A stretch of 32,167 nucleotides of DNA from a virus, in the IMG/VR virus record IMGVR_UViG_3300036719_001507, positions 1-32,167 of that record; one strand, given 5' to 3'. The position numbers and the translations under genes were made by a program. Each line of letters starts with the position of its first letter. Within the stretch, counting starts at the first letter, position 1. Shown here piece by piece: positions 1 through 32,167 of the stretch. The notes beneath the pieces are model-generated. The model saw only the letters and a list, made by a program, of their open reading frames with translations. It was not told the origin of the DNA and did no database searches.

Positions 1-247
1 CCGTTTCTGCCTTGTTGGCAAAAGCCATTTCGGGGTGGTTGGCGATGTCATACTCTGCGTAGAGCGCCGCTTGCCGGGCATCTGCTCGCGCCCAGCAACG
101 CTCCTTTGCCTCGCGCCAATAGTCGGCTGCAACACCCGCAGGCGGTTCGGTCAAGTCGCCAATTTCAAACCCCTCCTCGAGCCACGCTTCCCAAAAAGTG
201 CGTTCAATCCGCGGGCGGATGATGTCAAAGATTTCGGACAGGGTCAT
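1..247 (-). CDS. Hypothetical protein, 3' end cut by window edge
   Basis: This is the left copy of the 88-residue protein also found complete at 31392-31658. The ATG at 247-245 overlaps the stop of the RuvC-like gene (ATGA), so it is translationally coupled. The first 82 codons are present and the C-terminal residues fall outside the window. Compared with the complete copy there are 7 base changes but only one amino-acid change (Glu to Lys at about residue 34). The sequence is charged, rich in Trp, Glu and Arg, with no membrane segment. I do not recognise the family. Its place in the recombination/replication run suggests a nucleic-acid accessory role, which is inference only. Confidence 0.8.
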   Translation of the reverse strand, partial: MTLSEIFDIIRPRIERTFWEAWLEEGFEIGDLTEPPAGVAADYWREAKERCWARADARQAALYAEYDIANHPEMAFANKAET

Positions 248-449
248 TTGTTTTTCAGTTTGATTCCCGCCTCGAGGATGAGTAACGCATCGGCGGTTTT
301 CAGCGTTACGGACAGTTGCGGATATAGCGCCTGCGCCCGGCCTTTGAGATGCGCCTTCCAGCGCGGACCGTGCGTTTTCTTGTCACCGAGCCCGAGAGCG
401 GTTTGCCACTTCTTGGGCGGCAGATACTCAATCCTGGCACCGTACGCGG
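1..449. repeat. Left copy of terminal repeat (allele without the 101-codon gene)
   Basis: Bases 1-247 align without gaps to 31412-31658, and 248-449 align to 31966-32167. I count 17 substitutions (128, 140, 148, 152, 154, 170, 239, 262, 301, 310, 312, 313, 319, 325, 334, 337, 340). The first 127 and last 109 bases are identical. Nearly all differences are synonymous. This indicates the two contig ends represent the same locus, most simply a circular or terminally redundant genome assembled from two variants. A true tandem duplication in one genome remains possible. Confidence 0.9.
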
Positions 450-720
450 CAAGGATGCCCTCAATCCTGCCGTAATTGCGGAACATCGTTGCCATACTTG
501 AGCCAGACATCTTCCCAGCGAACTTCGGAAGTTCCTCCAGAAACACGATGGATGTCGGAAAAACCGGCCCAGCAGTTCGCGTGACAAGAATCTGGAACTG
601 CGTGTCGAGGTCGTGCAGCGTGTCCGGCATCGGTAGTGCATGGACACTGCCGTCGGTGTCGGTGTAGGCGATGCCGCCGCCCACGCCGGGGTCGATGGCA
701 ATAAAGTGTTGTTGGCTCAT
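244..720 (-). CDS. RuvC-like Holliday junction resolvase
   Basis: The 158-residue protein would resolve branched DNA made during phage recombination and replication, before packaging. It shows the RuvC/RNase H-fold layout: IDPG near the N-terminus (Asp10), a hydrophobic strand ending in FLEE (Glu62), a KKW motif around 103-105, and a C-terminal DALLI segment (Asp144). These are the expected metal-binding acids. RuvC proteins run about 160-175 residues, so length fits. The start at 720 is chosen because its ATG overlaps the upstream TGA (ATGA) and directly precedes the IDPG strand; the longer frame reaching to 969 would overlap two genes. A second, partial allele lies at 31962-32167. Calling it a resolvase rather than another RNase H-fold nuclease is family inference. 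Confidence 0.82.
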   Translation of the reverse strand: MSQQHFIAIDPGVGGGIAYTDTDGSVHALPMPDTLHDLDTQFQILVTRTAGPVFPTSIVFLEELPKFAGKMSGSSMATMFRNYGRIEGILAAYGARIEYLPPKKWQTALGLGDKKTHGPRWKAHLKGRAQALYPQLSVTLKTADALLILEAGIKLKNK

Positions 721-920
721 TTGGTCAGTCTTGCCCAAATACGGGCGAGCACGCTGTGGTTTTCGAGGTGATTCAGCGACTCTCGGAGGAGTCGCACGGA
801 CTCGCCTTGCCAGGCAATGATCTGCCGGGCGTCTGTTAATTTTGCGGAGGTTGCCCGGAACTTTGCGCGTTCGTCGCGCAGTTTGCGGCGAAGCTCCCAG
901 ATTTGTTTTTGCGCGCTCAT
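717..920 (-). CDS. Small coiled-coil protein
   Basis: The 67-residue protein is rich in Arg, Lys, Glu, Gln and Leu in heptad-like spacing over residues 4-55, so a helical coiled coil is likely. There is no membrane segment. It is coupled at both ends by ATGA overlaps, to the nuclease upstream and the RuvC-like gene downstream. This places it in the recombination cassette, possibly as a partner of one of those enzymes. No family is recognised. Confidence 0.72.
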   Translation of the reverse strand: MSAQKQIWELRRKLRDERAKFRATSAKLTDARQIIAWQGESVRLLRESLNHLENHSVLARIWARLTK

Positions 921-1906
921 TTGGTTGCAACAAGTGGAGCCTGCCCAATCTTCCGCTGCACCAGCTCATCCGGCAGCACCGCCCCCGCTGCGCTCCAGAG
1001 AGCTTGCGCCTTTTTGATGCTGATGGAGCCCTGAGCCCGGATCACGTCCCCAGCACCCAGCACTCCGTTTTGCACTGCCTGCGCGACGTGCTCGGCCTCG
1101 ACGTACTCGCTCGCACGCGGCTTTTGCAACCTCCAGCCTGGTACTCGCACACCAGCCTCGAGGAGCCCGCGAGCCTTTGCCTTTGCAGCATCTCGAAAGT
1201 CGTCGAGCGTCTGGCACGCTGCCAGAAACTGCCCGAGTCGGTCAGGGTCGTTAAGCAGCGCGAGGAATCCCTCGTCCTGTACGGTCGGAGCCAGTCCGGC
1301 AACGGTCACCAGCGCCTTGTCTTTGGTGGCGACACGAGCCGGACACGTCAGGCTTTTTGCACACCAGCCGCAGTAGTCATTTTCCACCGGCGCGGTGCCG
1401 ACGTTTGCGAGCACGCGCCTCACCAGCTCGTCTGCCGTGGTGTACGTCCAGCGGTGAGTGACAACCTGGCGTTGGTCGCAGAATAGAAGGTGCGTCGTCC
1501 ACTCGCCCACAAAGTGCTCCTGCATCAGGCCGAGCGCGTAGGCTGCCATTTGGGCTTGGTAGTCGTAGATTTGCCCTGATTTGAGGTCGATCAGAAACCG
1601 GCCTTTGATCGCTACGCCGTCAGCGGTGCCTCTGTGCTCGAGCCCGCCAGTGTGGATGCGGCAACGGTCCTCGTCTGTCACAAGGTCATGCGCTCCGCCC
1701 AGTTTGATGCACTGGTTAATGGCCCAGCGGATCGCGTCGGCGTCCTCCTCGGAAAGCTCCCAGTCGGGAAACTCGCCAGTAGTCCACGCGTGCCGAAATG
1801 CCGCGTCTAGTTTGCTCCCGCGCTCTGCTGCTGGACTGGTGCCCGGTGCGCCTTCGTACTGGCCGCACAAGGCCAGTTTAGGGAGTGATGAGTGTCGTAT
1901 TTTCAT
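917..1906 (-). CDS. PD-(D/E)XK exonuclease, RecB/Cas4-like
   Basis: The 329-residue protein carries the PD-(D/E)XK nuclease signature: GTADGVA with Asp96, then IDLK with Asp107 and Lys109, followed by an amphipathic YDYQAQMAAYALG helix (about 114-126) typical of RecB/AddB/Cas4-type nucleases. Cysteines at about 14, 179, 182 and 188 (CGWC then TC) match the pattern of Fe-S-binding Cas4/AddB relatives, though cluster binding is inferred. It probably resects double-strand ends for phage recombination with the nearby RuvC-like enzyme. The ATG at 1906 directly follows the TAA of the upstream gene, and its TGA overlaps the next ATG. The C-terminal 100 residues are not recognised. Confidence 0.83.
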   Translation of the reverse strand: MKIRHSSLPKLALCGQYEGAPGTSPAAERGSKLDAAFRHAWTTGEFPDWELSEEDADAIRWAINQCIKLGGAHDLVTDEDRCRIHTGGLEHRGTADGVAIKGRFLIDLKSGQIYDYQAQMAAYALGLMQEHFVGEWTTHLLFCDQRQVVTHRWTYTTADELVRRVLANVGTAPVENDYCGWCAKSLTCPARVATKDKALVTVAGLAPTVQDEGFLALLNDPDRLGQFLAACQTLDDFRDAAKAKARGLLEAGVRVPGWRLQKPRASEYVEAEHVAQAVQNGVLGAGDVIRAQGSISIKKAQALWSAAGAVLPDELVQRKIGQAPLVATK

Positions 1907-2668
1907 TTAGAGAACTGGGTAAGATTCTTCTTCGGTGAATTTCAAAAACCGCAAATTGAGATTGTCGTGACTGGCTCTGATCGCCTTGAGCCCTACGCCG
2001 CAAACCCATCGTGTGTTTGTCACACGAGCCCCGGCACTTCTTGCGTTTTGCAACGCTCGCGCAAGCAATCTTTGCGGCTCGTCAAATTTCAAAAGGTTTA
2101 GATCTCGAATCCATTGAGTTGCAAACGGTTCACCGTATTTTTTTGCCGCCAAATAATGCACGGCGGCCGCGATAGATCGCGGAACGAAATTTCCGCACTG
2201 ACTAACATCAATGCTGTGCCGCAAATCTGGGTGTTTTTCTAAAAATGCCTGCCGTTGCAAAAATGTAAGTTGTTCCCGCCGTGGTCGGTTGTTCAAGATC
2301 ATTTCCAGCGTCGTGATGGCGCTTGATAAGTCGTGGGAATGCCCTTCACCTGAGATTGCAAGCAAATCGGACGATGAACGCTGTTTTCCTAAATCAATAG
2401 TTGCAAAAGCCGAAGAACAGACACCTTCGACAAACAAAGTGGAAATGGCCTGATTCGCAATAATCACAGCCATGCAACGATGCTGACCATCAAGCAGATT
2501 GCCGTCAGTGTCTAAAATTATTGATTCGCCGTTTGCAGCCCATTCTCCGCGTGTAATCGCCGCTGCCAACACTTTAGCGCGTTTGACGCTCAGGGTGCGG
2601 TTGTTTGGGTTTTTGTCTAACAGCATCTGTGCAAGTGCTGGAGTAAGTGTGATTTGTGTAGCTTTCAT
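1907..2668 (-). CDS. ParB/sulfiredoxin-fold domain protein
   Basis: The 253-residue protein has an N-terminal region ending in NLLDGQHRCMAVI (DGQHR at 60-64), the hallmark of ParB N-terminal/Srx-fold proteins that many phages encode. In ParB this fold binds and hydrolyses CTP; in phage relatives the role is usually unknown (nuclease or DNA-binding have been proposed). The preceding KRAKVLAAAI and GEW segments also fit the family. The remaining ~160 residues are helical and not recognised. No ParA partner or parS-like array was seen, so partition is unlikely. The start at 2668 is chosen because the ParB fold begins there and an A/C-rich leader precedes it. The longer frame to 3055 would overlap the zinc protein. 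Confidence 0.78.
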   Translation of the reverse strand: MKATQITLTPALAQMLLDKNPNNRTLSVKRAKVLAAAITRGEWAANGESIILDTDGNLLDGQHRCMAVIIANQAISTLFVEGVCSSAFATIDLGKQRSSSDLLAISGEGHSHDLSSAITTLEMILNNRPRREQLTFLQRQAFLEKHPDLRHSIDVSQCGNFVPRSIAAAVHYLAAKKYGEPFATQWIRDLNLLKFDEPQRLLARALQNARSAGARVTNTRWVCGVGLKAIRASHDNLNLRFLKFTEEESYPVL

Positions 2669-2673
2669 TGTTT

Positions 2674-3276
2674 TTAGGTGTTGTTGGTTTTGCTGATTTT
2701 GTTCTGCTGATTCGCTTCTCGCTGTGCCCGTTTTGCCTCGGCATTGCGCATGAAATAGACCGTGCCGCACACCTTGCCGCAGGTTTTTGCCATTTTGCCG
2801 GCCGAGAATTTCATACCAAAATTGACTCCGCAAATCGGGCAGAGCACCTGCGGCCTCTGGGCTTTGTAGTCGGCGGATCTGGCGTCCTGGTACAGTTTGC
2901 GCGCAGCCATTGCGCATTCTTGCGAGCACGTTTTGTATTTTTTTTGCTGCGGCTGGAACAAGTTGCCGCAATGCGCGCACGGTTTTTGAGGAATCCGGCA
3001 CGGAATGCAGCGCAGCTTTGCTTTGTTCGGCGCGCTCCAAAACCGCTGTTGGCACTTCCGGCAGGTGCGCTCGATGTGCCCCTCGCGCCAGCCAAACGGC
3101 TTTGGCTCGTCGCTGGTGACCTTAATCAACCCGGCTTTGATGGCCGAGGCAACTAGGCGTGGCATTTCAGCCAGTGCCACCACCTCTTCGGTGTCGTCGT
3201 CTTTGTCCCAGATGTCTCCGCAACGAGTCGGTGCAGGACGGCACCACATCGGCTTGCCGTTCATGGTGTGACTCAT
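2674..3276 (-). CDS. Triple zinc-ribbon protein
   Basis: The 200-residue protein carries three successive four-cysteine knuckles: Cys72/75 with 90/93, Cys100/103 with 117/121, and Cys146/149 with 166/170. The last two end in CxxxC, as in HNH-associated or MYM-like zinc modules. The N-terminal 60 residues hold an acidic stretch and a possible helix pair; the C-terminus is Lys/Gln/Asn-rich. No catalytic HNH triad is visible. A nucleic-acid or protein-binding role is likely. The start at 3276 is supported by an ATGA overlap with the upstream stop; an ATG 24 bases further upstream is less likely. Confidence 0.75.
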   Translation of the reverse strand: MSHTMNGKPMWCRPAPTRCGDIWDKDDDTEEVVALAEMPRLVASAIKAGLIKVTSDEPKPFGWREGHIERTCRKCQQRFWSAPNKAKLRCIPCRIPQKPCAHCGNLFQPQQKKYKTCSQECAMAARKLYQDARSADYKAQRPQVLCPICGVNFGMKFSAGKMAKTCGKVCGTVYFMRNAEAKRAQREANQQNKISKTNNT

Positions 3277-3482
3277 GCCCGTGTCCAGTTGAGTGCCCAA
3301 AGGTTGACGATGACCAGAGCCGCGAAGGCGCAGGATTCGACGAGGTCGGTGCTGCCAATCAAGGCCAGCATGTCCACCACCAGCAATGCGCCAATGGTTG
3401 CCAACTTTGCAGCTGTGTGTTTGCGCGTGTTTGGCGCGACGTGCTGCGGCCTGTACGGCCTGCTGTAGTGTGAGGTGCTCAT
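3273..3482 (-). CDS. Small membrane protein, two TM helices
   Basis: The 69-residue protein has a basic, Tyr/Arg/His-rich N-terminus (1-22) followed by two hydrophobic segments at about 24-43 and 48-65, separated by a short polar turn. It is probably an inner-membrane protein. Location in the early unit rather than the lysis region argues against a holin; superinfection exclusion or host takeover is a guess. The ATG at 3482 lies two bases after the TAA of the upstream gene, and its TGA overlaps the next start. Confidence 0.6.
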   Translation of the reverse strand: MSTSHYSRPYRPQHVAPNTRKHTAAKLATIGALLVVDMLALIGSTDLVESCAFAALVIVNLWALNWTRA

Positions 3483-3483
3483 G

Positions 3484-3684
3484 TTAGCGGCTAAAAGCAC
3501 GGAGTTTATCTGCTGCGGCTGGCATCTCGCCACATTTGCGGAACTTTGCGCAGGCTGCGCGTTTGCTGGTTGCATTAACGCGGCCAGCAAGCTCCCACCA
3601 GTAACTGCGGCCAGTTGCACCAGCGTTGCGGGCCTCGGTCGTCATAGGTAGACGAGCGGTGATGTCGTAGGATTTCAGGATCAT
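3484..3684 (-). CDS. Small hypothetical protein
   Basis: The 66-residue protein begins with the same ACGACAATG start context as the 56-residue gene upstream (start 3932). It is basic, with a central aromatic GRSYWWEL patch and two cysteines near the C-terminus (RAACAKFRKC). No family is recognised. The start at 3684 is preferred over the long frame to 4071, which would run through the real 56-residue gene and a structured intergenic region. Confidence 0.58.
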   Translation of the reverse strand: MILKSYDITARLPMTTEARNAGATGRSYWWELAGRVNATSKRAACAKFRKCGEMPAAADKLRAFSR

Positions 3685-3761
3685 TGTCGTTTTTGGGTTT
3701 GTTGTTAGGAGCAGACCGCTCCCCACTGCGCACCCAATCAGATGCGCAGGTCGGGAGATGT
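3685..3761 (-). promoter_or_regulatory. Two-hairpin leader before 66-residue gene
   Basis: On the minus strand this 77-base gap holds two perfect hairpins, CTGCGCA/TGCGCAG with a 10-base loop and GGAGC/GCTCC with a 5-base loop. They are followed by an unstructured A/C-rich run ending ACGACAATG at the next start. The layout copies that at 3933-4012. There is no T-tract, so this is unlikely to be a terminator. The function is unknown. Confidence 0.5.
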
Positions 3762-3932
3762 CTACCGGCCAAGCTGCGCCGCCGTAAATGTCCGGCGCTC
3801 GCTCCACAGCGGCTGACCAGCCTTGCCGGTTGCCGTAATGGTGGCGCTGTAGCTGCCGTCCTTGCGGCGGCGGATGTTGCTGAGGTATCCAGTGCCGTTG
3901 CGGCCGATTGCGTAGGGTGCGGAGAGCGTCAT
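3762..3932 (-). CDS. Small hypothetical protein (56 residues)
   Basis: The reading frame ATG 3932-3930 to TAG 3764-3762 encodes 56 residues and is easily missed because of its size. It is basic, opens MTLSAPYAIGRNGTG, and contains an RRRKDGSYSATIT segment and a WSERRTFTAAQ segment that look like consecutive beta strands. It sits between two structured gaps, and its start context (ACGACAATG) is identical to that of the next gene. No family is recognised. Confidence 0.6.
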   Translation of the reverse strand: MTLSAPYAIGRNGTGYLSNIRRRKDGSYSATITATGKAGQPLWSERRTFTAAQLGR

Positions 3933-3956
3933 TGTCGTGGTTAGGTTTGGTGTTCA

Positions 3957-4006
3957 CTGACGGCCTCGTCAGCACCAGCGTGACTGGTGGACGCCCCCTC
4001 GGGCGT
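3957..4006 (-). ncRNA. Three back-to-back perfect hairpins (candidate structured RNA)
   Basis: Read on the minus strand: ACGCCC-GAGG-GGGCGT (4006-3991), one base, CACCAG-TCACG-CTGGTG (3989-3973), then immediately CTGACG-AGGC-CGTCAG (3972-3957). All three have perfect 6-bp stems, with 4-5-base loops and 0-1-base linkers. The block lies between the TAG of the 71-residue gene and the A/C-rich leader of the 56-residue gene. No T-tract follows any hairpin, so it does not look like an intrinsic terminator. It could be a mRNA stability or processing element or a small RNA. A palindrome, GCCTAGGC, sits just upstream at 4018-4011 and spans the TAG. Confidence 0.6.
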
Positions 4007-4012
4007 TTCGGC

Positions 4013-4228
4013 CTAGGCTGCAAGATTTTTCTCGATGTGGTTGAGCATTGCGTCCCAGTGCCCAACGCCAAAGCACATTTCGTAGGCGTCTTTCATATCC
4101 ATGCCCGCGTCCATCAGGCCCTTAATCACAACGGACGTTGCTACCATCTTTGCCTTTTCGACTGGCACGCCAGATGCGGTGAGTTCGGTTGCGATTTTCT
4201 TGAGAAGGTCTGCGGTGTTCGTTGTCAT
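4013..4228 (-). CDS. Small helical hypothetical protein
   Basis: The 71-residue protein begins MTTNTADLL, is predicted mostly helical by eye, and has no membrane segment. The start at 4228 is chosen over an ATG 18 bases upstream because a -10-like TAGAGT ends 7 bases before it, and because the same ATGACAAC(A/G)AACACCG opening recurs at the 28015 gene. No family is recognised. It ends in TAG, within the palindrome that precedes the triple-hairpin block. Confidence 0.65.
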   Translation of the reverse strand: MTTNTADLLKKIATELTASGVPVEKAKMVATSVVIKGLMDAGMDMKDAYEMCFGVGHWDAMLNHIEKNLAA

Positions 4229-4264
4229 GGGCCCAACTCTAGCCAACCAACCTCGCTTGGCTAG
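4229..4264 (-). promoter_or_regulatory. Dyad and possible promoter before 71-residue gene
   Basis: The perfect 8-bp inverted repeat CTAGCCAA/TTGGCTAG occupies 4257-4264 and 4239-4246, with a 10-base spacer. The downstream arm overlaps TAGAGT (4242-4237), a fair -10 match ending 7 bases before the ATG at 4228. No good -35 is seen. The outer arm covers the stop of the gene upstream. This could be an operator or an RNA hairpin. Confidence 0.35.
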
Positions 4265-4434
4265 CTTTTTCTTTCACTTTTTTTTGCCCGCCTCAAAGCG
4301 TTGAGTTCCCGCGCTTTAGGACGCGGCTTCTTGGCATTCCTGCGCGCTGCCTCTGCTTTTTTCTCGGATTTTGCAGCCCCGCCGAGTGCGCCAATCTCCC
4401 GGCAGTGCTCGCGAAGTGTCTTTTCAGTGCTCAT
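4261..4434 (-). CDS. Small, very basic protein
   Basis: The 57-residue protein has a short neutral N-terminus containing EIGALGGAAKSEKKAEAARR and then a Lys/Arg/Ala-rich tail (KKPRPKARELNALRRAKKSERKS, split here as one tail). It probably binds nucleic acid. The start at 4434 overlaps the end of the upstream gene by 11 bases; a second ATG 18 bases upstream is less likely. The tail is coded by A-rich codons that show up as a T-run on the plus strand. No family is assigned. Confidence 0.62.
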   Translation of the reverse strand: MSTEKTLREHCREIGALGGAAKSEKKAEAARRNAKKPRPKARELNALRRAKKSERKS

Positions 4435-4645
4435 CTTGCTTCGGTTTAACAAGTTCCAGCACCTGCTCCGCCGCTTTGGCTGCGAGGTTAAAGATGAGCG
4501 GCAGCGACTGCGGCGAGCCTGTGCAGAAAAAGTGCCCCTGTACCTGTGCCACGACCAATAGTTTGTCGGCTTTGACGTTGTCAGCCGTCAGGTCGGCAGC
4601 GGTTTTGAGCACCGCCGCGATGCGGTCAGCTTCTGTTTGTTCCAT
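4424..4645 (-). CDS. Hypothetical protein, first gene of the early unit
   Basis: The 73-residue protein has an acidic helical N-terminus (EQTEADRIAAVLKTAADL), a middle containing FFCTG, and a helical C-terminus. It has no recognised family. The ATG at 4645 sits exactly where transcription should begin from the promoter at 4652-4679, so its message may be leaderless. As the first gene after the lysis/lysozyme end it probably opens the early/replication unit. Being first and under a palindromic operator, it could be an autoregulator or host-takeover protein, but this is a guess. Confidence 0.65.
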   Translation of the reverse strand: MEQTEADRIAAVLKTAADLTADNVKADKLLVVAQVQGHFFCTGSPQSLPLIFNLAAKAAEQVLELVKPKQDEH

Positions 4646-4651
4646 GCCCAG

Positions 4652-4679
4652 AGCCTAGCAAAGCCCGCTTTGCTGTCAA
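4652..4679 (-). promoter_or_regulatory. Sigma70-type promoter with palindromic spacer
   Basis: The minus strand reads TTGACA (4679-4674), a 16-base spacer, then TAGGCT (4657-4652). The spacer is a perfect inverted repeat, GCAAAGC-GG-GCTTTGC (4673-4658), an ideal shape for a dimeric repressor. The -10 ends 6 bases before the A of the ATG at 4645, which predicts a leaderless transcript. The -35 is a perfect consensus; the -10 matches only partly. Confidence 0.62.
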
Positions 4680-4795
4680 ATTACGTGCGCAAGTGCCTTT
4701 GTTTCATGGGGTAAACATGCAACCCGTGACGGGATCTCCCCGCCCACCATACGGCAAGCGCACGCGGTACCAATTTGGTAACCGCAACGAAATGG
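4680..4795. other. Intergenic region after lysozyme
   Basis: This gap between the lysozyme stop and the early promoter holds no gene. On the minus strand a near-palindrome with arms GCGGT/ACCGC and ACCAA/TTGGT lies at 4785-4764, a few bases after the lysozyme stop, and could cap the 3' end of the late message. A short dyad, CCCG-TCA-CGGG, occupies 4733-4723. Neither has a strong T-tract, so a conventional terminator cannot be claimed. Confidence 0.4.
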
Positions 4796-5398
4796 TCACT
4801 CTCCCTTCGGCACCAGTCCAGATTCAAACAGTTGCGCTTCCTCGTCACGCCTGCGCCGCAGTCCCTTGCTGTCTGGCCAAAGCCGCTTCATGGCTCGGAT
4901 CTGCTCGGGTATGTGTTGCGGCTCGTTGACTCGGAGAAGCTCTTGAATGCGCAGCATCTCGCGGCGACGGTCCCCGCTCAAATTGGGTCCACGGTTAAAG
5001 ACGAGCGAAACAAGCGTCGCAGCGCAGTCCCCCGGCAGGTCAACTAGCTGTGGGTAAATCCGCAGTGTGCGCAGGAACCAAGTCGGAAGCGTGGTGTCCT
5101 CAAACACGGTTAGCGCCGCCGCCCACGGGATGATGAGGTGCCGAACGTGTGGCAGCCGCGTCTGCGCAGCCTCGCCACGGTGCCCGGACACTCCGACAAG
5201 TGCGGCAACGGTGCCGGCGTCCAAAAACGGCCTCCAGGCTCTTGCGGTTTCCGTTGCTGGCGTGTGCCCGAGATCCCAACCAATGCCAATGGTGATGCCG
5301 GACTGTTCGCCGGGCCACTCGGGATTGCGGTCGTAGAATTGCTCGCCTCCCGTCTCCCAAGCCACGATGGCTTTGATTCCGCGTGGACTAAGATTCAT
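4796..5398 (-). CDS. Endolysin, GH24-type lysozyme
   Basis: The 200-residue protein should cleave the glycan strands of peptidoglycan at the end of infection. The N-terminus has the T4-lysozyme pattern: AIVAWETGGE with catalytic Glu15, then GITIGIGWDLG (35-44) as the TIGYG-like loop, with Asp42. A LVSLVFNRGPNL segment (about 131-142) matches the conserved helix of this superfamily. No signal peptide or SAR anchor is visible, so release would need a holin. The start overlaps the upstream gene by 11 bases and follows GGAGGACGACG, one of the few Shine-Dalgarno-like sequences here. Pesticin-like glycosidase is the closest alternative. Confidence 0.82.
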   Translation of the reverse strand: MNLSPRGIKAIVAWETGGEQFYDRNPEWPGEQSGITIGIGWDLGHTPATETARAWRPFLDAGTVAALVGVSGHRGEAAQTRLPHVRHLIIPWAAALTVFEDTTLPTWFLRTLRIYPQLVDLPGDCAATLVSLVFNRGPNLSGDRRREMLRIQELLRVNEPQHIPEQIRAMKRLWPDSKGLRRRRDEEAQLFESGLVPKGE

Positions 5399-5609
5399 CG
5401 TCGTCCTCCTCAGTCATTATTTCCGATGGAGCGCCTTCGCTCCATCTCATTGCTTGGTACATACGGGCAAACAAACTGCCGGAACCGGCCTCGAACGTCT
5501 CATAGCTGTCGGCGTCGCTGTCGTGCGCCAGCACCTGCACGCAATCAAAATGCTCGCCAATGCAGGCGACAATATTTTCGAGGTACGCTTGCTTTTCTTC
5601 GGAGGTCAT
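5388..5609 (-). CDS. Small acidic hypothetical protein
   Basis: The 73-residue protein is strongly acidic and ends in TEEDDDES. It starts by ATGA overlap with the preceding gene and overlaps the lysozyme start by 11 bases. No membrane segment or known motif is seen. Position within the lysis region suggests co-expression with endolysin. The acidic tail could be a DNA mimic or a product of the overlap, which doubles as the lysozyme ribosome-binding region. Confidence 0.62.
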   Translation of the reverse strand: MTSEEKQAYLENIVACIGEHFDCVQVLAHDSDADSYETFEAGSGSLFARMYQAMRWSEGAPSEIMTEEDDDES

Positions 5610-5830
5610 AGTTTTCCAACGTGGTAATGGTTCATCTTCATGGTTTTGCCGTCTTTGGAAACAGCGTTGTACCGGCGCACTTCATAGCCTTTGCGTTCCA
5701 CGAAGTTTTCAACCGCAGTGCGTTTTGCACCTAGCAACTCCATCAACTGTTGCACGTTGTACCAGCCCTCAGGCGCAGGCTCGCCCATCAGTTCGAGTTT
5801 CAGCTCTTCGAGCAGCGTCCGTTTCTTCAT
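5606..5830 (-). CDS. Small protein with possible helix-turn-helix
   Basis: The 74-residue protein has an acidic helical N-terminus, then GWYNVQQLMELLGAKRTAVENFVERKGYEV (about 22-51, in two parts GWYNVQQLMELLG and AKRTAVENFVERKG). This resembles an excisionase/MerR-like HTH with a short beta wing (RRYNAV). It may bind DNA. Both ends are coupled by ATGA overlaps, to the phosphoesterase upstream and the acidic gene downstream. A transcription regulator in a lysis region would be unusual, so this is tentative. Confidence 0.6.
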   Translation of the reverse strand: MKKRTLLEELKLELMGEPAPEGWYNVQQLMELLGAKRTAVENFVERKGYEVRRYNAVSKDGKTMKMNHYHVGKL

Positions 5831-6573
5831 ATCGGCAGTCGAAAGTCTCCCGCTTTGGTTTCCTTGGCAAGCCAGACGACGGTTTCAGTATCGCAGTATT
5901 CTCCGAAAGCTAGGCCCCTTGACCACGAGGTCGTTGCGCGACGGTTTGCTGCATATCCCATGGCCTCCCGTGAGCCCAGCCAGCCCACGCAATACCCAGT
6001 CGGATGCGCCCTGTTGCGGCCCTCGGCCTGTTGGACTCGATGAAGATGTGCGATGACGACTTTGTTTGCTGCCCCCTCGCAAATTGCCTCGGCGTGATCC
6101 CTCACCGCGTGCTCGTTGGCCATGTACCCATGGCCAAAAAGCGCATCTCCGTACTGCCGCCATCCTTGCTGAAAATTGTAGTCCACCACAGCGCACCGCA
6201 TGGATTTTGCTCGGTCGGTGATCTGCGCCATTACACGGGCCGCCAGTGCGGCCACAATGGCACGCGGTGACTCCATAAGCGTGTTCAAGCGGGCCTCGTG
6301 GTTGCCGAGAAAATACACCTGCGGCTCGAGTCGCGAGAGAAACGCAAGCCCGTCGTTGAGGTCCGACTCTGGGTCCACGGCATCGTCTGCTGTACCGGCT
6401 GCGCCAGCGCGAAGGCACGCAAGGTCAATGGCGTCGCCCAGGTGCAGAGTCGTGTGCGGCTTCCATCGCGCCTTAAACGCCAAGACCTTTTTAAGCAGAT
6501 CCTGATCCGCGTGGTGCCCGTGGCTGCAACCCACGGCCAAGAATCGCTTCCAGCTGCGGGTGATGTTAGCCAT
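5827..6573 (-). CDS. Calcineurin-like metallophosphoesterase
   Basis: The 248-residue protein shows the ordered motifs of the metallophosphoesterase superfamily: GCSHGHH (15-21), LGDAID (45-50), LGNHEAR (89-95), LFGHGYM (145-151) and IAHLHRV (174-180). These provide the two-metal site that hydrolyses phosphomono- or diesters. The first motif has Cys16 where most relatives have Asp (DxH), so the metal site may be altered. The substrate is unknown. Phage homologues act on DNA ends, RNA or nucleotides. It sits between the small holin-like genes and the lysozyme, an odd place for a nucleic-acid enzyme. Confidence 0.8.
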   Translation of the reverse strand: MANITRSWKRFLAVGCSHGHHADQDLLKKVLAFKARWKPHTTLHLGDAIDLACLRAGAAGTADDAVDPESDLNDGLAFLSRLEPQVYFLGNHEARLNTLMESPRAIVAALAARVMAQITDRAKSMRCAVVDYNFQQGWRQYGDALFGHGYMANEHAVRDHAEAICEGAANKVVIAHLHRVQQAEGRNRAHPTGYCVGWLGSREAMGYAANRRATTSWSRGLAFGEYCDTETVVWLAKETKAGDFRLPI

Positions 6574-6576
6574 GCG

Positions 6577-6810
6577 TCAGACGCGCGCAACAAACGTCGT
6601 CCCCGGCCCCGGGATTTGCGGCAGTTTGCCGTCGCGGTCGTATATGCCAGAGTACGGGCTGATTTTGTCGGGAGGCAACCCGACGCCGTCCATGCTGGCA
6701 GGTGGCAAATTCCGCTTGATGGCCGCAAGGATTTGCAGCCCAGCGGGCGGGGTCGCGCCCAGGTAGCGCGCCTGCATCGCCGGGATTACCGGCACGGGGA
6801 GGACGGTCAT
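6577..6810 (-). CDS. Small Pro/Gly-rich hypothetical protein
   Basis: The 77-residue protein is rich in Pro and Gly, with a C-terminal beta-like GKLPQIPGPGTTFVARV segment and no membrane span. The start at 6810 overlaps the TGA of the holin-like gene (ATGA). It ends three bases before the phosphoesterase ATG. No family is recognised; it could be a small structural or lysis accessory protein. Confidence 0.6.
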   Translation of the reverse strand: MTVLPVPVIPAMQARYLGATPPAGLQILAAIKRNLPPASMDGVGLPPDKISPYSGIYDRDGKLPQIPGPGTTFVARV

Positions 6811-6989
6811 AGAAGTGGCTTCTGGCCGCGCTCGTTGCGGATCACGTCGATGACGCCAAAGATGCCCAGGATGGCGTCCACGGTCGTGTTGCCGACGCCC
6901 GCCGAGTAAAAGCCCAGCGCAGCGCCGAGCTTTGCAAGCCCGAGCCACGTCGAAGGCTGCCGCACGTAATGCTTAAATGTCTGTTTCAT
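6807..6989 (-). CDS. Putative holin, two hydrophobic segments
   Basis: The 60-residue protein has a basic N-terminus (KQTFKHYVRQ), two hydrophobic segments at about 14-32 and 36-50, and a charged C-terminal tail (RNERGQK). Size, topology and location near a lysozyme without a signal peptide fit a small holin that opens the inner membrane for endolysin. The start at 6989 lies inside the end of the upstream membrane gene (17-base overlap) and is preferred over the longer frame to 7127. Function is inferred from topology and context only. Confidence 0.6.
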   Translation of the reverse strand: MKQTFKHYVRQPSTWLGLAKLGAALGFYSAGVGNTTVDAILGIFGVIDVIRNERGQKPLL

Positions 6990-7149
6990 GATTTTCGTTG
7001 TGTTCGAGTAGCCGCTCCCAAAGCGCCTTTCGGTCAGCTTCGCACTCCTTGATTTTGCCGTTGAGATACCACACTGCTGCCAGTGTAAGAGCCATAGAGA
7101 GCCCCTGCGCGGCTGCCTGTTGGGCAATTAGGTCAATGAGTTGGCTCAT
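6973..7149 (-). CDS. Small bitopic membrane protein (holin or spanin-like)
   Basis: This 58-residue frame begins at the ATG at 7149-7147, coupled by ATGA to the fibre gene, and ends at TAA 6975-6973. It has a hydrophobic stretch at about 12-29 (SMALTLAAVWYLNG) followed by a charged helical region (KIKECEADRKALWERLLEHNE). One TM plus a charged coil fits small holins of the BhlA kind or an inner-membrane spanin. It overlaps the two-TM gene, as holin/antiholin and Rz/Rz1 pairs often do. Assignment among these is open. Confidence 0.62.
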   Translation of the reverse strand: MSQLIDLIAQQAAAQGLSMALTLAAVWYLNGKIKECEADRKALWERLLEHNENHETDI

Positions 7150-8630
7150 GCGAAGTAAGGCGTGTTTGGCGTAATGCGCGAATACACGAAGTCGATGTTT
7201 GCAACCACCGCCGTTCCGACTGCCGCCGTGCGATTTATGTGAGCGAAGAAAAAGATTCGAGCCGTCGGGATGTTGGTTGTATGCGTGGCAACCGTGTTGC
7301 CGTCGATTTTGGCAACAACCTGCGTTCCGGCAGCGTTGATCAGAATTTCCAACGAGCGGAACGTGTTCGGAGAAAATGAAATCCCGGTTGAAGTAAGCGT
7401 TTCAACCGAACTTGCGCGCGTCACAAAGTCAATCGCTTGTCCGTTTTGAACGCGAAAATAAATGCCGTTTGCTGATTCAGCCGTGATTGAATCTCCCCAG
7501 CCGCAGCGGAAAGCGCCTGTAAGAGTTCCGTCAAACCATGTAGTCCCGCTCTGACCGACTCGAAAGATTACACGCGCCGCAGAATTGCCGACCAAAATAG
7601 CGTTTGCAGCCTGATTAAGTCGGCTTTGCGAGTTTGCACTGATGTTTGTCCCAGTGGACATCGCCACGATCCCAAAACCAGAATTGGCTTGCGAGTTTGT
7701 TGCGCCAGTGCTGACGCCAAATGCAAGGTTTCCAGTCAATGAGGTCGTCCCCATAAACTGCTCGAAGAACTCCACGTAAGCCCCCGGAGTTGGCACGTTT
7801 GCCAGTGCTGTGGTCAGCCCGTCAATTTTGCTCTGCGAAATCGCCGCAGCCGCGTCTACGTCGGCGTCCATCAGCAGGCTTGCAGGTGATTGCAGCACGC
7901 CAGCCACGTTTTTCCAAAGCCCCGTCCCGCCAACGAGCGGGAGGCTGGTGTGGACGTGCGACGGTGTGTCGTCGCCAAACTCGCCAGTCACGCTGTGATT
8001 ATTGCCGGTCGCGTAGGCCTCGAGTGTGACGTAGATCCGATCCGTCAACGTCATCGTGGTTTCAGGCACCAAAACCGTGAGGCTGACAAGCGCAGATGTC
8101 TCGCCAATCGTCACCGCTGCCGAGGTCGCGCGCAGTGTTGGCGCGTCGGTGCCGTTGTAGGTGTAAACCTTAGCCCGCACGCTGTTGCTGTGGTTGTTGT
8201 CAGCGGTGCCGTACATCCACACATTGAAATCCCACAAACCTGCTGGGATGTCGGACACGCTTGGATCCTGCGGCGTGGACTCGGTGACAAAACCAGCAAA
8301 CTGCGTCCACGTCGTCGGCGTCAGACTGCCAGTCGTCGCGGTCGTCTGCGCTGCGTCAGCACTGCGCCCAAGCTGTTTGGGAGTGCCTGGCAGGTTGGTC
8401 GTCGGTGCGTCGGCGTCGGTGCCTTGGTTGAGGTAATAGGTCAGCCCGTTTGCACCACCGCCACCGCCGCCAGTTGAGGCTGGCGTCCACGCCGTGCCTG
8501 ACCATACCAGCGTCTGCCCGCTGGTTGGCGCAGTTGCTGCCACTGGCTGGCCTTTGAGCTTGTCCACGGTTGTCGCGTGCAGCCCGCCGGACACGTCGCC
8601 GGTAAAAATTGGAGAGTTGAGAGATGGCAT
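7146..8630 (-). CDS. Tail fibre / receptor-binding protein
   Basis: The 494-residue protein is rich in Thr, Ser, Ala and Gly, with beta-sheet character and few cysteines. Residues about 25-50 contain LKGQPVAATAPTSGQTLVW followed by a glycine linker, a connector module also present in the neighbouring fibre genes. The middle (about 110-220) looks like a carbohydrate-binding beta-sandwich. The C-terminal 200 residues, with SFSPNTFRSLEILINAAGT, resemble a lectin-like or glycan-binding tip. It is the last structural gene before lysis, where phages usually place the receptor-binding protein. The exact role is inferred. Confidence 0.68.
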   Translation of the reverse strand: MPSLNSPIFTGDVSGGLHATTVDKLKGQPVAATAPTSGQTLVWSGTAWTPASTGGGGGGANGLTYYLNQGTDADAPTTNLPGTPKQLGRSADAAQTTATTGSLTPTTWTQFAGFVTESTPQDPSVSDIPAGLWDFNVWMYGTADNNHSNSVRAKVYTYNGTDAPTLRATSAAVTIGETSALVSLTVLVPETTMTLTDRIYVTLEAYATGNNHSVTGEFGDDTPSHVHTSLPLVGGTGLWKNVAGVLQSPASLLMDADVDAAAAISQSKIDGLTTALANVPTPGAYVEFFEQFMGTTSLTGNLAFGVSTGATNSQANSGFGIVAMSTGTNISANSQSRLNQAANAILVGNSAARVIFRVGQSGTTWFDGTLTGAFRCGWGDSITAESANGIYFRVQNGQAIDFVTRASSVETLTSTGISFSPNTFRSLEILINAAGTQVVAKIDGNTVATHTTNIPTARIFFFAHINRTAAVGTAVVANIDFVYSRITPNTPYFA

Positions 8631-8631
8631 G

Positions 8632-8997
8632 TTAATTGAGTTCCACCCAGTTCAGTTGCGCCTCATCCCACTCGTACAGTTTGCCGTTCTTTGGCATCGG
8701 CACGGGCGGTTGCCAGATCCACGATGGCGCGCAAATTGTCCAGCTCGGGAACGGCTGCGGAGCGTGAAAAACGTCCTCGGCCTTTCGGTAAATGTAGCCG
8801 ACGCCCGCGTAGTTGGCGCGCAATGCTGCGCCGCCGTCAGGTTGGCCGTCAGGCCCGTAATGGACGCCGCCTCGGGTATTGTACGAGGTTTGCAGCCATT
8901 TGCCAGGAGATGAATCGACGAAGGTCAGGAAAAACTCAGGGTCGGCAACAATGACCTGTTGCACCACGCCGTTTATGACTTTTGCAAAGTGTGCCAT
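8632..8997 (-). CDS. Small structural protein of the aquatic-phage MAHFA family
   Basis: The 121-residue protein begins MAHFAKVINGVVQQVIVAD and contains WLQTSYNTRGG, RANYAGVGYIYR, APQPFPSW and a C-terminal YEWDEAQLNWVE. This motif order is familiar from many marine and freshwater phages (established by recall, not checked). The family has no firmly assigned function; it usually lies among tail-fibre genes and is probably a virion or fibre accessory protein. It supports an aquatic origin for this phage. Confidence 0.65.
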   Translation of the reverse strand: MAHFAKVINGVVQQVIVADPEFFLTFVDSSPGKWLQTSYNTRGGVHYGPDGQPDGGAALRANYAGVGYIYRKAEDVFHAPQPFPSWTICAPSWIWQPPVPMPKNGKLYEWDEAQLNWVELN

Positions 8998-9000
8998 GTT

Positions 9001-10284
9001 TTAAGCCGTAAAAGTGCCTGAGCTTGTGAAGGTATGGTACGTGTACCCGCCTGAAGATGTTACAGTTCCACCATTGCCGCGTTGCGTTCCGGCGTATCGC
9101 AAAATGACAATGCCAGAACCTCCGTTACCTCCTTCAGCATTTCTTGCCCCGCCTCCACCGCCGCCTGTATTTGCCGTGGCGTTTGCTGCCGCACCGGCGT
9201 CCTGTATGGTTCCGTTTCCGCCGCCGCCAAGGCCTCCAACGCCCGCTATTCCAAGGCCTCCGCATCCGCCGCCGCCTCCTGCATAAAAAGTTCCCAAACT
9301 TAGCCAATTTGAACCACTTCCACCATTACCTCCATCGTCTGTGGTCGGGTTATTTTGACCAGCTTCAGCCGCACCTCCACCTCCAGCCGCCGCCCAATTT
9401 CCACCGCCTGAGCCAGTACCGCCGTCAAATCCTTGCCCCAGAGTGCCGCTTCCACCTGCGCCTGCGCCACTTACTGCATTTGCGCCTCCGCCGCCTGAGC
9501 CACCGTTGCCGCCGTCGCGTGGTTCTGGGTTGTTTCCCCCTCCTGCGCCGCCGCCAAGAGAAACTATGTTATTGCCGGAAGTTAAAAATTCACTGTCTTC
9601 ACCGCCAGTTGCGGGGGTCGAGGTGTAATTTCCGCCAATTCCTCCCGCGCCAACAATGATTTGGCACGCAACTCCAGGTAACAATGTAGCTGTAGTTGTA
9701 CGGTATCCGCCAGCACCTCCTCCTCCAGCGTGCCCACTGCCTCCACCGCCACCACCAGCGACGACCAGCACTTCAACCTGGTAACTTAAATCACCAGGCT
9801 CCCACTGGTTAGCGGATTCATTCCATTCAAGAAACTGCCCATTAGTTGGCGCAGTGGCCGCAACAGCACGGCCTTGCAGCGATGTCGCATCCCCACTGCC
9901 ACCGCCGCCTGATCCTGCCACAATGGCGCGGATGGAGATTAGTTCCCCGCTTACCGGAGCCTCCACAAACGTGATGGTCCCGCCTGCGGTGGAGGAGATG
10001 CTGTACTTGCTCGGCGGTTGGTCAATACCGCCAACGCTGACGATGTAGCCACCGTCGGATGTCCCGTTGTAGCCCCCAAACGTAAACGCCACGGTGGTCC
10101 CGTCGCCGGTATGCTCCGTAACCGTAGTACCAGCGGCCACGGGACCATTGAGCAGCATTACGCCGCTGTCCCCGCCGAGGTAAAGCTCGCCGTCGGCAGT
10201 GTTGACGGCAAGCTCGCCAAGTTGCAGCGACGTTGGATTACCGGGTGCGCCGCTACGTCTCTTTGGGATAATCGGGAACGCCAT
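9001..10284 (-). CDS. Glycine-rich tail fibre tip protein
   Basis: The 427-residue protein has an N-terminal module MAFPIIPKRR...LQLGELAVNT-ADGELYLGG, like the N-termini of many phage fibres and shared with the next gene upstream. A connector (LQGRAVAATAPTNGQFLEW, about 140-158) follows. Residues about 172-405 are a glycine-rich domain, with many GGGG runs, of the type that packs as polyglycine-II helices in gp38-like adhesins. A C-terminal GIVILRYAGTQ and TFTSSGTFTA strand closes the domain. It is probably the receptor-contacting tip. The start follows a CCATATGG sequence. Confidence 0.75.
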   Translation of the reverse strand: MAFPIIPKRRSGAPGNPTSLQLGELAVNTADGELYLGGDSGVMLLNGPVAAGTTVTEHTGDGTTVAFTFGGYNGTSDGGYIVSVGGIDQPPSKYSISSTAGGTITFVEAPVSGELISIRAIVAGSGGGGSGDATSLQGRAVAATAPTNGQFLEWNESANQWEPGDLSYQVEVLVVAGGGGGGSGHAGGGGAGGYRTTTATLLPGVACQIIVGAGGIGGNYTSTPATGGEDSEFLTSGNNIVSLGGGAGGGNNPEPRDGGNGGSGGGGANAVSGAGAGGSGTLGQGFDGGTGSGGGNWAAAGGGGAAEAGQNNPTTDDGGNGGSGSNWLSLGTFYAGGGGGCGGLGIAGVGGLGGGGNGTIQDAGAAANATANTGGGGGGARNAEGGNGGSGIVILRYAGTQRGNGGTVTSSGGYTYHTFTSSGTFTA

Positions 10285-10289
10285 ATGGC

Positions 10290-11237
10290 TTAGTAAGTGC
10301 CTGCGGAAGCTACGGTCGCGGTGCCATCGAGCGCAATGTTGATGGAGTCAGAGGACTTCACACCGCCCACGATTGTAGACGTGCCTGGGATGATCTTGGC
10401 GGCACCAGCGACCGAAACCTGAAATCCGTTGGACGCGGCATTGTCCACGCTGATGACGCCCAACTGCGTCGTGCTCGCCACGTTCAACTGCACGTCGGAC
10501 ACTTTGCCGTTTGAGTCGAGTTTAACGACCTTGCCAGGCGTTGCGGTTAGGACTGCGTCAGCGGTCGCCACTGCGGACACGTCGGAAGCCGTCAGCACCA
10601 CGTTGCCGCCAGCGGTCGGAGACACGGAGTTGACGCTGCGCACTTCAGACTTGGCCCCGTCAATGAAGTCCCAGGTCGTGCCGTTAAAGGCGATCATGTC
10701 CCCCGCCTGCACTACAGTCTGCCCGTCAATCGCGGTGCCCAGAGTCGCGCTGTTGGCGGCGATGTAGTAGTCACCTTTTTCTGCCGTGCCAGCCCCCACT
10801 ACGCCGCCGGATGCGATTACCGGCGAAGTGTTGACGGTCCACGCGCCTCGGTAGGTCAGCGCGCCAACGGAGGCAGCGGGCAAAAAGCTCGAGTCGATTT
10901 TGCCGGTTGCGCCAGTAAGCGGGATTTTGTTGGCAACGCCCGTGGATACCTGCAATGCGTCGCTGATTTGGCTGTACTTGAGCCCCGAGATTTGCGCCTC
11001 GGAAATGATGCCTGAGCTGTTGAGCTTTACGACCTTGCCAGCGGTCGCAGTCTCAACCGCGTTGGTTGTCAGGATGCGGTCCCAGCCGACTTCAACAACT
11101 TCGTCCCCGTTGACTTTGAGGAAGGTTTTCTTGCTCTGCGTGTTGACGGCAAGTTCCCCGAGCAGCAAATCACTTGCTCCGGGGGGTGTGTCGCTGCCTG
11201 CGGTTGCGTTGCGCTTAGGTTGAATCGGGAATGCCAT
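10290..11237 (-). CDS. Tail fibre protein
   Basis: The 315-residue protein is rich in Ser, Thr, Val and Ala. The N-terminus (MAFPIQPKR, LLLGELAVNTQSKK, FLKVNGDEVVEVGWDRI) is paralogous to the 9001-10284 protein. The body contains two short repeats of the form GKVVKLxSxGxxSxxQ (about residues 67-83 and again at about 232-248), typical of repetitive beta shafts, plus a YRGAWTVNTSPV segment. It ends in AGTY, like the 93-residue collagen-like protein just upstream. It is probably a fibre shaft or a side fibre. The receptor-binding role is less certain than for its neighbours. Confidence 0.68.
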   Translation of the reverse strand: MAFPIQPKRNATAGSDTPPGASDLLLGELAVNTQSKKTFLKVNGDEVVEVGWDRILTTNAVETATAGKVVKLNSSGIISEAQISGLKYSQISDALQVSTGVANKIPLTGATGKIDSSFLPAASVGALTYRGAWTVNTSPVIASGGVVGAGTAEKGDYYIAANSATLGTAIDGQTVVQAGDMIAFNGTTWDFIDGAKSEVRSVNSVSPTAGGNVVLTASDVSAVATADAVLTATPGKVVKLDSNGKVSDVQLNVASTTQLGVISVDNAASNGFQVSVAGAAKIIPGTSTIVGGVKSSDSINIALDGTATVASAGTY

Positions 11238-11246
11238 GGTCGTGAA

Positions 11247-11528
11247 TTAGTAGGTGCCTGCTGTGAAAGTAACCGGCACCCAACTGGTGCCGTTGAATTG
11301 GAAAATCTGGTTGGCAGTTGGATCAGTGCCGGAAACGGGTTGGCCCTGAATGCCGACGACGGTCGCCACGGTTTCGGTTTCGCCCTCCGCGAGCGAGAGA
11401 TCACCGCTGATGCTTGTAAAGTCCCCAGGCGGGCCTTGTGGACCTTGCGGCCCAGCCGGTCCGACGACGCCAGGTGCGCCAGTTAAGAGGGTGACCACCA
11501 GCGGGCCACAGTTGGTATTGCAGCTCAT
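11247..11528 (-). CDS. Short collagen-like tail protein
   Basis: The 93-residue protein has an N-terminal MSCNTNCGP segment, four to five collagen-like Gly-x-y triplets (GPAGPQGPQGPPGD, about 25-38), then a connector resembling that in the other fibre genes (GQPVSGTDPTANQIFQF, SWVP) and a terminal AGTY. Collagen triplets in fibres trimerise the shaft. The ATG at 11528 is taken as start; the frame also allows a TTG 6 bases upstream, less likely because it overlaps the previous stop. Confidence 0.65.
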   Translation of the reverse strand: MSCNTNCGPLVVTLLTGAPGVVGPAGPQGPQGPPGDFTSISGDLSLAEGETETVATVVGIQGQPVSGTDPTANQIFQFNGTSWVPVTFTAGTY

Positions 11529-11530
11529 GG

Positions 11531-11851
11531 TCAAGAAATGGTTACGCGGGCCTCGATGAGTCGCTCGTCCCAGCCGTCTGGACGCTGGACGTTGACGACC
11601 AGCTGCGCTCCAAACTGCACCGCGAGCGCAGCGGTCTGCGTTTGAGTTAGGCGCAGAGACACTGTCTCCGCGTCAGGCCGCACGACGGTCGGTGTTGTCA
11701 GCGATGCGTTTGCGGAGGTTTTGAGAGTCGGGGTCACTGTCCAGTCGGTCAGGTCAGCGTACGGGCTGCACAAGCCGTCTTCTTGGAGCCGGAACGAAAA
11801 ATCCCAGTCAGCCCCGCGCTGAATCGTTGAGGATGTTTGAACAGCAACCAT
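11531..11851 (-). CDS. Baseplate/fibre-adaptor-like protein
   Basis: The 106-residue beta-rich protein starts MVAVQTSSTIQRGADWDFSF. An N-terminal strand followed by RGADW and repeated LxDWT and LTQTQT segments is reminiscent of the N-terminal domains of baseplate upper proteins (BppU-like) that attach fibres to the tail tip. This is resemblance only. The start at 11851 is chosen because the longer frame would overlap the preceding gene by 79 bases. Confidence 0.55.
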   Translation of the reverse strand: MVAVQTSSTIQRGADWDFSFRLQEDGLCSPYADLTDWTVTPTLKTSANASLTTPTVVRPDAETVSLRLTQTQTAALAVQFGAQLVVNVQRPDGWDERLIEARVTIS

Positions 11852-11856
11852 TATAC

Positions 11857-12084
11857 CTAAGCCATCCGGGACAAGTAATTCACAGCAGAGTCGCAGCACC
11901 CGCTCACCTGTTGCGCGCTCTCCGGCCACGCTTTGGCGGCTACCTCATCGGCTCTGCTGGCAAGCCGTCCTAGCGGGCACCGTGGAGCCTCAGCGAGGAT
12001 CTCAAAGCGAGCCGTGCAGGTCGCTTGTTGCTCGCAAGCTAAACAGGTTTTGAGCCGCTTGTCGAGTATCCAACGCGGGATCAT
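11857..12084 (-). CDS. Small cysteine-rich protein
   Basis: The 75-residue protein carries CLACEQQATC (about 14-23), a later CPLG (about 36) and a C-terminal CC pair. CxxC-x5-C suggests a metal site (zinc or Fe-S). It starts by ATGA overlap with the large tail protein upstream. Cysteine-rich proteins of this size are found in the distal tail modules of some siphophages, where metal sites stabilise tips, but no family is assigned. Confidence 0.6.
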   Translation of the reverse strand: MIPRWILDKRLKTCLACEQQATCTARFEILAEAPRCPLGRLASRADEVAAKAWPESAQQVSGCCDSAVNYLSRMA

Positions 12085-13376
12085 ATTATGGACACGGTTG
12101 CGGAGAGCGTGATTGTAAAGCTGTTTGTCAGCGTGTTGCCTTCCGGGTCCGTGTACGTCTGTTGAATTACGGTTTCGTTCCCATCTTCAAACCGATCAAC
12201 CTCAAGCTGTATCGTTTTTACGTCCTGCCCACCTTCGCCGGTTGTGGAAAGGCTAAAAGGTGCGCCGTTAATTCCCGGAAACCGCTGCGTCAGCCAGTCG
12301 CGAGTGTTGCGGTGAAACCTGCTCCAAGCATCTCCGAAATCGTAAAGCAACGGCCTTGCCACCATGTTGTTAGCAACGCCGTTTAGAGGATTGCCCCAAC
12401 GAAATATGAGAGCTTCACTTTGTGTCGGCTGATCTTCTGGCGTGTAGTCGTAAGTTGGCGTTGAGGCATCGTCTACAGGAATGTTTCCGTAGACAAACGG
12501 CTTTTGAAGATGTTGAGCCTCAAGCAATGTGTCGTAACGACCAGTTCCGCCATACCCAATGTTGTACCAAAGCTCTCGAGGGTCGTTTTCAGGCTCGTAA
12601 ACGTAGGGGGCAGCTACTAAAGAGCTCCACGTCTGGCCGTTAAACATTAAGCCGCTGCCCGCAATGAAAGCAAACATTCCGTCAATGTAGTCCGCTGAAT
12701 CTTCAATGAAAAAATCGGTCGTTGGGATCATCACCGTGCCTGGCAATACCAGTTCGCCATCGGCAAGCCCCCCAGACTCTAAATGTGGGGCAGAATTTGG
12801 CGTCCAAAAGAAAGTGCGGTCAGGTTTGGGAAAGCGTTGTTGTGAAACCACACGCCACTGCGTATTTGCGCCAGTGCCCACGGTAGTGACTTGGTCGCCT
12901 GGGTAAACCCTGCTCAGCCCATCAATAGGCGGATCAATGTTGATCGGGTCATCAATCCCAGCGTCTTCCGGCTGCGCCACGGTGTAATAACCACGCTGGA
13001 CCAAGGTTTCGCCCGCGTATCCACCCGGAGCTAAAATTGGCGACGTGTTAACGATCCACAGGCCACGGTTTTCATCCTCCACCAACGAGGGAGCAATGAC
13101 TGGCAACTGACCTATCGGAATGTTTCCAGACGTGCCGCCTGTGCTGCCGGGAAAGATTCCAAACTCTTGAAACATTTTGTCGGAGCCATATGGCACGCGA
13201 CAGGTTTCCTCTTTAACCGTTAGCTCATCAACAAAATCGCCCTGCAATACCCTGCCCTCAATCGTCCAATTTATAGGGATGCCAAATTCGCCGCTGAATG
13301 GCGAAAACTGCCCAGCGCCGCTGATGAGCACACTGACGTTGATCCGCGCTCGTTTGTTGAATGCGTTAATCGACAT
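12081..13376 (-). CDS. Large distal tail protein, unrecognised
   Basis: The 431-residue protein is beta-rich with many Pro, Gly and aromatic residues and no membrane segment. It begins MSINAFNKRARINVSVLISGAG. It has a repeated pattern (IVNTSPILAPGGYAGETLVQRGYYTV) also echoed in the fibre gene at 10290-11237 (VNTSPVIASGGVVGAG), suggesting a shared inserted beta domain. A C-terminal IQLEVDRFEDGNETVIQQTY segment looks like an outer strand pair. It is probably a baseplate or tail-tip component by position. Confidence 0.65.
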   Translation of the reverse strand: MSINAFNKRARINVSVLISGAGQFSPFSGEFGIPINWTIEGRVLQGDFVDELTVKEETCRVPYGSDKMFQEFGIFPGSTGGTSGNIPIGQLPVIAPSLVEDENRGLWIVNTSPILAPGGYAGETLVQRGYYTVAQPEDAGIDDPINIDPPIDGLSRVYPGDQVTTVGTGANTQWRVVSQQRFPKPDRTFFWTPNSAPHLESGGLADGELVLPGTVMIPTTDFFIEDSADYIDGMFAFIAGSGLMFNGQTWSSLVAAPYVYEPENDPRELWYNIGYGGTGRYDTLLEAQHLQKPFVYGNIPVDDASTPTYDYTPEDQPTQSEALIFRWGNPLNGVANNMVARPLLYDFGDAWSRFHRNTRDWLTQRFPGINGAPFSLSTTGEGGQDVKTIQLEVDRFEDGNETVIQQTYTDPEGNTLTNSFTITLSATVSII

Positions 13377-13377
13377 G

Positions 13378-13920
13378 TCACGCTAACGAACAAGGGCTTG
13401 GAAATGGCTGCTGGCAGACGTTCCTGATCGCGGTAATTGCTTCGGCTTCAGTGTCCACAATCACCGTAGCGATGAGGTTATACTGAGTCGTGTCCGTGTT
13501 TTCCATCAGGTTGCTTTCTACCGAAAAGCTGATGCCCGTCGGAAGCAGTGTTTCAGTGTCAAAGACGATTTTGCTATAAACGAAACAGTTTGTGCTCACC
13601 TCCATGACCAACGGTGGATCGTTGTCTGGAAACATCCCAGTCGGTAGCCTTTGCCAAATTAGCCCCCAAGCAACCTGCACCTTTAAGCCCTGCTCATCGG
13701 ATGCGTCTGTAACCTCGAACGGGCACGGAATCGTTGAGCCGCCACCACCGCCTCCCAGTGCCCGCTGGCCCGGAGTGATGACGATGGACGTGCCGCCCGA
13801 GGACTCTTTAAGCAAGTACCCAACGCCTGGGCGGAGTCGCACCTGTTTGATGGCAGCGTTCAGTCGCTGGATGTGCTCGGCGAGGATCGCCATGCCTGCT
13901 TTTACGTCGGGTAAGTCCAT
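13378..13920 (-). CDS. Tail-tip-associated protein, unrecognised
   Basis: The 180-residue protein has a helical N-terminus (KAGMAILAEHIQRLNAAIKQVRLRPG, in part a coiled coil at about 5-30), a GGGGGG linker at about 56-61, and a beta-rich C-terminal domain with cysteines. A trimeric coiled coil followed by a beta domain is common in tail spikes and adaptors. The ATG at 13920 is chosen because it overlaps the upstream stop (TGATG); the longer frame to 13947 would overlap by 28 bases. Confidence 0.62.
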   Translation of the reverse strand: MDLPDVKAGMAILAEHIQRLNAAIKQVRLRPGVGYLLKESSGGTSIVITPGQRALGGGGGGSTIPCPFEVTDASDEQGLKVQVAWGLIWQRLPTGMFPDNDPPLVMEVSTNCFVYSKIVFDTETLLPTGISFSVESNLMENTDTTQYNLIATVIVDTEAEAITAIRNVCQQPFPSPCSLA

Positions 13921-14591
13921 CAGCTTCCGTAAATTAAAACATCCCACTTGTTCGGCTTAGAAACAAGCCACTCAAGCGTCACGCGGAAGGTGCTGCCCTC
14001 CTGCACCGCAGTTGCGCCGGTTGCCAAAAAATTGACATCGTTCGGGAAGTTAAACGGATTCCCAGCAATGTCGTTGACGGCAAACCCAACGCCGCCAAGC
14101 GCCGGGGGCACCATGTACACTTTCTGGTGCTTCACGACGCAGCGCGGCGCAAGATAGTCCGTTTCGCCTCGGTTAAACCGCTCGTAAAGCGCCTGCACCA
14201 CTTGGTTCGTGGATGGCCCAGTGCCTGGAAATCCGTCGTTTGGATAGGTATTGTCGCCGGGCTCCTTGCCAGCTTTCCACGCCGCCCACTGGCTCATTTG
14301 TTGTGCAGTCATCCCTTCCTTGAAATACGGATTAGTTTCAATCGGCTCTGTCGTCGTGGACACGTCCAGGCTCCAGATGTCAGGATAAACCTGTCCACCG
14401 CCGCCGCCGCCGGGATCAGGAACCTCTTCGGTAAAAGTCTCCGTGAGCGTATACACCCCGTCCTCCTGCGTAAGCGTGTAGCTTGTTGCGCCAGTGTCCG
14501 GCGTCATGCTGGCAAAGTCCTGATAAACATTGGTCAGGTACTTGTTCCCACGGGCGTCCTTTCCCGTTTCTGTGCGAATTAAAGTGCTCAT
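13920..14591 (-). CDS. Distal tail protein, unrecognised
   Basis: The 223-residue protein follows the tape measure directly (ATGA overlap), the usual position of the distal tail (Dit-like) protein in siphophages. It has a beta-rich N-terminus, a PDPGGGGGG linker at about 58-67, and a C-terminal domain with VVKHQKVYMVPPALGG and FRVTLEWLVSKPNKWDVLIYG. The sequence does not let me assign Dit. It may link the tail tube to the fibre module. Confidence 0.62.
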   Translation of the reverse strand: MSTLIRTETGKDARGNKYLTNVYQDFASMTPDTGATSYTLTQEDGVYTLTETFTEEVPDPGGGGGGQVYPDIWSLDVSTTTEPIETNPYFKEGMTAQQMSQWAAWKAGKEPGDNTYPNDGFPGTGPSTNQVVQALYERFNRGETDYLAPRCVVKHQKVYMVPPALGGVGFAVNDIAGNPFNFPNDVNFLATGATAVQEGSTFRVTLEWLVSKPNKWDVLIYGS

Positions 14592-16324
14592 TGGTAAATT
14601 GCGCCAGTCATTGAGGATGCAGGTTGCAGCTTGTTCAGCTTTTCAACCATTCGAGCGGTATTTTCGGCGGTGCGCTGCTGCGCCTGTAGCTGTTGGCGTG
14701 CGTAATCCACTGCGCTTGTTTGTGCGGCTCCTTGGTCGCCTCCAATCTTTGCCATGCTGGAAACGATTGCGCCGATTGGTTGCGCTGCCATTGCGCCAGC
14801 TTGTGGCAATGGAAGGCTCTGTTCTGTTGGTGCCGGAGTCGCAAATTTCTTTCGCAAATCTTCGGCAGTTGCTGCCGCGTTTGATTTAGCACGGCTTTCG
14901 ATTTCCTGCATTGCCAGTCGTGCCGATTTTGTTGCGTCAGATTCCCTCCCAGTTGCGGCTTCGCGGCCTTGCTGAAACGCTGCTGGAATGCCTGCAATGT
15001 TTGTGGATAACTGTCCCACCGCTGTTTGCGTTGCGTCTGCAATCTGTTTGCCACCGCTGGCAATTCCTTCGCGGCCAGCTTTCATGTTGGCTCCAGCGGC
15101 CCCGGCTATGTTGGAGACCATTTCGGGCGAAATGATCTTTTCAAAAACGCTGCTCGACTGCCGCAGGTTGTTAAGCACCTTGGCAATCCCTTGTTCAATG
15201 ATGCCAAGGAAAAGACGACCAATGCCAAGCATCCCGGCTTGGAATCCGGCAAGGATGCTGCCAAAATCCACATCTTTGAAAAGAGCCGACAACGCTGAAG
15301 CAATGCCGCCCAAGACTCCGGCAATGGCCTGCCGAAAAGAATCACTGGCGACAACTAATCCGGCTTTGAGGTACGCAATCGCGTCGCCATTCATTATTGC
15401 CTCACCGATAGCCGCAGCGCCCGCGCCAAGCTGCATTCCCACTCCGGCGAGGTCCATGTTGACAAGCGACTCCACCAGTTTTGCCAACGGTTCCAGTGCC
15501 GGGGAAAATTGCCGAATAGCTGCGGCCAGATTCATGCCTCCCGTGGAGCTTGCCTCCATGATTTTGAGCACCGTCGGAGCTACGCCCGCAGCGATGCCAG
15601 TGAACAGTCCTTGCAACTTGCCTTTTACAGCCACAGCAAGGCTGTTGAGCGACGACCCTTGCGCGCCCATAACCTGCATGATCCGTGCGAACACTCCCGC
15701 GTTGGCTTGCATGATCTGCGCCTGAGTTCCCATTGCAGCCGCTGCGCTGTTCAGGTTTTTGGGATCTAACGCCGCCAGCATTTTGATTCCAGACGATCCA
15801 AACGCAGCCACTGCCGCCTCAGCTTGCTGCGCTGGGTTTGCAATCGTGCGGATCGCGTCTCCCACGGCCACCATGCGTTGAGCCACGGACATCCCAGCCA
15901 GTGTCTGCATGGAGATCCCAGCGTTTTGCAAAATGCCAGCCAGCGGGCCTGCGTTATTTGCCGCCTGTTGCAAAGCCTGGTTGAAGCGGTCAGTGGACGG
16001 TGCCGCGTCTTCGGCTTTGCCGCCCACTTCGTCGAGGCTGCGTTCGAGCGCCATGATTTCCTGCACGGCCAGCCCAGACTTGTAGCCCACTTCCACAAAA
16101 CGAGCGCCCAACTCAATAGTCGAAGCAACGCCTTTGTACATGACGGCACCCAGCGCCGCCACGGTCGCAGCAAGCCCGACAGCGGCAACTTGTAGCCGTG
16201 CCATGCCGTTACCCTCGTCCACTTTGCCGGACTCATTGCGAAGGCTGTTGAGTCCCTGCTTGGCAAGGTCCATGCCTGCGAGGAACCCACGGACATCCAG
16301 TGCTAGTTGTGCGGTTGCGCTCAT
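14588..16324 (-). CDS. Tape measure protein
   Basis: The 578-residue protein sets tail length. It is Ala/Gly/Met-rich and helical, begins with an amphipathic region (LDVRGFLAGMDLAKQGLNSLRNE), has hydrophobic stretches at about 46-66 and 330-370, and Gln-rich coiled segments near the C-terminus. It lies two genes after the frameshifting chaperone, as expected. It is short for the family (lambda gpH is 853). At the often-quoted 1.5 Angstrom per residue this would predict a tail of roughly 85-90 nm (inference). It overlaps both neighbours by ATGA. Confidence 0.82.
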   Translation of the reverse strand: MSATAQLALDVRGFLAGMDLAKQGLNSLRNESGKVDEGNGMARLQVAAVGLAATVAALGAVMYKGVASTIELGARFVEVGYKSGLAVQEIMALERSLDEVGGKAEDAAPSTDRFNQALQQAANNAGPLAGILQNAGISMQTLAGMSVAQRMVAVGDAIRTIANPAQQAEAAVAAFGSSGIKMLAALDPKNLNSAAAAMGTQAQIMQANAGVFARIMQVMGAQGSSLNSLAVAVKGKLQGLFTGIAAGVAPTVLKIMEASSTGGMNLAAAIRQFSPALEPLAKLVESLVNMDLAGVGMQLGAGAAAIGEAIMNGDAIAYLKAGLVVASDSFRQAIAGVLGGIASALSALFKDVDFGSILAGFQAGMLGIGRLFLGIIEQGIAKVLNNLRQSSSVFEKIISPEMVSNIAGAAGANMKAGREGIASGGKQIADATQTAVGQLSTNIAGIPAAFQQGREAATGRESDATKSARLAMQEIESRAKSNAAATAEDLRKKFATPAPTEQSLPLPQAGAMAAQPIGAIVSSMAKIGGDQGAAQTSAVDYARQQLQAQQRTAENTARMVEKLNKLQPASSMTGAIYQ

Positions 16325-17124
16325 TTGTCAATTTGCTCCTGCATCGCTTTCTCTGCGGTTTTAGCAGCGCGGCGCTCCATGCGCTTTGCCACGATCTCGC
16401 CCGCCGCGTTAATGCGTCGCTGCATCCCGGGAATGCCGCCAGCGTAGTTGACCTGGTTGGCTGCGCGGATGTCTAGGCGCGACGACGTGCGCTCGACGGC
16501 CACGGTGCCGCGTCCACCTTTGCCGGATACCCAACTCGGTGATGGCACCTTAAAGCGAGCCGCTGCGGCGTTCCACCCACTCAAAAGGTGCCCAACGCGC
16601 GCGTGTAATTGCTTGCGGATGTTTTCCAGTCCCGTCGTGTCGATCTCCATTTTGACGCGGCCGACAAACCGCCCGTTGCGACGCTGGCGCTCATACCACC
16701 CTATGGGGTCGTTGTCGGCTGCACTCAGGATCTCTTTTTTTGCGCGCTGCACCGCAGCACGGCCAAGCGTGCGGGCGGTTGCGCCGCTTGTGACACGGGC
16801 AATCTGGCGAGCGACTTTGCGACCAGCGCGGGCAGTGAGTTTGCCTCCGACAACCGTGGACGCTACGCCTTTTGCTGCGACAACAAACGCACGCCCGAGG
16901 TCCACGTTGATTGCTGCTTTGCCTCGGCTCAAATCCACCGATCCGACAACCCGCGCACCTTTGGCTGGCGGGGTCAGCCCCTGCACCGTGGTCAGGTACT
17001 CTGCGAATGAAAGCGCCATGAGTTCGGGCAACGCAAGCCCGCCGGTTGCTACGCCCTCGGCAATCCGTGCCAAGGTAGCCGCACCCCATTCTGCCTGCGC
17101 TTCATTCAGCTTCAGCGAGATCAT
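16321..17124 (-). CDS. Basic tail protein between chaperone and tape measure
   Basis: The 267-residue protein is strongly basic (many Arg, Lys, Ala), with a hydrophobic AFVVAAKGVASTVVGG segment (about 79-94) and a C-terminal basic helix (KRMERRAAKTAEKAMQEQ). Lambda has no gene here: T is followed by H. The start at 17124 overlaps the end of the T frame by 23 bases; the longer frame to 17259 would run antisense-like through T and is rejected. Possible roles are a second tail chaperone, a tail completion protein, or a protein carried with the tape measure. None is shown. Confidence 0.68.
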   Translation of the reverse strand: MISLKLNEAQAEWGAATLARIAEGVATGGLALPELMALSFAEYLTTVQGLTPPAKGARVVGSVDLSRGKAAINVDLGRAFVVAAKGVASTVVGGKLTARAGRKVARQIARVTSGATARTLGRAAVQRAKKEILSAADNDPIGWYERQRRNGRFVGRVKMEIDTTGLENIRKQLHARVGHLLSGWNAAAARFKVPSPSWVSGKGGRGTVAVERTSSRLDIRAANQVNYAGGIPGMQRRINAAGEIVAKRMERRAAKTAEKAMQEQIDK

Positions 17125-17700
17125 TTTCGCAAAATGCCAACAGTCGAGAAAGTTGCTCGGTTGGTGCCGGTCCTTGTCGCACCGTCCACGCACCGGCTGC
17201 CCAGAGTGCCGCGTGATAATACGCCAGCGCGCGAGGCATCGGAAGATCCAGAATTGCATCCTCTGACCATCCCGTCTTGTCGGCCAACGTGAGAATGAGT
17301 GCGGCTTCCCATGTTGGCCCTACGAGTTTCCCGGCGCGTCTTTGTCCTCCCCGCCGGGACGCGGGACAACCTCCACGGCCTGCGCTTTGATTTCGGCTGC
17401 CACGCGGTTGATTTCGGCAACCAACTGAGGCAGCGCGGCGAGCGGCAACGAGTCGGCAAAGTCGTGGATCGCGTCCCACGCCGTGCCCGCGTCGATGGCT
17501 TTGCGCACCACCGGCACCGGCTGCGACCGCTCCCACGCCAGGGCGAGAATCTGCTCCTCGATTTGCAGCGGCGTCAGTTCCGGCCCTTCGGTTTCCGTGA
17601 ACAGCGTCAACCCAAGTGCCATGCAGTTGAGCCTGCTGCGAAGCGAAAACGGACGCAGCTTGATCCCTTCGATTTCGATTTGTCCGGCGAGAAAACTCAT
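17102..17700 (-). CDS. Tail assembly chaperone, frameshifted long form (GT-like)
   Basis: A -1 ribosomal slip at 17326-17332 joins the 125-residue upstream frame to a 74-residue C-terminal frame that ends at TGA 17104-17102, giving about 199 residues. The C-terminal part (EAALILTLADKTGWSEDAILDLPM, read in two parts, then RALAYYHAALWA) strongly resembles the T-type tail chaperone domain. It has no start codon of its own in a sensible place. In lambda and relatives the short form coats the tape measure while the long form recruits tube subunits. The coordinates span the frameshift; the joined product uses base 17326 in both frames. Confidence 0.78.
17282..17332 (-). promoter_or_regulatory. Programmed -1 frameshift site with stem-loop
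   Basis: The minus strand reads G GGA AAC in the zero frame (17332-17326), the classic X XXY YYZ slippery heptamer. A 6-base spacer TCGTAG, whose last three bases are the zero-frame stop, is followed by a perfect 7-bp stem GGCCAAC/GTTGGCC (17319-17313 with 17288-17282) around a 24-base loop. Spacer length is ideal for pausing. The large loop could also form a pseudoknot. Confidence 0.85.
17320..17700 (-). CDS. Tail assembly chaperone, short form (G-like)
   Basis: The 126-residue protein starts at 17700 (ATGA overlap with the gene upstream) and stops at TAG 17322-17320, just past the slippery site. It opens MSFLAGQIEIEGIKLRPFSL, a typical chaperone N-terminal beta strand set, followed by helices with LQIEEQILALAWERS and an acidic/basic C-terminus. 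Ribosomes that do not slip make this form, expected to be the major product. The role in tail assembly rests on position, size and the frameshift. Confidence 0.78.
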   Translation of the reverse strand: MSFLAGQIEIEGIKLRPFSLRSRLNCMALGLTLFTETEGPELTPLQIEEQILALAWERSQPVPVVRKAIDAGTAWDAIHDFADSLPLAALPQLVAEINRVAAEIKAQAVEVVPRPGGEDKDAPGNS

Positions 17701-18149
17701 AGCGCGGCAAGCAGTTTGGCTTTTTTGTCCTCGGGCAAATCCGGGTGGATGACGGCAACGCGTTTGCCCTTGCGGATCAGTGCGCACGGCTTTTGCGTCT
17801 GCAGCCAGGTCTTGAGTTGAACCGTGTAGTCCCGTTGCGCTCGTTGGATAGTGATCCAGTGCAGCGGATTGGCTGCGCGCCACTCGTCAGACAGCCAACG
17901 ACGGCGAAACTCTTCAAACGTGACTTGCTCGTCGCCAATAGTCGCGAGCACGTCGCCTTTCACGCTCCAAACCACCTGGCGCTTGATGCCGTCAGCGGTT
18001 TCCTCAACGGTGTCGTGGAAATTTTCCTCGTCGAGAAGTTGCCCCCCGACCGCAAGCCACGCACCGATGAGATCAGTGTTCGGTGACTTAAGCGGGGGCA
18101 AATTGTCGCGGATGTAGTCAATCCGCATTCCAGATTTGATGTGTGACAT
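17697..18149 (-). CDS. Hypothetical tail-module protein
   Basis: The 150-residue protein lies between the tube-like paralogues and the chaperone. It is mixed alpha/beta with many Trp and charged residues (EFRRRWLSDEWRA) and a basic C-terminal region (IRKGKRVAVIHPDLPEDKKAKLLA). It may be a tail assembly or tube-associated protein. The ATG at 18149 falls inside a 16-base element also present at 19706-19721. A second ATG 21 bases inside (MRIDYI) is possible. Confidence 0.62.
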   Translation of the reverse strand: MSHIKSGMRIDYIRDNLPPLKSPNTDLIGAWLAVGGQLLDEENFHDTVEETADGIKRQVVWSVKGDVLATIGDEQVTFEEFRRRWLSDEWRAANPLHWITIQRAQRDYTVQLKTWLQTQKPCALIRKGKRVAVIHPDLPEDKKAKLLAAL

Positions 18150-18170
18150 AATCGGATGCGCTGGCGCGCG

Positions 18171-18479
18171 TTAAGTTGCGGCAGGGTAGGCGACGCCGTC
18201 GTAACTGAAAGCGTTCCAGTCCTCGTTAGTCTGGCTTTCGGTGATCTTTGTGATGATCACTTTGCCGGTGACGCCATCAGGCTCGCCCGCACTGCCGCCA
18301 ATCGTGACGGTTGGCAAATCGCCTTTGCCTTTAACGGAAAACGAAAACTGAGTATCCACGATGCGCGCAGCGGAATGAGTGCCGTCAGCTTTAATGAGTT
18401 CCTTGGTTTCGCCCGCGAGCGTAACGTCCACGGCTTCGACCAAAGTCCCAGTGATTGAGGAAATTCCAAAAGTTGCCAT
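18171..18479 (-). CDS. Tail-tube-like protein, paralogue 2
   Basis: The 102-residue beta-rich protein begins MATFGISS and has FSFSVKGKGD and VIITKITESQTNEDW segments. The same order occurs in the neighbouring 100-residue protein (MATFGVTS, TVTVRSKGE, LTITSSKYSETNDDF), so the two are tandem paralogues. Position after the tail terminator-like gene and before the chaperone is that of the major tail tube (V-like) protein. The start at 18479 follows a CCATATGG sequence with an A-rich leader and is preferred over 18503. Confidence 0.65.
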   Translation of the reverse strand: MATFGISSITGTLVEAVDVTLAGETKELIKADGTHSAARIVDTQFSFSVKGKGDLPTVTIGGSAGEPDGVTGKVIITKITESQTNEDWNAFSYDGVAYPAAT

Positions 18480-18483
18480 ATGG

Positions 18484-18786
18484 TTATTCAAAAAGGGTTC
18501 CAACGGTTTCCTGCGTCGCGAAATCGTCGTTGGTTTCGCTGTATTTTGACGACGTGATCGTCAGGCTCGAAAAGTCGGCGACCGAAATGGACGACAACCC
18601 GGTTTCGCCTTTTGACCGCACCGTCACCGTCGTTTTGGTGCGAGGCTTGGCCTGAGCGACAACCACGCGGCCTGTCGTGCCTTTAATGGTTGCGGTTTCC
18701 ACTTCCACCGTCCTTTCGGAGCTTTGGGTGAAACTGCCGGTGGGTGGCGTAATGCCGTAGGTTGAGGTAACTCCAAACGTAGCCAT
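18484..18786 (-). CDS. Tail-tube-like protein, paralogue 1
   Basis: The 100-residue protein begins MATFGVTSTYG and is a tandem paralogue of the next gene; only 4 bases separate them. Beta-rich with many Thr and Val, it has the strand order expected for a compact tube or decoration fold, but is shorter than lambda gpV (246). One copy may form the tube and the other a minor or terminal ring; which is which cannot be told. The start at 18786 is chosen over the longer frame to 18879 because the paralogy begins there. Confidence 0.65.
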   Translation of the reverse strand: MATFGVTSTYGITPPTGSFTQSSERTVEVETATIKGTTGRVVVAQAKPRTKTTVTVRSKGETGLSSISVADFSSLTITSSKYSETNDDFATQETVGTLFE

Positions 18787-18793
18787 AGTGCTT

Positions 18794-19174
18794 TTAAGGT
18801 TGCGGGCCGTAACCCAAGGTGAACTGAAGGTTGGTAATCCAGTGGCGTTCCGTGTTTTGCGCCTCCGACGATGTCGCAACCACGCCGTAAATCTGCACCG
18901 CAGAGCCGCTGCCGGTAACGCCCTTAATCGCCGTTGTCACCTCCTGCACCAGTTCAATGTGCTCAGCAACCGTTGAGTCGTCAGCCTGGCTCATTACGGC
19001 CACCGTGAGCGCACCACGTTGCAACGGTCCTCCCACTAGCGCATCGCCGCGAATGTCGAGGAGGATGCAAGGCATCGTGATTGACTCACCGTCGTGCGGA
19101 AGCCCGATGTACGTCCCCGGGAAGTCCGGCGCGATCTCATCGCGGATCACTTCGCAGGTGAGCAGGTCGATCAT
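18794..19174 (-). CDS. Tail terminator / minor tail protein-like
   Basis: The 126-residue protein begins MIDLLTCEVIRDEIAPDFPG. A helix then strand followed by a long beta region (LTVAVMSQADDSTVAEHIELVQEVTTAI, in two parts) and a C-terminal LQFTLGYGPQP match the general layout of siphophage tail terminators (gpU-like). Those cap the tail tube and bind the head. Synteny supports it; sequence identity is not obvious. The start is coupled by ATGA to the adaptor gene. Confidence 0.6.
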   Translation of the reverse strand: MIDLLTCEVIRDEIAPDFPGTYIGLPHDGESITMPCILLDIRGDALVGGPLQRGALTVAVMSQADDSTVAEHIELVQEVTTAIKGVTGSGSAVQIYGVVATSSEAQNTERHWITNLQFTLGYGPQP

Positions 19175-19473
19175 CGCGAGACATCCTCCAAATACAGCGT
19201 CCACGAAATCGGATCTTCCGCAATGTCGCCAATCCTGCGCTCAGTGCCGTTGACGCTGATTTTGGTGCCTTTCACCGGCTGCGGAAAACCGGCCTTTGCC
19301 ATCCTGACGGATCCCGCGAAATGCGACTCGAAACCGCCGATTGCCAGCGTCTGGCTTTCGCGTTCGCTGGCGACGGAAAACACGGTCACGCCCTGGTACG
19401 TCACGCTGTCGGCCTGCATGTAGCCGAGAGCGTCGTCCAGTGCGGTTGCGGTTATGTCGCGCCAGTCTGACAT
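19171..19473 (-). CDS. Head-tail adaptor / stopper-like protein
   Basis: The 100-residue protein starts MSDWRDITATALDDALG and continues with compact beta strands (VTVFSVASERES, ISVNGTERRIGDIAEDPISWTLYLEDV). A short helix followed by a barrel is the fold pattern of gpFII-like connectors. In the lambda order FII precedes the tail terminator, as here. The ATG at 19473 directly follows the preceding TAA. Confidence 0.6.
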   Translation of the reverse strand: MSDWRDITATALDDALGYMQADSVTYQGVTVFSVASERESQTLAIGGFESHFAGSVRMAKAGFPQPVKGTKISVNGTERRIGDIAEDPISWTLYLEDVSR

Positions 19474-19704
19474 TTAGAGCAGTGCTTCTTTTGCGCGCCG
19501 AATTGGTGCTTTGGCGACAACGGACTCGACGACTGGCGTGCCGCGAATGGTGCGAAAATTGTCAGGCGTCGGGTTGCACACCAGCACCAGCTTGCCGGGA
19601 TTGACGTGCGCTTTGAAAAATGCGCGAGCGTCTGCCGGTTCGGGCGAGGTGTAGATGACCTGCGGGCCTGCGCCGGTGTCTTCGATGACGAGAGAGATTT
19701 TCAT
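19474..19704 (-). CDS. Hypothetical protein downstream of capsid
   Basis: The 76-residue protein begins MKISLVIEDTGAGPQVIYTS, has a mixed alpha/beta composition and a C-terminal APIRRAKEALL helix. It lies between the major capsid gene and the head-tail adaptor, the FI/head-completion slot in lambda, but I see no similarity. Expression is probably set by the terminator-like hairpin at 19728-19755 upstream of it. Confidence 0.6.
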   Translation of the reverse strand: MKISLVIEDTGAGPQVIYTSPEPADARAFFKAHVNPGKLVLVCNPTPDNFRTIRGTPVVESVVAKAPIRRAKEALL

Positions 19705-19705
19705 C

Positions 19706-19755
19706 GTGAGATAATCGGATGAAACAAAGGCTCCGCCCCGTTAAGAGCGGAGCCT
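19706..19755 (-). terminator. Terminator-like hairpin after capsid gene, plus repeated element
   Basis: On the minus strand AGGCTCCGC (19755-19747) pairs perfectly with GCGGAGCCT (19736-19728) across a 10-base loop, then TTGTTTC follows. The T-tract is interrupted, so it may only attenuate or protect the capsid message. Downstream, CATCCGATTATCTCAC (19721-19706) matches 15 of 16 bases of 18158-18143 and ends just before the ATG at 19704. Confidence 0.6.
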
Positions 19756-19772
19756 CTGCTGATTGCGGGAGG

Positions 19773-20654
19773 TTAGGGAGTGACGATGCGGACGCCCATG
19801 CCGGTGCCCTTTGCGACACCCCAGATGCAGCTGACGTTGATGCAGCTCTGCCCCAATTCGCGGTTGTAGTAAGCCCGGAAGGTCAGGGGCAACCCGAGGT
19901 CCGGCACCACGACTTCAGCGATCTCGATCGAATCCTGCAACGCGGCTTCGGGGTTGACGCGACGGGCGGCCATGATCAGCGCGCTGGAGTGCAGCGCAAA
20001 ACCGGCCAGCGCTTCGCCGTTGGCGTCGCAGAGGTCGCTTTCGTAAATGTCAAAACCGGACACGCGCGGGACCAGTCCTTCAGCCTTAAACGGAGTGATG
20101 CCAGGGATTTCCGCAGAGATGAACGTCTTGCTGATCGCGCCGTAGTAAGCGGGATTTAGGATGACGCTGCGGCCCATTTTGGGAGCCTTGAGCGTCTGCG
20201 TCAACGTCACGCCAAGGTCAATCACGTCCTGTCGGTCAAAGTTGGCAGCGCTGGAGGAAAGAGGGGTCTGCGCAAAGTTTGCGGCAGTCACCAGGTTCCA
20301 AATCTGTCCGAACATGTCAGCGCCCAAAGCCTGCAACATGGGAGTCAGGAACAGGTTGCGGAAATTCACCGAGGACTGAAGGACTTCGATGTCAGTGAAT
20401 CCCAGCGTCACGCCGCGATGCTGATCAAGCGAGATCGTGCGAGCAGTCGTGTCACCGGCCACGGGAGCGTAGCCTTCGGAAGTGATGTCCACCACGGAAG
20501 GGACCGTGGCAAAGCGAGTGGTCACCGAGCTACCAGCGGAAGCAATGTCCGTGGAAAAGTCGGTTGTGATGCCACGCAAAGGAGCGAAGGCATTGGTGAG
20601 GAACGGGAGAGATTGCTGGGCAATCTGTGCGAGGAAAACGCCATTAAGGGCCAT
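19773..20654 (-). CDS. Major capsid protein
   Basis: The 293-residue protein lies after protease and scaffold-like genes, where tailed phages encode the HK97-fold coat protein. Features include a helical N-terminus, VTTRFATVPSVVD with YAPVAGDTTARTISLDQHRG (an E-loop-like region, about 44-80), a long helix near 110-135, and PKMGRSVILNPAYY and IYESDLCD strands typical of P22-type/HK97-fold coat sequences. The protein has no long N-terminal delta domain; the separate coiled-coil gene upstream may serve as scaffold. The start has an A/C-rich leader (CACACTACTAAAACCATATG), with no Shine-Dalgarno. Confidence 0.82.
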   Translation of the reverse strand: MALNGVFLAQIAQQSLPFLTNAFAPLRGITTDFSTDIASAGSSVTTRFATVPSVVDITSEGYAPVAGDTTARTISLDQHRGVTLGFTDIEVLQSSVNFRNLFLTPMLQALGADMFGQIWNLVTAANFAQTPLSSSAANFDRQDVIDLGVTLTQTLKAPKMGRSVILNPAYYGAISKTFISAEIPGITPFKAEGLVPRVSGFDIYESDLCDANGEALAGFALHSSALIMAARRVNPEAALQDSIEIAEVVVPDLGLPLTFRAYYNRELGQSCINVSCIWGVAKGTGMGVRIVTP

Positions 20655-20675
20655 ATGGTTTTAGTAGTGTGAGGT

Positions 20676-21077
20676 TTAGATCTGCATTGCTTTCCGGTTC
20701 GCTGCGTAAAACTCATTACGCTCAACGAAGCCCAGAGTCATGTAGTGCGCCCAGAGTTCGCTGTGGGTCTTCGGCGCGGAAACTTGTTCGGGCACAATGG
20801 CAACGGGAGCCACGCCCAAGTTAGCCACGATGGCGTTAGCTTTTGCAGCAGCGTCAGCCTCGGAGGCTTTCATCGCGTCGAGCGCCGCAGCAAGGTCGCG
20901 GTTGTTGGAGTTGGCAAGGTCCAGTGCAGCGGACAATTCCGCGCTGCGGGCCTTCAGTGCTTCGAAATTGGCGACAAGCGCAGTGTGCTCTACGGAGAGA
21001 GCGTTAAGCGCAGCCACGTCCGCCTGGGCGGCAGATAGCGCAGCCAGCGCGTCGGTGAGGGTCGTAGGGGACTCCAT
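20676..21077 (-). CDS. Coiled-coil scaffold-like protein
   Basis: The 133-residue protein is Ala/Leu-rich with a long coiled coil over residues about 6-85 and a C-terminal domain ending YMTLGFVERNEFYAANRKAMQI (split: YMTLGFVERNEF, YAANRKAMQI). Scaffold proteins of this shape stand between protease and capsid genes in many phages. Lambda places Nu3 and D here. The C-terminal helix may be the capsid-binding part. The start at 21077 is chosen because the longer frame to 21221 runs through the terminator hairpin. Confidence 0.68.
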   Translation of the reverse strand: MESPTTLTDALAALSAAQADVAALNALSVEHTALVANFEALKARSAELSAALDLANSNNRDLAAALDAMKASEADAAAKANAIVANLGVAPVAIVPEQVSAPKTHSELWAHYMTLGFVERNEFYAANRKAMQI

Positions 21078-21092
21078 ATACCCGTAGGTATC

Positions 21093-21133
21093 GGGACAAG
21101 AAAAACCCCTCCGGGGAACAACACCCGGAGGGG
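21093..21133 (-). terminator. Intrinsic terminator between protease and scaffold genes
   Basis: A perfect 10-bp stem CCCCTCCGGG/CCCGGAGGGG (21133-21124 with 21115-21106) with an 8-base loop is followed on the minus strand by TTTTTCTTGT. The tail GGGGTTTTTCTTGTCCC (21109-21093) is identical to the one at 23763-23747, and in both places exactly 15 bases separate it from the next ATG. Confidence 0.85.
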
Positions 21134-21159
21134 AACAACAACCCAAAACAGATGAACAA

Positions 21160-21969
21160 CTACGCGCCCACCATACCAAGAAGTTGCGAATACGCAAGCT
21201 CCTGATTTCCGATCCCGTCAATCAAATTTGCAGCCTTTGCGCGAGGAGCCAAATAAGCGGCTCCCGTCATGTACTCGTCGGCCACGAGCCGGTTGCGGAG
21301 GACGTTGTCGCGGAACTGCCCGAATGAGTCGTCAACGAGCTGCTGGAGACTGGCGCGTTGTGCGGGCGTCAGAGATGGCCCCATGCCTGCACCTTTAAGC
21401 GGTCCCGACGTGATCGGTTCCCAACGGAGCCCTTCCTCCTCGTACATCGCGGATTGGTCAACCCACGGGATGATGGTGCCGATGGAGCCCCATGTTGACC
21501 CCACGGAGCCAAACACCTTGTCGCAGCTGACTGCGATGTTGTACGCAGCCGAGCACGCCGTGTCGTCGGAATAGGCGACAATCGGGACTTTCAGAAACTG
21601 AATCAGGTCGGTGATCTCGGAACAGCCGGAGCAGCTTCCCCCGGGCGAATTGATCTCAAGCAGCACGCCGCGCACGTTGGCCTCCATGGCTGCTTCCAGA
21701 TCCTCGGCCACCCATTCGTAATCCCAAACGCCGCAGCAAGCCTCAATCGCGCTGATCCCTTTGGCAAGCGTGCCCTCGATGCAAATGTGCGCGATGCCTT
21801 GACCGTCGATCTCCATCGGCTCGCGTTGGGATTTCATCATGCCCTCGTATTCGTCCCCGTTGGCGCGCACCAGTCGCGCTTCAACGAGCTTGCGCACCGC
21901 TGCGTATCCGCCGGGAGTGATGAGCCAAGGACGATAAAAGACCTGTTCGATGACGCGTTGAAATTTCAT
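21160..21969 (-). CDS. S49-family prohead protease (gpC-like)
   Basis: The 269-residue serine protease should process scaffold or portal proteins during head assembly. It shows the SppA/gpC pattern: EINSPGGSCSG (about 105-115), the nucleophile Ser140 in DDTACSAAYNIA, then SVGSTWGSIG (155-164) and a candidate general-base Lys192 in GPLKGAG. A Ser-Lys dyad fits S49. Length matches the protease part of lambda gpC, without a fused scaffold domain; the scaffold-like protein is a separate gene downstream. It starts by ATGA overlap with the portal gene. Confidence 0.85.
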   Translation of the reverse strand: MKFQRVIEQVFYRPWLITPGGYAAVRKLVEARLVRANGDEYEGMMKSQREPMEIDGQGIAHICIEGTLAKGISAIEACCGVWDYEWVAEDLEAAMEANVRGVLLEINSPGGSCSGCSEITDLIQFLKVPIVAYSDDTACSAAYNIAVSCDKVFGSVGSTWGSIGTIIPWVDQSAMYEEEGLRWEPITSGPLKGAGMGPSLTPAQRASLQQLVDDSFGQFRDNVLRNRLVADEYMTGAAYLAPRAKAANLIDGIGNQELAYSQLLGMVGA

Positions 21970-23468
21970 TCGATTGGTGCGGATGTGGCAGGATTGCCAT
22001 TGGGGGTGAGCAGGCCGAACACGTCGCGAGTCAGCCCGGAGCGTTCCACCCGCTTCTTGATTTCAAGTTCCTCGCGCTCCACCTCGTCAAGGTGCTCCTC
22101 CAATGTTTTGGAACCGCTGGCGAGAATGTCAGTCATGCTGCGCATTCCAGCGCGGTAGGCTTCAATGGCGTCGCGGCTTGCGTAGCCAGAATCGGCAGTC
22201 AGGCGGGCAGGTTCGGTGAACCTGAATTGGTACGCACCGCCCCGGTCTTTGTCCGCGCCTGTGTACGGTGGCAGCATCCCGAGTTCCACAAACTTCGCAA
22301 CGGCGAATGCACACCGCCGCTTGCAGAACGCCGCGAGGTAGGCGTGACGCTCCGACGTAATGCGGTTGACCTGCTCGAGTACGATGCGGGCGGAGGCGCC
22401 GCCCAGTTTGCTCATGTCCCAGCCGAACTCCGGCGGCCATTGAGCCGCGAGCAGTGCGTTGCGGATTAGGCGCTCCTGTAGGCGGTCCTGCGCTTCGGTT
22501 GGTATCTTGGCGTCAATCTGGTCAATGGACTCGCCGGCGTTTGCGGTCAGGTACTCGATGCGCCCGCCCTGCATCGGTGTAAACCGCAGTCCTGGCGAGC
22601 AGTTACCCGGCATCGTGTCGGTGAGCGCGTTGTAAGCGTCGCTGGCGTCGGCCATGCCCTGCTGATTGGTCACCAGCAACCCAATTTTCGCGGCCATGCG
22701 GGACGCGGATTGGATGTCGTCGCCAAGGTCTTTGAGGGAAATCAGATCCCGAATCGCGGGAGCAAAAGCGGAAATGCCGCGCACTTGGTCCACCTCGCGG
22801 GGATCCATCGTGAGCATACAAGACTGCACCGGGATGTCCCGATCCTCGGCACCGCTCTGATCCTCCCCGAGTACTCGGTAGGCCACGGCCCGGTTAGTGC
22901 GCGAGAGAATGACGCCGTTGTAAATTCGCAAGCCACGGTAGCGGCCATCGGTCAAAATGCCGTCGTCGCCACGGCTTCCAATTTGATGCCAGGGCACCTG
23001 TTGGAGTTGCGGGTAGCCGCTGGCGGCGGTGGTCAAGATCGTGAGCAAATCGCCTTCCCGGTCGATGGCTGTGGACTCGAGCCGGAGCCCCTCCCACCAG
23101 CTTTTGCCGTCGAGGTACGCGATCTGGAACCAGTCGAGCAGCACGGCCTCGGCTTGTTTTCCCCACTCTTTATCGGCACCAACAAAGATCGGTCGCATTG
23201 CCATCCCCACGCTGAGCATGGACTTTTGATCAATGGCGGCATTCACCATCCCATTGTTCCAGTACAGCTTCCTCGCAGCCGAATTGACGGTGCGCCATTC
23301 GCCAACGGTTAGTTCGCGGGAGATGCTCTGGGTGTGGTTCCTCCACCAGGGTTCAGCCCAAACGCCACCTTCAACAAGTCGCTGCCTGCGGTACGCGCCG
23401 CCGTTGTTTGCGCCCACCTTCGGCGAGCCAAATCCGGCCAGCTTTTTTAGTCGATCAAAAAGGCTCAT
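21966..23468 (-). CDS. Portal protein (lambda gpB family)
   Basis: The 500-residue protein should form the dodecameric ring at the capsid vertex through which DNA passes. It starts with short basic segments (LFDRLKKLAG), then WWRNHTQSISRELTVGEWRTV, followed by NAAIDQKSMLSVGM and DWFQIAYLDGK, an order typical of lambda-type portals (about 530 residues). The gpW-like gene overlaps its start by ATGA and the protease overlaps its stop, the lambda W-B-C order. Confidence 0.85.
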   Translation of the reverse strand: MSLFDRLKKLAGFGSPKVGANNGGAYRRQRLVEGGVWAEPWWRNHTQSISRELTVGEWRTVNSAARKLYWNNGMVNAAIDQKSMLSVGMAMRPIFVGADKEWGKQAEAVLLDWFQIAYLDGKSWWEGLRLESTAIDREGDLLTILTTAASGYPQLQQVPWHQIGSRGDDGILTDGRYRGLRIYNGVILSRTNRAVAYRVLGEDQSGAEDRDIPVQSCMLTMDPREVDQVRGISAFAPAIRDLISLKDLGDDIQSASRMAAKIGLLVTNQQGMADASDAYNALTDTMPGNCSPGLRFTPMQGGRIEYLTANAGESIDQIDAKIPTEAQDRLQERLIRNALLAAQWPPEFGWDMSKLGGASARIVLEQVNRITSERHAYLAAFCKRRCAFAVAKFVELGMLPPYTGADKDRGGAYQFRFTEPARLTADSGYASRDAIEAYRAGMRSMTDILASGSKTLEEHLDEVEREELEIKKRVERSGLTRDVFGLLTPNGNPATSAPIE

Positions 23469-23731
23469 ACAAAAAACGCCTGTGTACGCCGAACCGGCGC
23501 GGAAATGCCTGCGGCTTTGTAGTTAAGCGCCATCTGCGCCAGCATCATCACATCCAACGGCGAGAGCGTGCCGTTGACATTAAACTGAAACGAGGCTCCG
23601 TCGATAGATGACGAAATCAGCGAGCTTTTGCCTGCAGCGACCAGGTCAAATTTCTGCGACACGATGGCGCGAAGCTCGGCAACATCCCGCATGAGGAACA
23701 CTTGGAGCAGGAGTCTTTGATCGGGAGCCAT
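23465..23731 (-). CDS. Head-tail joining protein (gpW-like)
   Basis: The 88-residue protein has a helical N-terminal half, a beta hairpin-like middle (GASFQFNVNGTLSPLD, about 45-60) and a C-terminal RTQAFFV resembling the gpW C-terminus. Size and position between large terminase and portal match lambda W, which joins head and tail by completing the connector. The ATG at 23731 lies 15 bases after the conserved terminator tail. Confidence 0.7.
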   Translation of the reverse strand: MAPDQRLLLQVFLMRDVAELRAIVSQKFDLVAAGKSSLISSSIDGASFQFNVNGTLSPLDVMMLAQMALNYKAAGISAPVRRTQAFFV

Positions 23732-23746
23732 CTATTTACAGGCTTG

Positions 23747-23789
23747 GGGACAAGAAAAACCCCGGACATCCCACTCGGGAGCCGGGGTT
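23747..23789 (-). terminator. Intrinsic terminator between terminase and head genes
   Basis: On the minus strand AACCCCGG (23789-23782) pairs with CCGGGGTT (23765-23758), with a 16-base loop that itself contains a CCC/GGG pair. TTTTTCTTGTCCC follows. The 17-base tail GGGGTTTTTCTTGTCCC (23763-23747) exactly matches 21109-21093. Confidence 0.82.
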
Positions 23790-23843
23790 CCTTCCAGGAT
23801 CCACCATCGCACTTCCGTCAGTGTTAATGGTTGAGCCGCCACG

Positions 23844-25622
23844 TTACTCTGTGCCGGTCGGCTCGTCAACCTCTGGCGCTGCGGATACCATATCGGGCAG
23901 GATACCAAGAATCTGCGCGGCGAGCACGTTCATCGCCTCAGCATCCCACATGTGGTTGGGTCTGCCTGTTGCCGTCCATCGCAGCCGGGTCTTCTTCGTC
24001 CTTTTGTCCACCGTCGCCCGCTTGCGCTCGGAGTTGAGGTGCCGCACGTACTCGGGCGGCGCGTCCTGCGGGAACTCCCAGACGGGAGAGCCCGTGTTGC
24101 GCAGATTAGCCAGGATGTCTTTAATGGGATCGGACGACCAGTAGAAGAACGTGACAAAAATGCGCTTGCCCATCGCGTCTCGAGTCGTCGGAGCAAGCAC
24201 GCGATCCGGCGCGGAGTAATACCGGCGGATCGGTTTGCCATCCTGCCCGCGCACCGTGAAATGATCCTCAGCGCGGCCCACCAATGCGGTCCACCCAAAC
24301 TTTGCGCACACGTCATAGATGCGCCCGTGAAAACTGTTGCCAGCGTCAAGCAGCGTGCGCTTGTCGGGCACTTTGAGCCTCGTCTGAATCTCGCGGAGCT
24401 GGTCAACGGTGAGGATTTTCCCAGCCCAAAGGAGCCGACTGTGCCCGTTCTTGAGCCACACGCGGCAGATTCCCCAGTAGTGGTCCTGCTGACAGTCCAC
24501 CGTGAAAACGCGCGCGGCCTCGTCAGGCATCGGTCGCCCATCCTGCCACTCGTTCACCCAGTACTCGCTTGCTTCCAGTTCGAGCGCCGGGAGTTCCTCC
24601 TCTTGCTTCCAAGGTTCTGCCAAGCGCTGCATTCGAAAATCCTTGGTCGGCTGCAATACTCCAAGGTGCCGAGCGTCGGACGCCTGACACCATTGGATGA
24701 CCAAATCCGCCCATCTGATCCAGTAAATTGATTGAGCCGACACACGGCGGGAGCGATAGCCCTCGACGTGATCGTTGCCCTCGGATCTCCACTCGCTGCG
24801 CTGAGTCAACGCCCGACGGGCTGCGGTCGTGTCTGGCGTGACGTGGCCGCAGTGCGGGCATTCATGCCGGACGGTTTTGACCAGAGCGCCCCAGTTCCAT
24901 TCGCCATTCTCATTTTTGCACTCGTCGTACTTGATGTCGGTCCAAGCGGGTTTTACCCATTGCTCACAGTTTGGGCACCGATGGCACCACTGGAACTCCT
25001 CGCCCGAGCGCCACTCTTCAGTCAGTTGGTGCGGTTCCTCAAAGCTCTGGGATGTCAGGAGTGCGTAGCCGTTCCAGCGGTCGTGGAGCCGTTTCTTGAA
25101 CTGCGTGATGAGGTCGGAGTACTGCCAACACTCATCCAAAAAAAGCACCTGCACCGATTTTTCCTGAGCGTTGCTAGTGTTCGCCCCGCCGAGCATCAAC
25201 GGCATGTGCGGGAAGTAGATCCCATCCTTTTTGACATGGTGCCGGTTTGACGGCATCAGTCCCCGCAGCGGCTCGCAAGCACCAAGCACCGGCTTAAGCC
25301 GAGTCTCCATCCACTCTGCCGAGGTCGCGTCGGTTTGAGTGATCGACAGCATCGGCCCAGGCTGTTGAGCCACTGCCCAGCACACTAGCGCCTCCAGTGC
25401 GGTGCTCTTGCCAGCGCCCGTGCACGCTTGGACAAATGTCTGGCGACACGTCGGGTCGGCGAAGTCGGCAAAGACCGCGTTCCACCACGGGGCGGTGTGC
25501 CGGTCAAAGTGAGTGGACCGGGAGCTGTGCGGGAACCGCACGTTGGCTTCCATCCAGTCAAGCGGGTCGCCGGTGTACGCCAGGCGGATGCCAGTGCGGG
25601 AACCTTCTAGGATTGGGTTCAT
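23844..25622 (-). CDS. Terminase large subunit (GpA family)
   Basis: The 592-residue ATPase/nuclease packages phage DNA. The ATPase half has Walker A ACTGAGKST (about 66-74) and Walker B VLFLDECW (159-166). A zinc-knuckle pair follows (CHRCPNC at about 218-224, CPHCGH at about 255-260). The nuclease half starts at VFTVDCQQDHYWG with an RNase H-like Asp, and continues with a late HMWDAEAMNVLAA motif. The length fits lambda gpA (641). GpA-type enzymes often cut at cos sites, though the strategy here is unproven. It overlaps the small subunit by ATGA. Confidence 0.88.
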   Translation of the reverse strand: MNPILEGSRTGIRLAYTGDPLDWMEANVRFPHSSRSTHFDRHTAPWWNAVFADFADPTCRQTFVQACTGAGKSTALEALVCWAVAQQPGPMLSITQTDATSAEWMETRLKPVLGACEPLRGLMPSNRHHVKKDGIYFPHMPLMLGGANTSNAQEKSVQVLFLDECWQYSDLITQFKKRLHDRWNGYALLTSQSFEEPHQLTEEWRSGEEFQWCHRCPNCEQWVKPAWTDIKYDECKNENGEWNWGALVKTVRHECPHCGHVTPDTTAARRALTQRSEWRSEGNDHVEGYRSRRVSAQSIYWIRWADLVIQWCQASDARHLGVLQPTKDFRMQRLAEPWKQEEELPALELEASEYWVNEWQDGRPMPDEAARVFTVDCQQDHYWGICRVWLKNGHSRLLWAGKILTVDQLREIQTRLKVPDKRTLLDAGNSFHGRIYDVCAKFGWTALVGRAEDHFTVRGQDGKPIRRYYSAPDRVLAPTTRDAMGKRIFVTFFYWSSDPIKDILANLRNTGSPVWEFPQDAPPEYVRHLNSERKRATVDKRTKKTRLRWTATGRPNHMWDAEAMNVLAAQILGILPDMVSAAPEVDEPTGTE

Positions 25623-26119
25623 AGAGCGGCAAACCCCTCCCGTGCGTTGCTCTTCAGAAGCTCAATGCGGCTTCGGAGCTTCGGCTGAATCTCGGCTTCG
25701 GTGAGCCCAGCAAGTTGCCCGGGCAGGTCGCCCACCAGTGCGTCCAGTTCCGAGCACCAGACAGAGACGACGCGGGTAGCGGTTTCGCGCATCTCGGCAG
25801 CAAACACCAGTTCGCCCTTCTCGCGCCCGATAATGATTGAGAGACGCTCAATCTCCTTCGCCAGCTTCTGGGTGCGTGCCTCTTTGTAGTCGAGGACCGG
25901 CGCGGCAGTTTTTGCCGGTTTTGGCCTTGGCTCCTTGTTCGCAACAAGCGGAGGCTCTACTAAGCGGTCGGCGGTGTACTCCGCTCGCCATGCTTCTTGC
26001 TGCGCAATAGGCCAGTCTCGGTCAAACCCTTTGCGCTCCCAAAACTGGACGGCAGAGACGCTTACACCAAAATGTTTTGCGGTTTGGCTATACGATGCCC
26101 GTTTATTCTGATTTGCCAC
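25619..26119 (-). CDS. Terminase small subunit (Nu1-like)
   Basis: The 166-residue protein begins with a helix-turn-helix, SYSQTAKHFGVSVSAVQFWERKG (about 9-31, read as two halves), as in Nu1-like subunits that bind the packaging site. It continues with a Pro/Lys-rich linker and a long helical C-terminus (LAKEIERLSIIIGREKGELVF). The start codon is GTG at 26119; no in-frame ATG lies closer. A promoter-like TTGACC...TACTAA ends 7 bases upstream of the GTG, so translation may be leaderless. It directly precedes the large subunit. Confidence 0.78.
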   Translation of the reverse strand: MANQNKRASYSQTAKHFGVSVSAVQFWERKGFDRDWPIAQQEAWRAEYTADRLVEPPLVANKEPRPKPAKTAAPVLDYKEARTQKLAKEIERLSIIIGREKGELVFAAEMRETATRVVSVWCSELDALVGDLPGQLAGLTEAEIQPKLRSRIELLKSNAREGFAAL

Positions 26120-26126
26120 GCCGCGA

Positions 26127-26197
26127 TTAGTACACTCGGCAATATCTGCCGGTCAATACCCCACTTGACTTGTCTACTATCGGCACTTTTTGCCGAT
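26127..26197 (-). promoter_or_regulatory. Paired dyads and possible late promoter or cos-type site
   Basis: Two sites share the exact form CGGCA-N5-TGCCG, at 26137-26151 and 26181-26195 (the latter extended to ATCGGCA/TGCCGAT). Their centres lie 44 bp apart, about four helical turns. The first fills the spacer of a minus-strand TTGACC (26156-26151) to TACTAA (26132-26127) with an 18-base spacing, so a bound dimer would block it. A cos or terminase-binding site is the alternative. Confidence 0.55.
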
Positions 26198-26281
26198 TGC
26201 ACAAAAAAGCAGCACGCGTCCCTGCCTGCACTCCGGTCAAAAACCCTTCTAGGAGACTCCTTTAGGGGGGGAGGGGGCACC
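26198..26281. other. Intergenic stretch with G/C-run and weak terminator-like hairpin
   Basis: No convincing gene is seen. On the minus strand CCCTCCCCCCCTAAAG, then an AGGAG-T-CTCCT dyad, then GGGTTTTT follows the end of the 111-residue gene. This could act as an intrinsic terminator, though the hairpin is irregular. Confidence 0.4.
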
Positions 26282-26617
26282 CTAAGCCCCCTCAATGGCG
26301 CTCTTCGCAGCCTTAACGGCCTCGCCTATCGCCTGCCGACTGACTCCAAGCACATGCGCATTGTCCGCTGCGCTATCGTACCCAGTCAGGTGCCCAAGGC
26401 CATAGGCCCACGCCAACCCAGCAAGCCGCACCGAGATCTTGCCGTCGTTGTGCCCGCCCAATAAATGCGACAAGATGCGCACGATTGCGATTCCACCGGC
26501 AGTTTGCACCAACTGCCTGCACCGTCCAGCGTGCCAAGCCCAAACAACCTCGACTTGGTCGTCCGTCAGGCCGAGGTCGAGAAGCTCGTCAACAATTTGC
26601 TGGCTGCAATCAAACAT
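26282..26617 (-). CDS. Putative DNA-binding protein
   Basis: The 111-residue protein has a C-terminal helix-turn-helix-like segment (NAHVLGVSRQAIGEAVKAAK, about 83-102) and a helical N-terminus with several Trp and Asp residues. It precedes the dyad-containing gap and the terminase genes, so it could be a late activator or a repressor of that promoter. That role is inferred from position only. No RBS of clear quality is present; GGAGAG lies about 17 bases upstream of the ATG. Confidence 0.65.
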   Translation of the reverse strand: MFDCSQQIVDELLDLGLTDDQVEVVWAWHAGRCRQLVQTAGGIAIVRILSHLLGGHNDGKISVRLAGLAWAYGLGHLTGYDSAADNAHVLGVSRQAIGEAVKAAKSAIEGA

Positions 26618-26704
26618 AAAGTGGCCCGTCTCTCCGAGCTGTCACGCCTGACTGTTCGTGGCGTCCTCCATTGGTGCCACTCTTTTACGACGCGCACCAA
26701 AGCG

Positions 26705-26827
26705 TCAAAACGTGCCGTCTCTCCAGCAGGTCACACCACTTTTAGGCCAACTGGTCAGCCTCGCAGGTGTCGCGGAAGTAATGGCTCGCCGGTTTGAGCC
26801 ATCAGGCTTGGCAAGCTCTATCGGCAT
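26705..26827 (-). CDS. Possible small protein, with open frame after its stop
   Basis: The 40-codon frame begins at an ATG overlapping the upstream gene's stop (TGATG at 26827) and ends at TGA 26707-26705. The same frame then stays open for 20 more codons to a second TGA at 26644-26642. The product has no recognised family and could be noise. Without it, the gap 26618-26826 has no gene. Confidence 0.35.
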   Translation of the reverse strand: MPIELAKPDGSNRRAITSATPARLTSWPKSGVTCWRDGTF

Positions 26828-27015
26828 CATTGATGCATGGCAGGCTCGATGTCGTCAAGATCCTCCTGCGTCCAGCCCTCCCTGCGCATCTGTGTTTCCA
26901 GTGCTTCAACCCGGCGCAGTGCGGCTCGAAGCTGCCGTTGAGTCTCGGCAATCTTTGCGCCAAGGATGTCCAGCGCAATTTCGTGGTGGAATCTTTCTTC
27001 AAATTTCAAACTCAT
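26827..27015 (-). CDS. Small coiled-coil protein
   Basis: The 62-residue protein begins MSLKFEERFHHEIALDILG, with a charged Arg/Glu/Gln-rich helix (AETQRQLRAALRRVEALETQ) and an acidic tail. It is coupled to the upstream gene by ATGA. A coiled-coil dimer is likely; function is unknown. Confidence 0.62.
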   Translation of the reverse strand: MSLKFEERFHHEIALDILGAKIAETQRQLRAALRRVEALETQMRREGWTQEDLDDIEPAMHQ

Positions 27016-27200
27016 TCGAGTGCCTTCCGTGCTATTTGCCTGACCTTTTCGTAGACCACATACTCGGAGTCGCGGATCCGCTCGAGCGCAAACTGAAGCA
27101 TCTCAATCCGTTTTTCTGCGTCTTTGAGATCTTGCTTGAGCGTCTCGATGATTGACTCGGCGATGTCAGGATCACGCCGGTATTTTTCGCGCCAAGTCAT
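27012..27200 (-). CDS. Small coiled-coil protein
   Basis: The 62-residue protein begins MTWREKYRRDPDIAESII, with heptad-like Leu/Ile/Glu/Lys residues over most of its length. Its ATG at 27200 overlaps the upstream stop (ATGA), which decides between this start and an ATG at 27215. The two consecutive coiled-coil genes may form a complex. No family is recognised. Confidence 0.62.
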   Translation of the reverse strand: MTWREKYRRDPDIAESIIETLKQDLKDAEKRIEMLQFALERIRDSEYVVYEKVRQIARKALE

Positions 27201-27511
27201 TCGGCCTCCTCCCACTTACCCAACGTCCTCAGGAAAGCCTCTGCGCGTTGGCGGGCTGTTGCGTGGATGGTTTTTTGAACATCGCCATCGAGCAAATGGT
27301 GGTAATAATCCCACCACTTTTCAGAGAATCGGTCCCAGTTTTTAGGAGCCAGCACCTTCTCAGCCTCATGCATCGCGTTAAGGTCGTTGCACCAGTCCCA
27401 GAGTTCGGGACTCGTCCAATCGATGCGGTCCTTGGTCCACATGTACACGCCGTCCTCAAATCGCCAACCACAAGCGATTGCGATGGCTTCGTTAATTTGT
27501 CGATCAGTCAT
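27197..27511 (-). CDS. ABA-sandwich-like phage protein
   Basis: The 104-residue protein has the motif order seen in the phage ABA-sandwich family (by recall): INEAIAIACGWR near the start, DLNAMHEAEKVL in the middle, and TARQRAEAFLRTLGKW at the end. These proteins are widespread in phages and their function is not established. Many Trp and Asp residues are present, with no membrane segment. Confidence 0.68.
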   Translation of the reverse strand: MTDRQINEAIAIACGWRFEDGVYMWTKDRIDWTSPELWDWCNDLNAMHEAEKVLAPKNWDRFSEKWWDYYHHLLDGDVQKTIHATARQRAEAFLRTLGKWEEAE

Positions 27512-27705
27512 CTCAGTCTTGCCTCCAATTCGCCGAGTTCGCAGCCCAATTCCGCCGCAACTTCCATGCGTGCTTCAATCTCCGATTCAGCCTGGACCAG
27601 CCAGTGCCGGAACGGTCGCCAGTCGTGCGTTACTTTGTAGGTTAGTTTTGTTATCATCTGCTGTACTGGTATTGGTTTGCTGCAAAAACGATTTCTAGAC
27701 GCCAT
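27508..27705 (-). CDS. Small hypothetical protein
   Basis: The 65-residue frame overlaps the upstream gene by 11 bases at its ATG (27705). A second ATG at 27657 (MITKLTYKV) would give 49 residues and has a better A/C-rich leader; I cannot decide between them. The C-terminal part is an acidic helix (ESEIEARMEVAAELGCELGELEARLR, in part). No family is recognised. Confidence 0.55.
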   Translation of the reverse strand: MASRNRFCSKPIPVQQMITKLTYKVTHDWRPFRHWLVQAESEIEARMEVAAELGCELGELEARLR

Positions 27706-28015
27706 TCTGTGCGTTGTGGAGGCAGTTTTGAATTTGTCTGGAAACCTTAGCGCAGTGCTCTTGGAATGCCTGCCAGCGGTTGAGTTGGATCATAGCTGCA
27801 GTTGCGTCAGTCTCGCTGGCGGCCAAATAGTGCCGGGGAAATGCCTGAATAATGTTGTGCGCCTGCCCCAGCAGTTCGCGCAGGCTGGCGATGCGCACTG
27901 GGGTGACCGTCTCGCACTCGAGGCACGGGCGCAGTGCTAGTTCCATGTTTTGTGCGCGCAGGCTCGTGATTTGGTTGCGCAGTCGAGTTAGTTCGGAGTC
28001 GGTGTTTGTTGTCAT
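27695..28015 (-). CDS. Coiled-coil hypothetical protein, first gene after origin-like gap
   Basis: The 106-residue protein begins MTTNTDSELTRLRNQITSLRAQN, an N-terminal coiled coil, then has two cysteines (CLEC) and a helical C-terminus. Its leader is A/C-rich with no Shine-Dalgarno. Its first bases (ATGACAACAAACACCG) nearly match those of the 4228 gene. No family is recognised. Confidence 0.62.
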   Translation of the reverse strand: MTTNTDSELTRLRNQITSLRAQNMELALRPCLECETVTPVRIASLRELLGQAHNIIQAFPRHYLAASETDATAAMIQLNRWQAFQEHCAKVSRQIQNCLHNAQNGV

Positions 28016-28298
28016 GGTTGAGGTATCGGTTTGCTGTGTCTGTCAGTTTAGGCGTTTTCAGAGTGATTTTGCGGTGATCCGTGCATATTTGCGCGGTTTG
28101 GCGGAGTGAGGGGAGTAAGGGGTGTCGGAACCCCCCTTTTGTAAGTGCCACATTTGCGCTTTGTTGCAAGGCTATAGGGAGGTAAGAGGGTTATTTTATT
28201 AAAAAGGTAAAAAGATAAGAGAGTATATATATATATATATAGGGGAACTGCGATTCACTCTTACATCCCTCCCACCTCCCGCGGCGTTTTTAGGTGCC
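28016..28298. other. Intergenic AT-rich origin-like region
   Basis: No gene is evident in this gap. An AT-rich core (about 28190-28241) includes (TA)9 at 28224-28241. An inverted repeat GTAAGAG/CTCTTAC (28182-28188 and 28258-28264) brackets it. Three ATTTTGCG/ATTTGCG-type repeats lie near 28066-28160. The location right after the primase-helicase gene, and the AT contrast with the surroundings, make it the best origin candidate here. Confidence 0.5.
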
Positions 28299-30656
28299 TT
28301 ATTCACTGGCAGTTAAGGGGTGGGGAGTTCCGAGAGAGTAAACCCCCCGCTTTTTGACCTCACCCCCCTTGAATGCGGTCAATCCCGCGGCCAACGCCCG
28401 GTTGGGGTCGGCAATGATCCGCCCGAGGTAGCGTCCGAGCAGCGCCACGTCGTCGTGCAGGAGGTTCCGCAACTGCCCGCGGATGGCTTCGATGCCGTTG
28501 AGTTCCTCAAGAATTTCCTGCGCCGGTTTGTTGTGAATCGGGCGGAGTTGCCCGGACTCGAACAAATGCACCAGGAGTGTGGTCAACTGGTGCTCGGGAG
28601 TCTGATCCGCCAGCAATCCTACGATGTGCGGGTCTTGCCAGCATTTCATCCCATTGCGTGGGTCCCGGTGTTGAATCGGAATCGTGAGCGCGTCGAGGTA
28701 GCCCGCGAACGCTGGCAGCTCTGCGCGAAGGGCGTCGCCATAGGCGTCCCAATCCTCCGTGGTTTCCGTTTGAAACCTGCGCCAAGAGTAGCAGCGCCAA
28801 AAGTGCATCTTATCTGCGATGTCGTCGGTGAGCACCGGCAACACGCGAATCGCTTCATCTTGGTCGTTGCAAAGGATAAACAGCCGCGCCCACGGGCGGA
28901 TGGAGATCTGCTCCTTAAACTTGGCGTGAAAGCCGGTCAGGCCCGAATACAGGAACGATTTGATGCTCGCAGCAAATTGGCGACGGCTTTTGATGTCGCA
29001 GGCGTGCACTTTGTCGTCCACCGTCCAGACTTCTGAGCCCAGCAATTCACCGTTGAATCCCTCTGCCCCTGAAGTAAAAGCCTTGTGAGCGTCTGCCACT
29101 CGCCCCCCAAGCAATGGAGTGATGATGGCATTCACCAATAGGCTTTTGCCGCATCCTTTGCTTCCGCAAAACACCGATGCTGGCCCTGGGCGGACGTTGC
29201 GAGGCACACCAGCCACGGGCGGACGCAGCGAGTGGCGCAACGCTTCCCGAGACAGCTTGAGGCTCCAGCAAAGGCGCTGCATCGGTGCCCGCGTCTGCAT
29301 TGTGTCGTCGGGACAAAGCAATCCAACCAAGAATGCGTGAATTGTCGGCCAGCTCGCGCCGACTTCATCATCTTTGCACGCCGCCCCCTCCAACCACTCC
29401 GCTTGTCCCTCCACAAAGTACCGCCTCCCGCCGTCAATGTGCAGCCCCCGGCAGTACCCCGAAAGGCTTCCGTGGTAATCCACACCGTGGTTGCGAGTGA
29501 TGTCCCAGATGCGGGCCTTTTGCTCGTCTGAATCGACGATCCCAGCCTCAAACTGGAGGGCCAGCTTCAGCTTGTCTTTGTCGAGCGGGCCAATCACCTC
29601 ACCGTCTTTCACCAGGATGTAATCCTTTTTCTCTTTGCGGTAGTAAAACTTGCCTTCATCCGCTGCAACCAACGGTTCGGGCTCATCAGGCACGGGCGCA
29701 GCCTCTGGTTGTTTGCGGCTCGCCAAATAATCATCCCAGCAGCTCGCCCCCAGTCCGTACGCTAAAAGTTCCTGCATCTGGTCGCCGCGGCGTTTGCCAG
29801 CCAGCCGCGCCAGGCGGGAAGGGTTGAGACTTTGGCGGTCAACTTGAATGCCTTCAAACTCATCCATAGCATCCGCCGCCATCTTTGCCCGTTCGCGAAA
29901 CTCCTCCGCGGTGCTCGCGTCAACTCGCACCCAGGCATGGACGCTACGACCGCCTGAATGCACTGCAACAGACACCGGCAGGTTGCTTGCGACGATGGCG
30001 GCATATTGCAGTTCTACCGCGGCTTTGTCGCACTCAATCAGACAATGTCTCCATGCAGTCACTTCAGCATCACCAGCCCCGTTTTGACGCATAGGGTTGA
30101 CGCGGACAAAAGTCCCCATTCCGGGGTCAGCGGCAAACCATTCAGCCGACATCGTCTCGCCGCGGCCAACAATCCTGCCGGTTTCAGGGTGTGCAAAAAC
30201 AACGCTCATCAGTTCACCTGGCTGAAATACCGCGGCCAGTTGCCGAGCTTGTCCGTCAGGGATTGGCTCGGGAAGCTCCATCGGCTCAATCATGCGTTTT
30301 GCTGCTACCGTTACGGTTGCGGGTGTCGCCATTTGTGCCCGAAATGCGGGCCTTGCCACCGTTGGAGCTTTTACCACTCCGCGCCGCGTGTGGTTGCCGG
30401 TGGCTGTTTTCATGCGACCAATCGCGGATCGCATTTCGTAGTTTGCCGCCTCCACGGCCGCGCGGCATGAGTTGTGGCAGCAAAAGATTGTTGGCGGCAT
30501 CCCGTCGTTAATTGTCAGGCGACAATCTTTGCGCCCGTTGCTTGTTGTATGTAGGGCCACACCAGGGCACGGAAGGTAGGCCAGCGTTTCAGTTTCCCAA
30601 TCTGCGCGGGGAAACAGGGCGAATGCGATGCCGCGGGCGGCTTGTTCTTCGTTCAT
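28299..30656 (-). CDS. Primase-polymerase / SF3 helicase fusion
   Basis: The 785-residue protein is the likely replication initiator. The N-terminal 65 residues contain cysteines Cys30, Cys45, Cys59, Cys60 and Cys64, suggesting a zinc-binding knuckle. An archaeo-eukaryotic primase-like core follows, with IECD acids (208-210), SGGRSVHAW (234-242) and VDRQSLNPSRLARL (272-285). The SF3-type ATPase has Walker A GSKGCGKS (498-505), Walker B VWTVDDK (543-549) and a sensor-like FILCND (593-598). Similar fusions drive phage and plasmid replication. The ATG at 30656 is preferred over 30728, because the zinc-like N-terminus begins there. It overlaps the preceding gene by 68 bases in another frame. Confidence 0.82.
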   Translation of the reverse strand: MNEEQAARGIAFALFPRADWETETLAYLPCPGVALHTTSNGRKDCRLTINDGMPPTIFCCHNSCRAAVEAANYEMRSAIGRMKTATGNHTRRGVVKAPTVARPAFRAQMATPATVTVAAKRMIEPMELPEPIPDGQARQLAAVFQPGELMSVVFAHPETGRIVGRGETMSAEWFAADPGMGTFVRVNPMRQNGAGDAEVTAWRHCLIECDKAAVELQYAAIVASNLPVSVAVHSGGRSVHAWVRVDASTAEEFRERAKMAADAMDEFEGIQVDRQSLNPSRLARLAGKRRGDQMQELLAYGLGASCWDDYLASRKQPEAAPVPDEPEPLVAADEGKFYYRKEKKDYILVKDGEVIGPLDKDKLKLALQFEAGIVDSDEQKARIWDITRNHGVDYHGSLSGYCRGLHIDGGRRYFVEGQAEWLEGAACKDDEVGASWPTIHAFLVGLLCPDDTMQTRAPMQRLCWSLKLSREALRHSLRPPVAGVPRNVRPGPASVFCGSKGCGKSLLVNAIITPLLGGRVADAHKAFTSGAEGFNGELLGSEVWTVDDKVHACDIKSRRQFAASIKSFLYSGLTGFHAKFKEQISIRPWARLFILCNDQDEAIRVLPVLTDDIADKMHFWRCYSWRRFQTETTEDWDAYGDALRAELPAFAGYLDALTIPIQHRDPRNGMKCWQDPHIVGLLADQTPEHQLTTLLVHLFESGQLRPIHNKPAQEILEELNGIEAIRGQLRNLLHDDVALLGRYLGRIIADPNRALAAGLTAFKGGEVKKRGVYSLGTPHPLTASE

Positions 30657-30819
30657 CGTCAGGGTCAAGTTCGTGTTCAAGTTTTGCCTCAAAAATTTGC
30701 AAGGCCCGCAGAAGGACTGCGTTTTCACGGTCCTCCTCGGGCCTCACAAGTCCCTCGGCTGCTGCCGCAGCCAGCCTTTCGGCCAACTGGACAGCCTCCC
30801 AGAGTTGTTCAGGATCCAT
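30589..30819 (-). CDS. Small hypothetical protein
   Basis: The 76-residue protein has an acidic helical N-terminus (MDPEQLWEAVQLAERLAAAAAE, in part) and an Arg-rich C-terminal tail (RRTSRPRHRIRPVSPRR). It shares one base with the SSB-like gene's stop (TAATG) and overlaps the primase start by 68 bases. The Arg-rich tail comes from the overlap region, where the primase frame dominates, so the real protein may rely on its N-terminus. Role unknown. Confidence 0.6.
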   Translation of the reverse strand: MDPEQLWEAVQLAERLAAAAAEGLVRPEEDRENAVLLRALQIFEAKLEHELDPDDERRTSRPRHRIRPVSPRRLGN

Positions 30820-31355
30820 TAAAACGGAATCTCGTCCGAATCCTGTTCAACGGTTGCCCGAACTGGCGCAGCCACCGCCGCCGCGGTTCGCGGCTCAAGG
30901 CAATCGTTGAAAAACGGCACTGGCACGATCTTGCTTTCGAGCCCTTCCATCACTGGCGCAATCGCGCCGATGTTGGCGAAGACTTTTCCTTTTGCGCTCA
31001 CCCCATGCTCAATGGTGATCTGCGCCCCGGCTCCAATCATGGTTTCCGTATCAAAACCTGAAATCGGAGGTTCACCACGCCAGGCTTTCAGAAACTGAAA
31101 GAGCGCCGACTTTTCGTGGAGGCTCAATTTGAACGGCTTTGAACGGACGATGAAAGGAACGCCCTGTTTGTCTTTCCAACCAAAGTAGAACCAGGTCAGA
31201 TCGACTGTTTCCGTTGTGGTTGGATCGTCAAACCGCGGACGCTGAACGCCGAACGCATCTTCAACTTCAATGCAAGTGGCGATGACTGTACCTTTGGGAG
31301 GAAGTCCTTCGAGTTTGATGCGGCTCTGTGATTTCGGTTGCTGTAGGATTGCCAT
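30819..31355 (-). CDS. SSB-like single-stranded DNA-binding protein
   Basis: The 178-residue protein ends in DSDEIPF, closely matching the acidic C-terminal tip of bacterial SSB that docks replication proteins. The body is beta-rich (VDLTWFYFGWKDKQGVPFIV, LSLHEKSALFQFLKAW), compatible with an OB fold, but no canonical SSB signature is present. It lies directly upstream of the primase-helicase. The start has an A/C-rich leader (ACACACACGATATG). Other phage families of unknown function share this gene position, so identity is inferred mainly from the tip and context. Confidence 0.72.
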   Translation of the reverse strand: MAILQQPKSQSRIKLEGLPPKGTVIATCIEVEDAFGVQRPRFDDPTTTETVDLTWFYFGWKDKQGVPFIVRSKPFKLSLHEKSALFQFLKAWRGEPPISGFDTETMIGAGAQITIEHGVSAKGKVFANIGAIAPVMEGLESKIVPVPFFNDCLEPRTAAAVAAPVRATVEQDSDEIPF

Positions 31356-31391
31356 ATCGTGTGTGTGTATATGTGGTTTTGTTTGTGAGCG

Positions 31392-31658
31392 TTAAAACGG
31401 ACGCTCACTAGCCGTTTCTGCCTTGTTGGCAAAAGCCATTTCGGGGTGGTTGGCGATGTCATACTCTGCGTAGAGCGCCGCTTGCCGGGCATCTGCTCGC
31501 GCCCAGCAACGCTCCTTTGCCTCGCGCCAATAGTCGGCGGCAACACCCGCGGGCGGTTTGGTTAGGTCGCCAATTTCAAAGCCCTCCTCGAGCCACGCTT
31601 CCCAAAAAGTGCGTTCAATCCGCGGGCGGATGATGTCAAAGATTTCGGAGAGGGTCAT
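31392..31658 (-). CDS. Hypothetical protein, complete copy of repeated gene
   Basis: The 88-residue protein is the complete version of the frame at 1-247. It begins MTLSEIFDIIRPRIERTFWEAWLEEG and ends ASERPF. The ATG at 31658 is preceded on the minus strand by the TAG of the 101-codon gene. Highly charged and probably helical. In both alleles it follows the resolvase (directly or via the 101-codon gene) and leads into the SSB-like gene. No family is recognised. Confidence 0.75.
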   Translation of the reverse strand: MTLSEIFDIIRPRIERTFWEAWLEEGFEIGDLTKPPAGVAADYWREAKERCWARADARQAALYAEYDIANHPEMAFANKAETASERPF

Positions 31659-31659
31659 T

Positions 31660-31965
31660 CTACGACAAATAAGGTTGCACAAACCAAGTGCCCTGGGACT
31701 TGAAGATTTCAAGTTTGTAAAGCCCCCCCATTTCTTGGCAATCCCCATTGAGCGCCATCGAATAGAGAGCCTTGGTTAGTTTTTTAAAAAGCAAGACATC
31801 TGGCACAATCCAAACTAGCGTTCGCCCAGCCAGGCAAAAACTGGCGTACAATGTAGGATTGCTTGACGACCCTTGACTCCACGGGTCTTCCACTCCGAGT
31901 CCAGTGAGGTATCCGTAGCAATGTTCTTCTTCTCCAATTATTGGAATTTGTGTCGCTGTGCTCAT
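31660..31965 (-). CDS. Hypothetical protein in the 307-base insertion
   Basis: The 101-residue frame fills the insertion that separates the two alleles. Its ATG (31965-31963) overlaps the resolvase stop by ATGA, and its TAG comes just before the next ATG. Beta-rich, it contains LYASFCLAGRTLVWIV and KLEIFKSQGTWFVQPYL. It has no obvious family. A gene that can be present or absent without disturbing coupling on either side looks like a moron-type accessory gene. Confidence 0.72.
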   Translation of the reverse strand: MSTATQIPIIGEEEHCYGYLTGLGVEDPWSQGSSSNPTLYASFCLAGRTLVWIVPDVLLFKKLTKALYSMALNGDCQEMGGLYKLEIFKSQGTWFVQPYLS

Positions 31966-32167
31966 TTGTTTTTCAGTTTAATTCCCGCCTCGAGGATGAG
32001 TAACGCATCGGCGGTTTTAAGCGTTACCGTGAGTTGTGGATACAGCGCCTGTGCGCGTCCTTTGAGATGCGCCTTCCAGCGCGGACCGTGCGTTTTCTTG
32101 TCACCGAGCCCGAGAGCGGTTTGCCACTTCTTGGGCGGCAGATACTCAATCCTGGCACCGTACGCGG
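31962..32167 (-). CDS. RuvC-like resolvase, second allele, 5' part outside window
   Basis: Only the C-terminal 68 codons are present, matching residues 91-158 of the gene at 244-720. Over this stretch there are 10 base changes but one amino-acid change (Ser137 to Thr). The catalytic-region Asp144 is retained. This is probably the second population allele rather than a second gene in the same genome. Confidence 0.75.
   Translation of the reverse strand, partial: AYGARIEYLPPKKWQTALGLGDKKTHGPRWKAHLKGRAQALYPQLTVTLKTADALLILEAGIKLKNK

Follow-up and report, generated by a model that had tools for sequence, protein, structure and literature searches.

A complete phage genome whose contig ends carry two versions of one locus, probably a one-gene slot beside a RuvC-like resolvase gene

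We analysed the 32,167-base stretch that makes up positions 1 to 32,167 of IMG/VR record IMGVR_UViG_3300036719_001507 (hereafter, the window), which is a complete tailed-phage genome. Its two ends are versions of the same locus, allele A on the left and allele B on the right, and both lie in a recombination module read from the minus strand. The features that concern us, in window coordinates, are as follows.

1–127, no strand: left copy of an exact 127-base end repeat, identical to 31412–31538, with the mismatch beginning at base 128; the branch k-mer
2–247, minus strand: 5' part of the allele A 88-codon gene, which continues at 31411 on the circle; its start and the RuvC-like stop overlap in ATGA
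244–720, minus strand: predicted RuvC-like Holliday junction resolvase of 158 codons, allele A, the anchor of the slot (PHROG 1770, E = 2.6e-19)
917–1906, minus strand: exonuclease of the same recombination module (PHROG 69, E = 3.5e-21)
30819–31355, minus strand: 178-codon gene, next in the module (PHROG 862, a family of unknown function)
31392–31658, minus strand: complete allele B 88-codon downstream gene, without a known family; 95% identical relative in contig G002
31412–31538, no strand: right copy of the exact 127-base repeat, at the end of a 31,411-base loop; contig G001 reads through it
31655–31659, no strand: TCATT at the downstream junction of the insert, present as a single copy at 244–248 in allele A
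31660–31965, minus strand: inserted 101-codon gene, allele B only, without a known family
31962–31966, no strand: TCATT at the upstream junction of the insert, from exact repeat comparison
31962–32167, minus strand: 3' part of the RuvC-like gene, allele B, cut by the contig end; its last 109 bases equal 341–449

The resolvase assignment is a prediction from the PHROG 1770 profile match. Alignment of the window ends paired positions 1–248 with 31412–31659 (7 substitutions) and 244–449 with 31962–32167 (10 substitutions), giving 17 in total. Fifteen of these are synonymous and two are nonsynonymous (E to K in the downstream gene and S to T in the RuvC-like gene), with a dN/dS between A and B of ~0.04. 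Allele B is the longer version by 307 bases, a figure that follows from the shared TCATT of 244–248 occurring twice in it. No other exact repeats of at least 40 bases were found in the window, so the end match is not a chance one. The first-pass annotation had described the ends as two versions separated by 17 substitutions and two amino-acid changes, which our realignment and codon comparison confirmed; its 307-base length difference, carrying a complete 101-codon gene with TCATT at each junction, held almost to the base. It had also proposed ATGA-type coupling on both sides of the insert, and here the letters agree but the reading frames do not. The insert gene starts within an ATGA overlap with the RuvC-like stop, but its own stop is a TAG one base ahead of the next ATG (TAG-A-ATG). 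At both edges of the insert, TCATT corresponds to the start-codon context seen from the opposite strand. Overlaps of the ATGA type are frequent across the whole genome in the list of open reading frames, so the 5-base repeats say little about any particular junction mechanism.

The two ends are identical for 127 bases from the left and for 109 bases at the right. Judged by the letters themselves, 127 exact bases followed by a split form the signature of a de Bruijn graph at a branching k-mer, with k = 127 read off the overlap. This signature, which is absent from the earlier description, explains where the contig ends. The right-hand match falls 18 bases short of 127, so branch B stops 18 bases before it could have rejoined; it would thus be a dead end in the graph, which suggests that allele B is the rarer one. 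Assembler scaffolds commonly overlap by the length of the largest k-mer, or by one base less, and assembly can halt where a circle is closed by two variant sequences (PMC7111523). Bubbles and mosaic variants have likewise been seen in phage assembly graphs (PMC10563150).

Similar ends recur among the 23 contigs of the group that we compared. Exact 127-base end repeats close G004, G016, G018 and G021, and shorter end overlaps close G014 and G019 (123 bases) and G007 (39 bases). Non-identical overlaps occur in 5 of the 23 contigs, the window and four others: G002 has an exact 127-base prefix, then one mismatch and 98 exact bases; G020 has 634 bases at 90% identity with an exact 127-base suffix (L115, L116); G015 has 863 bases at 93% (L105, L106); and the overlap of G003 is also non-identical. 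G020 and G015 are likely circles that were broken at strain variants. The other 11 contigs showed no clear end overlap. The clustering of substitutions between A and B is partly forced, since a graph branch opens only past k identical bases, and for this reason a short recombination tract behind the cluster is only suggested.

The graph also leaves room for an alternative that we regard as unlikely but worth serious attention, in which allele B comes from a different sister phage and was joined to this genome by the assembler through the shared 127-mer. The link between A and B consists of identical stretches of 127 and 109 bases at the two sides, which is all that the graph guarantees, so B may belong to a close sister strain; the B tract also has bases present in several other relatives. 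Against this, G002, the nearest carrier of the insert, differs by ~16% in the very 109-base stretch over which A and B are identical, so that, in this stretch at least, B lies much closer to A than known sister phages do.

Closure of the loop was seen in a separate contig. G001 (17,768 bases) shares 17,627 bases with the circularised allele A without a single difference, running across the join from window position 14391 through 31411 and 1 to 606, and it reads without a break from the resolvase as far as the 178-codon gene. It may stem from the same site or reads as the window. G002 and G003, opened elsewhere on the map, are also colinear with the window across the join. Together these contigs support a circular map, which circularly permuted linear DNA would fit equally. 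The circular genome of about 31.4–31.7 kb proposed in the first-pass annotation is therefore supported, with a closed allele A loop of 31,411 bases; with the insert, the genome would measure 31,718 bases. The population polymorphism it proposed at the closing point gained support as well: searching for relatives with and without the 101-codon gene recovered both states in separate contigs, with the gene present in G002 and missing from G001. All 20 differences of G001 fall in its last 141 bases (window 607–747 against L082 1–141), within the 5' half of the resolvase gene and the bases immediately upstream of it, which shows that the surroundings of this gene vary on both sides.

A physical duplication, either in tandem or as a long imperfect terminal repeat with diverged copies on one linear molecule, would account for both copies lying in a single contig with their reading frames kept and changes that are mostly synonymous. 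We rejected it as highly improbable because G001 carries just one copy where it crosses the join and shows no difference over 17,627 bases, and because of the 127-base signature: nothing would make a physical end fall exactly 127 bases ahead of the first mismatch, and relatives show this number again. G002 and G003 are also single-copy and colinear across the join. Flanking host DNA at the window ends is not supported.

We found five other members of the 101-codon family, on viral contigs only. G002 bears the gene at the same place with 78% protein identity, compared with 94–97% for the flanking genes. Between B and G002, the last 102 bases match at 100 of 102 positions (98%) and the first 204 at 146 (72%), a contrast indicating that the insert gene is itself mosaic. 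Its dN/dS between B and G002 is 0.43, ten times that of the A/B flanks, and its G+C content is lower (46.9% versus 57.7%). From these sequence comparisons, the gene has the look of a rapidly changing accessory gene. Sequence-profile searches of the protein gave no match in Pfam, PHROG or PDB. The AlphaFold model (mean pLDDT 79.5) predicts three strands, a helix and two strands, and Foldseek searches of it against PDB and BFVD returned nothing at an E value of 0.001. No relatives of the family were found in the annotated phage collection or in GTDB genome contigs. In one of the five other contigs (L096:682-1128), the family makes up the C-terminal domain of a longer, 148-codon protein that probably begins with a coiled coil, and the gene setting is a different one.

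To place the insert among relatives, we surveyed 63 resolvase-relative loci from viral contigs and scanned the slot genes against PHROGs. After exclusion of two loci with mis-framed calls (L046 and L058) and six that were cut or unclear, 55 loci could be classified. The exonuclease and the resolvase lie on one side of the slot; on the opposite side are annealing genes or other genes of the module. The slot is empty in 44 of the 55 loci, where the next gene encodes a RecT-type single-stranded-DNA-annealing protein (39 loci) or is of the 88-codon type (five loci). In the other 11 it is filled by one of four small-gene families: the 101-codon family (4), a 60–65-codon family (4), a 66-codon family (2) and a 70-codon gene (1). 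Filled and empty states need nine changes on the resolvase tree, and the four 101-codon carriers, which are interleaved with non-carriers, need four changes, no better than shuffled labels. Slot contents thus change independently of the resolvase.

Other exchanges were noted downstream of the resolvase. In L022, a Sak4-type protein stands in place of the RecT-type annealing gene, and its C-terminal stretch resembles that of RecT-type genes. Four loci (L029, L038, L039 and L040) have identical 88-codon-type neighbours despite widely differing resolvase genes, which suggests that the whole downstream block may have been exchanged at the resolvase.

The least probable explanation that we weighed, a small mobile element that duplicated 5 bases of its target, draws on the TCATT at both junctions and the lower G+C of the insert, but was rejected because the insert is a single gene without transposase or inverted ends, the TCATT repeat is start-codon context, the far junctions differ between carriers, relatives keep the same position beside the resolvase instead of showing scattered targets, and no copies with the same ends were found at unrelated sites in viral contigs, GTDB genome contigs or the annotated phage collection.

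The explanation we consider very probable is that the window consists of a closed 31,411-base phage loop followed by a branch from a strain variant, and that the variant locus is a one-gene slot whose content is exchanged by recombination. It starts from what was observed directly, namely the two versions, the k-mer signature, closure in an independent contig and slot contents that vary among relatives. The sample would have contained at least two haplotypes at one place. In haplotype A the RuvC-like gene leads directly into the 88-codon gene, and in haplotype B an extra 101-codon gene lies between them, accompanied by the 17 flanking substitutions. The assembly graph would split at a single 127-mer, so that the contig records the complete loop with A and then the unfinished branch with B, the latter presumably at low coverage. 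Over a longer time, small accessory genes would enter and leave the slot just past the stop codon of the RuvC-like gene by recombination. The simplest route of exchange would be homologous recombination, with the resolvase gene and the downstream gene as the two flanking regions of homology, and translation would stay coupled; an accessory function of the exchanged gene would fit this picture.

A further extension of this explanation, which we offer as an improbable speculation, is that the end of the resolvase gene, with its conserved sequence, and the AAATGA junction serve as a dedicated docking point at which the phages' own neighbouring recombination enzymes swap single accessory genes, with the 101-codon family being a host-interaction or anti-defence protein under balanced polymorphism.

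These results show the window, a contig classed as linear, to be a complete and circular phage genome; they also show that ends which overlap without being identical can be interpreted as strain polymorphism and need not be discarded. The slot also provides two natural genomes that differ by a single accessory gene, and the 101-codon genes represent an undescribed small protein family that is open to testing.

Gene-by-gene mosaicism in phages is a known kind of biology, and the contig ends are an assembly effect. Among isolates, the best-covering match of the terminase is Verrucomicrobia phage P8625 (24% identity over 94%), and terminase matches to isolates are at ~24% identity or less; at 32,894 bp the P8625 genome is similar in size, but too distant for host or genus assignment. 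The strain bubbles described with Phables and in the curation literature (PMC10563150, PMC7111523) show a circle, a one-k-mer branch and a contig stop, as seen here, with two variants that close the circle, as A and B probably do. Unlike in those strain bubbles, the branches here also differ by a whole gene and one of them is probably a dead end. In the single-gene mosaicism of mycobacteriophages (PMC3233612), small genes of unknown function are likewise exchanged at gene boundaries, whereas in the present case a single assembly contains both states, and the slot is linked to a RuvC-like gene within the recombination module.
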